From Flavobacterium hydrophilum (GTDB lineage: Bacteria > Bacteroidota > Bacteroidia > Flavobacteriales > Flavobacteriaceae), in NCBI RefSeq assembly GCF_003202405.1, contig NZ_QJHL01000001.1, positions 62,001 to 126,000 on the forward strand: a stretch of 64,000 nucleotides of DNA. Reading direction: 5' to 3'. Of the stretch, positions 1-64,000 are shown in pieces. The translations under genes were made by a program, and so were the position numbers. Below the pieces are notes generated by a model. It did not search any database, was not told where the DNA came from, and was given only the letters and a program-made list of their open reading frames with translations. Position 1 is the first letter of the stretch, and each line of letters opens with the position of its first letter.

Positions 1-604
1 GAATCGCAATTGGTTTTGGGTCAATATAAAAAACCGGAGTAATACTATAGGTGTAACTGATTAATCCTGCAGCAGGATAAACTTGCAGAGAAGTACCGAT
101 TACGGCAAAATAATCTGCCTCTTCCACAATTTTTATTGCTTCTTCGAGAGCAGGAACTTCTTCGCCAAACCAAACAATATGTGGGCGAAGTTGATGTCCA
201 TTTTCGTCAAAATCTCCAGTGAACAGATCTTCAGTCCAATTTAAAATCAGTTTTTTGTTTTGAACGCTTCTTACTTTTAGCAATTCACCGTGCAGATGCA
301 GGACTTTTGTGCTTCCGGCTCTTTCGTGTAAATCGTCTACATTCTGGGTGATAATATGGACATCAAAATCTTTTTCTAATTCGGCTAAAATTACGTGTCC
401 TAAATTGGGTTCGACTTCTTTGAGCTGTTGGCGTCTTTTATTATAAAAATCTAAAACCAGTTCTTGATTTTTACGCCAGCCTTCAGGAGTTGCTACTTCC
501 ATTACGTCATGACCTTCCCATAATCCATCGCTGTCACGAAATGTTTTGATGCCGCTTTCGGCACTTATTCCGGCTCCGGTTAACACCACTAATTTCTTTT
601 TCAT
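1..604 (-). CDS. cobB: Sir2-family NAD-dependent protein deacylase (C-terminus cut by window edge)
   Basis: Removes acyl groups from protein lysines using NAD+, releasing nicotinamide and O-acyl-ADP-ribose in the cytoplasm. The first 201 codons are present; full-length relatives have about 230. Visible motifs are GAGISAESGI (residues 10-19), TQNVDDLHERAG, the catalytic-His segment HLHGEL, and PHIVWFGE. Tyr54 and Arg57 (FYNKRR) match the Tyr-x-x-Arg pair that class III sirtuins such as SIRT5 and CobB use to bind succinyl or malonyl lysine, so desuccinylase activity is inferred. No zinc-binding cysteines follow HLHGEL, so this looks like a zinc-less subtype. The start is the ATG at 602-604, followed by a Lys-rich start and the nucleotide-binding strand. 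The next gene on the same strand ends 14 bp upstream of this start. Confidence 0.9.
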   Translation of the reverse strand, partial: MKKKLVVLTGAGISAESGIKTFRDSDGLWEGHDVMEVATPEGWRKNQELVLDFYNKRRQQLKEVEPNLGHVILAELEKDFDVHIITQNVDDLHERAGSTKVLHLHGELLKVRSVQNKKLILNWTEDLFTGDFDENGHQLRPHIVWFGEEVPALEEAIKIVEEADYFAVIGTSLQVYPAAGLISYTYSITPVFYIDPKPIAI

Positions 605-618
605 TTTTTGTATTGCAA

Positions 619-1938
619 TTATTTTGGTAATTGATTCACTTCTAATATTCGTACCATTGTTGGCTCTGATTTTGCCAAACCTTCTCCGTCCACCTGATTT
701 ACATTTTGAAGAAAGATATGAAGTTTTTTTTGTTTTTCCCAAAGCGAAATGTCATAATTGGGTTCCCATTGACCTATTGATGTTGTTGTTAAATCTGTTA
801 TTTTCCAATTACTGTTTTTATCTAAATTCGTGTAAGCCATTGAGACTTTGTTTTCTCTTTCGCTGTCTCTAAATAGAAGGTACAAATAGCGATTTTCCCC
901 TTCTTCTTTAATTAATAAATCAGGTCTGGAAATTGGGATTTTTTTGGTGCCGCCGCCTCCCAAAGAAAAAGGAGTTGTTCGAAAAGCTGTGTTTGTTTTT
1001 TTCCAGACGCCATTTTCTAAATAAACAATCTGAAACTGCGGAATAGTATTTTCACTCCAATAGTTAGCAATATAAGGATTTCCATTTTCATCAGCTGTCA
1101 TCGAAGTTTGGTTGATCAAATTCGATTTTTCCGGAATGTTCCATGCAATTTCTGCCGATGCGACAGTTATTGGCAAATTGTACTTTTCTCCGTTTGATTT
1201 TTCCCAACTCAAACCACCATCAGAAGAGCGGGCATAACAGATGTCATGATTCGTCGATACATCCCAGCTTTCTCTCCAAACCCATGAAAGATGTATTGTG
1301 CCTTTTTTATCTACTTTGGCTTGCCAATACGCACTTCTTTTGTCTTCGCCATTTAATAGATTGCTCTGAATTTGCGACCATTTTTTGTCTTTTACAGAAT
1401 AGGAATTAATAATCATGTTACCTCTTCCGGAAGCACCTGAACGATAAAAAAACAATAAATTTCCGTTTGGTAAATTATAAAATTCAGGATAGGTTACTTT
1501 TTGCTCGGCAATGCCGGTCATTGATTCTTCATTACCCAAATCTAAACTTAAAGGTGCTTTACTCTTTGCATACCGAAGTTTAGTATCATGATGATCCCAG
1601 CTGATGTGGAAGAAACCATCTCCGTCCACAGCAATACTAATGCTGTTATGAGCATCTCTTGAATTACCGGAATAAGGTGTTTTTACGGTTTCCCAAGTGT
1701 ATGTATTAAGTTTTCTTTTGCCTAAGACTACTGAGCCACTATCATCGTAATAGGCTGTAAACTGAAAGTTTTTAAAAGTAGTTACAGCATTTTTTCTGAA
1801 TTTAACCGTATTAACAGAATTATTGCTCCAGCCATATCCAACAGAAATTTCTTTAGCAGGTTTTGTTGCACAGGCAAAAAGGGTGAGAAATAAAGCACAC
1901 AAAATGCTTTTGTGAAAATGCTTGTTCATTAATGTCAT
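619..1938 (-). CDS. BNR/Asp-box repeat lipoprotein (BNR_4-like, secreted)
   Basis: Predicted lipoprotein of 439 residues. The N-terminus has a hydrophobic signal ending FACATK, a lipobox with Cys23 as the likely lipidated residue. A start three codons downstream (Met4) is equally possible. The body is a predicted beta-propeller: an Asp box SSDGGLSWEK lies near residue 240, and the segment DGDGFFHISWDHHDTKLRY near residue 105 is typical of BNR_4 proteins. Some polysaccharide lyases of the PL24/PL25 type share this fold and use paired histidines, but lyase activity cannot be shown from sequence alone. A surface or periplasmic carbohydrate-binding or degrading role is inferred. It lies 14 bp upstream of the sirtuin gene on the same strand and may be co-transcribed with it. 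Confidence 0.75.
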   Translation of the reverse strand: MTLMNKHFHKSILCALFLTLFACATKPAKEISVGYGWSNNSVNTVKFRKNAVTTFKNFQFTAYYDDSGSVVLGKRKLNTYTWETVKTPYSGNSRDAHNSISIAVDGDGFFHISWDHHDTKLRYAKSKAPLSLDLGNEESMTGIAEQKVTYPEFYNLPNGNLLFFYRSGASGRGNMIINSYSVKDKKWSQIQSNLLNGEDKRSAYWQAKVDKKGTIHLSWVWRESWDVSTNHDICYARSSDGGLSWEKSNGEKYNLPITVASAEIAWNIPEKSNLINQTSMTADENGNPYIANYWSENTIPQFQIVYLENGVWKKTNTAFRTTPFSLGGGGTKKIPISRPDLLIKEEGENRYLYLLFRDSERENKVSMAYTNLDKNSNWKITDLTTTSIGQWEPNYDISLWEKQKKLHIFLQNVNQVDGEGLAKSEPTMVRILEVNQLPK

Positions 1939-2055
1939 TTTTATGAGGCAGTTAGTAATTAGTAAAAATAACCGATTTTTAGAATAGTATGAATTAAAAC
2001 ATACCAGTTTAGATTGGGGGCTTTTGGTTATTTTACTCGATATGAAAAATATTAC

Positions 2056-2063
2056 TATTTTTG
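2056..2063 (+). promoter_or_regulatory. Bacteroidota -7 box for trmH
   Basis: TATTTTTG matches the TAnnTTTG consensus and lies 18 bp before the trmH ATG. No clear TTG -33 element is seen at the usual spacing. Confidence 0.5.
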
Positions 2064-2081
2064 CCGCAAATAAACACCAAA

Positions 2082-2744
2082 ATGATTGATTTAGATTACT
2101 TAGCTTTCTTAGAAAACATACTAACAGACAACCGCAAAGAAAGATTTCTGAATGTTCTGGGAAATCGTACCAAACATTTTACGATTGCTGTTGAAGATGT
2201 TTTTCAGATGCACAATACGAGTGCCGTAATGAGAAGCTGTGAAGTTTTTGGAATTCAGGAACTGAATGTAATTGAACAGCGTTACGGTAAAAAAATCGAT
2301 AAAGAAATTGCAATGGGCGCTCAAAAATGGGTAGATATCAATCAGTTTGATTCGGTTGCCAATTGTATTTCTACTTTAAAAAATCAGGGGTATCAAATTA
2401 TTGCTACAACACCTCATGAAAATGATTGTTTGCTGGAAGATTTTGACATAACCAAACCAAGTGCTTTATTTTTCGGAACAGAGCGCGACGGACTTTCGCA
2501 GGAAATATTGGATAAGGCCGATGGTTTTCTAAAAATTCCGATGGTTGGTTTTACCGAAAGTCTGAATATTTCTGTTTCGGCAGCCATCATCATTCAGAAT
2601 TTAACCAACAGATTACGAAATTCAGATATCAACTGGCAATTATCAGAACAAGAAATTTTAGAAAAGCGTTTGTCATGGGCGAGAAATTCGATTAAGGATA
2701 TTAAGCGAATTGAAGCGCGTTATTACGAGGAGAATCCCCGATAA
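2082..2744 (+). CDS. trmH: tRNA (guanosine-2'-O)-methyltransferase TrmH-like (SPOUT family)
   Basis: SAM-dependent 2'-O-methylation of tRNA, most likely G18 in the D loop. The protein has 220 residues, close to E. coli TrmH (229). The three SPOUT motifs are present: NTSAVMRSCEVFGI (motif 1, with the catalytic Arg), ALFFGTERDGLS (motif 2) and GFTESLNISVSAAI (motif 3, the knot). The ATG at 2082 is chosen over a TTG at 2061 because the TTG overlaps the -7 promoter box. The gene is monocistronic, and an inverted repeat follows the stop. TrmH for G18 is the best assignment; another SpoU-family guanosine methylase cannot be excluded. Confidence 0.88.
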   Translation: MIDLDYLAFLENILTDNRKERFLNVLGNRTKHFTIAVEDVFQMHNTSAVMRSCEVFGIQELNVIEQRYGKKIDKEIAMGAQKWVDINQFDSVANCISTLKNQGYQIIATTPHENDCLLEDFDITKPSALFFGTERDGLSQEILDKADGFLKIPMVGFTESLNISVSAAIIIQNLTNRLRNSDINWQLSEQEILEKRLSWARNSIKDIKRIEARYYEENPR

Positions 2745-2751
2745 ATTGATT

Positions 2752-2826
2752 AATCTCGCAAAGGCATAGAAACGCTAAGAAATAATATTAAAACTAAACT
2801 TTGCGACTTCGCGACTTTGCGAGATT
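2752..2826. terminator. Long inverted repeat between convergent trmH and PepSY genes
   Basis: A perfect 12-bp inverted repeat, AATCTCGCAAAG at 2752-2763 and its complement at 2815-2826, encloses a loop with further TTGCGACTTCGCGAC units. A T-rich tract follows on the plus strand. It probably serves as a bidirectional terminator. The CGCAAAG-type sequence resembles dispersed repeats I recall from other Flavobacterium intergenic regions. Confidence 0.55.
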
Positions 2827-2831
2827 CTTTT

Positions 2832-4430
2832 TTACTTCTTCAAAAACAAAATAAATCCAAGAATACTAACAACTAAAATAGTCAATGCAGCCAAAACCAT
2901 TGAAAGGTCACGGATGTTCTTTCCTGCCCAGTCCATGAATAAAAATTTGTGGAGAATGGCAAAAGAATACCCTTCAACTTTATCTGAATTATTGATAACC
3001 GCGGCTAATCTTGACGTTGATGTTTCAATAAAATAAGTTGTTTTTTCAGGCGTATCATAAGCCAGTTTTATTACCGGAAGCCTTTTGTTGACAAACCCAT
3101 ATTCCCTGCTTTCGAAATCAGTTATGATTTTTGATTCTAATAATTTTACATTTTCCAGATCAGGCTGAGGTTCGTGATCACTGCTTTCAATCATTTCACA
3201 GCAGGCTTCCTGTGGCGCACCGCCTGTAAAATAATAGGCTAAATATTCTGCATATTGTAAATCGATATTGGGAGCTATTTGATTAGTAGCCGCATTAATA
3301 TAGACTGTTTCTGATTTTTTATCGCCTTTTTTATTCCATTTTGAATTCGAGTCAGATTTTGAGGTTTTATATTTTTGTTTTTGAATCAACTGACAACGAT
3401 AGTAAATAGTATCGTTAAGTGTAATAATTCCCATGTTCTGAAAACGATCCCAGTCTAAATTCAGGTTGTTATTTGCAATCTGAATTTCCTTTGTTGAAAA
3501 TGTCGGTTCATAAACCATTTGCGATAAGGTGTATGGCTCCCATTTTGTGGTAGCGTGATAAGCACCGCTAAAAGCAAAGGTCAAAGTAAAAAGCGAAACC
3601 CATATTCCGATTTGGCGATGGTATTTTCGAAGTCCTTTTTTAGGTTGTACAATATCAGTTTTTTTGAATTGTTTCCACAGCAAACCGTAAATTAAAATTC
3701 CGCTCAAAGCAGAAAATCCAATAATGGATAGAAGGAAAATCATCGTTATAATTCTTATACTATTGTTAGAAATAGCATCTACAAACGACCAGTTATGAAA
3801 TACATCAAAAAACCAAATGAACCATTGTCTTGAAGCCGGATTGAAAGTAGCGAGTTTGCCTGATGAGGTTTCAACATAAACTTCCATAGTGTCCGGGCGA
3901 TCAAAACTTAATTTGTAAACAGGTAAATAACGGTTTACGTATTTGTATTGCGAAGTAAATTCGGTTACAACTTCACTATTTTTGACTGCACTTTTTTGAT
4001 CGTCCAGAAAATATCTTGAAAGCCATTCAGCATATTTCTGGTCACCGTTTTTGAGTTTTTTTGCATTTGATGTGTCAAAATACAATAAATCACCTGGAAT
4101 CATTTTTACCTGATAATAGGTGGTATTATTGAATTGAACGATTCGGAAATTTTTGAAATCATTGATAAAGTTTTGTTTCAATACTTCCTGAATCGACAAA
4201 TGCAGTTGACTTTTATCTATAATCTGCTGTTCCAGTTTATCATGTGCAATTTCGGGTTTAAAAAAATGCGCCATGAATGGATGCATTAAACCGGATAATG
4301 TCCAGAAAATGACAGGAATAATGGTGATTAAACCAATAACACGATGCCATTTGTACATGTGTTGTTTGATTTTTTTTATAAATTTTGAATCTTTCTTTTT
4401 AGATTTTTTGGCTGTTATTTCTTTGCTCAT
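2832..4430 (-). CDS. PepSY-associated transmembrane protein (iron/metal uptake partner)
   Basis: Inner-membrane protein of 532 residues with the PepSY-associated TM architecture. A cytoplasmic Lys-rich start precedes a helix at about 30-50 (WHRVIGLITIIPVIFWTLSG). A central helix contains FLLSIIGFSALSGILIYG, another begins IGIWVSLFTLTFAFSGAYH, and the last helix ends LGFILFLKK. Two large soluble PepSY-like regions lie between the helices. Proteins of this family commonly sit beside TonB-dependent receptors and are thought to act in siderophore or metal handling, in some cases as ferric-reductase-like proteins. The upstream gene on the same strand is such a receptor. A dispersed hairpin repeat (4444-4517) lies in the gap between them. 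Confidence 0.8.
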   Translation of the reverse strand: MSKEITAKKSKKKDSKFIKKIKQHMYKWHRVIGLITIIPVIFWTLSGLMHPFMAHFFKPEIAHDKLEQQIIDKSQLHLSIQEVLKQNFINDFKNFRIVQFNNTTYYQVKMIPGDLLYFDTSNAKKLKNGDQKYAEWLSRYFLDDQKSAVKNSEVVTEFTSQYKYVNRYLPVYKLSFDRPDTMEVYVETSSGKLATFNPASRQWFIWFFDVFHNWSFVDAISNNSIRIITMIFLLSIIGFSALSGILIYGLLWKQFKKTDIVQPKKGLRKYHRQIGIWVSLFTLTFAFSGAYHATTKWEPYTLSQMVYEPTFSTKEIQIANNNLNLDWDRFQNMGIITLNDTIYYRCQLIQKQKYKTSKSDSNSKWNKKGDKKSETVYINAATNQIAPNIDLQYAEYLAYYFTGGAPQEACCEMIESSDHEPQPDLENVKLLESKIITDFESREYGFVNKRLPVIKLAYDTPEKTTYFIETSTSRLAAVINNSDKVEGYSFAILHKFLFMDWAGKNIRDLSMVLAALTILVVSILGFILFLKK

Positions 4431-4443
4431 TGTTAGTTTTTTT

Positions 4444-4517
4444 AGCCCCGATCGAAGCGATATCCTTTTGTGGCGGGGTTCGCCACAAAAGATATAGCGT
4501 AGAGCGGGATTAGCTCC
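4444..4517 (+). repeat. Dispersed hairpin repeat, copy 1
   Basis: One of four copies of a roughly 75-90 bp element in the window. Conserved arms are AGCCCCGATCGAAGCG at the left and AAAAGATATAGCG...GCGGGA at the right. The core is a 10-bp perfect stem, TTTTGTGGCG (4466-4475) with CGCCACAAAA (4481-4490), extended by ATATC/GATAT around one bulged base. It lies between the TonB-dependent receptor and PepSY genes. Confidence 0.8.
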
Positions 4518-4523
4518 TGATAC

Positions 4524-6683
4524 TTATTTTTTTAATGATAAATTATATTGAATTCCGAATACGAAAGTTCTGGGTGCTGCAGCCGTGTAAGTGGGTTGTG
4601 CGTTTGCAACATTCGATCTCGAAACATTATAGGCGTATAATTTATCGGTTAAGTTCATCACATTTCCGTAGACCTCAATTTTTCTCCATTGGTAGCCAAT
4701 TCTCGCATTGAATAAATTGTAACCATCGTATTTTACGGTATTGATCTGGTCCTGATAGTAACTCCCTACAAGCTGCCACTCAACAGAAGTTCTTAAGTTG
4801 GGAAGCCACTCTGGGTAATAACTTAATTCTGAATTTCCAGACCATCTTGGAGCGGCCGGCATTTCTTTTCCGTTTAAATTCTGTACCGGATCTGATGGCT
4901 TGTCTGAAAGTTTAAAATCGATATAAGTATGCTGTGCGTAAGTCCCGCCAAGACGAATGTTCAATTGTTTTGAAGGTCGGTAAGAAGCGCCAAATTCAAT
5001 TCCTTTATGTCGGGTTTCTCCAGCCGAACGATAATCGGTTGAATTATCAGGAAGTTTGATGCTTAATAATTCATTTTTACCTTCCATATAGTAAAAAGCA
5101 TAATCAAAATTTAATTTATTTTGGAGGAAAGAAAGCCATCCGCCAATTTCATAGTTGTCGAAATCTGCCGGTTTTAAGTTATAATAAAATTCGGCAGGAA
5201 CACCTGTTGTACCACCAGTTCCCGGTTTAGTCCTGAAAATGGAAGTAATTCCCGGAGGGGCAAAGCCTTGAGAATAATTGCCATAAAATCCAGCGAATTG
5301 TGTTGGGTTGTAATTGGCACCAGCTTTAAATGTAGCTTTATCATAAACTCTACTTCCTGAAGAAAGATCGAGAGCGTTATCATAATCAACTTTCATATTG
5401 TCATAACGGCCGCCCAATGTGATGATTAGTTTTTCAATCAGATTAAAACTCAATTGCGCATAACCTGCTGTATTGAAAATATCTGCCGAATAATCTGCCA
5501 GTTTTGAATCCGGATGTTCTGCGATAATTTCATACGAATCTACGGTTTGTTTGCCTGCTTCTCCCGGATTTAGATTGGCTTTTAAATCGATTACATACGA
5601 CCAATAGGTTACAGGTGAATAATCATATAAGGCCCCGGCAACCAATTTTGTATTTAAGAAATTAAATTGTTGGGTATGCTGTCCAATTGCTCCGTAGCTT
5701 TTGAAGTTGTTTGAATTGACTTCTCCTTTAGCCGTTGTGGGATTTACAGCCTGATTCCATTTGATTCCGTATGAAGGATTTTGGCCTAATTTGTTATCAC
5801 GCAAATAACCGGTAATATAACTGCTTGAATTGCTGTTCCAGTCGTGCTCTAATGTTAAGCGTGTTCTTAAGGCATCCGATTTTCTATAAGTGAAATCAGT
5901 AGTACTTTTATAGGTTCTGTTGTTAAAAGCTTCCTCATTCACACTTCCACTCATGTCTGAATAATATTTTCCGTACATGGTGTTGCTGATTAATCGGGTA
6001 GAAGGCGAGATGTTGTAATCGATTCTCGCGTTCAGATTGTCTTTATTGTAATCAGAATAGGTCATCCAGCCGTTTTCCTGTAAACTGGATATTCCGGCAA
6101 TATGAAAACCAACTTTCCCGATTGTAGCACCACCAGCAGCCTGAAATCTGTGATATCCATAATTATCAGCCTGAACGCCAAATTTAAATTCCGGATCAAC
6201 AGGTGGTTTTAGTGAAATTAAATTGATTGTTCCGCCAACAGCTTCCGGACCATATAAAGATGAAACGGGACCTTTTACCACTTCTATACTTTGAAGGTTG
6301 AACTGATTAATTTCTAACAAAGCATTATGATTGAAGATTCCCATTGGCCGAATTGGCAATCCGTCTTCTAAATATAAATAATAAGCATTCGTGGTCATAG
6401 GCTGGCGAATCGACATCATATGCTGTTCGTTCCCTAAATTGACCATTAAAACTCCAGGCGTTTTGTTGATGATTTCGTAAACCGCTGTAGCTTTAGCCTC
6501 GTTGATGGTTTTGGCAGTTAATTTGCTGATAGCAACAGGGGTTTCTTTGCGTAAAGTTGCGGTACGATTAGCAGTTATAAAAACATTTTCAAGTTCTTGT
6601 GATTTAGTTGTGTCTTGCTCTGTTTTATTTTGTGCAAGGACACATTGCCCAATGATGAGTAAGGTAAAGTATATTTTTTTCAT
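4524..6683 (-). CDS. TonB-dependent outer-membrane receptor
   Basis: Outer-membrane receptor of 719 residues for energised uptake of a metal complex or similar ligand. It has a signal peptide (residues 1-17, ending CVLA), then directly a plug domain (ELENVFITANRTATLRKETPVAISKL onward, with SIEVVKGPVSSLYGPEAVGG near residue 140), then a 22-strand-type barrel ending in a hydrophobic strand (TFVFGIQYNLSLKK). It lacks the N-terminal carboxypeptidase-like domain found in many Bacteroidota receptors of the SusC type, so it resembles classical siderophore or metal receptors. Neighbours are a small Cys protein upstream and a PepSY protein downstream on the same strand, which supports iron or copper uptake. 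The substrate cannot be read from sequence. Confidence 0.9.
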   Translation of the reverse strand: MKKIYFTLLIIGQCVLAQNKTEQDTTKSQELENVFITANRTATLRKETPVAISKLTAKTINEAKATAVYEIINKTPGVLMVNLGNEQHMMSIRQPMTTNAYYLYLEDGLPIRPMGIFNHNALLEINQFNLQSIEVVKGPVSSLYGPEAVGGTINLISLKPPVDPEFKFGVQADNYGYHRFQAAGGATIGKVGFHIAGISSLQENGWMTYSDYNKDNLNARIDYNISPSTRLISNTMYGKYYSDMSGSVNEEAFNNRTYKSTTDFTYRKSDALRTRLTLEHDWNSNSSSYITGYLRDNKLGQNPSYGIKWNQAVNPTTAKGEVNSNNFKSYGAIGQHTQQFNFLNTKLVAGALYDYSPVTYWSYVIDLKANLNPGEAGKQTVDSYEIIAEHPDSKLADYSADIFNTAGYAQLSFNLIEKLIITLGGRYDNMKVDYDNALDLSSGSRVYDKATFKAGANYNPTQFAGFYGNYSQGFAPPGITSIFRTKPGTGGTTGVPAEFYYNLKPADFDNYEIGGWLSFLQNKLNFDYAFYYMEGKNELLSIKLPDNSTDYRSAGETRHKGIEFGASYRPSKQLNIRLGGTYAQHTYIDFKLSDKPSDPVQNLNGKEMPAAPRWSGNSELSYYPEWLPNLRTSVEWQLVGSYYQDQINTVKYDGYNLFNARIGYQWRKIEVYGNVMNLTDKLYAYNVSRSNVANAQPTYTAAAPRTFVFGIQYNLSLKK

Positions 6684-6776
6684 TTTAAATTATATAAATT
6701 TTAAAAGTAGCATGTTATTTTCCTGACATTGAGACAAGAAAATCTTTTCAGTTTGAATTGAAAAGTGTACTAAAAC

Positions 6777-7154
6777 TTATATAAAATAGGATGGAGGATG
6801 AAAAGTACTATTGGAAACCGAAATCGGTTTTGCATCAAAAGAAGCAAAAAGTTGTGCTGTTGATGCGATAGGTGTAACTAATTTGAAATTAGCTAAAGGA
6901 ATATTTTGAATGTAAACAATCTCTGCTTTTTCTTTTAGATTGTTTTGCATTCTTTTTTCGTTATCAGCGTATTTTTTTAAACTTTTTTGAAGTTCACAAC
7001 GTCCGTTACAACTATTAAAAACCATTTTGCGTTGTACACAGATGGTTTTTGAAATTTCTTCCTGATTTAATTTAAATGAAGTATAAACAAAGAAACTGCC
7101 AAAAGAGGGAACTAATAGCATGCAGGAAAGAAATATGATAAATAACCTTTTCAA
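6777..7154 (-). CDS. Small membrane-anchored Cys-motif protein of a metal-uptake operon
   Basis: About 125 residues with one N-terminal hydrophobic segment (LFIIFLSCMLLVPSFGSFF). This is followed by KTICVQRKMVFNSCNGRCELQKSLKK, which carries spaced cysteines (C..SCNGRC) that could bind metal, and a charged coiled-coil-like stretch. Proteins of this shape with a CNGxC motif occur beside TonB-dependent receptors in Flavobacteriia; no function is established that I know of. No ATG lies in a suitable place. A TTG at 7154 is preferred because a TTG at 7178 overlaps the -7 promoter box, while an ATG 11 codons further in would truncate the signal. Probably the first gene of the operon with the receptor and the PepSY protein. 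Confidence 0.65.
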   Translation of the reverse strand: MKRLFIIFLSCMLLVPSFGSFFVYTSFKLNQEEISKTICVQRKMVFNSCNGRCELQKSLKKYADNEKRMQNNLKEKAEIVYIQNIPLANFKLVTPIASTAQLFASFDAKPISVSNSTFHPPSYFI

Positions 7155-7175
7155 GTTGTGTTTTGTTTTCGAATG

Positions 7176-7183
7176 CAAAAGTA
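7176..7183 (-). promoter_or_regulatory. -7 box for the metal-uptake operon
   Basis: TACTTTTG on the minus strand matches TAnnTTTG. Its position makes a start codon at 7178 impossible and supports the TTG at 7154. Confidence 0.5.
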
Positions 7184-7231
7184 CAGTTTATTCGTTTTAT
7201 AAAGAATAAATATTCGTTTTTTTGAAAAAAA

Positions 7232-7258
7232 AATCCCCAATTACAGTAATTGGGGATT
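7232..7258 (-). terminator. secA intrinsic terminator
   Basis: Inverted repeat AATCCCCAATTAC/GTAATTGGGGATT followed on the minus strand by a long T run (from the A tract at 7225-7233). It lies 24 bp past the secA stop. Confidence 0.8.
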
Positions 7259-7281
7259 TAGAATGTATTTTTTAGAAATTG

Positions 7282-10200
7282 TTATTTCACAAGAACCCAT
7301 GTGCCATTGGCAATTAGGGTTTCTGCTTTTTTAAATTTCATTGTTTCAGTTTTACCTGTAGCAACTTCCTGAACCGTTACAGTATCATTACGATTGATTT
7401 TTGGCATATCTCTTACGATAGTTTCTGTAACCTGACGTTGTTGTGTTTCTCCGGCTTCACGATTGATATCCTCGCTGTTTGGAATTTCGTCTTTGCTTAA
7501 TTTAAAGTTTTCTTTTTGACGAACTTCTCTTGCTTCGTGAATTTCAGGAACGTTTTGAGCAGGTAAATCACCTTTGAATAAGAATGAGATAACTTCCTTA
7601 TTAACGTTATCCAGCATTCCTCTAAACAAATTAAAAGCTTCTAATTTGTAGATAAGCAATGGATCTTTTTGTTCGTGAACAGCTAATTGAACTGATTGTT
7701 TCAATTCGTCCATTTTACGTAAGTGCTTTTTCCAGGCTTCATCAACAATAGAAAGTGTGATGTTTTTCTCGAAATCAGCAATCAGCTGAGCACCTTCGCT
7801 TTCATAAGCTTTCTTTAAATCTGTAACAACATTCAGCGTTTTGATTCCGTCAGTAAAAGGAACTACAATGCGCTCAAAATGATTGTTTGGCTCTTCAAAA
7901 ACTCCTTTAATGATTGGAAAAGCTTCTCTGGCACTTCTTTCTGTTTTTTCTGTATAGAAAGCCAAAGCTTCTTTATATACTTTTCCGGTGACTTCGATTT
8001 CGGATGATTTAGAGAAATCAGCTTCAGCAATTGGAGATGTGATTCCGAAATAACGAATCAAATCAAATTCAAAGTTTTTGAAATCGTTTGTTACTTTATT
8101 TTGGTCAACAATCACTTCGCAGGTATCATAAAGCATGTTTGCGATGTCAAGTTTCAAACGCTCACCAAATAATGCGTGACGACGACGTTTGTAAACTACT
8201 TCACGCTGCGAGTTCATAACGTCATCATATTCTAATAAACGTTTACGAACACCAAAGTTATTTTCTTCTACTTTTTTCTGAGCACGTTCTATAGATTTGG
8301 TCATCATAGAATGCTGAATAACTTCACCTTCCTGTAATCCCATTCTGTCCATAACTTTAGCAACTCTTTCAGAACCGAATAAACGCATTAAGTTGTCTTC
8401 AAGAGAAACATAAAATTGAGAACTTCCCGGATCTCCCTGACGTCCCGCACGTCCACGTAACTGTCTGTCTACACGACGGGAATCATGACGCTCAGTACCC
8501 ACGATTGCTAGACCTCCGGCAGCTTTTACTTCTGGAGTTAATTTAATATCGGTACCACGACCAGCCATGTTTGTTGCAATAGTTACAACTCCGGCTTTTC
8601 CTGCTTCTTCTACAATTTGAGCCTCTTGTTTGTGCATTTTAGCATTCAAAACGTTATGGGTAACGCCTCTCATTTTCAACATTCGGCTTAATAATTCTGA
8701 AATTTCTACAGAAGTTGTTCCAATTAGAACTGGTCTTCCTGCATTTGATAGTTGGGTAACATCTTCGATTACAGCGTTGAATTTTTCACGTGTAGTTTTG
8801 TAGATATAATCTTCTTTATCTTGTCTTGCAATTCCTTTGTTGGTTGGGATTTCTACAACATCCAGTTTGTAAATCTGCCATAACTCGCCAGCTTCTGTAA
8901 CAGCTGTACCGGTCATACCTCCCAATTTGCTGTACATTCTGAAATAATTCTGTAATGTAACAGTTGCAAATGTTTGTGTAGCAGCTTCAATTTTTACATT
9001 TTCTTTAGCTTCGATCGCCTGGTGAAGACCATCAGAATAACGACGTCCGTCCATGATACGACCTGTTTGCTCATCGACAATCATAATTTTGTTGTCCATG
9101 ATCACGTACTCAACATCTTTTTCGAATAAAGCATACGCTTTTAAAAGTTGCGTTAAAGTATGGATTCGCTCGCTTTTTACTCCAAAATCCTGGAATAATT
9201 TTTCTCTTGCTTCCGCTTCAGCATCTTTATCCAGTTTTTGTCTTTCGATAGCAGCAATTTCAGTTCCGATGTCCGGTAAAACGAAGAAATCAGAATCAGT
9301 ATCGCCAGAAAGGTATTTAATACCATTGTCTGTCAATTCTACCTGATTGTTTTTTTCTTCAATTACAAAATACAAAGCTTCATCCACTTTATGCATTTCG
9401 CGATTGTTATCCTGCATGTATTGATTTTCAGTTTTTTGAAGCAATTGTTTGATTCCTTCTTCACTCAAAAACTTAATTAATGCTTTATTTTTAGGTAAAC
9501 TTCTGTAAGCTCTTAATAATAAGAATCCGCCTTCTTTAGTATTTCCCTCTTTGATTAATTTTTTAGCTTCAGCTAAGAAACCATTTGCCAACTGACGTTG
9601 TTGTGCAACTAAGTTTTCGATTTTTGGTTTCAATTCATTAAATTCATGACGATCACCCTGAGGAACCGGTCCTGAAATAATAAGCGGTGTTCTTGCATCA
9701 TCAATTAATACAGAATCGACCTCATCGACAATGGCATAATTGTGTTTTCTTTGTACCAAATCGCTTGGCGAATGTGCCATATTATCTCTTAAGTAGTCAA
9801 AACCAAATTCGTTGTTGGTCCCGTAAGTGATATCGGCGTCGTATGCTTTTTTTCTTTGTTCTGTACTTGGCTGGTGATTATCGATACAGTCAACACTTAA
9901 ACCGTGGAATTCGAATAAAGGTGCTTTCCAGGTACTATCACGTTTTGCCAAATAATCATTCACGGTTACTAAGTGAACTCCGTTTCCGGTTAAAGCATTT
10001 AAGTAAAGAGGAAGTGTTGCAACCAAAGTTTTACCTTCACCCGTTTGCATTTCGGCAACTTTACCTTCGTGCAAAACCATTCCGCCAATTAACTGAACAT
10101 CATAATGAATCATGTCCCAGGTAATTTCTTTACCAGCTGCATTCCATTTATTTGCCCATATAGCTTTGTCGCCATCAATTTCGATATACGATTTTGTTGC

Positions 10201-10623
10201 AGAAAATTCGCGGTCTTTTGCAGTAGCAGTAACTTCAATATGAGAGTTGTCTTTAAAACGACGGGCTGTTTCTTTAACAACAGAAAAAGCTTCCGGAAGA
10301 ATTTCCAATAAAGTTTTTTCTGAGATTTCGTAAGCTTCTTTCTCAAGAGTATCAATAGCATCATAAAGATCTTCTCTTTTGTCGATGTCTTCGATGTTTT
10401 CAACTTCCGCTTTAAGTGAAGCGATTTTAGCGTCTTTATCAGCTCTGGCTTCTTTTATTCTTTCTTTAAAATATACCGTTCTGGCTCTTAATTCGTCGTG
10501 AGACAAACTTATCAAGCTGGTTTCGAATGTTTTAATTTTGTTTAAATACGGTTGTAAAGCTTTAACATCTTTCTGTGATTTATCACCTACAAAGACTTTA
10601 ATAATACTGTTTATGAAACTCAT
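7282..10623 (-). CDS. secA: Preprotein translocase ATPase SecA
   Basis: ATP-driven motor of the general Sec export pathway, cytoplasmic and SecYEG-bound. It has 1113 residues against about 900 in E. coli, the usual flavobacterial size, with extra segments in the first nucleotide-binding domain and the C-terminal half. Visible are Walker A MQTGEGKT (residues about 192-199), Walker [22 protein letters not shown], the helicase segment [12 protein letters not shown], and [25 protein letters not shown]. The C-terminus ends in a [19 protein letters not shown]-type tail and lacks the CxCxGSGKKYKxCCG zinc finger used for SecB and lipid binding in Proteobacteria. Monocistronic with its own terminator. 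Identity is certain. Confidence 0.98.
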
Positions 10624-10668
10624 GATTTATTGTATTTCTTTATTGTATAATATGTATTTGAACCAAAA

Positions 10669-10694
10669 AAAAAGCCTCGTTGATGAGACTTTTT
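10669..10694 (-). terminator. Terminator of the DUF2795-type gene
   Basis: In minus-strand RNA, AAAAAGUCUC pairs with GAGGCUUUUU (one G-U pair) around a short loop, followed by a U run. It lies 16 bp past the stop codon. Confidence 0.65.
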
Positions 10695-10709
10695 CCTTTG
10701 GTTTATTTT

Positions 10710-10931
10710 TTAATATTCATCCTCATTCCAAAGATAATCTTCGTCTGTTGGATAATCAGGCCAAATTTCTTCCATTGATTCATATATCTCGCCTTCGTCT
10801 TCAATCGACTGTAGGTTTTCTACTACTTCTAAAGGAGCTCCTGCTCTAATAGCGTAGTCAATAAGTTCGTCTTTGTTAGCAGGCCACGGCGCATCACTTA
10901 AATAAGATGCTAATTCTAATGTCCAATACAT
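10710..10931 (-). CDS. DUF2795-like small acidic protein
   Basis: Acidic 73-residue protein beginning MYWTLELASYLSDAPWPANK and ending DYPTDEDYLWNEDEY. The pattern of a short helical domain (SYLSDAPWPANKDELIDYAIRAGAPLEVVENL) matches the DUF2795 family, highly conserved in Flavobacteriia. No function is known to me; the fold is thought to be a small helical bundle. The start at 10931 is chosen over an upstream in-frame start (10982) because the conserved family N-terminus begins at this Met. It lies upstream of secA on the same strand but is separated from it by a terminator. Confidence 0.85.
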   Translation of the reverse strand: MYWTLELASYLSDAPWPANKDELIDYAIRAGAPLEVVENLQSIEDEGEIYESMEEIWPDYPTDEDYLWNEDEY

Positions 10932-11083
10932 CTGTTGTCGATTTAGTTTGTGCAAAAATAAATTTTTTACTGAAAAAGACAAGTAAATTTTGATTTATTT
11001 TAAGAAAATTTAAGAACGTCTTGTTAATTACAGATTTTAGATTGTTGATTTTAGATTTTGGAACTGCTTAAAAATCTAAATTT

Positions 11084-11653
11084 TTATTTCCTCGGAATCC
11101 ATTTTACTTCCTCTGCTTTTAAGTCTGAGGACAACTTCCGTGCCAAGACAAAAAGGTAGTCAGAAAGTCGGTTTAAGTACTGAATTGCGATTTCAGGGAC
11201 GTGTTCATTATGACTTAAATGTACGGCGAGGCGTTCTGCGCGACGGCAAATACAGCGTGCGATATGACAATGTGACACGGTTGGGTGACCGCCAGGTAAA
11301 ATAAAATGAGTCATTTGTGGAAGCGTATCTTCCATTGTATCAATTTCATTTTCCAGTAATTCAATATCCGAATCGATTATTCCGAGATTTTCTAATCTGA
11401 GTTTGCCGTTTTTTAAAACTTCTTTTTCCTGCGGAGTTGCCAAAATGGCACCAACAGTAAAAAGACGATCCTGAATTTCGATTAAAATAGTTTTATAGTG
11501 AGTATTGATTTCCTGATCACGAATTAATCCTATATAGGAATTTAATTCATCGACGGTTCCGTAACTGTCGATGCGAATATGATCTTTAGGTACACGGGTT
11601 CCTCCAAAGAGAGCGGTTGTCCCTTTATCTCCGGTTTTAGTATATACTTTCAT
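11084..11653 (-). CDS. ATP:cob(I)alamin adenosyltransferase, PduO type
   Basis: Transfers the adenosyl group of ATP to cob(I)alamin to make coenzyme B12. It has 189 residues with the PduO-family N-terminus YTKTGDKGTTALFGGTRVPKDH (ATP-binding loop), GTVDELNSYIG, and the C-terminal RCICRRAERLAV segment, which contains the Arg/Glu residues of the active site. Helical-bundle cytoplasmic enzyme, usually a trimer. In Flavobacteriia it probably serves methylmalonyl-CoA mutase or another B12 enzyme; none is encoded in this window. The upstream ABC ATPase gene on the same strand ends 70 bp away, across an AT-rich inverted repeat. Confidence 0.92.
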   Translation of the reverse strand: MKVYTKTGDKGTTALFGGTRVPKDHIRIDSYGTVDELNSYIGLIRDQEINTHYKTILIEIQDRLFTVGAILATPQEKEVLKNGKLRLENLGIIDSDIELLENEIDTMEDTLPQMTHFILPGGHPTVSHCHIARCICRRAERLAVHLSHNEHVPEIAIQYLNRLSDYLFVLARKLSSDLKAEEVKWIPRK

Positions 11654-11660
11654 TTTTTTT

Positions 11661-11712
11661 AGATTTTAGAGTTCAAATTTTAGACTTTAGATTAATCTTA
11701 ACTCTAAAATCT
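11661..11712. repeat. Perfect 13-bp inverted repeat in a TTTTAGA-rich spacer
   Basis: AGATTTTAGAGTT (11661-11673) is the exact complement of 11700-11712. Similar AGATTTTAGATT-type runs occur at 11034-11060 and 54640-54700, so this looks like a low-complexity repeat family of intergenic spacers. It could act as a weak terminator for the ABC ATPase gene. Confidence 0.6.
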
Positions 11713-11723
11713 ATAATCTAAAA

Positions 11724-12410
11724 TTATTTAGATGTGTCACTTTCAATTAATCCGTCTCTTAAACGAATAACCCGATGCGCATAAGCGGCAATATCTTCTT
11801 CGTGAGTTACCAGAATTACAGTGTTTCCCTGAGCGTGAATATCACCAAAAAGCTTCATGATTTCTACAGAAGTTTTACTGTCTAAGTTTCCGGTTGGCTC
11901 ATCTGCCAGAATAATCGAAGGTTTGTTGACTAAAGCACGTGCAATAGCGACACGCTGGCGTTGTCCTCCTGAAAGCTGGTTAGGCTGATGGTCCATCCTG
12001 TCAGCAAGGTTTACTTGTTTTAATACTTCTACCGCTCTTGTGTTGCGTTCTGATTTAGAATATCCGGCATAAATCATTGGTAAAGCTACATTGTCTAAGG
12101 CCGTTGTTCGTGGTAAAAGATTGAATGTCTGAAATACAAAACCAATTTCTTTGTTTCTAATTCCGGCCAGTTCATCATCTTTCATCTGGCTGACATCTTT
12201 ATTGTTTAAAACATAATGCCCGGAAGTTGGTGTATCGAGGCATCCCAGTAAGTTCATCAAGGTTGATTTTCCTGATCCTGATGGCCCCATTAAAGCTACA
12301 TATTCTCCTTTGTTGATTTCTAAATTAATTCCTTTTAAAACATATACGATTTCATTACCCAGTACAAAATTTCGTTTGATGTCAGTTATTTTAATTAATG
12401 GATTTGCCAT
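11724..12410 (-). CDS. ABC transporter ATP-binding protein, LolD/MacB type
   Basis: Cytoplasmic ATPase of 228 residues that would energise a membrane partner for lipoprotein release, antibiotic/peptide efflux or cell-division remodelling. Walker A is [10 protein letters not shown], the Q loop VFQTFNLLP, the signature [15 protein letters not shown], Walker [13 protein letters not shown], and the switch His VTHEED. The spacing fits the MacB/LolD/FtsE subgroup. No permease is adjacent, so the partner is encoded elsewhere. The gene is separated from the adenosyltransferase by an inverted repeat. The exact substrate is unresolved. Confidence 0.88.
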
Positions 12411-12663
12411 TTCGTTTTACAATTTTGGATTTAAAAGTACAAAACACTTTTCAATAAAAAGTATAAGTAGTTTAGAATCGGATTTTGTTACAAAAGCTCT
12501 TTTATAAAATGTATTAAAATTGTATGTTTTTATAAAAGAAAATTGTTATACTTTTTTTTGTTGATTTTGCATAATTATCATTATTCTGTGTCTTTTATAT
12601 TTTTAATATGTTTTTATTTTTTAAAACATGATAATGATGTAATTTATTGGGAGTGGTATTAAG

Positions 12664-12671
12664 TAAATTTG
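12664..12671 (+). promoter_or_regulatory. -7 box for the 218-residue lipoprotein gene
   Basis: TAAATTTG, a full TAnnTTTG match, 28 bp before the ATG at 12700. Confidence 0.5.
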
Positions 12672-12699
12672 GTTAAATAATAATTAAATAATCAAGATT

Positions 12700-13356
12700 A
12701 TGAAAAACATACAAATTTTATCAGGAATTGTATTAATAGCATTAGGTTTTACATCGTGTAAAGACGAAAAACAAGAACAGGCAAAAAAAACAATTGATTC
12801 TTATGTATCCTATGTGGATTCAGTAAAAAATGTTGCAGCAGATGATCTGAAAGCAGATTGGGCAGCTGTAGAGGCAGAATATGACAGAAGAGCAGAAAAT
12901 GCAAAATTGGCCCTTGCAGAAATTAAAGATAATGCAGCAGAAACAGAAAGAATAAATACGAGTAAGGTTAAGTATGAGGAATTTAAAAATGAGATGACTG
13001 CAAAACTTGCTCCGCCTGTAAGTTCAAAACAGCAATTGCGTAATGCATTATTCGGAGAAGGAAAAATTGGTGATGACGTGAGTTTTGCCTGGGTGAATGC
13101 TCAAAATATTCATAGCGTTTACCAACAATTTGTGCATACTGTAGAAAATAACAAAGACAGTTATTCTCGTGAAGACTGGGATGAAATTAAATTATTATAT
13201 GAAGCACTTGACAGTAGAAAAAATACTGTTGAAAAAGAAGGGCTTTCATCAGAAGATAACAGAAAAATTGCAGGTTTAAAAATCAAATTTGCGCCTATGT
13301 ATACTGTAAACAGAATGGGAGCAAAATCTGAAGAGAACAAAGAAGCTAAGAAATAG
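12700..13356 (+). CDS. Predicted lipoprotein, helical, unknown function
   Basis: 218 residues. A signal peptide ends GFTSCKDEK, with Cys20 as the lipidation site. The mature part is almost entirely charged helix (QAKKTIDSYVSYVDSVKNVAADDLK onward), with KLAPPVSSKQQLRNALFGEG in the middle and a Lys-rich tail. Short coiled-coil character and a repeated DSYVSYVDSV-like pattern suggest an elongated periplasmic or surface lipoprotein. It resembles flavobacterial DUF6565-type proteins as I recall them, but this is weak. A single-gene unit with its own promoter box and a terminator at 13382-13414. Divergent from the ABC gene. Confidence 0.75.
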   Translation: MKNIQILSGIVLIALGFTSCKDEKQEQAKKTIDSYVSYVDSVKNVAADDLKADWAAVEAEYDRRAENAKLALAEIKDNAAETERINTSKVKYEEFKNEMTAKLAPPVSSKQQLRNALFGEGKIGDDVSFAWVNAQNIHSVYQQFVHTVENNKDSYSREDWDEIKLLYEALDSRKNTVEKEGLSSEDNRKIAGLKIKFAPMYTVNRMGAKSEENKEAKK

Positions 13357-13381
13357 GTTAGTTAGGTTTAGATTTTTTTTT

Positions 13382-13414
13382 AAAAAAGACAATCAGAAAT
13401 GGTTGTCTTTTTTT
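13382..13414. terminator. Bidirectional terminator
   Basis: AAAAAAGACAA (13382-13392) pairs with TTGTCTTTTTT, with a T run on both strands. It separates the convergent lipoprotein and methyltransferase genes and overlaps the end of the latter by two bases. Confidence 0.75.
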
Positions 13415-14192
13415 ATGTCCTGATTACAAAATGTTCTTTTTTCTGTTCGTATCTGAAGAAAACAAAGCCCCATTGATAAGTGTCAATTGTTACGGTTACT
13501 TTAGCATGCTCTTTTATAATTTTCCAAGCTTCCTCCATATCCGAAGACCAGTGAATATCATCAAAAATCCACACGGAATCGTTATGAATGGTTGGTAGTA
13601 AAAGATCAAAATAAGCTAAAGTTGCTTTTTTGGAATGATTGCCGTCAAAATATATTAGATTGTAGGTTTTGGATTGTAGATTTTCTGAAATTAGAAAAGA
13701 TTCAAACTCTGAAATTACATTTTCAATATTTTTACAGTTAAATTCATTCAACTGTTTTTTGGCAATACTCGCTGTATTGGAACAGCCTTCAAGTGTAATT
13801 ACTTTTGCTTTCGGATTTCCTAAGGCCAAAGCAGAAGTTGCTAGGCCTAAGGATGTACCTATCTCAAGCATATTTTCAGGTTGAAAATAATTGGTTACAC
13901 GAAATAATAATTCAGCCCGTTTTGGTGAAATTCCCGCCGTTTTTGCAATTTTAGAAATTTGTCTTGTATTCGATTTAAAAACTCTTGAACCGGCACCAAA
14001 GTCAGTTACTTCAATGAAATTTTTATTTTCAAGTAATGACTTCCTGTAGTTTTTCAGGATCGAATATTCAGATTTAGACTTATTGTCGTAAAAGCATTTT
14101 GTCAACAAACTAAAAACAAATGGAGAATGTACCCCGTGTTCGTTTTTGGAGTTCCAAAGGAATTTTAGATATGACTTTATTTGAAATAGCAT
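13413..14192 (-). CDS. Class I SAM-dependent methyltransferase
   Basis: 259 residues. The SAM-binding motif MLEIGTSLGLATSALAL lies near residue 110, an acidic loop VITLEGCS follows, and a post-I motif YNLIYFDGNHSKKA contains the D-G-x-H pattern of the Methyltransf_24 family. WIFDDIHWSSDM resembles the metal-binding motif of O-methyltransferases. The N-terminus (HGVHSPFVFSLL) is typical of a flavobacterial group with unknown substrate. It lies 24 bp downstream of the FKBP gene on the same strand. Confidence 0.82.
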   Translation of the reverse strand: MLFQIKSYLKFLWNSKNEHGVHSPFVFSLLTKCFYDNKSKSEYSILKNYRKSLLENKNFIEVTDFGAGSRVFKSNTRQISKIAKTAGISPKRAELLFRVTNYFQPENMLEIGTSLGLATSALALGNPKAKVITLEGCSNTASIAKKQLNEFNCKNIENVISEFESFLISENLQSKTYNLIYFDGNHSKKATLAYFDLLLPTIHNDSVWIFDDIHWSSDMEEAWKIIKEHAKVTVTIDTYQWGFVFFRYEQKKEHFVIRT

Positions 14193-14216
14193 TTCAATAC
14201 AGTTTTTACCTGAAAT

Positions 14217-14687
14217 TTAGTTGGCTACTTTAGTTAATTTGATCTCAAAGATTAAAACAGAACCAGAAGGAATATTCTGTACAGGAGTATTTCCGTATCC
14301 TAAACGCGATGGAATTAATAAGATTCCGCTTCCTCCTTCTTTAAATTTAGTTAATCCTTCCTGCCAGCCTAAAATAAATCTGTTTAGAGGATATGTTATT
14401 CCAGTAGTACTTTGGTCAAATACTGTTCCGTTAGTCAAAGTTCCTTTGTAAACAACAGTTACAGTTGATGCACTTGTCGGACTTTCTCCAGTCCCTTGTT
14501 CTTTTACAATATAACACAATCCGGTTGACGTTTTAGTGGCAGTTAAATTGTTTTTAGTCAAATAATCCTGGATTTCTTTGTCATTTTTTTCAGTATAATC
14601 TGTGGTGTCTGGTTTTTGTAAACCTGAATCGCTTGAACAGGAAATAAAAAATGTCATGACCATTAAGGCAGATAAAAATTGTTTCAT
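14217..14687 (-). CDS. FKBP-type peptidyl-prolyl isomerase lipoprotein
   Basis: Catalyses cis-trans isomerisation of X-Pro bonds in the periplasm or at the outer membrane. It has 156 residues with a lipoprotein signal ending FFISCSSD (Cys17), a short linker, then an FKBP domain: VTVVYKGTLTNGTVFDQS, FILGWQEGLTKFKEGGSG, and LIPSRLGYGNTPVQNIPSGSVLIFEIKL. These carry the usual active-site aromatic and Asp residues. The gliding protein GldI is a member of this lipoprotein FKBP group, but this one cannot be called GldI without comparison. It probably shares a transcript with the downstream methyltransferase. Confidence 0.9.
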   Translation of the reverse strand: MKQFLSALMVMTFFISCSSDSGLQKPDTTDYTEKNDKEIQDYLTKNNLTATKTSTGLCYIVKEQGTGESPTSASTVTVVYKGTLTNGTVFDQSTTGITYPLNRFILGWQEGLTKFKEGGSGILLIPSRLGYGNTPVQNIPSGSVLIFEIKLTKVAN

Positions 14688-14791
14688 TTTATTGTAGTAT
14701 TTGTTTTAAGATAATAAATATAGGTAAATAAAGTTTTCATTCCCGGTCGCAGGTTGATTTCGATTTAAACCTGAAACTTTAAGCAAAAAAA

Positions 14792-16654
14792 TTACCCTTC
14801 AATTTTAGCCGAAAGCTCAAACCAGCGTTCCTCTTTCTGGTCTATTTTATTAATGATATTTTGTAATTCATTTGCTTTTTTCTCAATATCGGCATCGGCA
14901 ACTTTTCCGTCAGAGAATAACTGCTCGATTTTAGTTTTGTCGATTTCAAGATCTTTTATTTCTCTTTCCAGTTTTTGATATTCTTTTTGTTCGTTGAAAC
15001 TTAAATTTCCTGTTGGGTTATTTTGTTTCCAGTCTTTCTTTTCTGCTTTGTTCTCTTCTTTCTGAGCAACATCGGCACTATCTTCGTATGCTCTGAAATC
15101 AGAATAGTTTCCTGGAAAATTTTCGATTTCACCTTGCCCTCTAAAAACAAATAAATGATCGACAATTTTGTCCATAAAATAACGGTCATGAGAAACAACC
15201 AGTAAACATCCCGGGTAATCTAAAAGGAAACTCTCTAAAACGTTTAGCGTTACAATATCTAAATCGTTTGTTGGCTCATCAAGAATCAAAAAGTTAGGAT
15301 TCTGAATTAAAACCGTACATAAATACAAACGTTTTAATTCACCCCCGCTTAATTTTTCTACAAAATCATATTGTTTTTTCGCATCAAAAAGAAAACGCTC
15401 TAACAACTGTGAAGCCGAAATCATTCTTCCTTTTGCAAGTGGGATATATTCTCCGTATTCTTTAATAATGTCAATAACACGCTGACCCGGTTTCGGATTG
15501 ATTCCGCTTTGCGTATAATAACCAATTTTTATAGTGTCACCTTTTACAACACGACCACTGTCTAGTGGAAGAGTTCCGGTAAGAAGATTTAAGAAAGTCG
15601 ATTTTCCGGTTCCGTTTTTACCAATAATTCCGATTCGTTCACCACGCTGAAAATCAAAACTGAAATTGTCAAGAATAACATGATCTTTAAACTTCTTAGA
15701 AATTTTGTGAAGCTCGATAATCTTGCTTCCCATACGTTCCATATTAATTTCAAGTTCAACCTTATTTTCTTTTCTTCGGCTTTGGGCTTTTTCCTTTATT
15801 ACATAAAAATCATCCTGACGCGATTTAGATTTTGTCGTTCTCGCTTTTGGCTGACGTCGCATCCATTCTAATTCTTTTACAAATAAGTTTTTAGCTTTGT
15901 CAACGCTGGCATTTTCAGAAGTAATTCGCTCTTCTTTTTTCTCTAAATAATACGAGTAGTTTCCTTTGTATTGGTATAATTTACCATTGTCCAATTCCAG
16001 TATTTCATTACAAACACGTTCCAAAAAGAAACGGTCATGTGTTACCATAAATAAGGTAATATTTTCCTTTGCGAAATAGCTTTCCAGCCATTCAATCATT
16101 TCAAGGTCTAAGTGGTTGGTGGGCTCATCCAAGATCAGTAAATCTGGACGATTGATCAAAATAATGGCTAATGAAAGACGTTTTTTTTGTCCTCCCGAAA
16201 GATTTTTAACTTTAAGTTTGAAATCTTCCAGTTTTAATTTGAATAAGATTTGTTTGTATTGTGTTTCAAAATCCCATGCATTGTGCTGGTCCATTCCGTC
16301 AAAAGCTTTTTGATAAGCTTCTTCGTCGTTAGGGTTTTCAAGTGCTTTTTCGTAAGCTTCAATTATTTTTAGCGTTTCATTGTCAGAAGCAAAAATACTT
16401 TCTTCGATTGTTAACTCATCTTGTAAATTGTTATCCTGAGATAAGAATGCCATTCGGATGCCTTTTCTCAAAACTACTTGTCCGGTATCTGGCTCATCCA
16501 GGCCATTAATAATACTCATGATGGTTGTTTTTCCAGAACCGTTTTTAGCGATAAAAGCAATTTTTTGGTCTTTGTTGATTCCGAATGAGATGTTGTCAAA
16601 AAGCGTTCTCTCGCCAAAAGACTTCGATATGTTTTCTACAGATAAGTAATTCAC
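14792..16654 (-). CDS. ABC-F family ATPase, Uup-like
   Basis: Soluble tandem ABC protein of 620 residues acting on the ribosome. First cassette: AKNGSGKTTIM, signature LSGGQKKRLSLA, DLLILDEPTNHLD. Second: GKNGTGKSTFLN, LSGGELKRLYL, FLILDEPTNDLD. Between them is the P-site tRNA-interaction linker (ELEWMRRQPKARTTKSKSRQDDF). The C-terminus is a charged coiled coil (QEYQKLEREIKDLEIDKTKIE), as in Uup. Uup-type proteins affect ribosome function and genome stability in E. coli. No membrane domain. Monocistronic with its own promoter box at 16716-16723. Confidence 0.92.
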   Translation of the reverse strand: MNYLSVENISKSFGERTLFDNISFGINKDQKIAFIAKNGSGKTTIMSIINGLDEPDTGQVVLRKGIRMAFLSQDNNLQDELTIEESIFASDNETLKIIEAYEKALENPNDEEAYQKAFDGMDQHNAWDFETQYKQILFKLKLEDFKLKVKNLSGGQKKRLSLAIILINRPDLLILDEPTNHLDLEMIEWLESYFAKENITLFMVTHDRFFLERVCNEILELDNGKLYQYKGNYSYYLEKKEERITSENASVDKAKNLFVKELEWMRRQPKARTTKSKSRQDDFYVIKEKAQSRRKENKVELEINMERMGSKIIELHKISKKFKDHVILDNFSFDFQRGERIGIIGKNGTGKSTFLNLLTGTLPLDSGRVVKGDTIKIGYYTQSGINPKPGQRVIDIIKEYGEYIPLAKGRMISASQLLERFLFDAKKQYDFVEKLSGGELKRLYLCTVLIQNPNFLILDEPTNDLDIVTLNVLESFLLDYPGCLLVVSHDRYFMDKIVDHLFVFRGQGEIENFPGNYSDFRAYEDSADVAQKEENKAEKKDWKQNNPTGNLSFNEQKEYQKLEREIKDLEIDKTKIEQLFSDGKVADADIEKKANELQNIINKIDQKEERWFELSAKIEG

Positions 16655-16715
16655 TTTATGAGATATGAGTTATAAATTATAAGTTATGAAGGTTTTACAG
16701 AACACAACTTTTTTG

Positions 16716-16723
16716 CAAAAGTA
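16716..16723 (-). promoter_or_regulatory. -7 box for the ABC-F gene
   Basis: Minus-strand TACTTTTG, 62 bp upstream of the ATG. Confidence 0.5.
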
Positions 16724-16747
16724 AACTATTATATTACGATTTACGAA

Positions 16748-16838
16748 TTATTTATTGAGATAGGAACTTAATATTGGGCTTAAATCGAAATAATGTATTT
16801 GTTGTGAAACATTCAAGACGGGTTTTCGAATCAGGGAT
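16748..16838 (-). pseudogene. Detached 3' end of the propeller-like gene (duplicate of 17939-18038)
   Basis: The reading SLIRKPVLNVSQQIHYFDLS ending at a stop matches the C-terminus ALIRKPFLNIRQQIHYLDLS of the intact gene at 17939-18913. At DNA level about three quarters of positions match by eye over 83 columns, in the same orientation, exactly 1200 bp apart. Nothing upstream of this fragment matches the rest of the gene, so only the 3' end is present. Confidence 0.8.
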
Positions 16839-16948
16839 TGCCTGCTTCCTTTCGTTTGGTGGTATACTTTAAAAATTGCGTAAAAAAAAGAGACGTTTGT
16901 AAAGTTTTTTATTAGAAGATTTTGGAGAGCTGGGGTATGGGACTTTTC

Positions 16949-17033
16949 ACGCACTATTCATGCACTATCTATGCTTTATCTATGCTTTATCCATGCCTTT
17001 GTGTCGTCCTTGTGCCGTCCTATGTGCCGTCCT
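16949..17033 (+). repeat. 11-bp degenerate tandem repeat
   Basis: Successive units ATGCACTATCT (16960-16970), ATGCTTTATCT (16971-16981), ATGCTTTATCC (16982-16992), ATGCCTTTGTG (16993-17003) run into TGTGCCGTCCT-type units to 17033. The period is 11 bp with one 12-bp unit. The unit sequence changes gradually along the array. Confidence 0.8.
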
Positions 17034-17350
17034 AAAATAACTATACAGATTATTAAATTAAATAAATCCTGTTATAGCTATACAAATATAATTTTTAATC
17101 CTAAACTTACTATACAGCTGTTTTTTTTAAGTCTGGAGATTTTTTACACTACAGACGAGTACCAATTGGGTTTTCATAATTTTACTTTTTTAGTTAGTAT
17201 TTATCCGAAAAATTGTATTTTTGATTCCTACACCAGCAAGTAAGCTATAGATTGTACCGTACCCAAATAATGGGAATTGTATCGCACAAATGAAGATTTG
17301 TATTTTATCAAAACAGAATTTTTTTAAAGAATTTTAAATATCTTTGAACT
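17034..17350. other. AT-rich spacer with CTATACA motifs and a 12-bp direct repeat before the XRE gene
   Basis: No gene is supported here. Three CTATACA motifs occur (17041, about 17078, about 17110). Two near-identical sites ATTGTACCGTAC (17251-17262) and ATTGTATCGCAC (17276-17287) lie 25 bp apart, centre to centre, 64-100 bp before the XRE start. They are candidate operators for the XRE protein itself; this is inference from position and spacing only. Confidence 0.45.
17339..17346 (+). promoter_or_regulatory. -7 box of the XRE gene, possibly leaderless
   Basis: TATCTTTG ends only 4 bp before the ATG at 17351. If used, transcription would begin at or next to the start codon. Confidence 0.4.
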
Positions 17351-17749
17351 ATGAACACAGCCACAAAACCCAAACATATTGGAAGAAATATAAGCCGCAT
17401 CAGAGAGCTAAAAGGTATGAAACAAGAAGCCCTTGCTAATGCAATTGGAGTTAGTCAACAGTCTGTTTCAAATATTGAAGCAAGTGAGACAATTGAAGAA
17501 GAAAAATTGTCAGAAGTTGCAAAAGCTCTTGGAGTAAGTGTTGAGGCTATTAAAAATTTCTCCGAAGAAGCAATGATTAATTATTTCAACACCTTTAATG
17601 ATACTGATTTTAGTAATAGTCAAGGTGCATTTGGTCATAACCATCAATGTACATTCAACCCACTTGACAAAGTAGTTGAGTTGTATGAACGCTTAGTTCA
17701 AGCTGAGAAAGATAAAGTTGAGTATTTGGAAAAATTACTAAAAAAATAG
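17351..17749 (+). CDS. XRE-family helix-turn-helix regulator with C-terminal coiled coil
   Basis: 132 residues. The N-terminal HTH_3 domain spans about residues 11-66 (IGRNISRIRELKGMKQEALA, then IGVSQQSVSNIE as the recognition helix). A polar linker with Asn, Phe and His (DTDFSNSQGAFGHNHQC) follows, then a C-terminal helix VVELYERLVQAEKDKVEYLEKLL with heptad character that probably mediates dimerisation. It has no toxin or phage partner next to it. Its target is unknown; autoregulation through the direct repeats upstream is possible. The gene lies in a segment bracketed by two copies of a gene 3' end, which suggests it arrived with a mobile or recombined segment. Confidence 0.85.
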   Translation: MNTATKPKHIGRNISRIRELKGMKQEALANAIGVSQQSVSNIEASETIEEEKLSEVAKALGVSVEAIKNFSEEAMINYFNTFNDTDFSNSQGAFGHNHQCTFNPLDKVVELYERLVQAEKDKVEYLEKLLKK

Positions 17750-17778
17750 AATATACTTTTATTATAAAAATGACTCTT

Positions 17779-17813
17779 AAAAAAGCTACAAAATATTCTT
17801 GCAGCTTTTTTTT
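17779..17813 (+). terminator. Terminator of the XRE gene
   Basis: AAAAAAGCT...AGCTTTTTTTT hairpin with an inner CAA/TTG extension, followed by a T run, 30 bp past the stop. Confidence 0.75.
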
Positions 17814-17884
17814 GTTTTATGTCGACTCATTGATTTGCTCACTTCGTAACGTTGTCTTGTTTTAAATAAACGAGCGCCCAATTT

Positions 17885-17924
17885 CATTAAGTTAAGTGAC
17901 GGCTGAAAAATTGTTAACTTAATG
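17885..17924. repeat. 11-bp perfect inverted repeat
   Basis: CATTAAGTTAA (17885-17895) pairs with TTAACTTAATG (17914-17924). No T run follows. It lies just before the 3' end of the propeller-like gene and could be a terminator for it or a scar of the event that duplicated that gene end. Confidence 0.6.
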
Positions 17925-17938
17925 ACATTGTGTCTGCG

Positions 17939-18913
17939 TCATGGAAATTGTTTATGGAGATAGGGATTCAATATTATGCTCAAATCCAAATAATGGATTT
18001 GCTGCCGGATATTTAAAAAAGGTTTTCGAATTAAAGCTTCATTTGTTAAGTAATAATGTAAGCCATCGTTTGTTGCAATACCTTCAATTTGATGAAAAGA
18101 AAGTTTAAGATTAATTCTTCGTTTGTTTCCTGATAGGAAATCGTGATTTTTAAAATCATATAAAAGATACAGGAAAGGTCTTCCTTTTGTTGAATAGCCA
18201 CAAAGAGCAATTAATTTTTTTGATTCTATATAAGTTGCACCTGTTATTAAACCTGCTGTGTCCAGTGTCCCTTTGAGTTGTGCGATATGATTTCCCGGAA
18301 TATTGGGCAAGCTGTAAATGCTGGTTTTTGATGATTTCCATTTTTTGGTAAACAGATAAATACTGTCTTTTGCAACGATAAAAGCTTCACAGTCAAAATC
18401 GGTTGTATTTGCTTTTTTTGGAGAAAGATCTGTTTGGTCAGAGTAAGCGAAAGAAATTGTTTCAATGATTGGATCTCCTTTTAAAAATGTTTCTTTTTGA
18501 ATTTTCTGAATCTTCAGGTCAGTTCTGTTTCCGGCATAATTATTTCCAAAATCCCCAATATATATATGAGAACTGTCTTGTGAAATTTCCTCCCAGTCAT
18601 GATTTATAATGTTTTTTAAAATTATTTTTTTTATTATTTTGCCTAAAGAGTCTAATCCGTAAATTGTTTTATCATGATCGTCGTTGTGTGTCCATAATAA
18701 ATGATCAAAATAAATAAGTCCTGATGTCTCTTTAATAGAGTCATTCAAAAGCTTTGAATATTCCGGCTTTATATTGATTGTTTTATACAAACAGTTGCCA
18801 TCGTTTACCGTAGCATTCGGATTATAATTTTTTGAAAATGAATCCGTACAGCCAGAAATTTGGCTGTAACTTGTAGGAATGTAAAAAAGGAAGAAAAAGA
18901 AATATTTGTTCAT
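17939..18913 (-). CDS. Secreted protein with GCTD repeat motif and propeller-like body
   Basis: 324 residues from the ATG at 18913, chosen because MNKYFFFFLFYIPTSYS forms a signal peptide directly from it. After cleavage comes GCTDSFSKNYNPNATVNDGN, a short Cys motif common in secreted Bacteroidota proteins. The body has regularly spaced beta-rich blocks (SGLIYFDHLLWTHNDDHDKTIYGLD, HDWEEISQDSSHIYIGDFGNN, FDCEAFIVAKDSIYLFTKKW, HQIEGIATNDGLHYYLTNEA) that suggest a beta-propeller. No T9SS C-terminal domain is seen. Function unknown; a similar 3' fragment lies 1.2 kb away. Confidence 0.75.
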   Translation of the reverse strand: MNKYFFFFLFYIPTSYSQISGCTDSFSKNYNPNATVNDGNCLYKTINIKPEYSKLLNDSIKETSGLIYFDHLLWTHNDDHDKTIYGLDSLGKIIKKIILKNIINHDWEEISQDSSHIYIGDFGNNYAGNRTDLKIQKIQKETFLKGDPIIETISFAYSDQTDLSPKKANTTDFDCEAFIVAKDSIYLFTKKWKSSKTSIYSLPNIPGNHIAQLKGTLDTAGLITGATYIESKKLIALCGYSTKGRPFLYLLYDFKNHDFLSGNKRRINLKLSFHQIEGIATNDGLHYYLTNEALIRKPFLNIRQQIHYLDLSIILNPYLHKQFP

Positions 18914-18963
18914 AACTAAATGCAATAAACTAAAATTTTAAATGTTATGTTTTAAGATTGTTT

Positions 18964-18971
18964 CAAATTTA
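18964..18971 (-). promoter_or_regulatory. -7 box of the propeller-like gene
   Basis: Minus-strand TAAATTTG, full consensus match, about 50 bp upstream of the ATG at 18913. Confidence 0.45.
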
Positions 18972-19429
18972 TGACATTAGAAAAAAATAGAACACAAATC
19001 AAATGCAAATTAGTTGAATATAAAAACTCGTTCAGGTCAGAAATTTAACACTAAAAAAAATGATTATTTTTTTTTTATATTGTTAAATTAAATTTAAAAC
19101 ACTTTTTTGTTAAAATATTAAACATACAATAATTTATTCGTTACGGTATATGTTTGATAATGAGATTAGTGTATTTTTACTTAACAATTATTCTTATTAG
19201 TACGTAGTTTTTAAGTATAATTTATAAAAAATGTCAATACATTTGTGCAAATTTTATTTTTCTCTAATCCTGAAATGGGACTTTGGAATGCGAAGCTGTG
19301 TTTAGACCTGTTCTTTATATGGTTTATAAGGAAAAATAGTATTATAAAATTCTTAACTGATTATAATAGTTTTAACATAATTTTTTTAATTTTTAAATAA
19401 TATAAACCCCCAAAAAAAATACCTATTTT
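18972..19429 (+). other. Long AT-rich promoter region of the polysaccharide locus
   Basis: No ORF is supported. Two plus-strand -7 box matches occur, TATGTTTG (19149-19156) and TACATTTG (19238-19245), which would give leaders of roughly 270 and 180 nt before the outer-membrane protein gene at 19430. Poly-A and poly-T runs are frequent. This is the likely main promoter region for 19430 onward. Confidence 0.4.
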
Positions 19430-20047
19430 ATGAAAAAAATGTTTTTTGCTTTATTATTAATTACTACGGTTTCACAAGCACAATATAGATTTAGATACGA
19501 TAAGCTTTTTATGGAAGCAGGAGTAGGACTGGCTGTTCCCTTAACTCAACTTTCCCCTTCTGGTGAAAACAGACCATTATCTCTAGTACATGGCCAGGGA
19601 GGATTCCGTTATATGTTTAGTGAAAATGTAGGTGTTATGGGTGCCTTAAGTTTTGATCAGTTTAATAAAGGAATTCAAAAGAGTGATCAATTAGTCGGAA
19701 GTTTAGAACTTTGCTATAATTTAGGTAACGCTATTGATTTGTCAAGAGCTACAGGTGGACAATTTGGATTATTGGTTCATGCCGGAGCCGGAGCCGGAGT
19801 AATGTCCAGCCAATATTTTAATCGTGATAAAATTGGTGTTTTAATGGTAGGTGCCAGACCCTATATTTTTATAAACGAAAAAGTATCCTTTTTTGCAGAC
19901 CTGACTTATAAATCTACCTTATCACAAAAAATTTATTATGATGGGAATTTAATCGGAAAAGAGGTAACCGGGAGTAATATAGGTCTTACCTTTGGCTTTA
20001 TGGTGGCCTTGGGACAAAACCGTTTCCATGCTGATTCCGCATATTAA
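19430..20047 (+). CDS. Outer-membrane beta-barrel protein, OmpW/OprF-like size
   Basis: 205 residues with a signal peptide MKKMFFALLLITTVSQA cleaved before QYRF. The mature part has alternating beta strands (LFMEAGVGLAVPLTQL, GGFRYMFSENVGVMGALSF, GLLVHAGAGAGVMSS, GVLMVGARPYIFINEKVSFFADLTYKST) and a near-terminal strand NIGLTFGFMVALG, as in small eight-stranded barrels. It lies directly upstream of the polysaccharide genes, 30 bp before the nucleotidyltransferase gene, and may share their transcript. A structural or adhesion role at the surface is possible; no specific function can be assigned. Confidence 0.75.
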   Translation: MKKMFFALLLITTVSQAQYRFRYDKLFMEAGVGLAVPLTQLSPSGENRPLSLVHGQGGFRYMFSENVGVMGALSFDQFNKGIQKSDQLVGSLELCYNLGNAIDLSRATGGQFGLLVHAGAGAGVMSSQYFNRDKIGVLMVGARPYIFINEKVSFFADLTYKSTLSQKIYYDGNLIGKEVTGSNIGLTFGFMVALGQNRFHADSAY

Positions 20048-20077
20048 GAAAAAACATTTTCATACTATAAAATTATA

Positions 20078-20503
20078 ATGAAAATAGGAATTACTTTCAG
20101 TGCTTTCGATCTGCTTCATGCGGGGCACATCACTATGTTAGAAGAAGCCAAGCGTCAATGTGACTATTTAATTTGCGCATTACAAACGGATCCTACGCTT
20201 GATCGTCCGGAAAAAAACAGGCCTACACAAACCGTAGTAGAACGTTATATTCAGTTAAAAGGATGTAAATTCGTAGATGAAATTGTACCATATGCCACAG
20301 AACAGGATCTGGAAGATATTTTACGTTCTTTTAAAATTGATGTGCGTATTATTGGAGATGAATACCGGGAAAAAAACTTTACAGGTCGTGAATATTGCGA
20401 ATCTAAAGGAATTGAACTGTATTTCAATGCCAGAGATCATCGTTTTTCAAGCAGTGGGTTAAGAAAAGTAGTGGCAGAAAAAGAAGCGTTAAAGGTAATT
20501 TAA
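20078..20503 (+). CDS. Nucleotidyltransferase of the cytidylyltransferase (TagD-like) family
   Basis: 141 residues. The HxGH nucleotide-binding motif is HAGH (residues 14-17) and the C-terminal SSSGLR loop replaces the ISTT motif of related enzymes. VRIIGDEYREKNFTGREYC matches the substrate-binding region of TagD/GlmU-type small cytidylyltransferases. It would activate glycerol-3-phosphate or a similar phospho-polyol with CTP (or another nucleotide), supplying a non-sugar decoration or linkage in the surface polymer. It lies 6 bp before fcl. Substrate is inferred from family only; an adenylyltransferase role cannot be excluded. Confidence 0.82.
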   Translation: MKIGITFSAFDLLHAGHITMLEEAKRQCDYLICALQTDPTLDRPEKNRPTQTVVERYIQLKGCKFVDEIVPYATEQDLEDILRSFKIDVRIIGDEYREKNFTGREYCESKGIELYFNARDHRFSSSGLRKVVAEKEALKVI

Positions 20504-20509
20504 AGAGAT

Positions 20510-21460
20510 ATGAAAATTAATACAAAAATATACATTGCAGGTCATAAAGGAATGGTGGGGAGCGCCATTTGGAGAACACTTGCTGATAAAGGATTTACCA
20601 ATCTGATAGGAGTTTCCAGTAAAGAACTGGATCTTCGAAATCAACAGGCGGTTCGTGATTTTATAGCCAAGGAAAAACCGGAAGTTATTATTGATGCAGC
20701 TGCACGAGTTGGTGGAATACTGGCAAATAACGATTATCCTTATCAGTTTATTATGGAGAATATGCAAATCCAGAATAACCTGATTGATTCGGCTTTGCAA
20801 AACAATATAGAAAAATTTATTTTTTTGGGAAGCTCGTGTATTTATCCAAAATTGGCTCCGCAGCCACTAAAAGAAGATTATCTTTTAACTGATACTTTAG
20901 AACCAACAAATGAATGGTATGCAATTGCCAAAATTACGGGTGTAAAAACGTGTCAGGCAATCAGAAATCAATTTGGTAAGGATTATGTGAGCTTAATGCC
21001 AACAAATTTATATGGAACACATGATAATTTTGATTTAAATACCTCCCACGTATTGCCGGCAATGATTCGTAAGTTTCATGAAGCCAAAGAAAATAATAAT
21101 GCCCCTGTGACTTTATGGGGAAGTGGAACTCCGATGCGTGAGTTTTTGTTTGTTGATGATATGGCACAGGCTGTTGTTTTTGCTCTGGAAAACAAACTCC
21201 CGGATTATTTGTATAATGTAGGAACTGGTGAAGATTTAACCATAAAGCATTTGGCAGAAACGATACAACAGATTACCGGTCATAAAGGAGAAATAATCTG
21301 GGATTCAACGAAACCTGACGGAACTCCAAGAAAACTGATGGATGTTACCAAAATGCATGATTTAGGTTGGAAGCACAAAATCGAACTTCAGGAAGGAATC
21401 CAAAAAACATACGATTGGTTTCTGGAAAATAAAGATGCTTTTAAGCAGGTAAAGATGTAG
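20510..21460 (+). CDS. fcl: GDP-L-fucose synthase
   Basis: Epimerase/reductase that converts GDP-4-keto-6-deoxy-D-mannose to GDP-L-fucose with NADPH. It has 316 residues. The Rossmann motif YIAGHKGMVGSAIW is at the N-terminus, with the catalytic Ser in FLGSSCIYP and the Tyr-x3-Lys pair in EWYAIAKITG. LMPTNLYGTHDNFD and GTPMREFLFVDDMA are characteristic family segments. It lies next to gmd, which makes its substrate. The order fcl then gmd is reversed relative to E. coli. Confidence 0.96.
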   Translation: MKINTKIYIAGHKGMVGSAIWRTLADKGFTNLIGVSSKELDLRNQQAVRDFIAKEKPEVIIDAAARVGGILANNDYPYQFIMENMQIQNNLIDSALQNNIEKFIFLGSSCIYPKLAPQPLKEDYLLTDTLEPTNEWYAIAKITGVKTCQAIRNQFGKDYVSLMPTNLYGTHDNFDLNTSHVLPAMIRKFHEAKENNNAPVTLWGSGTPMREFLFVDDMAQAVVFALENKLPDYLYNVGTGEDLTIKHLAETIQQITGHKGEIIWDSTKPDGTPRKLMDVTKMHDLGWKHKIELQEGIQKTYDWFLENKDAFKQVKM

Positions 21461-21531
21461 TTTTTAAGTTGAAAATGTTGTAACTTCAATCTTGGGAAAT
21501 TAAATAATAAAATAAAGAAATATAAAATTAT

Positions 21532-22614
21532 ATGAGTTCACAGAAAATAGCACTTATAACGGGAATCACAGGTCAGGACGGATCCTATTTGGCTGAATTA
21601 TTATTAGAAAAAGGATATCAGGTACACGGAGTAAAAAGACGTGCATCTTCTTTTAACACACAACGAATTGATCATATTTACCAGGATCAGCATGAATCAC
21701 ATGTAGATTTTAAGTTGCACTATGGTGATCTGACAGATTCAACCAATATCATAAGAATAATTCAGGAAGTGCAGCCGGATGAAATTTATAACTTGGGTGC
21801 TATGTCTCACGTTAAAGTATCTTTCGATTCTCCAGAATATGTGGCTAATGTGGACGGAATAGGTACTTTAAGAATATTAGAAGCTGTACGAATTTTAGGT
21901 TTATGTGAAAAAACCAGAATTTATCAGGCTTCTACTTCTGAGCTTTATGGTGGTATGGTGGAAAATAAAAATGAAAGAGGGTTTTATGACGAAAACTCTC
22001 CGTTTTACCCACGTTCTCCTTATGGTGCAGCTAAAATTTATGGTTTTTGGATCACAAAAAACTACCGTGAGGCTTATAATATGTTTGCTTGTAACGGTAT
22101 TTTGTTCAATCATGAATCTCCACGAAGAGGTGAAACCTTTGTAACCAGAAAAATTACGATGGCTACAGCAGCTATCGCAAAAGGGAAACAAGAATGTCTG
22201 TATTTGGGGAACCTAAATTCACAAAGAGATTGGGGACATGCCAAAGACTATGTGGAAGCAATGTGGAGAATTTTACAGCAAGATGTACCGGAAGATTATG
22301 TAATAGCAACGGGAGTTACAACTTATATTAGGGATTTCGTGATTATGGCTTTTGGCGAAATAGGAGTAACGCTGACTTTTGAAGGAGAAAATGAAAGTGA
22401 AGTGGCTAAAGTAGCATCATGTAGCAACCCATTGTACCAATTAGAAATAGGCAAAGTCGTGGTACGTGTTGATCCTGAATATTACCGTCCTACTGAAGTA
22501 GATCTTTTAATTGGTGACCCTACAAAATCAAAAACTAAACTGGGTTGGAAACCTCAATATGATTTAGCCGCTTTGGTAAAAGAGATGATAGAAAGTGATT
22601 TGAAATTGTATTAA
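21532..22614 (+). CDS. gmd: GDP-mannose 4,6-dehydratase
   Basis: First step from GDP-D-mannose to GDP-L-fucose (or to GDP-D-rhamnose/perosamine branches). It has 360 residues; the Rossmann motif is [38 protein letters not shown] binds the nucleotide, and the catalytic Tyr-x3-Lys is [27 protein letters not shown] is a strong family signature. The presence of fcl next to it points to L-fucose. Mannose-1-phosphate guanylyltransferase and phosphomannomutase genes are not in the window, so GDP-mannose must come from elsewhere. Confidence 0.97.
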
Positions 22615-22670
22615 AAGCCTATTTTTTTATAATATTTTGTATGCAATATAAATAAGATTAAAAATAAAGA

Positions 22671-23699
22671 TTGAAAGAACGATATATTTACATTGATAGG
22701 TTAAAAGGATTTACTATTTTTTTAGTAGTGTTAGGACATATTATTCCTGTTTTAATTGATGATAAGGCTGCACATAGCAATGAATTGTTCTTATTCATTT
22801 ATTCTTTTCATATGCCATTGTTTTTTTTCTTAAGTGGTTATATTGCATTTAAAACTATTAAAATTGAATCTTTAAAAAATTATTTCCAATTTATTAAAAG
22901 TAAAAGTGTTAGCTTATTAATTCCAATGTTAACTTGGCCATTAATTAAGCAATATTGTTTTACATCAAAAATTGATTTTAGTTTTGAGACTTTTTATAGT
23001 ATTATTTTAGAAGAAATTACAAATCCGGGGTTATGGTTTTTAAGAATGTTGTTCTTTTTTCTAATTGTTTATTCCATTTTTCATATTGCATCTGAACGTT
23101 TTAATAAGAAAAGGTTGTTGATTTTTGATTTAGTAATAATCATCATTGATATAGCTTTTTTTCTTTTATTTTGTTATTTAATTCAGTTAGAAGCTATTTT
23201 TCATCATTTATTTTATTTTATTTTTTTAATGATTGGTGTTTTTTTATCAAAATATGATTTTCTAAAAACAATAATTACAAATAAGGTAGTTGTTTCATTA
23301 TCACTGCTTTTTTTTATTGTTAGTGTTGGACATTATAATGATTTAATATATCTAATAGACTCTTCACAGAATAAAATTTTAAAGTTTTTTATATCTGTTT
23401 TTGCAATAATTATTTTTTATCATATTGCAAAAAAGATTAGTTTGTCTAACTGGTTAGACAATTCTATTTGTTTCTTAGGAAGAAAATCGCTAGTGATATA
23501 TGTAACTCATTTTTTGTTTCTTAGCATTTTATCCAAGTCTATGTTACTTCCTTTTGATATAAGTTTTTTCTTTTTAGCATTGATCGCAGTTCCTCTCAGT
23601 TTAATAATGATTTATTTTTGTATTTTAATTAGTAAAGTAATTGAATTGTTCCCAATTTTTAATTTTTTACTTTATGGAGTAAGAATAAAAAATAAGTGA
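22671..23699 (+). CDS. Membrane O-acyltransferase, acyltransferase-3 family (TTG start)
   Basis: 342 residues with about ten membrane helices. The N-terminus RYIYIDRLKGFTIFLVVLGH carries the conserved Arg and His, and SFHMPLFFFLSGYIAF follows, both hallmarks of the acyltransferase-3 family that O-acetylates sugars in the inner membrane. The start must be the TTG at 22671: an in-frame stop (22665-22667) lies six bases upstream and the first ATG would remove the catalytic His. It is strikingly AT-rich, in contrast to gmd upstream, where the exchangeable part of the cluster seems to begin. Confidence 0.85.
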   Translation: MKERYIYIDRLKGFTIFLVVLGHIIPVLIDDKAAHSNELFLFIYSFHMPLFFFLSGYIAFKTIKIESLKNYFQFIKSKSVSLLIPMLTWPLIKQYCFTSKIDFSFETFYSIILEEITNPGLWFLRMLFFFLIVYSIFHIASERFNKKRLLIFDLVIIIIDIAFFLLFCYLIQLEAIFHHLFYFIFLMIGVFLSKYDFLKTIITNKVVVSLSLLFFIVSVGHYNDLIYLIDSSQNKILKFFISVFAIIIFYHIAKKISLSNWLDNSICFLGRKSLVIYVTHFLFLSILSKSMLLPFDISFFFLALIAVPLSLIMIYFCILISKVIELFPIFNFLLYGVRIKNK

Positions 23700-23842
23700 C
23701 AGTTAATTAAAAAAATCTAAAGAATACTAAAGTTGATTAATTTGTTTACCCATAATATTTTTTTTCTAAGTTTAATCAAACATAATAGAATTACGAAGGA
23801 ATATTATGAAAAAAGAAATACAAAAATAATTCAAAATATTTT

Positions 23843-24853
23843 ATGAGTAAAAGAGCAAGATATCAAGAGCTTGATTGTCTAAGAGGATTGGCTGCCATAG
23901 CAGTTGTACTCTTTCATTTTACATTTGGATATGACAATGGATTACATATCTTATCCGAAGATAAATTTTATTTTAGATATGGCAATTTTGGAGTCTATTT
24001 ATTTTTTATTATAAGCGGATTTGTAATTTTCATGACATTAGAAAATACTGCAAAAGTAAAAGATTTTGTAATATCCAGATTTTCAAGATTATATCCGGCT
24101 TATTGGGCAGCAATTTTTTTATCTGTAACTATTACAACATTATTAGGAGCACCTTTTCAAAGAGGAATTTTTTCGTTAAAACAGATTTTGGTTAACCTGA
24201 CAATGTTTCAACATTGGTTTAAAGTTAAAGATGTTGATGGCGCATTTTGGACATTGGCAATAGAATTAGCTTTTTATTTTATCATGGCTTTTGTTTTTTT
24301 TCTTGGGAAACAAAAGCAAATCATTATCATCTGTATATCATGGATACTTTTGTCAATTGTATTTACTGTTTTTGATATACCATTTGAACGATATATAACG
24401 GCAATTTTAATATTAAAATTTGCTCCTTTCTTTATAGCAGGTATTTTCTTTTATTTAATTAAACACAGACCGGAAAATAAATTTCATCATTTATTGATAT
24501 TGTTTAGTTTATTTTCTGAACTAATTATATTTTATCAAGTTGATTCTTCTATAATAGAATACGTGATTGTGATTTCTCTTTATATTATTTTTTATTTGTT
24601 TATATATAACTATCTAAGATTTTTGACTCATAAAATTTTAGTTTTTTTTGGAACAATTTCTTATTCTTTGTATCTGATACATGAGAATATCGGTTATGGA
24701 ATAATATATTGGTTGAAAAAAGTTAATGACAATCAATTTTTTTATATAAGCATAACTTTTTTTATAGTTATTTTACTCGCTATTTTTATTACTTTTTGCA
24801 TTGAAAGACCAGCAATGAAATACCTTCGAAATCATCTTAATGAAAAAAGATAA
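23843..24853 (+). CDS. Membrane O-acyltransferase, acyltransferase-3 family (OafA-like)
   Basis: 336 residues. The N-terminus is YQELDCLRGLAAIAVVLFHFTFGY, with the conserved Arg and His; then FFIISGFVIFMTLE and RFSRLYPAYWAA, matching OafA-like O-acetyltransferases with about ten membrane helices. It transfers acetyl (or another acyl group) from the cytoplasm to a polysaccharide hydroxyl. It is distinct from the neighbouring family member at 22671, so the polymer may carry two membrane-added acyl groups. The 143-bp gap before it holds no clear promoter. Confidence 0.9.
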   Translation: MSKRARYQELDCLRGLAAIAVVLFHFTFGYDNGLHILSEDKFYFRYGNFGVYLFFIISGFVIFMTLENTAKVKDFVISRFSRLYPAYWAAIFLSVTITTLLGAPFQRGIFSLKQILVNLTMFQHWFKVKDVDGAFWTLAIELAFYFIMAFVFFLGKQKQIIIICISWILLSIVFTVFDIPFERYITAILILKFAPFFIAGIFFYLIKHRPENKFHHLLILFSLFSELIIFYQVDSSIIEYVIVISLYIIFYLFIYNYLRFLTHKILVFFGTISYSLYLIHENIGYGIIYWLKKVNDNQFFYISITFFIVILLAIFITFCIERPAMKYLRNHLNEKR

Positions 24854-24880
24854 TAAATATGATATTATGAATTACGTTCT

Positions 24881-26191
24881 ATGAAAAATAAGTTAACTCG
24901 ACTGAAAAGGCATCCAAAGTATAATAATTGGATGCATTGGGGAAAGTTGATAAGTATTACTGGTGGGGCTCAGGTTTTAATTCAGATTATTGGTTTTGGT
25001 TGTGGTATTTTTATAATTAGAAATTTTTCGATTGCTGAATATGCTATTTATACACTTGCTAATACTATGTTAGGAGCTATGAATATATTAGCAGATGGAG
25101 GTATTGTTTCTGGAGTAATTGCAGAAGGCGGAAAAGTTTGGCAGGATAAAGAAAAATTAGGCGCGGTTATTTCTACGGGAATGAACCTAAGAAAAAAATT
25201 TGCTATTGGAAGTATTTTAATCGCAGGTTCGGTGATGATTTATTTATTGATGCATAATAATGCTAGTTGGTATTACTCTATTTTAATATTACTCTCATTA
25301 ATTCCTGTTTTTTATGCCAATCTTTCAGATTCTTTACTCGAGGTTGCTCCTAAATTACATCAGGATATAAAGCCTTTACAAAAAAACCTGGTAATGGCTA
25401 ACATAGGAAGATTATTGTTGACAATTCCTTCTGTTTTTTTTATTGCATTTACACCAATTGCAATAATTGCTACTGGCATACCTCGAATAATAGCAAATTT
25501 TAAGCTAAAAAAAATTTCTAATAAGTTTGCTACTTTAAACCAAAAAGAGGATGCTCAAATCAAAAAGAATATTTTGCATATGGTCAGGCGTATTTTGCCT
25601 GTAGAGGTATATAATATTTTTTCAACTAATATAACTGTCTGGATTTTGTCAATTATTGGCGCAACTAGTTCTATAGCACAGGTAGGGGCTTTATTTAGAA
25701 TTGGAGCCGTTTTATCATTGTTTACTATTGTCTTTAATACTATAATAGTACCTCGATATTCAAGATTGAATGAAGTAAAAAAAGAATTGCAAGAAAAAAT
25801 GATAAAAATTCAATTGCTTTTATTTAGTGTCAGCTTCGTTATTGTATTTTTTACATGGTTTTTTTCAGCTCAAATTATTTGGCTTTTAGGTAACAATTAT
25901 GAAAATTTAGATTCTGAATTAGTTTTAACAGTAATTATTTTTTGTCTCAACATAATATCAACTGTAATCTATACACTTTGTAGGGGTAGAGGTTGGGTAA
26001 TAAGCCCTGTTTTAAATATAAGTATTAATTTGTTATCAATAGTTTTTGGTGCTTTTATTTTTGACATTACAAGTTTAAAAGGAATTTTAATATTTAATAT
26101 CGTTACATCAGCAGTTTTGGTAGTAATGCATGGAGGATATTCTTATTTTAGATTATATCAGCTAAAAAATATGGAAAACATTTATGAGTAG
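24881..26191 (+). CDS. wzx: Polysaccharide repeat-unit flippase, Wzx-like (MATE/MVF superfamily)
   Basis: Inner-membrane protein of 436 residues with about 12 predicted helices. An early helix pair (SITGGAQVLIQIIGFGCGIFIIRNFS, with IAEYAIYTLANTMLGAM) is typical of Wzx/RfbX exporters. It would flip the undecaprenyl-linked repeat unit to the periplasm. Family assignment comes from topology, the start pattern and the gene's place in the cluster; Wzx proteins are poorly conserved. It overlaps the next gene by 8 bp, indicating translational coupling. Confidence 0.8.
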   Translation: MKNKLTRLKRHPKYNNWMHWGKLISITGGAQVLIQIIGFGCGIFIIRNFSIAEYAIYTLANTMLGAMNILADGGIVSGVIAEGGKVWQDKEKLGAVISTGMNLRKKFAIGSILIAGSVMIYLLMHNNASWYYSILILLSLIPVFYANLSDSLLEVAPKLHQDIKPLQKNLVMANIGRLLLTIPSVFFIAFTPIAIIATGIPRIIANFKLKKISNKFATLNQKEDAQIKKNILHMVRRILPVEVYNIFSTNITVWILSIIGATSSIAQVGALFRIGAVLSLFTIVFNTIIVPRYSRLNEVKKELQEKMIKIQLLLFSVSFVIVFFTWFFSAQIIWLLGNNYENLDSELVLTVIIFCLNIISTVIYTLCRGRGWVISPVLNISINLLSIVFGAFIFDITSLKGILIFNIVTSAVLVVMHGGYSYFRLYQLKNMENIYE

Positions 26192-26783
26192 AACAAAATA
26201 TGAATTAGATATTCAAAATAGATCTTTGTTTCGTTATTATTTAGGGATAGGAGCAAGGTTGAAAAGATATTTTTATTATTCGTATTCCAGATATGTTGCA
26301 AGGAAAAAAGGAGCAATTATAGGAGAGAACGTGGTTTTGCCGCTTTCATTAGCAAAAAAGGCAAATAAGAATCTTATAATTGGTGAGAATAGTTCTATAC
26401 AGACAGATTTAATAGATTTAAGAGCAAAAGTTACTATTGGTAGTAATGTAATAATAGGTTCTGGAGTTGAAATTCTAACTTGCAGTCATCTGATTGACTC
26501 CCCTGACTGGGAATTTAAGTCGTATGGAATAATAATTGAAGACTATGTTTGGGTAGCAACACGTGCATTTGTTCTGCCAAGCTGTAGAAAAATAGGCTAT
26601 GGTGCAGTTTGTGCAGCAGGTGCTTTAGTGACTAAAGATGTAGAGGGAATGAGTGTTATTAGCGGTAGTCCAGCATTACATTTAAAAACAAGAGGGCAAG
26701 TTCATTCCAATTTAATTGTACCATCTCTTTTAGGAGGAGATTTAAAGATTTATATTAAAACTTGGAATAAAAGAAAAAAATAA
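26184..26783 (+). CDS. Left-handed beta-helix O-acyltransferase
   Basis: 199 residues. Hexapeptide repeats run from about residue 60 (ANKNLIIGENSSIQTDLIDLRAKVTIGSNVIIGSGVEI), with the catalytic His in TCSHLIDSPDWEFKSYGIII and a C-terminal IGYGAVCAAGALVTKDVEGMSVISGSPA. This is the WcaB/WcaF/MaaC-like soluble acetyltransferase group that decorates sugars or lipid-linked units with acetyl-CoA. It overlaps wzx by 8 bp. The acceptor is unknown. Confidence 0.85.
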   Translation: MSRTKYELDIQNRSLFRYYLGIGARLKRYFYYSYSRYVARKKGAIIGENVVLPLSLAKKANKNLIIGENSSIQTDLIDLRAKVTIGSNVIIGSGVEILTCSHLIDSPDWEFKSYGIIIEDYVWVATRAFVLPSCRKIGYGAVCAAGALVTKDVEGMSVISGSPALHLKTRGQVHSNLIVPSLLGGDLKIYIKTWNKRKK

Positions 26784-26790
26784 AAATTTG

Positions 26791-27906
26791 ATGAGAATAA
26801 ACATAGGAGCATCACATCGATTTCATTTATTAGATTTAGCTAAAGAATTAGAGACATTAGGACATGACGTCCGTTTTTATTCATATGTACCTACAAAAAG
26901 GGCTATTAAATATGGCTTAAAAAAGGAATCAAGTTTTTCATTGTTTTTTATAATGTTACCTTTTTTAGGATTAATAAAATTATCAAAAAAACCTTCGTTT
27001 TCGTTAAAATTAATTAATTGGGCATTAGATAGTTATTTGTCCTTTTTTATGAAGCCATGTGATGTATATATTGCTTTAGGTACTGTTTATAAAAAATCAT
27101 TTGTAAGTGCTAAAAAAAAATATAATGCTGTTACCATATTAGAATGGGGAAGCAAGCATATTGAAGAACAACAAAGAATTTTATCGCTTATTCCTAACGT
27201 AGTGCAACAGGATAAGTATTTTATAAATCGTTCTTTGACAGGCTATAAACTTGCTGATTATATAGCTATAGCATCTGACCATGTTAAACAAAGCTTTATT
27301 GAACGAGGTATTTCTGAACATAAACTAATTCAAAATCCATATGGTGTAGATTTGTCAATGTTTGCCCCTACAGAATTATCGTCTGAAAAAAATTACGATA
27401 TTATTATGGTAGGAGGTTGGAGTTATCGAAAAGGATGTGACTTATTGATAGAGTATTTTAAAGAGACTGAATTGACTTTTCTGCATGTTGGACCTATTGT
27501 TGACTTGTCATTTCCTGATCGTAATAATATGACACATGTTGATAGTGTTGACCAAAAAAAATTAATAGATTACTATAAAAAAGCTAAGATATTTGTTCTG
27601 GTTTCAAGAGAGGAAGGACTGGCTATGGTTCAGTCACAAGCTTTAGTTTGCGGTTTGCCAATAGTTTGTACAAAAGATACTGGGGGAAGAGATTTAAGAA
27701 ATATATTAAAAGATAAAAAATGGATTATTGAGATGGAAAATTTTACATTTCAAGATTTAGACAAAGGTATAAAAGAGGCATTATCCTTAGCACAAAATCA
27801 AACGGGATTTAGATCATATTCTACAGGTGTAAGTAGCTATTTGAACTGGAAAGCATATGGAGAGCGCTATAATAAAAATTTAGAGCAAATTTTAAAATTA
27901 AATTAA
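26791..27906 (+). CDS. Glycosyltransferase family 4
   Basis: 371 residues, GT-B fold. The N-terminal domain begins MRINIGASHRFHLLDLAKELETLGHDVRFYS; a middle segment carries KLIQNPYGVDLSMFAP, and the C-terminal nucleotide-binding region has GGWSYRKGCDLLIEYF and SREEGLAMVQSQALVCGLP, the E-x7-E motif of GT4 enzymes. It adds one sugar to the lipid-linked repeat unit at the cytoplasmic face. The ATG at 26791 is preferred over a TTG one codon earlier. Donor and acceptor cannot be read from sequence. Confidence 0.88.
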   Translation: MRINIGASHRFHLLDLAKELETLGHDVRFYSYVPTKRAIKYGLKKESSFSLFFIMLPFLGLIKLSKKPSFSLKLINWALDSYLSFFMKPCDVYIALGTVYKKSFVSAKKKYNAVTILEWGSKHIEEQQRILSLIPNVVQQDKYFINRSLTGYKLADYIAIASDHVKQSFIERGISEHKLIQNPYGVDLSMFAPTELSSEKNYDIIMVGGWSYRKGCDLLIEYFKETELTFLHVGPIVDLSFPDRNNMTHVDSVDQKKLIDYYKKAKIFVLVSREEGLAMVQSQALVCGLPIVCTKDTGGRDLRNILKDKKWIIEMENFTFQDLDKGIKEALSLAQNQTGFRSYSTGVSSYLNWKAYGERYNKNLEQILKLN

Positions 27907-29157
27907 ATGAACTTTTCCAAATTAGGAAAATATACCGTTATCTTATCAACAATTCCTGCATTGTATGTTAGTATTTATCCAGGTAAAATTGTATTAATTA
28001 CTATGTTATGTTCATATATTCTTTTAATAGGAATGCTGATTATAGTAGCAAAACTGCAGGTAATAAATGAAAAAATAAATATAAACTTTGATAGCGTACT
28101 GTATGTAAAGTTTTTTCTATTTTATAATCTTTTAGTATTAATGAGAGGAATATATGATGCAAAATCTGATCAAGATTGGATAGTTATGTTTTCAGCAACA
28201 ATCCCTTTATTTTTAGTAATTCATTTTTCTATTTATTTGGCAGCATATAATACATCAATTAATAGTCTTATTAAATCATTTATGACCTATGGGGTTGTTT
28301 TATCAATCTTTATTTTTTTCTTTGAACCCCCTTTGTCAATTGATTTTACTAAATCTATATCGCCAATATACTTAATGATATTTTTGATACCTTTTGTTAA
28401 TAAAATGAATCGTATTTTTATTATTTTTTTGACGTTAATATCATTTTTTAGTGATTTTTCAAATCGCTCAAATCTTATTAATATTTGTATAGCATCCGTT
28501 ATAACACTTAGCTTTTTTTGGAAAAAAAGAATGTGGGTATTAAGCTTAATAAAGGGCGCGAGAATTTTCTTGCTATCATCTCCAATTGTTTTTTTAATAC
28601 TAGGTTTGTCAGGAGTATTTAATGTTTTTTTAATTGGAGACATGATGCAAACTTATAGTATTGAAACTAGTAACGGTAATAAACAAGATCTTTTAATAGA
28701 TTCCAGAACATCCATTTATTCAGATGTTTTTTCTGAATTAAAGAAGCAAGAAGCTTTTGTTTTTGGACTTGGAGCATCAGGAAAAACAAAAACATCACTA
28801 ACGGAAGTATCATATGCCGATTTTGATAAAATATATAAAGAGGGGCGTAGAAGAACAGAATCAGGAATGCTTAATTATATTCAATGGGGAGGAATGATTG
28901 GTGGATTGGTTTATTTTTTACTTTTTGTTAAGGCATCTTTTTTAGGGATTTATAGATCACGAAATTGGTTTTGTGTAATGTTGGGAATTTGGGTAGCATT
29001 TAAAGGCCTTTTTTCATTTATAGAAGATGCAACATATTTTTCAGTAAGTTCAATATTTATTTTTTTTGCGATTGGAATTTGCATGAGTAAAAAAATTCGA
29101 CAGTTAGATGATTTGGAAATAAAAGTGTTCTTTAAAAAAACTTTAAAATTTAATTAA
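27907..29157 (+). CDS. wzy: Wzy-like polysaccharide polymerase (candidate)
   Basis: 416 residues with about 10-11 predicted membrane helices and a large hydrophilic loop near residues 245-315 (SNGNKQDLLIDSRTSIYSDV...ESGMLNYIQWGG). This topology, rather than sequence motifs, is the usual mark of Wzy or WaaL-like proteins, which link repeat units in the periplasm. The start ATG directly abuts the preceding stop. In a locus with Wzx, WcaJ and Wza/Wzc, a polymerase is expected and no other protein fits. Confidence 0.72.
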   Translation: MNFSKLGKYTVILSTIPALYVSIYPGKIVLITMLCSYILLIGMLIIVAKLQVINEKININFDSVLYVKFFLFYNLLVLMRGIYDAKSDQDWIVMFSATIPLFLVIHFSIYLAAYNTSINSLIKSFMTYGVVLSIFIFFFEPPLSIDFTKSISPIYLMIFLIPFVNKMNRIFIIFLTLISFFSDFSNRSNLINICIASVITLSFFWKKRMWVLSLIKGARIFLLSSPIVFLILGLSGVFNVFLIGDMMQTYSIETSNGNKQDLLIDSRTSIYSDVFSELKKQEAFVFGLGASGKTKTSLTEVSYADFDKIYKEGRRRTESGMLNYIQWGGMIGGLVYFLLFVKASFLGIYRSRNWFCVMLGIWVAFKGLFSFIEDATYFSVSSIFIFFAIGICMSKKIRQLDDLEIKVFFKKTLKFN

Positions 29158-29178
29158 AATCTATTTAAACAAAATTGA

Positions 29179-30171
29179 ATGAATATAAAAGATATAAGTG
29201 TTAGAGTTCTTAAAAAAGCATATAGGTTTTTTTTAATTAAAAAATTTGAAAACCCATATTGTGACATAAATAGGCAATCAGCAAATGATCAAATTTATGA
29301 TTTATTAAACGATAATAAACCTTGTATGATTGCAAGATTTGGCACAACAGAGTTAATTGCGGTAAATAACTACTTATGCATCACTAGTAACGAAAAATAT
29401 TATAAAAAGATATGGAATTATATTTCAGATAAAACACATTTACCATGGTGGGATGAAAAACATTTTAAGTTTATGGATGTGTTTTCAGGTATTTTTCCTC
29501 CCACAAAAGAAACTGCAGAAGAATTTTCTAAACTCTATCTCTCAGATACACCTCAAATAGATTTATTAGGATCATTTCAATATTATGAAAAATTCATGCC
29601 ATTGCGTTCTGATGTAAAATATGTTCATTTAGAATGTCTATATCCTTTTTTTGTAGAAAAACCATGGACAAGAGCTTTAAAAGGAAAAAAAGTATTGGTT
29701 GTTCATCCTTTCGAAGAAACGATACAGGAACAATATAAATTAAAGAATAAACTTTTTGAAAATCCTGATCTACTTCCTGAATTTGAATTAATAACCTACA
29801 AAGCGATACAGTCTGCTGCTGGTATTGAAGTCCCCTATAGAGATTGGTTTGAAGCATTAAAATTGATGCAGGACCAAATTTCAGAAATTGATTTTGATAT
29901 TTGTATTTTAGGTTGTGGAGCTTATGGTTTACCATTAGCAGCTCATATAAAAAGGATAGGTAAAAAAGCTTTTCATATGGGTGGAGGGGTTCAGTTACTA
30001 TTTGGCATCAAAGGTAAACGATGGGATACTCCTAGTTATGGACGCGAATATGGAATACCTGAACTATTTGTAGAGCCGTATTGCAATTTATATAATGAGT
30101 ATTGGACAAAACCATTAAAAATTAACACACCAGATAAAGCTTCCGCTATTGATGGTGCTACCTATTGGTAG
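29179..30171 (+). CDS. GT-D fold glycosyltransferase (DUF1792-like)
   Basis: 330 residues. The segment CMIARFGTTELIAVNNYL near residue 50 and, near residue 255, the motif ILGCGAYGLPLAAHIKRIG, then FHMGGGVQLLFGIKGKRWD, match GT-D domain transferases (DUF1792), known from streptococcal serine-rich-protein glycosylation and from polysaccharide loci. It probably transfers a hexose to the growing repeat unit. This is a less common fold for Bacteroidota loci; the assignment rests on recalled motifs. Confidence 0.75.
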   Translation: MNIKDISVRVLKKAYRFFLIKKFENPYCDINRQSANDQIYDLLNDNKPCMIARFGTTELIAVNNYLCITSNEKYYKKIWNYISDKTHLPWWDEKHFKFMDVFSGIFPPTKETAEEFSKLYLSDTPQIDLLGSFQYYEKFMPLRSDVKYVHLECLYPFFVEKPWTRALKGKKVLVVHPFEETIQEQYKLKNKLFENPDLLPEFELITYKAIQSAAGIEVPYRDWFEALKLMQDQISEIDFDICILGCGAYGLPLAAHIKRIGKKAFHMGGGVQLLFGIKGKRWDTPSYGREYGIPELFVEPYCNLYNEYWTKPLKINTPDKASAIDGATYW

Positions 30172-30186
30172 TTAGATTGTTTATAT

Positions 30187-30894
30187 ATGGATAGTATAAA
30201 TAAAATTTTTGCGCATAATTTTTTAGCCATCATCTATTTTAATTTTAAAATGCTCCCTTTTTCACAGGCTATTAAGCTTCCTTTTGATTTTTATTATAAA
30301 ATAAGATTTGAAAATTTATCAGGTAAAGTTTTTTTAAATAGTGATAAAATAACTAGAGGAATGATTAAAATTGGTGGTAGAGGTTCAGAAATGTTTTCAC
30401 GTACTACAACTATTATAGATTTAAAAGGCATTTTTAAAATAAATGGTTCTCTGGAAATTGGTCATGGCTGTTTAATACGAGTTGAAAAAAAAGGCGTTTT
30501 CTCTACAGGCAAGAGTGTGCGTATTGGAGCTTTAAGTAAGGTATTTTGCGAAAATAATATTTTGCTTAAGGATGAAATTGATTTTAGTTGGGAATGTCAA
30601 ATCTTTGATACTAATTTCCATTATATTAGAAATGTTTTAGATAATTCAATAGATGATAAGGTTGGTTCTGTTGAAATAGGATCTTATAACTGGTTTGGTA
30701 ATAGAATAACTGTTATGAAAGGAACTAAAACACCTGATTTTTTTATAGTAGCTTCTAATAGTTTATGTAATAAAAACTACTATAATTTTCCTCAAAACTC
30801 AGTAGTTGGTGGTTTCCCTGCAAAACTAATAGGTGAAAATAAAAAAAGAATATTTGAGAATTTAGAAGATACTTCAAAATTTGATCATGAATAA
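30187..30894 (+). CDS. Left-handed beta-helix acyltransferase (hexapeptide type)
   Basis: 235 residues. After an N-terminal non-repeat region, hexapeptide repeats appear at IKINGSLEIGHGCLIRVEKKG-like segments (FKINGSLEIGHGCLIRVE) and continue at VEIGSYNWFGNRITVMKGTKTPDFFIVASNS, ending with VVGGFPAKLIGENKKRIFE, the typical C-terminal region of WbbJ/MaaC-type acetyltransferases. A catalytic His is probably in FDTNFHYIRNV. It ends directly before the next ATG at 30895, so the two are probably coupled. Confidence 0.78.
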   Translation: MDSINKIFAHNFLAIIYFNFKMLPFSQAIKLPFDFYYKIRFENLSGKVFLNSDKITRGMIKIGGRGSEMFSRTTTIIDLKGIFKINGSLEIGHGCLIRVEKKGVFSTGKSVRIGALSKVFCENNILLKDEIDFSWECQIFDTNFHYIRNVLDNSIDDKVGSVEIGSYNWFGNRITVMKGTKTPDFFIVASNSLCNKNYYNFPQNSVVGGFPAKLIGENKKRIFENLEDTSKFDHE

Positions 30895-31734
30895 ATGGAT
30901 TCAATGTATAATATAGCTGTTTTATTAACCTGTTTCAATAGAAAACAAAAAACAATAAATTGTTTAAATCATCTTTTTAAATTAAAAAGTGATTTAGATG
31001 TATATTTAGTGGATGATGGTTCAACAGATGGGACTAGTGAATCAATAGTAAAAGATTTTCCACAAGTAAATTTGATTAAAGGTTCAGGGAATTTATTTTG
31101 GAATAAAGGCATGCATTTAGCTTGGGATTATGCAGCTAAAAATGATTATGATTATTATTTATGGCTTAATGATGATGTTATTATATATGAAAATTGTTTT
31201 GATGAACTTTTTTCCTGTGCTAAACTGACAGAAAGCAAAGCTATCATATCAGGAATAATTGAAACTTCAGATAAAAAAGATATTTTATATGGAGGATATG
31301 ATTCTAATAAAAAACTAATAAAACCAACAGGGGAATTAAATTCTATTAGAAATATGAATGGTAATGTAGTAATGGTTCCTAAGGAAGTTTATAAGATTTT
31401 AGGCAATTTAGATATTCATTATCATCATGATTTAGGTGATGTTGATTATGGATTACGTGCACAAAACAAAGGTATTGGTGTTTTTACTACAAGAGTTGCT
31501 ATTGCAAGTGGTGAAAAAAATGATATTTGCAGGGTAAGGCAAAATAATACTACGATTTCCAAAAGATTCAAAAAATTATATTCGCCTTTAGGAGCAAATC
31601 CTAAAATTATATTTTATTATAGAAACAAATATTTTGGTTTTATAAATGCTGTGTCTTATTTTGCTTTTTTGCATTTCATAAATATTATTCCGGACAAGTT
31701 GAACAAATTAATTTTTGGAAACCGTTACGTTTAG
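30895..31734 (+). CDS. Glycosyltransferase family 2 (rhamnosyltransferase-like)
   Basis: 279 residues, GT-A fold. It starts with YNIAVLLTCFNRKQKTINCL, has YLVDDGSTDGTSE, and LWLNDDVIIYENCFDELF as the metal-binding DxD region; YHHDLGDVDYGLRAQNKG is the acceptor/catalytic-base region seen in rhamnosyltransferase-like GT2 enzymes. A second Met at residue 4 could also be the start. It adds one sugar to the repeat unit; donor unknown. Begins immediately after the stop of the preceding gene. Confidence 0.87.
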   Translation: MDSMYNIAVLLTCFNRKQKTINCLNHLFKLKSDLDVYLVDDGSTDGTSESIVKDFPQVNLIKGSGNLFWNKGMHLAWDYAAKNDYDYYLWLNDDVIIYENCFDELFSCAKLTESKAIISGIIETSDKKDILYGGYDSNKKLIKPTGELNSIRNMNGNVVMVPKEVYKILGNLDIHYHHDLGDVDYGLRAQNKGIGVFTTRVAIASGEKNDICRVRQNNTTISKRFKKLYSPLGANPKIIFYYRNKYFGFINAVSYFAFLHFINIIPDKLNKLIFGNRYV

Positions 31735-31759
31735 TTCATTAAAATAAACAATAAATACA

Positions 31760-32932
31760 ATGAAAATTCTTCGTGTCATTTCATCAATGCATCCAAGTAA
31801 TGGTGGACCTTGCCAGGGAATTCGTAATGCCATACCTTATTTTCAAAAAGCCGGAATAACAACTGAAGTTGTGTGTATGGATGATAAGAGAAGTAATTAT
31901 CCAGTAACTGATGATTTTACTATTTATAAAGTGGGTAGTGGAAAAACTTCTTATCAATATCAGCCAGAGTTATTAAAATGGTTAAAAAACAATATTTTAA
32001 ATTATGATTTTGTAATTGTTCATGGTCTTTGGCAGTATCATAATTATGCAGTATACAAAACAATAAAATTACTGAAGAAGCAAAATCTAAAAATTCCAAA
32101 AGTAATTATTATGCCTCATGGCATGTTAGATCCTTATTTTCAAAAAGCAACAGACAGAAAATGGAAGGCTTTGAGAAATGAATTGGTTTGGTCATTAATA
32201 GAAAAAAAATGTATCAGTCAGGCTAATGTAGTTTTTTATACTTGTGAGGAAGAAATGCGATTAGCAGCTACCACTTTTAAAAGTTATAGCCCTAAAAAAG
32301 TATTTAATGTAGGATACGGTGTTCAAATACCTCCTGAAAACAAAGAAAGTCTGAAAGAGGATTTTTATAAAATATACCCGGAAATTAAGAATAAAAAATA
32401 TCTTCTTTTTTTGAGTCGTATACATGAAAAAAAAGGTGTTGATTTATTAATAAATGCTTACAATGAATTGTTTCAGAAAAACAAAGATTTGCCTGATTTA
32501 GTTATAGCAGGCCCGACAACTTCAGATTACGCTCAGCAAATGATCTTATTAGCTTCAAATAACCCAAAAATACATTTTTCAGGAATGCTGACGGGGAATG
32601 CAAAGTGGGGGGCATTTTATAATTGTGAAGCTTATTTATTACCGAGTCATCAGGAAAATTTTGGTATTGCTATAGTTGAAGCTATGGCTTGTAAAAAGCC
32701 CGTTTTAATAACTAAGAATGTAAATATTTGGAGTGAAATTTATGAAGGAGGTGGAGGTTGGATTGTTAATTTAGAAGAAAAAAATGAACTAAAAAACACT
32801 CTTTTAAAAATAATTAACCAATCTGAAGATGAATTAACAGATAAAGGACTGAATGCTTTTAAAACCTATCAAAATAAATTTGACATTGAAACTTGTGCAA
32901 ACAAATTTATTGAAACTTTAAACAATATTTAA
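31760..32932 (+). CDS. Glycosyltransferase family 4
   Basis: 390 residues, GT-B fold. ISSMHPSNGGPCQGIRNAIP is the N-terminal donor-domain loop; FLSRIHEKKGVDLLINAYNE starts the C-terminal domain; LPSHQENFGIAIVEAMACKKPV holds the E-x7-E motif (Glu in QENFGIAIVEA). This group (WcaI/WcaL-like GT4 in colanic-type loci) transfers hexoses or deoxyhexoses. A candidate for fucosyl transfer because no GT10 or GT11 enzyme is present, but that is inference. Confidence 0.9.
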   Translation: MKILRVISSMHPSNGGPCQGIRNAIPYFQKAGITTEVVCMDDKRSNYPVTDDFTIYKVGSGKTSYQYQPELLKWLKNNILNYDFVIVHGLWQYHNYAVYKTIKLLKKQNLKIPKVIIMPHGMLDPYFQKATDRKWKALRNELVWSLIEKKCISQANVVFYTCEEEMRLAATTFKSYSPKKVFNVGYGVQIPPENKESLKEDFYKIYPEIKNKKYLLFLSRIHEKKGVDLLINAYNELFQKNKDLPDLVIAGPTTSDYAQQMILLASNNPKIHFSGMLTGNAKWGAFYNCEAYLLPSHQENFGIAIVEAMACKKPVLITKNVNIWSEIYEGGGGWIVNLEEKNELKNTLLKIINQSEDELTDKGLNAFKTYQNKFDIETCANKFIETLNNI

Positions 32933-33001
32933 TTAACACTTTAATTTTAAATTATTTTCTATATGAAAATATTGATATAATTATTAGTAAAAAAATAAAT
33001 T

Positions 33002-33574
33002 ATGATAAGTCATAATAAAAATGATAAAGACGCTTATAAAAGACCAATTTTTTCCAAATGGAATAAAATTAAAAGATTAATATGGCAGATATCATGGTTC
33101 GTTTTATGTAGATATACACCTGCTCCTTTTCATAGTTGGAGGAGTTTTGTCTTAAAGATATTTGGCGCTAAACTGGGAAAAAATAATTTTATATATCCTA
33201 CTTGTAAAATTTGGGCCCCCTGGCTTTTAGAAACAGAAGAAGTAGTTACAATTGGTCCGGGAGTAGAAATTTATAATCCCGAAAAAGTTTTTCTGGGGCA
33301 TCATTCCATCTTGTCTCAGGAATCTTATTTATGTGGTGCGACACACGATTATAACACCATTATGTTCACTTACTTGAAAAAAGAAATCATTGTTGAACCT
33401 TATGTTTGGATTTGTGCTAAAGCTGTTGTTTTGCCAGGGGTTATATGTCATGAAGGAAGTGTTTTGGGGGCGTTCTCTATTACTTCCAAAAATCTAGAGC
33501 CTTGGTCTGTGTACGCTGGTAATCCCTGTAAATTGATAAAAAAGCGTGATAATTTTCTTGTTGAAAAAAAATAA
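33002..33574 (+). CDS. Putative WcaF-like O-acetyltransferase
   Basis: 190 residues. The N-terminus RYTPAPFHSWRSFVLKIFGAKLGKN is characteristic of the WcaF-like colanic-acid acetyltransferase group, followed by hexapeptide repeats (VVTIGPGVEIYNPEKVFLGHHSIL) and the catalytic His in LCGATHDYNT. WICAKAVVLPGVICHEGSVLGAFSITSKNLEPWSVYAGNP closes the beta-helix. It would acetylate a fucose or hexose of the repeat unit. It lies 4 bp before the GMC oxidoreductase gene. Confidence 0.88.
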   Translation: MISHNKNDKDAYKRPIFSKWNKIKRLIWQISWFVLCRYTPAPFHSWRSFVLKIFGAKLGKNNFIYPTCKIWAPWLLETEEVVTIGPGVEIYNPEKVFLGHHSILSQESYLCGATHDYNTIMFTYLKKEIIVEPYVWICAKAVVLPGVICHEGSVLGAFSITSKNLEPWSVYAGNPCKLIKKRDNFLVEKK

Positions 33575-33577
33575 TAA

Positions 33578-35242
33578 ATGGAAATTAAAAATATAACTGA
33601 AACTCTTTATGATTTATGTATTGTAGGCAGTGGTCCAGCTGGTCTAATTGTAGCAATAGAATACGCTAAATTAAATCCTGAGAGAAAAGTTTTATTGATA
33701 GAATATGGTACAAAAGATCAAATGTTTAAAAAAAATAATTTGGACGAAACCATAATAAACACAAATCCCATTAATCATCATAATCCTTATGAATGTACCA
33801 ACAAAGGTCTTGGTGGTTCTTCTGCGACCTGGGGCGGCCGTTGCGTTATGTTTGATGAGATAGATTTTATGCAACGTCCGGTTTTAAAAGGACAATGTAC
33901 TTGGGATTTAGCTTTGTTTAATGAGGTAAAACATTTTCTTTCTAATGCAGCGGAATATTTTGAGTGTGGTGAACCAATGTTTGATTTAAGTAATTCAATA
34001 GATTATAAGGCTACCTCTATTTCAGAAAAATTTAAAAAAGGCATAGTTACGGATTCAGTTTTGGAACGTTATAGTATGCCAACCCGATTTGGACAACGCT
34101 TTGCTAATGATATACAAGTCTTAAAAAACCTTAAAGTAATTGAAGGTTATGAAGCAAGAGATTTTCAGACTCCTGATGATAATGGAAACATTAATTCTTT
34201 AAAAATTAGATGTGTCGCAAGTTTAGAAAATTTCACAATAAAAGCAAAATCTTTTGTTTTAGCGGCAGGAACTCAAGAAACAACAAGGGTTTTACTTCGT
34301 AATAAACAATTATTTAATTTACTTAAAAAGGTTCCTCAGGCATTAGGTAAATATTATCAAGGACATTTATCAGGTAAAATTGCTTCGGTTCATTTTATTG
34401 GAGACCCAAAAAAGACAGATTATGGTTTTTTAAAAGATAAGGATAGTATTTATACTCGTAGGCGATTTCAGTTTACAAAGGATTTACTTTTGGAAAAAGA
34501 CCTTTTAAATACTGCAATATGGCTTGATAATCCTTTATATTTTGATCCAAAACATCGCAGTGGTGCAATGTCTGTCATGTATTTAATGATGTTGCTGCCA
34601 GTTATAGGAAAAAAACTTGCTCCCCCTGCTATTGCACATTCAATAACAAAAGGGAAAGTCACAGGAGTCAAAAAGCATATTTGGAATATAATAAAAGATT
34701 TGCCGGGTTCCTTAATAATTCCAGGATCTATTTTTGTTAAGCGTTACTTAATGAAACGTAAACTTCCGGGAGTTTTTCTTTATAGTCCTAAAAATCAGTA
34801 TGCGCTTCATTTTCATACTGAACAAATTCCATTTGAGGAAAATAGAATGGAATTAGAAGCTGATGGGGAAACTCTAAAAATATATTATAAATTAACGGAT
34901 ATAGATGTTGATTCCATAATAAAAACTCATCAAATATTAGATGATTGGCTCAAAGAAACTGGAGCCGGGAAATTAGAATATTGGTATGAACAAAAAGAAT
35001 TACAAGAGAGAATAAAGGAAATGTCATGTGATGGCATTCATCAGTCGGGAACTACAAGAATTGCCAATAATAGTGAGGAAGGTGTTGTAGATAGAGATTT
35101 GAAACTGTGGGGTACACAAAACGTTTTTATCTGTAGCAGTTCTGTTTTTCCAACATCAAGTCAGGCAAATCCAACATTTTTTTTAGGAGCTTTTGCAGTT
35201 CGTTTGGCAAATCATTTAACAAAAAAATATGAGAAAAGTTGA
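33578..35242 (+). CDS. GMC-family FAD-dependent oxidoreductase
   Basis: 554 residues. The FAD-binding motif CIVGSGPAGLIVAIEYA is at residues 13-29 and NKGLGGSSATWGGRCVMF follows, typical of GMC oxidoreductases. The C-terminal domain has DGIHQSGTTRIAN, with a catalytic His, and SSSVFPTSSQANPTFFLGAF. It would oxidise an alcohol, plausibly a sugar hydroxyl to a keto group. It overlaps the aldo-keto reductase gene by 14 bp, so an oxidise-then-reduce pair acting as a sugar epimerase or ring modifier is a reasonable inference. Members occur in polysaccharide loci of other Bacteroidota as I recall; substrate unproven. Confidence 0.85.
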   Translation: MEIKNITETLYDLCIVGSGPAGLIVAIEYAKLNPERKVLLIEYGTKDQMFKKNNLDETIINTNPINHHNPYECTNKGLGGSSATWGGRCVMFDEIDFMQRPVLKGQCTWDLALFNEVKHFLSNAAEYFECGEPMFDLSNSIDYKATSISEKFKKGIVTDSVLERYSMPTRFGQRFANDIQVLKNLKVIEGYEARDFQTPDDNGNINSLKIRCVASLENFTIKAKSFVLAAGTQETTRVLLRNKQLFNLLKKVPQALGKYYQGHLSGKIASVHFIGDPKKTDYGFLKDKDSIYTRRRFQFTKDLLLEKDLLNTAIWLDNPLYFDPKHRSGAMSVMYLMMLLPVIGKKLAPPAIAHSITKGKVTGVKKHIWNIIKDLPGSLIIPGSIFVKRYLMKRKLPGVFLYSPKNQYALHFHTEQIPFEENRMELEADGETLKIYYKLTDIDVDSIIKTHQILDDWLKETGAGKLEYWYEQKELQERIKEMSCDGIHQSGTTRIANNSEEGVVDRDLKLWGTQNVFICSSSVFPTSSQANPTFFLGAFAVRLANHLTKKYEKS

Positions 35243-36065
35243 ATTGATAAAAGGCATTGAGTCTTCTGCTCTAGGTTTTGGATGTGCTCCAATAATGGGT
35301 TCTGTAGATTCGAAAAAAGCCAAATATGCAATAGAATGTGCATTAGATAATGGTATAAATCATTTTGATTTAGCTCGCTCATATGGATATGGGGATGCTG
35401 AAAGATTTGTTGGTAAAATTGTCAAAAATAAACGTGATAAAGTTGTTCTGGCAAGTAAGTTTGGTATTTATGCCAATTGGAAAGCTAATTTACTTAAGCC
35501 TGTTAAACCTTTGGTTAGATATGCTCGTGAAAATTTAAAAAAAGAACACAATAAAGAAACTAAAAATAATCACATTCCTAAAATTGCTGATCATTTTCAT
35601 AATCGTTTAGTGCTTCGTAAAACTGAAATGCTTAAAAGTGTAGAAAAAAGTCTTCGGGAGCTAAATACGGATTATCTAGATTACCTATTTATTCATGAGC
35701 CAATTGATACTTTAACCTATTTTGATGAATTGGCTGAATTAGCTGAAGTTTTCAAGAAAGAAGGTAAAATTAGAGGATGGGGTTTAGCTTATATGCAATC
35801 ACAGCAATCTTTACATGAGACTTATTTAAACAAATTCGATGTTTTACAATTTAATAATTCATCAGGAACTTTTGAATATGACGATGTAGTTAAAAGCAGA
35901 GGATTAATGTCAAATATAATTTTTTCACCATTAAATGGAGGTGATAAAAATAAGAGTCCAAAAGAAAAATTTAATAAAATTTTTGAAGATTTTCCAAATA
36001 GTGTTGTTTTATGTTCGATGTTTGACGAAAAACATATTATTGAAAATGTTAAATTAGTTTATTAA
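35229..36065 (+). CDS. Aldo-keto reductase
   Basis: 278 residues, TIM-barrel NAD(P)H-dependent carbonyl reductase. GFGCAPIMGSVDSKKA is the N-terminal signature; the catalytic tetrad includes Asp47 and Tyr52 (HFDLARSYGYG), Lys77 (LASKFG) and the His in DYLFIHEP. The C-terminal part is short relative to the usual 310-330 residues and lacks part of the last loop. Starts 14 bp inside the GMC oxidoreductase gene, so the two are translationally coupled. Together they may reshape one sugar of the repeat unit. Confidence 0.87.
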   Translation: MRKVELIKGIESSALGFGCAPIMGSVDSKKAKYAIECALDNGINHFDLARSYGYGDAERFVGKIVKNKRDKVVLASKFGIYANWKANLLKPVKPLVRYARENLKKEHNKETKNNHIPKIADHFHNRLVLRKTEMLKSVEKSLRELNTDYLDYLFIHEPIDTLTYFDELAELAEVFKKEGKIRGWGLAYMQSQQSLHETYLNKFDVLQFNNSSGTFEYDDVVKSRGLMSNIIFSPLNGGDKNKSPKEKFNKIFEDFPNSVVLCSMFDEKHIIENVKLVY

Positions 36066-36092
36066 AAATTATTTTTTTAATTTATACAATAT

Positions 36093-36920
36093 ATGATTTC
36101 AATATTAATACTCACTAAAAACGAAGAACAAGATTTGCCAGGTTGTTTGGCATCGGTAACATGGAGTGATGACATTCATGTATTTGATTCTTTTAGTGAT
36201 GATCGAACTGTAGCAATCGCTGAAAATGCTGGGGCAACTATTACACAACGGGTTTTTGATAATTGGTCAGCACATCAAAACTGGGGTTTGGCTAATATAA
36301 AATTTAAATATCCGTGGGTACTTTATATTGATGCAGATGAAAGAGTTTCTGTATCTTTATTAAATGCAATAAAGGCACTCAGACCTAATGTTGATACTGA
36401 GTTTGTTGCCTATGAACTTAGAAGAAGGGATTTTGCATGGAATGGGAAATGGCTAAAACATGCCCAAATGTCCCCGTTTTATTTAAGACTGTTTCGCCCG
36501 GATAAAATGCGCTATGAAAGATTAGTAAATCCGGTTTCTATTCCTGATGGTCCAATTGATAAAATAGATGGTTTTTTAGATCATTACCCTTTTAGTAAAG
36601 GATTTAAATTTTGGATACAGCGTCATTTAAGTTATGCCGATATGGAAGCTTTAACAAGAGTGAAGGATTTGGATAGTGGTGTCACTTTTTCTTTTAGAAA
36701 AGCTTTGTTTGGTAAAGATTTTACAGAAAAAAGATACCATCAAAAAGGTTTATTTTACAAATTACCGGGACGCCCCTTAATAAAATGGTTTTACATGGTA
36801 ATAGTAAGAAGAGCCTTTTTAGATGGAAGTGCCGGTTTGACTTACGCCACTTTACAATCGATCTATGAGTATTTTATTGTTCTGAAAAGCAAAGAATTAC
36901 TAAGTCAAAAAAAGAAATAA
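36093..36920 (+). CDS. Glycosyltransferase family 2 (LgtF/KdtX-like)
   Basis: 275 residues. ISILILTKNEEQDLPGCLASVTW and DDIHVFDSFSDDRTVAIAEN form the GT-A nucleotide-binding region, and VLYIDADERVSVSL carries the DxD motif. The later segment WNGKWLKHAQMSPFYLRLFR, with an HxxM-type pattern, and DHYPFSKGFKFWIQRHLSYADMEA match the LPS inner-core GT2 group (WaaE/LgtF), which transfers glucose in other bacteria. Here it is likely a repeat-unit transferase. Moderate confidence on specificity. Confidence 0.88.
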   Translation: MISILILTKNEEQDLPGCLASVTWSDDIHVFDSFSDDRTVAIAENAGATITQRVFDNWSAHQNWGLANIKFKYPWVLYIDADERVSVSLLNAIKALRPNVDTEFVAYELRRRDFAWNGKWLKHAQMSPFYLRLFRPDKMRYERLVNPVSIPDGPIDKIDGFLDHYPFSKGFKFWIQRHLSYADMEALTRVKDLDSGVTFSFRKALFGKDFTEKRYHQKGLFYKLPGRPLIKWFYMVIVRRAFLDGSAGLTYATLQSIYEYFIVLKSKELLSQKKK

Positions 36921-36947
36921 AATAATTTTATTAGCTAATCATAATTT

Positions 36948-37694
36948 ATGAAGGTTTCCGTTATTACAGTTTGCTACAATAGAAAAGCAACTATTGAACA
37001 ATCAATAAAGAGTGTTTTAGATCAGGACTATCCGGATATTGAATATATAATTGTTGATGGTAATTCATCAGATGGGACTCAGGAAATTATTAGGCCATAT
37101 TTGGATAAAATTGCCAAATATATTTCAGAACCTGATAAAGGGATGTATGATGCTATCAATAAAGGTTTGGGTTTAGCTACAGGCGATATAGTAGGTTTAA
37201 TGCATTCTGACGATGTTTTTTATGATACAGCTGTAGTTTCTAAAATAGTAGAAAAATTTAAAAATAATTCTAATATAGACGCTATATATGGAGATGGTAT
37301 CTATGTTACCAATGATGAGGAGCAGAAAATAGTACGTAACAGAATTGGGGGTGATTATGATTATAAAAGATTGAAATCGGGTTGGCTGCCATTGCATCCT
37401 ACCGTTTATATCAAAAAGTCTGTTATAGATAAGTATGGAAATTATAATTTAGATTTTAAAATTGCTTCAGATACAGAATTTTTATTACGTTATCTTTTCA
37501 AACACAAAATAAGTATAGCTTATCTTAATGCCTATATTGTAAAAATGAGAATGGGAGGTTTAAGCACCAATTATAAAAGAGCTTTTGAAGTATTGCGTGA
37601 AGATTATAAGATATATAAGTTCCATCAGTTATCAGGAGCAAGAGCAGTTTTTCAAAAAAAAATGATTGCACTAATGCAATATGTAAAAAAATAA
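36948..37694 (+). CDS. Glycosyltransferase family 2 (WcaA-like)
   Basis: 248 residues, compact GT-A enzyme. VSVITVCYNRKATIEQSIKSVLDQ starts the fold, YIIVDGNSSDGT is the nucleotide-binding turn, MHSDDVFYDTAVV carries the DxD motif, and LHPTVYIKKSVIDKYGNYNLDFKIASDTEFLLRY is the acceptor region. This pattern is common in WcaA-type transferases that add a second or third sugar. It lies directly upstream of the initiating transferase. Confidence 0.9.
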   Translation: MKVSVITVCYNRKATIEQSIKSVLDQDYPDIEYIIVDGNSSDGTQEIIRPYLDKIAKYISEPDKGMYDAINKGLGLATGDIVGLMHSDDVFYDTAVVSKIVEKFKNNSNIDAIYGDGIYVTNDEEQKIVRNRIGGDYDYKRLKSGWLPLHPTVYIKKSVIDKYGNYNLDFKIASDTEFLLRYLFKHKISIAYLNAYIVKMRMGGLSTNYKRAFEVLREDYKIYKFHQLSGARAVFQKKMIALMQYVKK

Positions 37695-37735
37695 AGAATA
37701 AGAATGATGAATAATAAAAAGATTTTTTCAAGTTT

Positions 37736-39154
37736 ATGAAGATTTTAGATGCCTTATCACGTCATCGTTTTTCCCGCTATTTTAAACTTTTGTTTGTAGT
37801 CTGGGATGTGATACTTTTGAATTTTTCTATTGTTCTATCGGCATGGGTACGATTTGGAAATTTAGATAAACTTTTTTTAAAGGAAGTGCAAACGGTTTCT
37901 TTTTTATCGAATTTGATCTGGATTGCTTTGTTATTACGTAATGATTCTTATCGTATAGTAAGAATAGAGCCTTTAGAATCTATTTTAAAGCGGACAACAA
38001 AAAAATTTATTTTTCATATTGCCCTAATTGCTTTTTTTGTACTTTTTTTAAAATACTCGCAGATTTCCAGGCTTAGACTACTTTATTTTTATGCCTTTTT
38101 CTTTTGTTTGTTGATGCTTTCCCGATTTTTATCAATGGAACTTTTAAAATATATTCGGGCAAAAGGGTATAATTTTAAAAATGTTATTATTGTAGGAGCC
38201 AATGATGCAGGTGAGAGAATTCGAAAAACATTGTCAAAAGATTTAACATACGGTTATCGTTTTTTGGGCTTTTTTGACGAAAAAGTAGATCCTTTTGCTT
38301 TTATTTCATCTCCAGTATTAGGAGGATTTGAGGATATAGAAAAATATTTAATTACAAATCAAATTGATGAAATGTATGTAGCATTGCATATTGATAATGT
38401 GAGTGTAATTAATAATTTGATTAAAATTTGCGAACACCACATGGTTCGGATTAAGTTTATTCCTGATTTTCAATTGTACACTAAGTCCAGCAAAGTCGAA
38501 ATTTCATTTTACGAAAATACTCCTGTATTAATGTTTCGAACAGAGCCTTTAGAGTATACAGTGAATAGATTGTCAAAAAAAGCATTTGATATTGTCTTTT
38601 CTCTTGGCGTAATTGTTTTAATCTTTCCTTGGTTGTTTCCGATAATAATGATATTGATTAAAATAGAATCGCCAGGACCGGTTTTTTTTAAGCAAGAGCG
38701 CTCAGGCCGCGACAATGAGTCTTTTTTTTGCTGGAAATTTAGAAGCATGCGTGTTAATAAACAAGCGGATAAATTACAAGCCGGAAAAGGAGATGAACGT
38801 ATTACGAAATTTGGAGCATTTATGCGTAAAACCAGTATAGACGAATTGCCTCAGTTTTTTAATGTTTTTTTGGGTGATATGTCTGTTGTAGGCCCTCGCC
38901 CGCATATGGTTAATCACACAAAACAATACACTGATTTGATTGGGAATTATTTGGTACGCCAATATACCAAACCGGGTATTACGGGGTGGGCTCAGGTTAA
39001 TGGCTACAGAGGTGAAACCAGAGAATTAATAGATATGCAAAACAGAGTAGAATATGATATTTGGTATATCGAAAATTGGAGTATTTTATTAGATATTAAA
39101 ATTATTATTAAAACTGTTATTAATGTTGTTAAAGGAGAAGAAAATGCTTACTAA
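37736..39154 (+). CDS. wcaJ: Undecaprenyl-phosphate sugar-1-phosphate transferase, WcaJ type
   Basis: Starts the repeat unit by moving a hexose-1-phosphate from its nucleotide donor to undecaprenyl phosphate. It has 472 residues. An N-terminal four-helix membrane domain is followed by a Rossmann-like CoA-binding-like domain (NVIIVGANDAGERIRKTL) and a C-terminal phosphoglycosyltransferase domain: KKAFDIVFSLGVIVLIFPW as reentrant helix, KFRSMRVNKQADK, TSIDELPQFFNVFLGDMSVVGPRP (with the catalytic Asp-Glu pair), and TKPGITGWAQVNGYRG. Full length for WcaJ. Sugar specificity (glucose or galactose) cannot be read. Confidence 0.93.
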   Translation: MKILDALSRHRFSRYFKLLFVVWDVILLNFSIVLSAWVRFGNLDKLFLKEVQTVSFLSNLIWIALLLRNDSYRIVRIEPLESILKRTTKKFIFHIALIAFFVLFLKYSQISRLRLLYFYAFFFCLLMLSRFLSMELLKYIRAKGYNFKNVIIVGANDAGERIRKTLSKDLTYGYRFLGFFDEKVDPFAFISSPVLGGFEDIEKYLITNQIDEMYVALHIDNVSVINNLIKICEHHMVRIKFIPDFQLYTKSSKVEISFYENTPVLMFRTEPLEYTVNRLSKKAFDIVFSLGVIVLIFPWLFPIIMILIKIESPGPVFFKQERSGRDNESFFCWKFRSMRVNKQADKLQAGKGDERITKFGAFMRKTSIDELPQFFNVFLGDMSVVGPRPHMVNHTKQYTDLIGNYLVRQYTKPGITGWAQVNGYRGETRELIDMQNRVEYDIWYIENWSILLDIKIIIKTVINVVKGEENAY

Positions 39155-39274
39155 GTTTGTTTTTTAGTTTGCAATTTTATTTTAAAAGTAGTAATTTAAC
39201 GTTACAAATAATTAAAAATCAGTTTAGTTCTCTATCTGAATCAATTAAATGAATAAAAATTAAAGCTATTGCTT

Positions 39275-39282
39275 TATATTTG
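39275..39282 (+). promoter_or_regulatory. -7 box for wza-wzc
   Basis: TATATTTG, a full TAnnTTTG match, 21 bp before the wza ATG at 39304. It suggests that the export genes can be transcribed apart from the synthesis genes. Confidence 0.5.
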
Positions 39283-39303
39283 CTACATAAATCCACAATT
39301 CTA

Positions 39304-40095
39304 ATGAGTTTAAATCTTTCCAATTTTTCAAATAAAAGCATACTTTTTATACTTTTATTTTTATTTTTCTCCTGTGCCTCTAAAAAAGATATTGTTTACT
39401 ATCAAAATATTGATAGAATTAATGCCTCACAAAATATAACTTCCTATGAAGTGAAAATTCAGCCTGATGATTTATTGATGATAATAGTTTCTGCAGAAGA
39501 TCCGGAAATTGCAATTCCCTTTAACTTAACATCCGTTTCAATGCCCAATGCAACTAATTTACTGGCAACAACAGGTCAGCAAACTATTCAGTCTTATTTA
39601 GTAGATAGAAGTGGAAATATTGAATTTCCAGTTTTAGGGAAATTACAGGTTGGCGGTTTAACCAGGACAGAAGTACTACAGTCATTAAAAGATAAGATTG
39701 GCATTTATATAAAAAATCCGATTATTAATCTGCGAATTATGAATTTTAAGGTTTCTTTACAAGGTGAAGTGAATTTGCCTGGTACCTATACTGTTGCTTC
39801 TGAGCGAATTACATTGATTGAGGCTTTGAGTATGGCAAAAGATTTAACTATTTATGGCAAAAGAGATAATATTTTGGTCATTCGTGAAATTAATGGGGTA
39901 AAATCCTATAATAGAGTGAATATTACTGAAGCAGATTTTATCAATTCGCCTTTTTATTATTTGACACAAAACGATGTGATATATGTCGAACCTAATAAAA
40001 CCAAAATAAATGCAGCTGCGGTAGGACCTAATACTTCTGTTATTATATCAGCGATTTCAATTTTAATATCGCTTTCTGTTCTGCTTTTTAAATAA
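39304..40095 (+). CDS. wza: Polysaccharide export outer-membrane lipoprotein, Wza-like
   Basis: 263 residues from the ATG at 39304, preferred over a TTG at 39280 that overlaps the promoter box. A lipoprotein signal ends FLFFSCASKK (Cys24). The Poly_export domain is YEVKIQPDDLLMIIVSAEDPEIA, and the SLBB domain follows with VSLQGEVNLPGTYTVASERITLIEALSMA. A C-terminal hydrophobic helix (VIISAISILISLSVLLFK) may form part of the membrane pore. Shorter than E. coli Wza (379), as is usual for Bacteroidota. It forms the exit channel with Wzc. Confidence 0.93.
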   Translation: MSLNLSNFSNKSILFILLFLFFSCASKKDIVYYQNIDRINASQNITSYEVKIQPDDLLMIIVSAEDPEIAIPFNLTSVSMPNATNLLATTGQQTIQSYLVDRSGNIEFPVLGKLQVGGLTRTEVLQSLKDKIGIYIKNPIINLRIMNFKVSLQGEVNLPGTYTVASERITLIEALSMAKDLTIYGKRDNILVIREINGVKSYNRVNITEADFINSPFYYLTQNDVIYVEPNKTKINAAAVGPNTSVIISAISILISLSVLLFK

Positions 40096-40113
40096 ACCGA
40101 TAAACAAAAACAA

Positions 40114-42507
40114 ATGCAAGATTTTTATAATGAGGCTGTTGAAGATGAGATTAATGAAGTAAATCTTCGTGAACAGCTTGATAAATATTTAGTCCACTGG
40201 AAATGGTTTATTTTAAGTGCTTTACTTTGTTTGATTTTAGCATTTTTATATTTGCGATACACTACGCCAAGTTATGAAGCCAGTACTTCTATATTGGTTA
40301 AGGATGAAAAAAAAGGAGGAATGCTTTCTGAATTGTCAGCTTTTTCTGATTTAGGGCTAGGAGGTGGTTCTGTAAATAATGTTGATAACGAAATTGAGAT
40401 TTTGAAATCAAGGACGTTAGTCGAATCTACCGTAAAAAAACTCAATTTGAATATCAATTTATTGGTTGAAGGAAATGTTGTGGATCGTGATATTTATGGA
40501 GGTTATCCTATTAGCGTTTATTTTCTGAATAAAACGGAGTTATTTGATGAGGCTAATATAACTTTAAAATTAGATTTATTATCTAATGATAGTTTCTCTT
40601 TAGAAAATGCTCTTATTGATGAAGATGTGGTAGAAAACGTTATTTTATCGTCTAAAAAACAATTTAGATTTGGTGAAAAAATACCTACAAGTATAGGGGT
40701 GTTAAGTATTGGAAAGACTGCATTTTATAAACAAAATAATATTGGAAAAAATAAGTCAATTCGAATTATAATTAGCCCTCTTGAAGCTGTGACAGCAAGT
40801 TTTAGAGGAAGATTAAAGGTTGAGCCTATAAGTAAAACAAGTAGTGTAGTTAGTGTTTCTATAACTGATCCTGTTCAAAAAAAGGCCGAAGATTTTCTGG
40901 ATAATATGATTCAGATCTACAATGAAGATGCAGCTGAAGATAAAAATTTTATTTCTGAAAATACTTCTAAATTTATCGCTGAACGTCTGGCATTAATTAC
41001 ACAGGAGTTAGATGGGGTTGAGCAGGATGTAGAAAGTTTTAAAAAATCAAACCAATTAACTGATATAGAATCAGAAGCCAAGCTTTTTATTGAAGGGTCT
41101 AATGAATATGATAAAAAGGGAATTGAAACCGAAATTCAATTGAATGTAGTTTCGTCCTTACTGGATTTTATAAAAAAAAGTACTAATGCTGATTTGTTGC
41201 CAACTAATATTATAACAGATAATGGAGATGCAGGTGGAATGATTACTTCTTACAATCAGTTGGTTTTAGACCGTAACCGAATTTTAAAATCGGCTACTAC
41301 AGAAAATCCTTCCGTGATAAAATTAGATGCTCAAATTTCATCCCTTAAAGCAAATGTAGCGGCAAGCTTGAAAAGAATGCAATCCAGTCTCCAGATTCAA
41401 AACAGGGATTTGAAAAGTCAGGAAAGAATTTTGAATAGTAAAATTGGTAAAATTCCGGTGCAGGAACGTCAGTTCAGGGTAATTGCAAGGCAGCAAAAGG
41501 TAAAAGAAGAATTGTATTTGTATTTGTTACAAAAACGTGAAGAAACCGCTATTTCATTAGCTGCTACTGAGCCTAACGCCCGTATAATTGATGCGGCAAA
41601 GGCAAATAAAATTCCGGTTAGTCCAAAGAAAAAAATTATTTATCTTGCCGGATTGCTAATAGGACTTTTAATCCCTTTTGGAATTATTTATGGGTATGAT
41701 TTATTGGATACCAAAATCAAAAGCAGGCTGGATTTGGAAGGAAAGACCCAAATACCTTTTATTGGAGATATTCCGACTTCGGAAGATGCTAATGCATTGA
41801 TCAAAACAGATAGCAGGACAAGTTCTGCAGAGGCAATACGGATCGTAAGAACGAACCTTGAATTTATGTTGACAAATGTCCCGGAAGGCAGGGCGAAAAC
41901 CATTTTTGTGACCTCTACTTTTCCTGCAGAAGGGAAAACCCTGGTGTCTGTAAATCTTGCCGCTACATTTGCGTTGTCAGGAAGGAAAGTTTTATTAATA
42001 GGAATGGATATCAGAAATCCAAAATTTATGGATTATTTTGCGATGCCAAATTTTGGTTTAACGAATTATCTGTCGTCAAATGACACCGATATAAGCAAAT
42101 ATATCATTAAGCATAATGATTATGAAAATTTCTACATATTGCCTTCTGGTGTAATTCCTCCAAACCCTGCCGAATTATTAATGGGTAAAAACGTAGATAC
42201 CCTTTTTGAAACATTAAAAAAAGAATATGATTATATTATTGTAGATACAGCTCCAGTAAGTTTAGTAGCAGATACATTATTAGTAGCCAAAAATGCAGAT
42301 ACTTTTGTATATGTAATGCGTGCCAATGTTTTAGAAAAACGTATGCTGTCTATTGCCAATACTTTTTACAGAGAAAAGAAATTACCAAATATGTGTTTGG
42401 TACTTAATGATACTGATTCTACTAAAGGGTATGGGTATGGATATGGTTATGGAGTTAAAGTACAGAAAAAAACGTGGTTTAATAGAATTAAAAAAGATAT
42501 AAGTTAA
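40114..42507 (+). CDS. wzc: Polysaccharide co-polymerase and BY-type tyrosine kinase Wzc
   Basis: 797 residues. A first membrane helix near 30-50 (WKWFILSALLCLILAFLYL) and a second near 508-530 (KKIIYLAGLLIGLLIPFGIIYG) flank a large periplasmic coiled-coil region. The cytoplasmic kinase has Walker A FPAEGKT, Walker A' LIGMDIRNPK, Walker B YDYIIVDTAP, and a C-terminal GYGYGYGYG Tyr cluster for autophosphorylation. Cycles of phosphorylation control chain length and export. A convergent PHP phosphatase gene lies 84 bp beyond. Identity is firm. Confidence 0.95.
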   Translation: MQDFYNEAVEDEINEVNLREQLDKYLVHWKWFILSALLCLILAFLYLRYTTPSYEASTSILVKDEKKGGMLSELSAFSDLGLGGGSVNNVDNEIEILKSRTLVESTVKKLNLNINLLVEGNVVDRDIYGGYPISVYFLNKTELFDEANITLKLDLLSNDSFSLENALIDEDVVENVILSSKKQFRFGEKIPTSIGVLSIGKTAFYKQNNIGKNKSIRIIISPLEAVTASFRGRLKVEPISKTSSVVSVSITDPVQKKAEDFLDNMIQIYNEDAAEDKNFISENTSKFIAERLALITQELDGVEQDVESFKKSNQLTDIESEAKLFIEGSNEYDKKGIETEIQLNVVSSLLDFIKKSTNADLLPTNIITDNGDAGGMITSYNQLVLDRNRILKSATTENPSVIKLDAQISSLKANVAASLKRMQSSLQIQNRDLKSQERILNSKIGKIPVQERQFRVIARQQKVKEELYLYLLQKREETAISLAATEPNARIIDAAKANKIPVSPKKKIIYLAGLLIGLLIPFGIIYGYDLLDTKIKSRLDLEGKTQIPFIGDIPTSEDANALIKTDSRTSSAEAIRIVRTNLEFMLTNVPEGRAKTIFVTSTFPAEGKTLVSVNLAATFALSGRKVLLIGMDIRNPKFMDYFAMPNFGLTNYLSSNDTDISKYIIKHNDYENFYILPSGVIPPNPAELLMGKNVDTLFETLKKEYDYIIVDTAPVSLVADTLLVAKNADTFVYVMRANVLEKRMLSIANTFYREKKLPNMCLVLNDTDSTKGYGYGYGYGVKVQKKTWFNRIKKDIS

Positions 42508-42534
42508 ATTAAATCAGTTTTTTATAAAAAAATG

Positions 42535-42566
42535 AAAAGGTCCAAAGTTATATTTGGGCCTTTTTT
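42535..42566 (+). terminator. Terminator of the polysaccharide export genes
   Basis: AAAAGGTCCAAA pairs with TTTGGGCCTTTT (one G-T pair), followed by a T run, 27 bp past the wzc stop. Confidence 0.8.
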
Positions 42567-42590
42567 ATTATTTGTAGAAAAAATTAAGTG

Positions 42591-43328
42591 TTAGAATTTA
42601 AAAAACTGATTATTGGATATAATTTCTTTTAATCCATCAACTGTATTTATTTTTATTTTTTGTCCAAATGCAGCTATGTGGTTGTCATGATGTACATCGG
42701 TACCTGCAAAATCATACATTCCGTTTTTTAATAACTGTTCAGAGACTTTTGTGATCTCTTCACCATAATATCCTACAACGGCTAATAGGTTTAATTGAAA
42801 CAAACAACCTGCTTTTTTTAATCTTTCGTATTCAGTGAAGTTTTTATGGTAAAATAAATATCGTTCCGGATGTGCTAAAACTGGTATATATCCTGCCACC
42901 TGCAAATCGAATAAAATTTTATAAAGTTGTATTGGAGCATTCATATAGGACATTTCTACTAATACGTAATTGTCTTTTAAAGTAAGAAGCTTTTCACTTT
43001 TAAAATGCTTTTCAAACCAATCGTCCATGAAATATTCTGCCGCTGCCGAAAATGGTTTTGTAATATTACTTTCAGTTAATAATTTCTTTGTTTCAGTATG
43101 ATTATCCTGAATTGCCTCTGGAGAATTATTCCATATATAATGGCTAATATGAGGTGTGGTTATAAATTGTGAAACTCCAATGTTTTCTAGTGATTTTATT
43201 AACCTCACAGTGTCAGATATTGTTTTAGCTCCATCGTCTATGCCTGGCAATAAATGCGAGTGGATATCAATATAATCACCTGATAAAAGATCCTTTAAGT
43301 ATGGTTTTTGTTTGAAGAATGATAACAT
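42591..43328 (-). CDS. PHP-type tyrosine-protein phosphatase, CpsB/YwqE-like
   Basis: 245 residues from the Met at 43328, which matches the usual family start MLSFFKQKP; a longer in-frame ORF begins at 43412. The metal-binding PHP motif is DIHSHLLPGIDDGAK (His23, His25), with further His/Glu ligands in TTPHISH, YVLVEMSYMNAP, LAHPERYLF and FAGTDVHHDNH. This family dephosphorylates BY kinases such as Wzc and so resets polysaccharide export. It is convergent to wzc, and the pair is likely functional together. Confidence 0.9.
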   Translation of the reverse strand: MLSFFKQKPYLKDLLSGDYIDIHSHLLPGIDDGAKTISDTVRLIKSLENIGVSQFITTPHISHYIWNNSPEAIQDNHTETKKLLTESNITKPFSAAAEYFMDDWFEKHFKSEKLLTLKDNYVLVEMSYMNAPIQLYKILFDLQVAGYIPVLAHPERYLFYHKNFTEYERLKKAGCLFQLNLLAVVGYYGEEITKVSEQLLKNGMYDFAGTDVHHDNHIAAFGQKIKINTVDGLKEIISNNQFFKF

Positions 43329-43333
43329 AGGAG

Positions 43334-43341
43334 CAAAAGTA
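43334..43341 (-). promoter_or_regulatory. -7 box of the phosphatase gene, possibly leaderless
   Basis: Minus-strand TACTTTTG (plus CAAAAGTA), full consensus match, ends 5 bp before the ATG at 43328. Confidence 0.4.
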
Positions 43342-43509
43342 GAAAAAATGACAGGAATATAAGGCTGAATTAGGGAAAGATTAGTCATATATTTTTTTAA
43401 GGAAAAATTCATTAGAAATTAAATGTTAGTTTAGAAGTAATTTCTTTATTGAAAGCTAATATTATGATTAATGATGTTAAATTTGTAAGAATAAGTTTTT
43501 CACAGGGGT

Positions 43510-43795
43510 ATGGAGCCAATTTATAAATTTTACAAAATTTGGATTTTTTTATTTCTAATGCCTTTTGTTATGCTCAAAATGATACTCTTCTACACAAGGA
43601 AAAGATGTTGATAAATATTTTTTTTAGGTGTATTTTTTTTAGTATTCATCAGTTTCTAAGTTTGAAATTGATCAATAGAATCAGGCTTTTGGAACTGGTC
43701 TGTGGGGCAAATGGAATGAGAACAACAACAGTAATTTAGCATTAGATTACGGCGTGAGTAAAAACGACTGGTTTTTTACGTTTGGGTTTGGTTGA
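43510..43795 (+). pseudogene. Remnant of an outer-membrane beta-barrel gene
   Basis: Two pieces of one ancestral gene remain. An N-terminal piece starts at the ATG at 43510 with a signal-peptide-like start (YKIWIFLFLMPFV), then continues only after a +1 shift as CYAQNDTLLHKEKM. A C-terminal piece, AFGTGLWGKWNENNNSNLAL then DYGVSKNDWFFTFGFG, ends at 43795 and has the aromatic-terminal strand of an outer-membrane barrel. The long middle part of a barrel gene is absent, and the pieces lie in different frames. Deletion plus frameshift explain this. The original family (BamA-like or porin-like) is a guess. Confidence 0.7.
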
Positions 43796-43834
43796 AAATT
43801 TTTAACTTTCCCAAATATTCAATTTAAATTTTTC

Positions 43835-44998
43835 ATGCAATTATCGGTTATTATTCTTAATTATAATGTACGTTATTTTCTGGAACTGTGTGTGCTAAGT
43901 GTCCGGGAAGCACTTTCTGCAATCGATGGGGAAATTATTGTAGTTGACAATAATTCTGATGATGATAGCTGTTTAATGATGAAAAGCAGATTTCCTGAGG
44001 TAATTCTAATTGAAAATAAAGAAAATTCAGGGTTTCCAAAAGGAAATAATATTGGAGTAGAAAAGGCTAAAGGTAAATATATTTGTATTCTTAATCCTGA
44101 TACAGTAGTTGCTGAAGATACGTTTGTAAAAATTTTGGCTTTTGCAGAAAAACAAATAAACCTTGGTATAGTTGGTTGTAAACTTATTGATGGAACAGGA
44201 ACATTTCTGCCAGAAAGTAAACGCGGGACTCCAACACCGTGGGTCGCTTTTACAAAAATTTTCGGATTGTATAAGATTTTTCCAAATCAAAATCTTTTTA
44301 ATCAGTATTATGCACAGCATCTGTCAGAAAATCAAACAGGAAAAGTTGATATTTTAGTAGGGGCTTTTATGGTAATGGAAAGAGAATTGTATCTGCAAAC
44401 GGGAGGTTTTGATGAAGATTGTTTCATGTATGCAGACGACATAGATTTGTCCTATTCTGTTTTGCAAAAACAAAGAAATAATTACTATTTTCATGAAACA
44501 TCAGTCATACATTATAAAGGAGAAAGTACTGTAAAAGACGAAAAATATATGAAAAGATTTCAGGAAGCAATGGAGTTTTTTTATCAAAAACATTTTAGGA
44601 AGTCCTTGTTTTTTTCAAGTTTTATCAAAATTGGAATTTTTCTTTTCTCGTTTGTAAAAATGTTTCAGGGGAAGCCTAAGCCAAATCAATTACCTGAAAG
44701 CTATGTTTTCTTTTCTTCAAATGAAATTTTGTGTAGTCGATTGTCTTCGGTTTTAAAAAATAAAGTTATTTTTTTGGATTTCAAAAAGGAAAAAATGGTA
44801 AATTCGTGCCTCGTTTCAAGGGGGAAAAGAATTGAAATTATTTTGGATAATCAATACGTTTCTTTTAAAAAATGTATCGAAATCTTAGAAACTTTTAAAC
44901 AGAAGAGTATTACTTTTAAAATTTTACCCAAAAAGGCTAATTTTATTATTGGAAGTAATTCTAAAAATGAACGAGGTGAAATGATGAAGATTGAGTAA
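43835..44998 (+). CDS. Glycosyltransferase family 2 with C-terminal extension
   Basis: 387 residues. The GT-A core spans about 1-260: LSVIILNYNVRYFLELCVLSV, EIIVVDNNSDDDSCLMM, FPKGNNIGVEKAKGKYICILNPDT, and GGFDEDCFMYADDIDLSYSVLQKQRNNYYFH with the catalytic acidic residues. A hydrophobic stretch (FFSSFIKIGIFLFSFVKMF) follows at about 260-280 and then a C-terminal domain of unknown function. It resembles rhamnosyltransferase-like GT2 proteins. It lies outside the main synthesis run, next to a pseudogene, and may act on lipopolysaccharide rather than the capsule. Confidence 0.85.
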   Translation: MQLSVIILNYNVRYFLELCVLSVREALSAIDGEIIVVDNNSDDDSCLMMKSRFPEVILIENKENSGFPKGNNIGVEKAKGKYICILNPDTVVAEDTFVKILAFAEKQINLGIVGCKLIDGTGTFLPESKRGTPTPWVAFTKIFGLYKIFPNQNLFNQYYAQHLSENQTGKVDILVGAFMVMERELYLQTGGFDEDCFMYADDIDLSYSVLQKQRNNYYFHETSVIHYKGESTVKDEKYMKRFQEAMEFFYQKHFRKSLFFSSFIKIGIFLFSFVKMFQGKPKPNQLPESYVFFSSNEILCSRLSSVLKNKVIFLDFKKEKMVNSCLVSRGKRIEIILDNQYVSFKKCIEILETFKQKSITFKILPKKANFIIGSNSKNERGEMMKIE

Positions 44999-45081
44999 AA
45001 ATTATATTTTACATAATTTATATTTAAAATATTTAGTAATTTCGCAATATGAAAATCAAAATCACCTTTTAGGTTAATAAT

Positions 45082-46395
45082 ATGGCAAGATTTGAATTGA
45101 GACTTCCAAAAATGGGAGAAAGTGTAGCTGAAGCTACCATCACAAGCTGGTTGAAACAGGTGGGAGATAAAATTGAAGCTGATGAAGCGGTACTTGAAAT
45201 TGCAACAGACAAAGTTGATAGTGAAGTGCCAAGTGAAGTATCAGGGATTTTGGTTGAGCAATTATTTAGCAAGGATGATTTGGTTCAGGTTGGGCAAGTT
45301 ATAGCAATTATTGAAATAGAAGGAGACAGTGTATCAATAGTTGAACCTGTTGAGGAGGCTATTATTACAGATGAAGCTGTTGAAATTGAAAAAACAATCG
45401 AAGTTGCCAGAGAAACTGTTTCAGTTCCTGAGGATTTCTCCGGTTCGGATAAATTCTATTCCCCGTTAGTAAAAAATATAGCCAAAGAAGAAGGTATTTC
45501 TCTTTCTGAATTAGAAAATATTGTGGGGTCAGGAAAAGATGGCCGGGTTACAAAAGAAGATATTTTAAAATATATTGAGGATCGTAAATTGGAAGGTGAA
45601 GAAGTAAAAGAAGTTGTAGCTTCTCCAAAATTAGTAGAACCAATACCTCAAAAAACTCAACAAGCAGTTCCGGTTTCTGTAAATGGGGAGGATGAAATTG
45701 TTGAAATGGACAGAATGCGCAAGCTGATTTCGGGTTATATGGTAGCGTCGCTTCAGACTTCTGCACACGTTCAGTCTTTTATTGAGGTAGATGTGACAAA
45801 TATTGTCAAATGGAGAGACAAGGTTAAAACAGCTTTTGAAAAAAGAGAAGGCGAAAAACTTACCTATACGCCCATTTTTATGGAAGCTGTTGCCAAAGCA
45901 ATAAAAGATTTTCCAGGAATCAATATTTCGGTTGAAGGAGATTACATCATTAAAAAGAAGAACATAAATTTAGGTATGGCAGCTGCTTTGTCAAACGGAA
46001 ACTTAATTGTACCTGTAATTAAAAATGCAGACCAGCTAAATCTTGTCGGAATGGCAAAAGCTGTAAATGACCTGGCAAATCGTGCCAAAACCGGAAAACT
46101 CAAACCGGATGATACTCAGGGAGGAACTTACACTGTGACAAATGTTGGTACTTTTGGAAGTGTTTTTGGTACTCCAATTATCAATCAGCCGCAAGTTGGA
46201 ATTTTGGCTTTAGGGGCAATTCGTAAAGTGCCAGCAGTTATAGAAACTCCTGAAGGTGATTTTATAGGGATTCGTCAGAAGATGTTTTTATCGCACTCTT
46301 ACGATCACAGAGTTGTAGATGGTGCTTTAGGCGGAAGTTTTGTAAAACGTGTAGCTGAATATTTAGAAGCTTTTGATATTGATAGGGATTTCTAA
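45082..46395 (+). CDS. Dihydrolipoamide acyltransferase (E2) of a 2-oxo acid dehydrogenase complex
   Basis: 437 residues with three domains: lipoyl domain (1-80; ATDKVDSEVPSEVSG with lipoylated Lys44), E3-binding domain (about 140-180; SPLVKNIAKEEGISLSELEN with GSGKDGRVTKEDI), and the catalytic acetyltransferase domain ending SHSYDHRVVDGALGGSF (His409, Asp413). It transfers acyl groups to CoA in the central E2 core. Whether the complex is pyruvate, 2-oxoglutarate or branched-chain 2-oxo acid dehydrogenase cannot be told from this gene alone; E1 and E3 genes are not adjacent. Confidence 0.93.
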   Translation: MARFELRLPKMGESVAEATITSWLKQVGDKIEADEAVLEIATDKVDSEVPSEVSGILVEQLFSKDDLVQVGQVIAIIEIEGDSVSIVEPVEEAIITDEAVEIEKTIEVARETVSVPEDFSGSDKFYSPLVKNIAKEEGISLSELENIVGSGKDGRVTKEDILKYIEDRKLEGEEVKEVVASPKLVEPIPQKTQQAVPVSVNGEDEIVEMDRMRKLISGYMVASLQTSAHVQSFIEVDVTNIVKWRDKVKTAFEKREGEKLTYTPIFMEAVAKAIKDFPGINISVEGDYIIKKKNINLGMAAALSNGNLIVPVIKNADQLNLVGMAKAVNDLANRAKTGKLKPDDTQGGTYTVTNVGTFGSVFGTPIINQPQVGILALGAIRKVPAVIETPEGDFIGIRQKMFLSHSYDHRVVDGALGGSFVKRVAEYLEAFDIDRDF

Positions 46396-46415
46396 AATAA
46401 TATATTAATACTATT

Positions 46416-46453
46416 AAATCCGACAGAATTCTGAATTTTGTCGGATTTTTTAT
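46416..46453 (+). terminator. Terminator of the E2 gene
   Basis: AAATCCGACA (46416-46425) pairs with TGTCGGATTT (46439-46448), followed by a T-rich tract. Confidence 0.8.
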
Positions 46454-46534
46454 TTTTACAAATGAGAATTTTTAAAAAATAATTTTAACAGTTGTTTACC
46501 ATAAATAGATGCATGATAATTCGTCTTTAAAAAT

Positions 46535-46542
46535 TACATTTG
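46535..46542 (+). promoter_or_regulatory. -7 box of the exonuclease gene
   Basis: TACATTTG, full consensus match, 21 bp before the ATG at 46564. Confidence 0.45.
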
Positions 46543-46563
46543 TAAATATTCAAAAACAACAAA

Positions 46564-47334
46564 ATGGAACTCAAACTCAGCAGACCAATCTGCTTTTTCG
46601 ATTTAGAAACTACTGGAATAGATATCGGAAAAGACAGAATTGTAGAAATTTCAATATTTAAAGTTTTTCCAAACGGAAATAAAGAAAGTAAAACCTGGTT
46701 AGTGAATCCAACAATTCCAATTCCTCCACAAACAACAGAGGTGCATGGTATAACAGATGAAAAAGTGGCAAATGAGCCAACATTTAATGAATTGGCGCCA
46801 CAAGTATACAATATGATTAAAGATAGCGATTTAGGAGGTTTTAATTCAGATCGTTTTGATATTCCTTTATTGGCTGAAGAATTGCTTCGTGCAGGTGTTG
46901 ATTTTGATATGAAAAATAAGGTATCTGTAGATGTGCAGACTATTTTTCATAAAATGGAAGAACGTACTTTAAGTGCAGCTTTGAAATTTTATTGCGGAAA
47001 AAGTCTTGAAAATGCGCATTCAGCAGAGGCTGATACAATGGCGACTTATGAGATTTTAAAAGCACAATTAGACCGTTATCCTGAATTAGAAAATGATATG
47101 AAATCTTTATCGGAGTTTACAACGCGCAAAAAAATTGCTGATTTTGCCGGAATGATAGCTTTTGATAAAGACAACGAAGAAATTTTTACCTTCGGAAAAC
47201 ATAAAGGGGCGAAAGTTGAAAAAGTTTTAGAATCTGAACCAGGGTATTTTAGCTGGATTCAAAATGCTGATTTTCCTTTGTATACTAAAAAAGTATTGAC
47301 GGCCATAAAATTAAGAAAGTTAAATACCAAGTAA
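46564..47334 (+). CDS. 3'-5' exonuclease, DnaQ/DEDDh family
   Basis: 256 residues. The DEDDh motifs are present: FFDLETTGID (Exo I, D/E), GGFNSDRFDIPLL (Exo II Asp), and NAHSAEADTMATYE (Exo III, His-x4-Asp). The family includes the proofreading epsilon subunit and RNase T-like and standalone exonucleases. The C-terminal 70 residues (FTFGKHKGAKVEKVLESEPGYFSWIQNADFP) form a DUF3820-like domain, which marks a Bacteroidota standalone exonuclease group rather than the polymerase subunit. Substrate is DNA or RNA 3' ends. Confidence 0.88.
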   Translation: MELKLSRPICFFDLETTGIDIGKDRIVEISIFKVFPNGNKESKTWLVNPTIPIPPQTTEVHGITDEKVANEPTFNELAPQVYNMIKDSDLGGFNSDRFDIPLLAEELLRAGVDFDMKNKVSVDVQTIFHKMEERTLSAALKFYCGKSLENAHSAEADTMATYEILKAQLDRYPELENDMKSLSEFTTRKKIADFAGMIAFDKDNEEIFTFGKHKGAKVEKVLESEPGYFSWIQNADFPLYTKKVLTAIKLRKLNTK

Positions 47335-47399
47335 GTTAATAGTTGTTTGTTGCTGGTTTTTAACTAACAACCCGCAACTGGCAACCAACAATAATTGAT

Positions 47400-48011
47400 A
47401 TGAAAATAATCTGTATCGGTAGGAATTATACCAATCATATTGAAGAATTAAAAAATGAAAGGCCATCGGAGCCTGTTATTTTTATGAAACCGGATTCAGC
47501 GGTTTTGTTAAAGCAGCATCCCTTTGTAATCCCCGAATTTTCAGAAGATATTCATCATGAAATAGAGATTGTTGTAAAAATTAATAAGGTAGGAAAGTAT
47601 ATTGAACCTAAGTTTGCACATAAATATTACGATGAAATAAGTGTAGGTATTGATTTTACAGCACGTGATTTACAGACTAAGCTAAAAGAGAAAGGCTTGC
47701 CATGGGAAAAAGCCAAAGCTTTTGACGGATCGGCAGTAATTGGGGATTTTTTATCAAAGACACTTTTTAATTCTGTTGAAAATATTAATTTTGAACTCAC
47801 AAATAATAATAAAACAGTTCAAAAAGGCAATACAAGTCTCATGCTATGGAAAATTGATGAGCTTATTTCATATGTGTCACAGTATTTTACACTAAAAATA
47901 GGTGATGTTATATTTACAGGAACGCCTGCAGGAGTTGCTGCAGTAAAGCCAAATGATGTTTTAGAAGGATTTTTAGAAGATAAAAAATTATTCAGAATAC
48001 AAGTAAAATAA
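47400..48011 (+). CDS. Fumarylacetoacetate hydrolase family enzyme
   Basis: 203 residues, FAHD1-like. The metal ligands are in HHEIEIVVKI (Glu-x-Glu) and YDEISVGIDFTARDLQ (Asp), with AKAFDGSAVIG and GDVIFTGTPAGVAAV as active-site loops. Family members act as acylpyruvases or oxaloacetate decarboxylases, or as hydratases/isomerases in aromatic degradation. The short length without an N-terminal domain fits the FAHD1 group. The stop codon overlaps the ATG of the HPt gene by one base (TAATG), so the two are coupled; no functional link between them is obvious. Confidence 0.85.
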   Translation: MKIICIGRNYTNHIEELKNERPSEPVIFMKPDSAVLLKQHPFVIPEFSEDIHHEIEIVVKINKVGKYIEPKFAHKYYDEISVGIDFTARDLQTKLKEKGLPWEKAKAFDGSAVIGDFLSKTLFNSVENINFELTNNNKTVQKGNTSLMLWKIDELISYVSQYFTLKIGDVIFTGTPAGVAAVKPNDVLEGFLEDKKLFRIQVK

Positions 48012-48355
48012 TGGCATTAAAATATAATTTATCAAAAGTATACGCACTTTCAGACAATGATTCGGAATTTGTAAATGAGATTCTAAAGTTGTTTGTTACT
48101 GAAGTTCCGGAAGATTTAAAGCAAATTAAAGAGGGTATTAAGAAGAAAGATCATAAACATGCCTATTCTTATGCGCATAAAATAAAACCGACGCTTGATT
48201 TGATGGGATTAAATGTTGCTTTTGAAGAGATTTTGCAAGTAGAAGCCTGGACAAAGGCAGAAGGCAAAAAGAAAGAAATTATCGAGACTTTTAAAAGTAT
48301 CAAAAAGCAGGTAAATGATGCTATTAAAGAAATCAATAAAGATTTCGATTTGTGA
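48011..48355 (+). CDS. HPt (histidine phosphotransfer) domain protein
   Basis: 114 residues, all helical. The conserved phosphoacceptor region is AYSYAHKIKPTLDLMGL with His56 as the likely phosphorylated residue, as in HPt modules of multi-step phosphorelays. No kinase or response regulator lies next to it. The classical HPt motif HxxKGS is replaced by HKIKPT here, so phosphotransfer is likely but not certain. Coupled to the FAH-family gene by a one-base overlap. Confidence 0.75.
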   Translation: MALKYNLSKVYALSDNDSEFVNEILKLFVTEVPEDLKQIKEGIKKKDHKHAYSYAHKIKPTLDLMGLNVAFEEILQVEAWTKAEGKKKEIIETFKSIKKQVNDAIKEINKDFDL

Positions 48356-48404
48356 TTTTTGGGCGTGTCCTGATTTTTGACCTTTCAAATGGGGCAAAAA
48401 TCAG

Positions 48405-48490
48405 GCCGGGTTATCTACTATATCTTTTGTTCCGGAAATTTTCGGAAGCCGGTCGTTTTCTTTTTTATAAAAGGATGCCGTTTCTACCCC
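48405..48490 (-). repeat. Dispersed hairpin repeat, copy 2 (inverted, degenerate core)
   Basis: On the minus strand it carries the arms GAAACGGCATCCTTTT and AAAAGATATAGTAGA. The core differs from the other copies and holds a separate TTCCG/CGGAA palindrome. Just before it, CCTGATTTTT (48369-48378) pairs with AAAAATCAGG (48396-48405), a further hairpin that may end the HPt transcript. The gap 48356-48563 holds nothing else. Confidence 0.6.
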
Positions 48491-48534
48491 TCACGCAAAT
48501 TAAGGCGATAATAGCCTCTTCCTAAATAATGACT

Positions 48535-48542
48535 TACTTTTG
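48535..48542 (+). promoter_or_regulatory. -7 box of cinA
   Basis: TACTTTTG, full consensus match, 21 bp before the ATG at 48564. Confidence 0.5.
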
Positions 48543-48563
48543 TGAGCGAAATATTCTATAAAT

Positions 48564-49814
48564 ATGAAAGCAACTATAATAACAATTGGAGATGAAATTT
48601 TAATTGGTCAGATTGTAGATACAAATTCGGGTTTTATTGCAAAATCACTTGATAAGATCGGAGTCGAAATTACCGAGATGATTTCTATCAGCGATAATAA
48701 AAAACATATTTTAGATACTTTTGCAAAATTGCAAAATAAGGTTGATGTGGTTATTGTTACCGGAGGATTAGGTCCAACAAAGGACGATGTGACTAAGAAA
48801 ACTTTTTGTGAATATTTTGATGATGAGTTGGTTGTTAATCCGGAAGTTTTAGCACATGTAACACAATTGATTGAAGGTTATTTTAAACGGCCAATCACTC
48901 AAATGAATAAAGATCAGGCTTTAGTGCCGTCAACCTGTACGATACTTCATAATCAGGTTGGAACTGCGCCGGGAATGTGGATGAAAAAAGAAAATACTGT
49001 TTTTGTTTCATTGCCGGGTGTCCCTTATGAAATGAAATATCTGGTCGAAGAAGAAATAATTCCAAAAATAGTTCGTGAATACAAGCGTCCTTATATCATT
49101 CATAAAACCATTTTGACTTATGGGCAGGGTGAAAGTTTAGTCGCAGAACGTATCGAAAACTGGGAGAATAATTTACCTGAATTTATCAAATTGGCGTATT
49201 TGCCAAATCCCGGACGCGTACGTTTGCGTTTAACAGCGAGAGGAGCTGATAAAGAACAACTTGAAAAAGCAATTGAAGAAAATGTAGCATCTTTAGATGC
49301 TATAATTCATGATATAATAGTTGGTTATGAAGAGAATGAAACAATAGAAACGGTAATTGGTAAATTGCTTTCGAAACAAAATAAAACTATTGCAACTGCC
49401 GAGAGTTTTACGGGCGGAAAAGTAGCTTCTCTTTTGTCTGCGGTTCCGGGTGCGTCGGCTTATTTTAAAGGAAGTGTCGTTTCTTATGCAACCGAAACTA
49501 AAATAAATGTTTTGGGAGTTTCAGAAGAATTAGTAGAGAAATATTCGGTGGTAAGTGCAGAGGTAGCATCTGCTATGGCTTTGAATGTTAAAAAGTTACT
49601 GAAAACCGACTACGCAATAGCAACGACGGGCAATGCGGGTCCTTCAAAGGGTGATTCTGATGCCGAAATTGGCGCTGTTTTTATTGCTTTGGCCACGTCA
49701 AATGAAGTAATTGTTGAAGAATTTAACTTCGGACAACCTCGTGAAAAAGTGATAGATAGGGCAACAGTTAAGAGTTTAGAAATATTGCAGAAAGAAATTT
49801 TAAAAATTGTGTAA
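48564..49814 (+). CDS. cinA: CinA, NMN deamidase / competence-damage-inducible protein
   Basis: 416 residues, full-length two-domain form. The N-terminal COG1058 domain begins [20 protein letters not shown] and contains [14 protein letters not shown] and LPGVPYEM, probably an ADP-ribose pyrophosphatase. The C-terminal domain has [29 protein letters not shown], and [14 protein letters not shown], matching NMN amidohydrolase (PncC). It recycles NMN to nicotinate mononucleotide in NAD metabolism. Own promoter box. No recA neighbour as in Firmicutes. Confidence 0.94.
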
Positions 49815-49821
49815 TATTTTT

Positions 49822-49852
49822 TTGCTACAATGGTTTATTTTTCTTTTCTTTG
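49822..49852 (+). promoter_or_regulatory. Promoter of the ribosomal protein operon
   Basis: TTG at 49822-49824, then 20 bp, then TTTCTTTG (49845-49852), one mismatch to TAnnTTTG. Spacing fits the Bacteroidota -33/-7 layout, 37 bp before rpmB. Confidence 0.5.
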
Positions 49853-49888
49853 CACCCTGATTTTGAATAACGATAAAAGATAAGTATA

Positions 49889-50125
49889 ATGTCAAGAGTT
49901 TGTGACCTTACAGGTAAAAGAGCGATGGTAGGAAATAACGTTTCTCACGCTATGAACAAAACTAAGAGAAAGTTTTCTGTAAACTTAGTTAAAAAGCGTT
50001 TTTATCTTCCAGAAGAAGATAGATGGATTACTCTTAGAGTAGCAGCATCTACGATAAAAACAATTAATAAAAATGGAATTTCTGCTGTTTTGAAAAAAGC
50101 GCAGTCAGAAGGATTTATCAAATAA
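49889..50125 (+). CDS. rpmB: Ribosomal protein bL28
   Basis: 78 residues. The N-terminus [20 protein letters not shown] and the segment [21 protein letters not shown] are diagnostic for bL28, a large-subunit protein near the 23S rRNA E-site region. First gene of the rpmB-rpmG-DUF4295 unit, with ftsY next. Only one Cys is present, so the zinc-ribbon form is absent. Confidence 0.98.
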
Positions 50126-50152
50126 TCTTTTCCTAAATAAATATATAGCAAG

Positions 50153-50335
50153 ATGGCAAAGAAAGGTAATAGAATCCAGGTAATTTTAGAATGTACTGAG
50201 CACAAGACTACTGGTGTTGCAGGAACTTCAAGATACATCACTACAAAGAACAAAAAAAATACTCCGGACAGATTAGAGATTAAAAAATTTAATCCTATCT
50301 TGAAAAGAGTAACAGTTCACAAAGAAATTAAGTAA
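50153..50335 (+). CDS. rpmG: Ribosomal protein bL33
   Basis: 60 residues. [45 protein letters not shown] is the bL33 pattern, a small large-subunit protein at the E site. It has a single Cys, so it is the zinc-free form. Located 27 bp after rpmB. Confidence 0.98.
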
Positions 50336-50410
50336 TAATTAGAGATTTTGTAAATCTTGATTGGTTTGGCCATGAGAGTTTTATAAAAACTTCAAAATAA
50401 CATTTGAATC

Positions 50411-50563
50411 ATGGCAAAGAAAACCGTAGCATCGTTACAAACAGCTTCTAAGAGATTGTCAAAAGCCATCAAAATGGTAAAATCTCCTAAAACTGGTGCA
50501 TATACATTCGTAGAATCTATTATGGCTCCTGAAGAAGTTGATACTTTCTTGAAAAAGAAATAA
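50411..50563 (+). CDS. DUF4295 protein, Bacteroidota-specific (candidate ribosomal protein bL38)
   Basis: 50 residues, very basic: KTVASLQTASKRLSKAIKMV then KSPKTGAYTFVESIMAPEEV, ending FLKKK. The gene always lies beside rpmB and rpmG in Flavobacteriia as far as I recall. A Bacteroidota-specific large-subunit protein, bL38, was seen in the Flavobacterium johnsoniae ribosome structure; I believe it is this family, but I cannot verify it here. Genomic context supports a ribosomal role. Confidence 0.85.
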   Translation: MAKKTVASLQTASKRLSKAIKMVKSPKTGAYTFVESIMAPEEVDTFLKKK

Positions 50564-50582
50564 TTACAATCACATTATATAG

Positions 50583-50615
50583 AAAAGCTACTTTCATTCG
50601 GAAGTAGCTTTTTTA
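50583..50615 (+). terminator. Terminator of the ribosomal protein operon
   Basis: AAAAGCTACTT (50583-50593) pairs with AAGTAGCTTTT (50602-50612), followed by a T run. Confidence 0.85.
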
Positions 50616-50620
50616 TTTTT

Positions 50621-50628
50621 TATATTTG
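50621..50628 (+). promoter_or_regulatory. -7 box upstream of ftsY
   Basis: TATATTTG, full consensus match. It would give a leader of about 200 nt carrying the hairpin repeat at 50674-50744. Confidence 0.45.
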
Positions 50629-50673
50629 TGTGAATTTTTACAGAAGCCAAACATTTACCTTTGTTTTAATTAT

Positions 50674-50744
50674 GGTTTCCCGTCATTCACTATATCTTTG
50701 CCTGCCTAAAGAAGGCAGACAAAGGATGCCGTTTCTGCCGGGGC
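50674..50744 (-). repeat. Dispersed hairpin repeat, copy 3 (inverted)
   Basis: On the minus strand: AGCCCCGGCAGAAACGGC, ATCCTTTG, a stem CTTTGTCTGCCT/AGGCAGGCAAAG (one G-T pair), then ATATAGTGAATGACGGG. The stem sequence differs from copies 1 and 4 yet still pairs. It lies in the predicted ftsY leader. Confidence 0.75.
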
Positions 50745-50834
50745 TAAATATAATCAATGGGTCTTCTTTAAAGATTTGGATTTCAGATTATCTAAAAATC
50801 AGAAAGTCCTAACATCTTAAAACCTACAAAACAA

Positions 50835-51788
50835 ATGAGTTTTTTTAAAAAATTATTCTCTACTGATAAAAAAGAGACTTTAGATAAAGGTCTTGAAAAA
50901 TCTAAAACAACTTTTTTCTCAAAGTTAAGCAAAGCTGTTGCCGGAAAATCTAAAGTAGACGACGACGTTTTAGACAATCTGGAAGAAATTCTTGTAGCTT
51001 CTGATGTTGGAGTAAATACCACTTTGAAAATCATTGAAAGAATCGAGAAGCGTGTTGCCGAAGATAAATATTTGGGAACAGACGAATTAAACCAGATTCT
51101 TCGTGATGAAATCGGAGCTTTGTTATCTGAAACCAATACAGGAGAAGCAACAGAGTTCGAAATTCCGAAAGACAAAAAGCCGTATGTTTTAATGGTTGTT
51201 GGTGTTAATGGTGTAGGGAAAACAACTACAATCGGTAAACTGGCATATCAATTTAAAAAAGCCGGATATAAGGTAGTTTTAGGTGCTGCTGATACGTTTC
51301 GTGCTGCTGCTATCGATCAGTTGCAAATTTGGGCTGATCGGGTTGATGTCCCAATTGTAAGACAAAATATGGGGAGTGATCCTGCTTCTGTAGCTTTTGA
51401 TACTTTGCAGTCTGCAGTGGCTCAAAATGCAGATATTGTTATTATTGATACTGCGGGACGTTTGCATAATAAAATCAACTTGATGAACGAACTTTCAAAA
51501 GTAAAACGCGTTATGCAGAAGGTGGTTGCCGATGCGCCCCATGATGTACTTTTAGTTTTAGACGGTTCTACAGGTCAAAATGCTTTTGAACAGGCAAAAC
51601 AATTTACAGCTGCAACAGAAGTAACTTCTCTGGCTGTTACAAAATTAGACGGAACTGCAAAAGGTGGTGTTGTAATTGGTATTTCAGATCAGTTTCAAAT
51701 TCCGGTAAAATATATTGGTGTCGGCGAAGGAATTGAAGATTTGCAAGTCTTTAATAAATATGAATTCGTAGATAGTTTCTTTAAATAA
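50835..51788 (+). CDS. ftsY: Signal recognition particle receptor FtsY
   Basis: 317 residues, GTPase that docks SRP-ribosome complexes at the membrane. The N domain is the first 110 residues, preceded by a short basic amphipathic start (SFFKKLFSTDKK). G motifs: VGVNGVGKTTTIGKL (G1), DTFRAAAIDQL (G2 region), DTAGRLHNK (G3), TKLDGTAKGG (G4), and GVGEGIEDLQVFN (closing). It lacks the acidic A domain of E. coli. No doubt about identity. Confidence 0.97.
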   Translation: MSFFKKLFSTDKKETLDKGLEKSKTTFFSKLSKAVAGKSKVDDDVLDNLEEILVASDVGVNTTLKIIERIEKRVAEDKYLGTDELNQILRDEIGALLSETNTGEATEFEIPKDKKPYVLMVVGVNGVGKTTTIGKLAYQFKKAGYKVVLGAADTFRAAAIDQLQIWADRVDVPIVRQNMGSDPASVAFDTLQSAVAQNADIVIIDTAGRLHNKINLMNELSKVKRVMQKVVADAPHDVLLVLDGSTGQNAFEQAKQFTAATEVTSLAVTKLDGTAKGGVVIGISDQFQIPVKYIGVGEGIEDLQVFNKYEFVDSFFK

Positions 51789-51803
51789 TTTTTTAAGCAT
51801 AAA

Positions 51804-51968
51804 ATGAAAAATATACCTCCTATTGCATTTTATTTTGTAAGTGTTCTGTCTTTTGTTTTTGCAAATGTTTCAAAAGATAAAAGTTTGTCTTTTTATTATA
51901 TTCTATTGGTATTGGGGCTCGTTTTCTTTTTTGCAGGAATGTTGAAAAGAATCCGTACCAAACGATAG
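51804..51968 (+). CDS. Small membrane protein, 54 residues
   Basis: MKNIPPIAFYFVSVLSFVFA forms a first hydrophobic helix, SFYYILLVLGLVFFFAGML a second, and a basic tail KRIRTKR ends it. This is a two-helix membrane protein with the N- and C-termini probably in the cytoplasm. It begins 15 bp after ftsY and continues the same transcript. No family is recognised. The A-rich start context and good codon usage support a real gene. Confidence 0.65.
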   Translation: MKNIPPIAFYFVSVLSFVFANVSKDKSLSFYYILLVLGLVFFFAGMLKRIRTKR

Positions 51969-51999
51969 TTTCTTTATAATAACTTTCTCTATTGATTTT

Positions 52000-52611
52000 A
52001 TGAAATATTATACCTTCATTTTGCTGTTTAGTCTGCTTTCCTGCACAAACAAGAAAAATGATAGAGATGATAAAGAATTTCAAGAAGAACGGCAAAAAGT
52101 AATTGTTATTCAGCCTTTAGGAAACTTTAAGCTAAATCAGGCTGAAAAGGTTTTCAAGCAAATCAAGGCTATCAATTCGAATGTGTTTTTAAGGCAAAAT
52201 ATTTCTTTTCCTGAAAATTCATTTTACAAACCCAGAAACCGATACCGTGCTGACAGTATTATTAAAAATCTTAAAAATAATATTGGTGTAGATTCTGTAA
52301 TTGTAGGATTAACACATACTGATATCAGTACAACCAAAAACGGAATTAAAGACTGGGGTGTAATGGGTTTAGGATATAAGCCCGGAAAAGCCTGTGTCGT
52401 TTCTGATTTCAGATTGTCAGTAAAAAATAAAAACGAACAATTTTATAAATTGGTTTTGCATGAATTGGGTCATACAGCAGGTTTGCCTCATTGTAAAATC
52501 AAAACTTGTCTGATGCGGGATGCTGAAGGTGGCAATCCTTTTGATCAGGAAAAAAGCTTCTGCAGAGAATGCAAAAGCTTTTTAAAAAGTAAAGGCTGGC
52601 AATTAATTTAA
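52000..52611 (+). CDS. Archaemetzincin-like zinc protease lipoprotein
   Basis: 203 residues with a lipoprotein signal ending LLSCTNKK (Cys15). The zinc site HELGHTAGLPH (His154, Glu155, His158, His164) is followed by C-x4-C (Cys165, Cys170) and a distal C-x2-C (Cys188, Cys191), with a Met turn CLM. This is the archaemetzincin layout with a second, structural zinc site. Unlike archaeal members, it is exported and lipid-anchored. A periplasmic or surface peptidase is inferred; natural substrates of the family are unknown. Confidence 0.88.
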   Translation: MKYYTFILLFSLLSCTNKKNDRDDKEFQEERQKVIVIQPLGNFKLNQAEKVFKQIKAINSNVFLRQNISFPENSFYKPRNRYRADSIIKNLKNNIGVDSVIVGLTHTDISTTKNGIKDWGVMGLGYKPGKACVVSDFRLSVKNKNEQFYKLVLHELGHTAGLPHCKIKTCLMRDAEGGNPFDQEKSFCRECKSFLKSKGWQLI

Positions 52612-52628
52612 ATTGTTGATTCTGTATT

Positions 52629-53693
52629 TTACTGATACAAAGCATTAATTTTCTGCCATAAAACTTTATCAAAATCAGATAAGGCAAGATTTTCGTCATC
52701 TGCAGCATCTCCCATTCTGATGACAACCATTTTCTTGCTCGGTATTACATATATTTTTTGATCGTTTTTTCCTAGAGCCATAAACATATCGTTTGGTGCT
52801 GTTGGGATTACGCTTCCCTGAAAAGTAAGCTGTGATTGGGGAAGATGATAATTCGCTTTTCCGTTTAGCCACCATAAATAGCCATATCCTAAATTAATGT
52901 TTTGAGATGTAGTGGTAGCTTCATTGAAATAAGCCTCATTCAAAATGGTAGTATTCTCCCATTTTCCTTTGTTTAACATTAATAAACCAAAACGTGCCAT
53001 ACTTCTGGTGTTGCTGGTATAAACGCTGTTTACATCTATTTGAACCCACGTGCCATTCATTCCGATTTTATCTCTCAATTTTGTATTGAAATAGGTTGAC
53101 CAGTTTTGTCCGCTTGCAGCTGCAACAACATCCTGCAGTTTTACATATACATTATGATACGCCCAGCGTGTACCTGCATCGGCTTTGTAAATTAAATTTG
53201 TGGGTTCAACTTCATCTGTGCTGTCGTCAAGACCGGATGTCATAGTAAGGAGATGTTTACAGGAAATTAAATTCTCTTTCGGAAGTGTTTCGCTTGTCCA
53301 GTTGGTACCAAGATATTTAGAAACTTTATCATTGATGTTGAGTAAGCCTTCCTGTTGTGCAATTCCTGTAACGGTAGCCGTTAGTGTTTTTCCTGCGCTT
53401 GCCCAATACCAGGGTTTGGTTGCAGAATGGTCGCCGAAATAATTTTCTAAAACGATTCGGCCATTTACCAATATGATAAATGATTTGGAATGTTTAAGTT
53501 CTAAATAATCTAATAATGGCTGAACGGCATTCTGATTCCATTTTAGGTCTGAAATTGATGTTGTCTCCCATGTATTTCCGGTTATGGGAGGAAAGTACAT
53601 GGTTTGTGTTGGAGTGGTTTCAGAATTGTTATCATCTTTACTGCAACTTATACACAATAATAAGATGATTAATTTGCAAATTGTTTTGGTCAT
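52629..53693 (-). CDS. Serine hydrolase lipoprotein, class C beta-lactamase fold
   Basis: 354 residues. The lipoprotein signal ends LLLCISCSKDDN. The SxxK catalytic motif is ASAGKTLTATV, the Tyr motif is WAYHNVYVKL (Tyr-x-Asn), and YLWWLNGKANYH-type loops and MFMALGKNDQKIYVIPS complete the fold. Members hydrolyse D-Ala peptides, esters or beta-lactams; as a lipoprotein near general genes, esterase or peptidase activity is more likely than resistance. Convergent with the archaemetzincin gene; own promoter at 53722-53729. Confidence 0.87.
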   Translation of the reverse strand: MTKTICKLIILLLCISCSKDDNNSETTPTQTMYFPPITGNTWETTSISDLKWNQNAVQPLLDYLELKHSKSFIILVNGRIVLENYFGDHSATKPWYWASAGKTLTATVTGIAQQEGLLNINDKVSKYLGTNWTSETLPKENLISCKHLLTMTSGLDDSTDEVEPTNLIYKADAGTRWAYHNVYVKLQDVVAAASGQNWSTYFNTKLRDKIGMNGTWVQIDVNSVYTSNTRSMARFGLLMLNKGKWENTTILNEAYFNEATTTSQNINLGYGYLWWLNGKANYHLPQSQLTFQGSVIPTAPNDMFMALGKNDQKIYVIPSKKMVVIRMGDAADDENLALSDFDKVLWQKINALYQ

Positions 53694-53721
53694 GGTTTAG
53701 GTTTTTGGTTTGGGGTTTGAC

Positions 53722-53729
53722 CAAAAATA
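53722..53729 (-). promoter_or_regulatory. -7 box of the serine hydrolase gene
   Basis: Minus-strand TATTTTTG (plus CAAAAATA), full consensus match, 28 bp upstream of the ATG. Confidence 0.5.
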
Positions 53730-53785
53730 TGTAAAATAGTTTAATTGGTTTTGCTGATTTTAATTTCTTTTTCATCTTATAAGAT

Positions 53786-53793
53786 TATCTTTG
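53786..53793 (+). promoter_or_regulatory. -7 box upstream of the 146-residue lipoprotein gene
   Basis: TATCTTTG, full consensus match. The resulting leader of about 120 nt would include hairpin repeat copy 4. Confidence 0.45.
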
Positions 53794-53829
53794 TAGTCTA
53801 ATAGAATTTCTTTTGAATACCGAAGCCCT

Positions 53830-53905
53830 AGCCCTGATGGAAGCGGCATCCTTTTATGGCAGGTTTTGCCATAAAAGATACAGCGGACAGCAGGAAACAG
53901 CTTCT
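53830..53905 (+). repeat. Dispersed hairpin repeat, copy 4
   Basis: AGCCCTGATGGAAGCGGC, ATC, then the stem CTTTTATGGCA/TGCCATAAAAG, then ATACAGCGGACAGCAGG. The stem differs from copy 1 (GTGGCG versus ATGGCA) with matching changes on the other arm. Confidence 0.8.
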
Positions 53906-53921
53906 TATTAAATAATATAAT

Positions 53922-54362
53922 ATGAAAAACACTTTTATGATTTTGGTTGTATCGCTTTTGTTTGTAAGCTGCAAACAGGAAATAAAACCCGCAGATATTT
54001 CAAAACTGAATGGTTACTGGGAAATTGAAAAAGTGGTTTTTGATAAAGGTGAAGAGAAGGCTTACGGAATGAATGAGAATTTTGATTATTTTCAGATTAA
54101 AGGAACTAAAGGAACCCGAACCAAGGTAATGGCACAACTGGACGGGACTTTCCTGACTACTGATACTTTTGAAAATGTATCGGTTCGGTTTACAGACAAA
54201 GGAACTTTTTTGGACTATAAAACGGATTACGCAAAATGGAGTGAGGAGTTAATTTCGATTTCGGATGAAGTTTTTGTGGTAAAAAACGATCAGAATAAGG
54301 AATATCATTATAAAAAATCAGGACCAGTAAATTTATTAAACGATGGCAAAAAGACTAAATAA
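53922..54362 (+). CDS. Lipocalin-like lipoprotein, unknown function
   Basis: 146 residues. The lipoprotein signal ends LLFVSCKQEI (Cys17). The mature part begins LNGYWEIEKVVFDKGEEKAYG, the W-x-I pattern of lipocalin-like calycin domains, and has regularly spaced beta strands. It overlaps the downstream DUF721 gene by 20 bp, which is conserved in many flavobacteria as far as I recall. Function unknown; small-molecule binding possible. Confidence 0.75.
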   Translation: MKNTFMILVVSLLFVSCKQEIKPADISKLNGYWEIEKVVFDKGEEKAYGMNENFDYFQIKGTKGTRTKVMAQLDGTFLTTDTFENVSVRFTDKGTFLDYKTDYAKWSEELISISDEVFVVKNDQNKEYHYKKSGPVNLLNDGKKTK

Positions 54363-54639
54363 CGAAAGTACAATTGGGGCTGTTTTGCAACAGATTATCC
54401 AGGTAAATAAATTACAACCGGGAATGGACCAGATTGATGTTCGGGATGCCTGGAAGGAATTGATGGGGAGCGGTGTGAATACGTATACTAAAAATGTAAT
54501 TTTGAAAGGAAGTACACTGTATGTTGAACTGGGATCTGCTGTTTTAAGGGAAGAACTGAGTCACGGTAAATCTAAAATTGTAAAAATGATAAATGAAGAG
54601 TTAGGTCGTGATGTTGTTAAGGATGTGATTTTACGATAG
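54343..54639 (+). CDS. DUF721 (DciA-like) protein
   Basis: 98 residues. QIIQVNKLQPGMDQIDVRDA, WKELMGSGVNTYTKNVILKG and LYVELGSAVLREELSHGKSKIVKMINEELG match DUF721, the family of DciA, which loads the replicative helicase DnaB in many bacteria lacking DnaC. Here it is only the core domain. Its gene overlaps the preceding lipoprotein gene by 20 bp. DnaB loading is inferred from the family. Confidence 0.85.
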   Translation: MAKRLNNESTIGAVLQQIIQVNKLQPGMDQIDVRDAWKELMGSGVNTYTKNVILKGSTLYVELGSAVLREELSHGKSKIVKMINEELGRDVVKDVILR

Positions 54640-54646
54640 ACTTGCT

Positions 54647-54808
54647 TAGACATCTTAGATTTTTAGACTGGCTTAGATTTTTAGATTTTAGATTGATAAA
54701 AAAAAGATAAAATAATTAAACAACAAAACCCACTTCAATTGAAGTGGGTTTTGTTGTTTATCAAGAAATCTAAGTTAGTTTAAAAATCTAACAATTAAGA
54801 TGTCTAAA
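54647..54808. repeat. Large imperfect inverted repeat with a terminator core
   Basis: The centre, 54721-54756, is a perfect 36-bp palindrome (CAACAAAACCCACTTCAA and its complement) that serves as a bidirectional terminator between DUF721 and ndk. The flanks are also complementary: AGACATCTTAGATTTTTAGA near 54647 pairs imperfectly with the TCTAA/AGATGTCT-containing region at 54764-54808. The whole forms one hairpin of about 160 nt. Confidence 0.75.
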
Positions 54809-55228
54809 TTAAAATTGCTCTCTTCCGGCAAAGTGGAATGCACCTTCTATAGCAGCATTTTCATCGCTGTCTGAACCGTGAACTGCATTTTCTCCAATAG
54901 AAGTTGCGTATGCTTTACGGATAGTTCCTTCAGCAGCCTCAGCAGGGTTTGTAGCACCGATTAAAGTTCTGAAATCTTCTACAGCATTGTCTTTTTCTAA
55001 AATAGCTGCAACGATTGGTCCGCGTGACATAAATTCTACCAATTCTCCGTAGAAAGGTCTTTCTGCGTGAACTGCGTAAAAAGCTTTTGCATCAGCTACA
55101 GTCAATTGCGTTAATTTTAATGAAACGATTTTGAAACCTCCGTTTGTAATCATTGCCAGGATATTTCCGATGTGTCCGTTTGCAACTGCATCAGGTTTAA
55201 TCATGGTAAAAGTTCTATTTGTAGCCAT
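54809..55228 (-). CDS. ndk: Nucleoside diphosphate kinase
   Basis: 139 residues. Transfers the gamma phosphate of ATP to NDPs through a phospho-His. The active site is [14 protein letters not shown] (His117), with [16 protein letters not shown] at the N-terminus and [13 protein letters not shown] in the middle. Single-gene unit with its own promoter box at 55253-55260. Confidence 0.98.
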
Positions 55229-55252
55229 TTTTTGTGTTTTTTAAATTTGGTG

Positions 55253-55260
55253 CAAAAATA
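55253..55260 (-). promoter_or_regulatory. -7 box of ndk
   Basis: Minus-strand TATTTTTG, full consensus match, 25 bp upstream of the ATG. Confidence 0.55.
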
Positions 55261-55360
55261 GAACTTTTTTGTGAATTGATTTTAATATATTCATAATTAA
55301 AATAGGTCAGAATGATGTTTTGAATAATAAAAATATAAATTATGAATCAGATACAAAAAA

Positions 55361-55384
55361 AGAGACGCACAACAGTGCGTCTCT
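55361..55384 (-). terminator. Terminator of the HGSNAT-like gene
   Basis: AGAGACGCAC (55361-55370) pairs with GTGCGTCTCT (55375-55384), followed by a T run on the minus strand. This GAGACGCAC palindrome is a form of terminator repeat I recall in other bacterial genomes. Confidence 0.75.
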
Positions 55385-55404
55385 ACAAATACGTCGAAAT
55401 GTTT

Positions 55405-56676
55405 TTAAACTTTAAATATTAATTTATTTCTGTAGAATATCCACAAAATAAATGTCCAGATGCAAACATAAACTAATGCACCAGCTAATGAGGCTGTCAT
55501 TGGGTTACTGAAGAACGGCGCAATCCAGAAGTGGTATAAGAAATCTAAAAGATTGGTCTGCTCTTCGGGATTTTTGGGATTTTGAAACTGAATCATTACT
55601 AAAGCCTGTGGTATAATTTGAGAGCTAAAAAATACAATCATTGGATTTACACCCCAGATCAGGAAGGGTTTAAATCCTTTTTTGTAGTTGGCAATATCAA
55701 TAAGATAATACAATATGGTAAAAAATACGGTTGCTAATCCTGTTGTAAATAAAACATAACTGCTTGTCCAAAGCGATTTGTTGATTGGAAAAATCAAATC
55801 CCAAAGTAATCCTAAAATGATAAGTACAGCGCCAATCCTGCCCATTTTTAGTGCTTTTTTAATTTTAGAACTATCACTTTGTAAAAACTGTCCAATTAAT
55901 AATCCTATAATTCCATTTACAATTGATGGAATTGTGCTTAAAATTCCTTCCGGATCCCATGTGACAGTACCGCTGTACATATGACCTTTTAGCAAAATAC
56001 TATCAAACCATGATGCCAGATTGGTTCCTTTTTCAAGATTTGCTTCTCCAATTCCGGGAACGGGAATTAGTGTCATTATTCCCCAATATCCTAATAATAA
56101 AACTGTTCCGGTTATAATTTGTGTTTTTAAAGTCGTTTTTAGATATAAAAGTGAGACTACGAAATATACAATGGCAATTCGTTGTAAAACTCCCGGAAGT
56201 CTTACATCATGATATGCTTCAATACCACTGTAAGCCAGAACCAGATAAATAAGCAGAATTGAAAAAGCTAAAATGTTTTTTACTTTAGAACTAAAACTTC
56301 CCATTAAGGCATAACCAACAGCAATAGTTATGGCTAAACGACCAATAAGAAGTGGAATTCCATCAAGCCCAAATAATTGAATTTTACCAAAAAAGTTGAA
56401 GAAAATCCCCAGACACAACATTCGCAACGAACGAATCAGGATTTTACTGAAAGTAGTATTGTCATAAAATTTGTCAGGCATTGCAAGCGGAACAGCAACT
56501 CCCATAATAAAAACAAAAAAAGGGAATACCAAATCGGTTGGCGTGCATCCGTGCCAGTCGGCATGTAACAGAGGAGGATAAACATTGCCCCAGTCTCCGG
56601 GATTGTTGACAATTGTCATTAATAAAATAGTGAGTCCACGAAAGACATCTAGCGAAATTAAGCGTTCTTTTACCAT
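55405..56676 (-). CDS. HGSNAT-like membrane acetyltransferase (DUF5009)
   Basis: 423 residues with about ten helices. RLISLDVFRGLTILLMTIVN, the N-terminal DVFRG motif, and HADWHGCTPTDLVFPFFVFI match the family of human heparan-alpha-glucosaminide N-acetyltransferase and its bacterial relatives (DUF5009). The His in HADWHG is the counterpart of the acetyl-carrying His region. It would move acetyl groups across the membrane to a sugar amine; in Bacteroidota the acceptor is unknown. Confidence 0.85.
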   Translation of the reverse strand: MVKERLISLDVFRGLTILLMTIVNNPGDWGNVYPPLLHADWHGCTPTDLVFPFFVFIMGVAVPLAMPDKFYDNTTFSKILIRSLRMLCLGIFFNFFGKIQLFGLDGIPLLIGRLAITIAVGYALMGSFSSKVKNILAFSILLIYLVLAYSGIEAYHDVRLPGVLQRIAIVYFVVSLLYLKTTLKTQIITGTVLLLGYWGIMTLIPVPGIGEANLEKGTNLASWFDSILLKGHMYSGTVTWDPEGILSTIPSIVNGIIGLLIGQFLQSDSSKIKKALKMGRIGAVLIILGLLWDLIFPINKSLWTSSYVLFTTGLATVFFTILYYLIDIANYKKGFKPFLIWGVNPMIVFFSSQIIPQALVMIQFQNPKNPEEQTNLLDFLYHFWIAPFFSNPMTASLAGALVYVCIWTFILWIFYRNKLIFKV

Positions 56677-56845
56677 TGGTTTTGGGTAAATTGGTTAATT
56701 AATAATTTTTAAAAATCGCTATTTGGTTTAGGGAATAATAATTTTGAGAAGAGAGGTGGTTATTTGTTTCTCAAGATTATTACAAAATTATTTTTGCTGC
56801 AAATTAATCTTTTTTTGATGAGTAATTCAGTAATATATGCTCTGT

Positions 56846-58435
56846 TTATATTGTTATGATATCGAAATTGTGTTCTAATGGTTTTAGTTTCTGAATTAAA
56901 AGCGGAATCAGTTGTTCTCCTTTCTCTAAATAAAATTCAGAAAAATTAGCCTGACGTTCCTGTAAACTCTTATTTGGGAATAACTCAAATTGTAAATCAG
57001 TTACGCGTTGTAATTCGTCATCTAATTTTCTTTTTTGAGCTTTCAGTAAACGTTTTTCCAGATTTTCCAACCCTTTTTTCTGTTTGGCTTCCTGTGCTTT
57101 TACAGCTCCCGAAAATGATTTATCCGTTTGATCTGCTAATTCGTAAAGATATTTAAATTGTTGTTCTAATGTTTCTTTTTGAACAGATAAATCAATTGGA
57201 AATGCAGATAATTTATGTGTGATTGTATTCACTAAATCAGCAGGTTTAGTAAACAAATCAGCCCAGCTTAAATTTAAATTATCAGCTTTTCTTGCTTGTT
57301 TTTCAGTTGCTAAAAGAACGGAATTTCGAACTAAAAGTATTGGGAAAGAAATATTTACGGAATCAAAAAATGACTTCAATTCAAGCCAGTAAGCGATTTC
57401 CCCGCCTCCGCCAATGTAACAAAGATTGGGTAAAATAATTTCCTGATAAAGCGGACGCATGATCACGTTTGGGCTGAATTTTTCAGGATTGCTTTCCAGT
57501 AATTTCAGAATTTCGTCTTTTGAAAATGAAATTCGGGTATTGTTTACGTAATATTGATCTTTTTCAAAAATGATTCTTTCTCGCAGATTATCTTCGATAT
57601 AAAACAAATTGATTTCGCGCGGATTTACCTGAACGCTGTAATCTCCAAGCTTTTCAATGGTTTTTTGAACTGTTTTGAAAGAAGTCTGCTTTTCTAATTC
57701 TTCTTCTGCATATGGAATAAAAGCACGTTTTAAATCTGCATCATCACCGTCTAAAATAATTAAGCCATAATTAGCAAATAAATTATTGGCTAAAAAACGT
57801 GTTGCATCAGCAAGATTATCATGTTTCAGATAAGCATCTTCAAACAGTTTTTTCAGAGTATTGGCATTCGTGCTTGATCCTAATTCCAAAGCATAAATTT
57901 CCAAAAATTCGGCTAAACCTTCAGTTGAAAGTCTCCCAACAGGTCCTGTACTTTCTTTGTTCCAACGGAATTTTTTCCCTTTGAAATTGAAATAATTGAT
58001 CTCTTCAAAGTCATGATCTTCAGTTGCCATCCAGTAAATCGGAATAAAATTATTCGATGGGTATTTCGACTTTAATTCTTTGGTAAGATTAATAGTTGAA
58101 ATAATTTTATAAAGAAAATATAATGGACCGCTGAATAAATTTAGCTGATGTCCTGTGGTAATTGTAAATGTATTTTCGAGCGCTAAAAGTTCAATATTTT
58201 GTTTAGTCGAATCTGAGATTTCGATATTTTGATATTGTTTTTTTAACGTATTTACTAGCGGAATTCGGTTTGCATTATCAAAATTTGATTGCTTTTCGAC
58301 GATTTGTTTTTCGAAATTTTCAAGTGTTGGAAAATGATTGTACAGCGGTTTTAATTCTGGTTTCTGATCTAAATAGTCTTGCATCAATTTAGAGAAATAC
58401 CCTGAGTTTTGATAGCTGATACAGTCGGTTGGCAT
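56846..58435 (-). CDS. bshC: Putative cysteine ligase BshC, bacillithiol synthesis
   Basis: 529 residues. The N-terminus DCISYQNSGYFSKLMQDYLDQ, the segment TITTGHQLNLFSGPLYFLYKI (Rossmann-like nucleotide loop), and SNNFIPIYWMATEDHDFEEI are characteristic of BshC, which adds cysteine to glucosaminyl-malate to complete bacillithiol. The C-terminal third is coiled coil (AKQKKGLENLEKRLLKAQKR), used for dimerisation. BshA and BshB are not in this window. Confidence 0.95.
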   Translation of the reverse strand: MPTDCISYQNSGYFSKLMQDYLDQKPELKPLYNHFPTLENFEKQIVEKQSNFDNANRIPLVNTLKKQYQNIEISDSTKQNIELLALENTFTITTGHQLNLFSGPLYFLYKIISTINLTKELKSKYPSNNFIPIYWMATEDHDFEEINYFNFKGKKFRWNKESTGPVGRLSTEGLAEFLEIYALELGSSTNANTLKKLFEDAYLKHDNLADATRFLANNLFANYGLIILDGDDADLKRAFIPYAEEELEKQTSFKTVQKTIEKLGDYSVQVNPREINLFYIEDNLRERIIFEKDQYYVNNTRISFSKDEILKLLESNPEKFSPNVIMRPLYQEIILPNLCYIGGGGEIAYWLELKSFFDSVNISFPILLVRNSVLLATEKQARKADNLNLSWADLFTKPADLVNTITHKLSAFPIDLSVQKETLEQQFKYLYELADQTDKSFSGAVKAQEAKQKKGLENLEKRLLKAQKRKLDDELQRVTDLQFELFPNKSLQERQANFSEFYLEKGEQLIPLLIQKLKPLEHNFDIITI

Positions 58436-58662
58436 AATTTTGAATTTATTTTTGACAGCTGTAAATTTAATGAAAATATGCAGTTAAAAATGGTTTTAAC
58501 GATTGCTTATGATTTGACTTTTGATTTTTGTTTTAAAAACTTTGTAATCAGGTTTTTAGTTTTTAAGAAGTTGTGTAAAATTGAAAATTTATAAAATTTG
58601 TTAAAAAACGCGAGTGTTGTGAAACTAATTTTTCTAAAACTGAATTATTTACAATGAAACTC

Positions 58663-58670
58663 TATTTTTG
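58663..58670 (+). promoter_or_regulatory. -7 box of the MHS transporter gene
   Basis: TATTTTTG, full consensus match, 27 bp before the ATG at 58698. It overlaps an in-frame TTG (58668), which rules that start out. Confidence 0.5.
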
Positions 58671-58697
58671 CAAGTAAAAAAGTTATATCACAGTAAT

Positions 58698-59975
58698 ATG
58701 AAAAGTAATCCCAATCAAAAGAACTCCTTAAAGCATGTTCTGTTTGGAAGCCTTATTGGCACCACAATTGAATTTTTTGATTTTTATATTTATGCCAATG
58801 CAGCCGTATTGGTTTTTCCTCAATTATTTTTTCCCGGTTCAGATGCTACCATGGCAACTTTAGAATCATTAGCCACTTTTTCAATTGCCTTTTTATCCCG
58901 CCCGTTAGGTTCCGCTTTTTTTGGACATTATGGAGATAAAATTGGTCGAAAATTCACCTTAGTTGCAGCCTTATTAACTATGGGAATCTCGACAGTTACC
59001 ATAGGATTTTTGCCTGGTTATGCCAGTATTGGTGTTGCCGCTCCTTTATTATTGATGCTCTGCCGATTCGGGCAAGGTGTTGGTTTAGGAGGAGAATGGG
59101 GAGGAGCCGTTTTATTGGCCATTGAAAACGCACCACCGCATAAACGTGCCTGGTACGGAATGTTTCCGCAATTGGGAGCGCCAATTGGATTACTGCTTTC
59201 CGGAGGGACTTTTTTAGTATTGACAGATTCAATGAGTAATGAAGATTTCATGAATTATGGCTGGAGAATTCCTTTTATAGCCAGTTCACTTTTGGTTATA
59301 GTTGGTTTTTATATTCGAACTAAAATCTCTGAAACGCCATCTTTTGAAAATTCTAAAAATGCTCATGAAGAAGTAAAAGTTCCGTTTTTAACTTTGGTGA
59401 AATCATATAAAAATCAATTGATTTTTGGAACATTAGGAGCTGTAACAACCTTCCTGGTATTTTATTTAATGACTGTATTTACCCTGAGCTGGGTTACTTC
59501 AGATTTAGGTTATGTAAAGAGAGATGCTTTGCTGATTCAATTGTTTTCGGTATTGTTTTTCGCTCTTTTTATTCCCATTTCAGCTTTGGTTGCCGATAAA
59601 ATTGGCCGTCGTAAAATATTAATTTTCACTACAATTGCTATTGCTGCTTTTGGATTTTTCTTTTCGTTATTCCTTAATTCCGGAAGTCCGTTTTTAGTAA
59701 CGGCTTTTGTTTGTATCGGAATGTCTCTCATGGGCTTTACTTATGGGCCTCTGGGAACATTTTTATCAGAGTTGTTTCCTACCACTGTTCGTTATTCCGG
59801 AGCTTCGTTAACTTTTAATTTGGCTGGAATTCTAGGAGCAGCATTTGCTCCCATGATTGCCATTTGGCTTGCAAGTACATATGGTTTGAATTATGTTGGT
59901 TTTTACCTGACAATTGCAGCTATTATTTCTTTAGTTTCCTTTTTAGTAATTTCTAAAAAAGTACATCAGTTTTAA
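58698..59975 (+). CDS. MFS transporter, metabolite:H+ symporter (MHS) family
   Basis: 425 residues, twelve helices. GSLIGTTIEFFDFYIYANAA (helix 1, with the conserved Glu-x-Phe-Asp), FFGHYGDKIGRKFTLV (loop 2-3 motif), and RFGQGVGLGGEWGGAVLL (helix 4) define the MHS group with ProP, ShiA and KgtP. It imports a metabolite or osmolyte with protons; the substrate is not readable. Start at the ATG since a TTG upstream lies in the promoter box. Followed by a strong terminator. Confidence 0.9.
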   Translation: MKSNPNQKNSLKHVLFGSLIGTTIEFFDFYIYANAAVLVFPQLFFPGSDATMATLESLATFSIAFLSRPLGSAFFGHYGDKIGRKFTLVAALLTMGISTVTIGFLPGYASIGVAAPLLLMLCRFGQGVGLGGEWGGAVLLAIENAPPHKRAWYGMFPQLGAPIGLLLSGGTFLVLTDSMSNEDFMNYGWRIPFIASSLLVIVGFYIRTKISETPSFENSKNAHEEVKVPFLTLVKSYKNQLIFGTLGAVTTFLVFYLMTVFTLSWVTSDLGYVKRDALLIQLFSVLFFALFIPISALVADKIGRRKILIFTTIAIAAFGFFFSLFLNSGSPFLVTAFVCIGMSLMGFTYGPLGTFLSELFPTTVRYSGASLTFNLAGILGAAFAPMIAIWLASTYGLNYVGFYLTIAAIISLVSFLVISKKVHQF

Positions 59976-59999
59976 TATTCCTAAAAACTAATTTATAGG

Positions 60000-60033
60000 G
60001 AGGTAACGAGTCATTCGTTACCTCTTTTTTTTT
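60000..60033 (+). terminator. Terminator of the MHS transporter gene
   Basis: GAGGTAACGA (60000-60009) pairs with TCGTTACCTC (60015-60024), loop GTCAT, then nine Ts. Confidence 0.9.
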
Positions 60034-60146
60034 GGAAAAATCTTAAAATAGTTGATTAATTTATGTTTCTTGAAATTTTATTTATGTATTAAGTGTTTGT
60101 ATTTTAATACTTTGAAAATATTTTTAAGAAAATTTTGTGATTTGAT

Positions 60147-60178
60147 TTGTTTATTAAAAAAATAATTCACAAAATTTG
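60147..60178 (+). promoter_or_regulatory. Candidate promoter of the rtcB leader
   Basis: TTG (60147-60149), 21 bp, then AAAATTTG (60171-60178), a one-mismatch form of TAnnTTTG. Transcription would begin near 60185, shortly before the structured leader. Confidence 0.4.
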
Positions 60179-60218
60179 CATCAGAAAATAAGTAATTAAC
60201 TATTAATAAACGAAGACA

Positions 60219-60305
60219 ATGTTTGTATTAAACCTTACCTCTCAAAACATCGCATCAGGATCAGATTCTGTTGGCATGTGTCTTCGTGGCTTTTCTCAAT
60301 CATAG
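60219..60305 (+). CDS. Putative 28-residue leader peptide
   Basis: Open frame from ATG 60219 to TAG 60305. The peptide starts MFVLNLTSQNIASG and ends MCLRGFSQS, with five to six serines and no run of a single amino acid, so it does not look like a classical amino-acid attenuator peptide. Its start codon lies inside the predicted leader stem, so translation and folding would compete. Whether it is translated is unknown. A second tiny frame, seven codons from 60323, runs through the terminator stem. Confidence 0.35.
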   Translation: MFVLNLTSQNIASGSDSVGMCLRGFSQS

Positions 60306-60329
60306 CAAATCAATTTAGAGATATGAATA

Positions 60330-60362
60330 AGCCCGAAGGAAAATAACTTTCGGGCTTTTTTT
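60330..60362 (+). terminator. Intrinsic terminator inside the rtcB leader
   Basis: AGCCCGAA (60330-60337) pairs with TTTCGGGCT (60348-60356), followed by seven Ts. It lies 206 bp before rtcB, so it must be bypassed, or rtcB has a second promoter. Confidence 0.8.
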
Positions 60363-60568
60363 ATTCTAGACACTTCAAAAATTCCCGAATATCAGAACTG
60401 AATTTATCTGTTTCAGATAAAATGTTTATCAAAATCTATTTGCTCAGATTTTGCTTGATGTTTTGCGCGTATTCTTATGCCTTAAATGTTTTAAGATAAA
60501 GCATTTCATTTTGCGAAAAAGAAACAGACAATATTGATTTTGAAAGAATTTCAATAGTAAAAAAACAA
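60363..60568 (+). other. Spacer between leader terminator and rtcB
   Basis: No convincing gene. A 7-bp hairpin TTATCTG/CAGATAA lies at 60404-60420, followed at once by a 25-codon frame (ATG 60422) with hydrophobic content that I regard as chance. No full TAnnTTTG box was found. Confidence 0.4.
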
Positions 60569-61960
60569 ATGGGAAATAAATTATCCGGAAAAGACCTGAT
60601 TAAAATAGGCTTTCCAAAAAATAATAGTATCAATATTGCCTTGGGGCAAATCAACCGATACAGAAAAAGAGAAAAAAAAGAAAGTATATTAACCGAAGCC
60701 AAAGAAGTTTTACTGTTTCCGGAAAAATTTACCGGACACGGAACCTGGGGAAAAGTTGCCGAAGGATTGGTAAATCCGGTACAAGTGAGAATGCATCAGC
60801 TTAACAATACAAGAGCGCCTTTCTCAATTTTCGGAGAAAATGAAATTGATGAACAGGCGAAATATCAATTGTATGATGCCTTAAAATTACCAGTTTCAGT
60901 AGCAGGAGCTTTAATGCCCGATGCGCATTCAGGCTACGGACTGCCAATTGGCGGAGTTTTGGCAACAGATAATGCCGTGATTCCGTATGGAGTTGGAGTA
61001 GATATCGGCTGTAGAATGAGTTTGTCAATTTTTGATATTCCGGCTTCTTTCTTTAAAGGAAAGGAACATCAGCTGGAAGCTATTTTAAAAGACAATACCA
61101 AGTTTGGAATGTATGAAACCCACACCATTCGGGCAGATCACGAAGTGTTTAGCCGAAGTGAATTTCAGGATATTCCGCTTTTGAAAAACCTTTTAAATAA
61201 AGCATATAAGCAATTGGGAACATCTGGAGGAGGAAATCACTTTGTTGAATTCGGAATTGCAAAAATTACTAATCCGCTCAACGAATGGAAGATTGGAGTT
61301 GGGGAATATTTTGCACTGCTTTCGCATAGCGGCTCCCGGGGATTGGGTGCTAATATAGCAAAACATTACACCTATCTGGCAACTAAACAATGTCCGTTGC
61401 CTAAAAATGTGCAGCATCTGGCATGGCTCGATCTCAATACGCATGACGGTCAGGAATACTGGCTGGCTATGAATTTAGCAGGTGATTATGCAAAAGCCTG
61501 TCATGATGATATTCACCGCCGAATTGCAAAAGCGATTGGTAAACGTGTTGTTGTAACCATTGAAAACCATCACAATTTTGCATGGAAAGAAATCGTAAAT
61601 GGCAAAGAAGCTATTGTACATCGAAAAGGAGCAACTCCTGCAAACGTTGGTGAACTGGGCATTATTCCGGGTTCGATGACTGCTTCGGGATTTATTGTTC
61701 AGGGAAAAGGAAATCCGGAGAGTTTAAATTCAGCTTCTCATGGTGCAGGGCGATTGTTTTCTCGTAAAAAATGCAAGGAATCATTTACCCAAAGCGAGAT
61801 TAAAAAAGTCCTGAAAGCAAATGATGTGACTTTAATTGGAGGTAATATAGATGAAGCGCCAATGGCGTATAAAGACATTAATAAAGTAATGGCTAACCAA
61901 ACGGAACTGGTGGATGTGTTAGGAACATTTACACCAAAAATCGTTAGAATGGACAGATAA
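60569..61960 (+). CDS. rtcB: RNA ligase RtcB (PrfH-associated)
   Basis: 463 residues. Joins RNA ends with 2',3'-cyclic phosphate or 3'-phosphate to 5'-OH, using GTP and manganese through an RtcB-guanylate intermediate. Ligands: Asp145 and Cys148 (GVGVDIGCRM), His224 (GGGNHFVEFG), His253 (LSHSGSRG), His334/335 (IENHHNF). His391 in NSASHGAGR is the guanylated residue, and GKGNPESLNSASHG is a family signature. The ATG at 60569 is the only start; a stop lies at 60497. It begins the rtcB-prfH operon; in this pairing RtcB repairs 16S rRNA cut in the decoding centre. Confidence 0.96.
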   Translation: MGNKLSGKDLIKIGFPKNNSINIALGQINRYRKREKKESILTEAKEVLLFPEKFTGHGTWGKVAEGLVNPVQVRMHQLNNTRAPFSIFGENEIDEQAKYQLYDALKLPVSVAGALMPDAHSGYGLPIGGVLATDNAVIPYGVGVDIGCRMSLSIFDIPASFFKGKEHQLEAILKDNTKFGMYETHTIRADHEVFSRSEFQDIPLLKNLLNKAYKQLGTSGGGNHFVEFGIAKITNPLNEWKIGVGEYFALLSHSGSRGLGANIAKHYTYLATKQCPLPKNVQHLAWLDLNTHDGQEYWLAMNLAGDYAKACHDDIHRRIAKAIGKRVVVTIENHHNFAWKEIVNGKEAIVHRKGATPANVGELGIIPGSMTASGFIVQGKGNPESLNSASHGAGRLFSRKKCKESFTQSEIKKVLKANDVTLIGGNIDEAPMAYKDINKVMANQTELVDVLGTFTPKIVRMDR

Positions 61961-61963
61961 ATT

Positions 61964-62653
61964 ATGGAAAAAATAATTCAAATAACATCAGGGCGCGGCC
62001 CGGCTGAATGCAGCTGGGTTGTGGCTCAGGTGCTGAAAACTTTTCTGGAAGAAGCAAATGACAATAAAATAAAAACAACTTTGCTTCAGCGGGAAAAAGG
62101 AATCGAAAACGGAACGGTAGAAACGGCAACAATTTTACTCGAAAGTGATAATCTAAATGAATTTGTAAACTCATGGAAAGGAACCATTCAGTGGATTGGG
62201 CAGAGTCAGTTTAGAAAATTTCACAAACGTAAAAACTGGTTTATCGGAATTTTTGAAGTTGATAAAGAAACAACGACCGAAATTGGAGAAAAAGATATTC
62301 AGTATCAGGCGATGCGCAGTTCCGGTGCCGGCGGACAACATGTAAACAAAGTAAGTTCGGCAGTACGGGCGACTCATGTTCCAACAGGAATTAGCGTAGT
62401 GGCTATGGATTTTCGATCTCAGCATCAGAATAAAAAACTGGCAACCGAAAGATTGCTTCAGAAGTTTAAGGACGAAACGGTAAAACAATTCAAAGCCGAA
62501 TTTCAGGCACAGTGGATGAACCAATTGCAGATTCAGCGTGGGAATCCGATTCGGATTTTTGAGGGTTCAGATTTTAAGAAACAAAAACAAGTTAAAAATT
62601 ACAAACAGGAACGGCAACGATTAAAACGGGAAGATTATTTCGACCGGGATTAA
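61964..62653 (+). CDS. prfH: Peptide chain release factor homologue PrfH
   Basis: 229 residues. The GGQ motif is SSGAGGQHVNKVSSAVR (Gly123-Gln125), followed by the release-factor domain to RLLQKFKDETVKQFKAEFQ and a basic tail. It has no RF1/RF2-type stop-codon domain 2 motifs (PxT or SPF), which marks PrfH. PrfH releases nascent peptides from ribosomes whose 16S rRNA was cleaved in the decoding centre (for example by colicin E3-type nucleases). The start lies 4 bp after the rtcB stop, so the genes are co-translated. Confidence 0.93.
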   Translation: MEKIIQITSGRGPAECSWVVAQVLKTFLEEANDNKIKTTLLQREKGIENGTVETATILLESDNLNEFVNSWKGTIQWIGQSQFRKFHKRKNWFIGIFEVDKETTTEIGEKDIQYQAMRSSGAGGQHVNKVSSAVRATHVPTGISVVAMDFRSQHQNKKLATERLLQKFKDETVKQFKAEFQAQWMNQLQIQRGNPIRIFEGSDFKKQKQVKNYKQERQRLKREDYFDRD

Positions 62654-62686
62654 TGATAGAATTTGCATTTCCAAATAGAAAAAATT

Positions 62687-63211
62687 ATGAAAACAGTAGA
62701 TAAATATCTTTTTCAGGCATTAGACAATTATCCATATTGGTTGGAAGGAACCATCGAATCTTTGGATTACGCCTTATCTTACGATGATAAAAATACTATG
62801 GCCTTGTGTTTATACGGTCAGGTTTTCTCAGATCAGTTATTGAAATATGAAGAGGCAAAAGAATATTTTCAAAAAGCACTTTCGATTAATATTTATGCTT
62901 TAGAGGTGTATCCTTTTTATATTCATACTTTAATTTTAAATGAAGATTATGAAGAAGCAATGAAACTGATTGATTTTGCATTGACTGTCAAGGGAATCAA
63001 TAAAACAGAAATTCTTTTGAAGAGAATCATACTTTTAGAACGTCAGCAGGAATTTAAAAAAGCATTGAAAGTGATTAAAAAGGTAAAACTTACCACAATC
63101 AATACTTGTTATGATTATGCGATTGAAGAATCTGAAAAAAGGCTGAATAAAAAATTGAATGGTGATTCTAAAAAGGATAAGTCGGCCAAGAAGAAAAAGA
63201 AGAATAAGTAA
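62687..63211 (+). CDS. TPR-like helical protein linked to rtcB-prfH
   Basis: 174 residues from the ATG at 62687, preferred over a TTG at 62663. Helical repeats of TPR type are visible: TIESLDYALSYDDKNTMALC, YEEAKEYFQKALSINIYALE, and YEEAMKLIDFALTVKG. The C-terminus is a Lys-rich tail (KKDKSAKKKKKNK) suited to RNA or ribosome binding. It starts 33 bp after prfH and ends with its own terminator, so it belongs to the operon. No function is known to me; a scaffold or ribosome-recruiting role is inference. Confidence 0.8.
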   Translation: MKTVDKYLFQALDNYPYWLEGTIESLDYALSYDDKNTMALCLYGQVFSDQLLKYEEAKEYFQKALSINIYALEVYPFYIHTLILNEDYEEAMKLIDFALTVKGINKTEILLKRIILLERQQEFKKALKVIKKVKLTTINTCYDYAIEESEKRLNKKLNGDSKKDKSAKKKKKNK

Positions 63212-63213
63212 AT

Positions 63214-63243
63214 AAAAAAGGATGTCAACTGACATCCTTTTTT
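63214..63243 (+). terminator. Terminator of the rtcB operon
   Basis: GGATGTCA pairs with TGACATCC around a 2-nt gap, flanked by an A run and a T run; works for both this operon and the convergent gene. Confidence 0.85.
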
Positions 63244-63254
63244 GCTTACTATTT

Positions 63255-64000
63255 TTATCGTTTAAGGCTAAAATGTCCTCTGTATTCTGTCCCATTAAAT
63301 CTTGTAACCGTAAACCAGTAATCAGAAGCTGGCATATCCTGCCCTGTATAAGTTCCGTCCCATTCGCTATTTGGTCTTAATTCTTTCAGGAATTTGCCAT
63401 ATCTGTCAAAAATCCGGATTCCGGTATTGGGTTTTAAATAGGCAAAATCAATTGTCCAGGTATCATTGTGATAATCGTTGTTTGGAGTGAAAAATTTAGG
63501 GTAGGGAAGTTCCTCTGTAAAATTGATACAGTCAGCTGTTATAGCTCCAAGAATATTTATTAAAACAGGTATTCTTTCGCTTTCGCAATTATTTACGGTT
63601 TGGGAAGCGTAATAGGTAATTCCGTTTTCGAGTAAAGTTGATTCAGATAAAGAAACAGAAGACGAAATACTTTCAAACCATTGTATATTTTGTCCCTCTA
63701 TATCAATATTACTAATTTTTGCATTTTTTTGGATGCAGAATGTTTGTGGGGAATCAGCAATTGGAACTTGAGTATCCTGAATTTTTACATTCACAGCCAA
63801 TCTTTCGCTTTCGCAGTTGTTCAATGTTTGTGTAACGTAATATGCCTTATTCTGAAGTGAAGTTGTTTGCGTTAAAATATTTCCATTTTCTGCCGAATCG
63901 TACCATTTTAGAGCTGTTCCGGTTATGTTCAAATTAGCAATGGTTGCATTTTGATCGATACAAAATTGTTGGTTACGATTTCCGGTTGGTAATGCTGTAT
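63255..64000 (-). CDS. T9SS-exported Ig-like repeat protein, type B sorting domain (N-terminus beyond window)
   Basis: At least 248 residues are visible; the frame stays open to the right edge. It contains two or more repeats of about 80 residues with a recurring pattern FCI.(K/D)NA.I.N(I/L) and TVNNCESER(I/L). The C-terminal domain (CINFTEELPYPKFFTPNNDYHNDTW, then GIRIFDRYGKFLKEL, WDGTYTGQDMPASDYWFTVTRF, FSLKR) is the CHU_C / type B sorting signal that targets proteins for type IX export and surface attachment. Likely a large adhesin or cell-surface repeat protein, often involved in gliding or polysaccharide contact. Confidence 0.92.
   Translation of the reverse strand, partial: TALPTGNRNQQFCIDQNATIANLNITGTALKWYDSAENGNILTQTTSLQNKAYYVTQTLNNCESERLAVNVKIQDTQVPIADSPQTFCIQKNAKISNIDIEGQNIQWFESISSSVSLSESTLLENGITYYASQTVNNCESERIPVLINILGAITADCINFTEELPYPKFFTPNNDYHNDTWTIDFAYLKPNTGIRIFDRYGKFLKELRPNSEWDGTYTGQDMPASDYWFTVTRFNGTEYRGHFSLKR

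Follow-up and report, generated by a model that had tools for sequence, protein, structure and literature searches.

The rtcB-prfH operon of Flavobacterium hydrophilum is, in our judgement, very probably controlled by a translation-dependent transcription attenuator that turns the operon on when a ribosome stalls early in a short leader frame. The DNA analysed was a stretch of 64,000 nucleotides (the window) from a host genome of 5.57 Mb, and the features of the locus are listed in Table 1. All of them lie on the forward strand, in the order promoter-like pair, leader frame, intrinsic terminator, rtcB and prfH. The presence of rtcB directly followed by a prfH of the TIGR03072 family identifies the locus as an RtcB-PrfH rescue and repair operon.

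Table 1 The candidate attenuator and the genes behind it, in window coordinates.
Feature	Position	Strand	Remarks
Promoter-like pair	60146..60178	+	TTTG 60146-60149, 21-nt spacer, AAAATTTG 60171-60178
Segment R1, ACGAAGACA	60210..60218	+	Pairs with R2
Leader frame, 28 codons, MFVLNLTSQNIASGSDSVGMCLRGFSQS	60219..60305	+	Open in all leaders compared
Inner hairpin P2	60247..60279	+	Inside the frame between R1 and R2; stability versus shuffles; possible pause hairpin
Segment R2, CTTCGTGGCTT	60282..60292	+	End of frame; partner R1 or R3, covaries with each
Segment R3, AAGCCCGAAG	60329..60338	+	Terminator 5' arm; antiterminator partner of R2
Segment R4, CTTTCGGGCTT and U-run	60347..60362	+	Intrinsic terminator; terminator scan, R3:R4 covariation
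Segment R5, TTCCCGAA	60382..60389	+	3' of terminator; complementary to R4
Small hairpin, TTATCTGTTTCAGATAA	60405..60421	+	Between leader and rtcB; in several relatives, with other stem letters
rtcB, RNA ligase	60569..61960	+	Controlled gene (predicted); Pfam RtcB, E 1.5e-81
prfH, peptide chain release factor H	61964..62653	+	Controlled gene (predicted); TIGR03072 release_prfH, 235.6 bits (cut-off 166.65)
TPR-like gene	62687..63211	+	Usual third gene of the locus; weak TPR matches; 3' of prfH in most related loci

The original prediction had called for a stem, a 28-codon frame, an intrinsic terminator, a stem competing with the first and an rtcB start 206 nt after the terminator end. All were found where they had been placed, with R2 and R3 forming the competing stem. 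The terminator (60329-60362) reads AAGCCCGAAGG-AAAATAA-CTTTCGGGCTT-TTTTTA. A terminator scan of 59900-60700 found two terminator-like sites versus 0.2 expected, and the leader is more stably folded than its shuffles (z -2.6). The promoter-like pair is close to the Bacteroidota -33 TTTG / -7 TAnnTTTG type, and a TTTG/-7 pair, 20-21 nt apart, is found 5' of the frame in 82 of 88 Flavobacterium leaders. When the window was searched, no such pair was present between the terminator and rtcB. Two further elements were observed at the locus. An inverted repeat (TTTTGTGA / TCACAAAA) spans the leader promoter at 60130-60177 in the window and its close relatives only and could be an operator, and the small hairpin in front of rtcB is followed by AAATG, which may mark a second small frame at 60422.

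The leader was found to be tightly linked to the operon, as expected from the proposal that it is a cis leader of rtcB-prfH. By DNA search, the unit from promoter to terminator occurs in about 129 of 399 Flavobacterium genomes, and this conservation is what argues most decisively against a chance arrangement. In a BLAST-based tally, the leader was present in 127 of the 132 genomes with prfH versus 2 of the 267 without it (Fisher p 2e-95); 5 genomes had prfH with no leader found and 265 had neither. Both leader-bearing genomes that lack prfH contain rtcB. On inspection, a leader is present in three of the five genomes scored as leaderless (G195, G241 and G361); G375 has none in the 773 nt upstream of rtcB, where its contig ends, and G301 is the remaining one. 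Whatever lies 5' of the leader, rtcB is the next gene in the same orientation in every Flavobacterium locus that was fetched, and it is directly or indirectly downstream in all Flavobacterium loci checked. Nearly all leaders in the loci that were read precede rtcB, some with one intervening gene, which encodes either a PcfJ-like protein or a 254-aa basic protein that has no Pfam family.

The distribution of the leader outside Flavobacterium was examined with a covariance model. The leader was detected in other genera of Flavobacteriaceae, and a widened model found it in 49 of 216 Flavobacteriales genomes, other families included; Bizionia and Chryseobacterium are among the loci with a leader. 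The model gave no match in the prfH loci of Mucilaginibacter, Chitinophaga, Sphingobacterium, Bacteroidaceae and others (L196, L197 and L208-L218, all outside Flavobacteriales). Since the prfH loci searched outside the order gave no match, the leader appears to be limited to Flavobacteriales. Weak model matches at L116-L119 and L123-L128 were judged from their sequence to be plain terminators, and those at L202, L204 and L205 (40-45 bits) were discarded with no tested operon gene nearby. One scan of genome contigs returned mostly ordinary release factors. In the window and five relatives, nothing on the leader strand reached the gathering score of an Rfam family, and the identification of the leader with a known Rfam element was rejected. 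A match to Flavo-1 RNA (RF01705) at L164:1733-1812 lies downstream of the leader, between it and rtcB, and on the opposite strand. Variation in gene content was also noted at these loci. A basic protein of about 254 aa is encoded before rtcB in many rtcB-prfH operons (L037:2304-3065; L115:1765-2526, in reverse orientation; L197, L210, L214 and L219), including gene orders without a leader. A zinc-ribbon-like protein is fused in frame to PrfH at L034:3881-5023, and elsewhere it is a separate gene between rtcB and prfH.

The pairing of the leader segments was analysed for compensatory change. R2 can pair with R1 or R3 and R3 can pair with R2 or R4, such that the stems are mutually exclusive. In the window, the first stem is formed by ACGAAGACA (60210-60218) and TGTCTTCGT (60279-60287). 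It had been predicted to enclose the start codon. The stem is indeed present in the window, but its ATG/CAT extension is limited to the window's own clade; the conserved R1:R2 stem covers 5-10 nt upstream of the start codon and not the start codon itself. Among 53 distinct leaders, R1:R2 pairs vary as CG/UA/UG, AU/CG and AU/CG/UG/UA. Standard pairs fill 97.6% of the cells of R1:R2 and R3:R4 taken together; two-sided changes number 56, versus 19 in shuffles, and the covariation score is 0.200 versus 0.096 for shuffled and about 0.04 for slid alignments (0/500 shuffles). The alternative stem R2:R3 has standard pairs in 95.1% of cells, with 31 two-sided changes versus 10.6 in shuffles and a score of 0.182 versus 0.108 (0/500 shuffles); two of its columns contain GC:33/AU:16 and CG:33/UA:12/UG:7. 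These shuffles keep shared ancestry, the effect of which is removed by the slid controls, and sliding the partners by 1-3 columns destroyed both signals. For example, R1 TGAAG with R2 CTTCA replaces CGAAG with CTTCG, and R2 GAC, R3 GTC and R4 GGAC replace GGC, GCC and GGGC. Two-sided compensatory changes are thus seen in all three stems, R1:R2, R2:R3 and R3:R4. As R3 covaries with two alternative partners, the pattern is the signature of a switch. Lack of conservation of the stems or the frame in related rtcB-prfH loci had been named as an observation that would speak against the prediction; the opposite was observed, with both conserved. At the level of sequence, these comparisons establish that the leader is linked to rtcB, keeps its frame and has segments that can pair in alternative ways.

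Two additional elements may contribute to the switch. The P2 region is more stable than its shuffles (mean z -1.85; z below -1 in 44 of 53 leaders), and its pairing letters vary by clade. R5 and R4 share a run of at least six Watson-Crick pairs in 33 of 51 leaders (mean 5.9 versus 3.6 in shuffles), and R5 letters track R4 letters across relatives. By pairing with R4, R5 could lock the read-through state.

The leader frame is predicted to be translated. All 88 Flavobacterium leaders keep it open over 26-28 codons, while the other two reading frames contain stops in 61 and 25 of these. In a set of 52 diverse leaders it is open in every one at 24-29 codons, compared with an average of 28% of the time when the middle is shuffled. 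Counted from the first base of the GAA in R1, the frame in this set begins 6-9 nt downstream, and its stop lies 9-16 nt past R2. L106, with a frame of 28 codons, is outside the set since its start overlaps R1 and was excluded by the rule of the script. Indels in the frame come in threes, and even in the two leaders where R2 falls in another reading frame, it is covered by the leader frame. The start codon in the window has A at -3, which is a favourable context in F. johnsoniae (PMC6847099). The synonymous bias that had been suggested as a check was not seen, even though the frame itself is kept: replacement and silent changes are equally common, with pN/pS about 1 (0.41/0.42). It follows that the frame is conserved and the peptide is not. 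Amino acids are not conserved except for the codons overlapping R2, which are held by RNA pairing, and an early Phe codon. A conserved arrest peptide was rejected on the basis of this ratio.

A short frame that is kept, a terminator between this frame and the first gene, and an antiterminator that shares the 5' arm of the terminator are among the marks of an attenuator, and these three are present. We infer that in the cell one stem works as a terminator and another as an antiterminator, and we propose the following mechanism. Transcription would start upstream of the leader. A ribosome that finishes the frame of about 27 codons would cover R2, so that the R3:R4 stem forms and transcription ends at 60362. 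With no ribosome loaded, R1:R2 would form first and leave R3 free for the terminator, and the operon would again be off. A stall within about the first 16 codons would leave R2 free, and a ribosome halted in the first seven codons would mask R1 as well. The free R2 would then capture R3, the terminator would not form, and rtcB-prfH would be transcribed; after read-through, R4 may be locked by R5. The operon would thus be on when translation is initiated and stalled, and off when it is completed or not initiated. The prediction had been that stalled or failed translation would switch the operon on. The covarying antiterminator agrees with the first of these, but failed translation would leave the terminator free if R1:R2 forms first.

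These states were simulated by folding the leaders with a masked ribosome. With the P-site at codons 1-7, the antiterminator formed in 52 of 52 leaders, and it formed in most leaders with the ribosome up to codon 16 and in 0 of 52 with the P-site at codons 19 to 24. A ribosome at the stop codon gave the terminator in 42 of 42. When the RNA ended at R3 and carried no ribosome, the minimum-energy fold was the antiterminator in 50 of 52 leaders; hence the untranslated off state requires that R1:R2 be the earlier stem to form. When R4 was added and the start codon masked, the antiterminator was kept at equilibrium in only 10 of 42 leaders, and the on state is therefore kinetic too.

The physiological signal would plausibly be ribosomes that initiate but are unable to elongate, for example because the decoding centre is damaged or blocked by a drug, and such ribosomes would then be rescued and repaired by the RtcB-PrfH pair. 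A sensor of ribosomes that cannot elongate fits the controlled proteins: in E. coli, RtcB2-PrfH gives protection against colicin E3, by which 16S rRNA is cut (PMC9223846).

The early Phe codon hints at a different signal, one specific to Phe or its tRNA: a shortage, lack of charging or cleavage of Phe-tRNA(Phe) may stall the ribosome at codon 2, 3 or 4, and the RNA ligase would then be turned on by this stall and not by damage to ribosomes. Phe is found within codons 2-4 in 47 of the 52 diverse leaders (window 60219-60230), its position shifting among the three, and at codon 2 or 4 in 86 of the 88 Flavobacterium leaders. It makes up 39% of residues in codons 2-4 of the diverse set versus 5.8% in codons 5-20. 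Loss of Phe at codon 2 goes with its presence at codon 4 (Fisher p 0.002, uncorrected for ancestry), both TTT and TTC are used, and a stall at these codons falls in the region where both masks favour the antiterminator. Amino-acid attenuators, however, usually have runs of control codons, and no such run is present here, where each leader has just one or two early Phe codons and several have none. The controlled genes are without a known tie to phenylalanine, and the early Phe may merely mirror the composition of the start region or slow decoding. We consider a tRNA-specific signal unlikely, though it is a serious competitor of ribosome damage. Alternatively, a particular ribosome-binding drug together with the nascent peptide may halt the ribosome, induction by damage being secondary. 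This would agree with the finding, in a prfH-less genome that is 99% complete (L120/L133), of a leader in front of an AAC(3)-I-like acetyltransferase, and with the response of the PA5471.1 leader of Pseudomonas aeruginosa to ribosome-targeting antibiotics (PMC12057347). On the other hand, the peptide is not conserved, and a nascent-peptide arrest motif is therefore unlikely; we regard drug sensing of this kind as quite unlikely.

Two other explanations would dispense with attenuation altogether. The leader has its own promoter and terminator and would release a short transcript, as would an independent small RNA, about 175 nt long, whose position before rtcB is accidental. Against this, the same-orientation linkage to rtcB is essentially complete while the upstream gene varies, and the R2:R3 pairing and R5 past the terminator would be useless to an independent RNA. 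The small RNA was rejected for its complete linkage to rtcB and seems to us very improbable. There is hardly any chance that the terminator merely ends an upstream transcript and that the stems are fortuitous or DNA-level features. The upstream gene does read toward the leader in the window, but it is already served by a separate terminator at 59997-60027; covariation and a frame kept across families cannot be chance, and the comparative data already contradict such a reading.

The few leaders that precede genes other than rtcB count against the attenuator model. One of them (L133:2000-2786) precedes the AAC(3)-I-like gene, whose match of 87 bits is below the family cut-off of 200. Another genome has two leaders on separate contigs (L131 and L201:5081-5229), of which one precedes the rtcB-prfH operon and the other just a PcfJ-like gene. 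In a genome that lacks prfH, a leader is followed by a TPR gene alone (L203:1501-2251). The AAC(3)-I-like, PcfJ-like and TPR genes are single cases. Since some leaders are found before other genes, we read the leader as a mobile control module, and its placement suggests a portable control for genes that answer ribosome trouble. In its widest form, the proposal is that the leader is a dedicated cis sensor of ribosomes that start but cannot elongate, a Flavobacteriales-wide switch for ribosome rescue and rRNA repair that is reused before other genes responding to ribosome attack (the AAC(3)-I-like acetyltransferase, the PcfJ-like protein and other proteins). We would give this a little less than an even chance. 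If it is true, the AAC(3)-I-like, PcfJ-like and other proteins behind the leader would be flagged as ribosome-defence genes, and a search for the leader rather than for proteins would be a handle for finding such genes. A compact conserved attenuator would also make the sensing of cut ribosomes directly testable in a reporter.

The proposed attenuator shares its four-segment logic (1:2, 2:3 and 3:4) and its short frame with the trp, his and phe leader-peptide attenuators. It differs from them in that segment 1 is at the ribosome binding site and masking therefore begins at initiation, in having a single or double early Phe instead of a run of control codons, in the additional segment R5 past the terminator, and in controlling RNA repair and ribosome rescue rather than biosynthesis. 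Antibiotic-inducible leader peptides such as those of erm often have a conserved arrest peptide and control translation initiation. As in those leaders, a stall in a short frame would alter downstream folding, but the peptide of the present leader can vary freely, and the target of control would be a terminator. RNA repair is likewise turned on under ribosome or tRNA stress by RtcR, which controls rtcBA in E. coli; RtcR is a protein activator that works with sigma-54, whereas an RNA leader would do so here. In the text consulted on F. psychrophilum, leader-peptide attenuation is noted only for amino-acid operons (PMC9723704). A literature search found no published description of the Flavobacteriales rtcB-prfH leader, nor of the means by which RtcB-PrfH is turned on in organisms other than Pseudomonas.

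The closest known system is that of P. aeruginosa, in which the leader peptide PA5471.1 is proposed to attenuate armZ (PA5471, RtcB-like), located beside PA5470/prfH, and responds to ribosome-targeting drugs and impaired translation (PMC12057347, PMC13041342). Given this precedent, the original prediction was too strong in stating that no leader of this kind had been described for this system. The two have in common a short leader frame, termination upon complete translation, read-through when ribosomes stall, and an RtcB-like controlled gene adjoining prfH. Pseudomonas belongs to a different phylum, however, and ArmZ is an anti-repressor of MexZ, whereas rtcB proper and prfH are controlled here. 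The Flavobacteriales leader, whose model had no match in the prfH loci searched outside that order, appears to be a separate and undescribed version, which would show leader-translation control arising for the same gene pair in two distant phyla.
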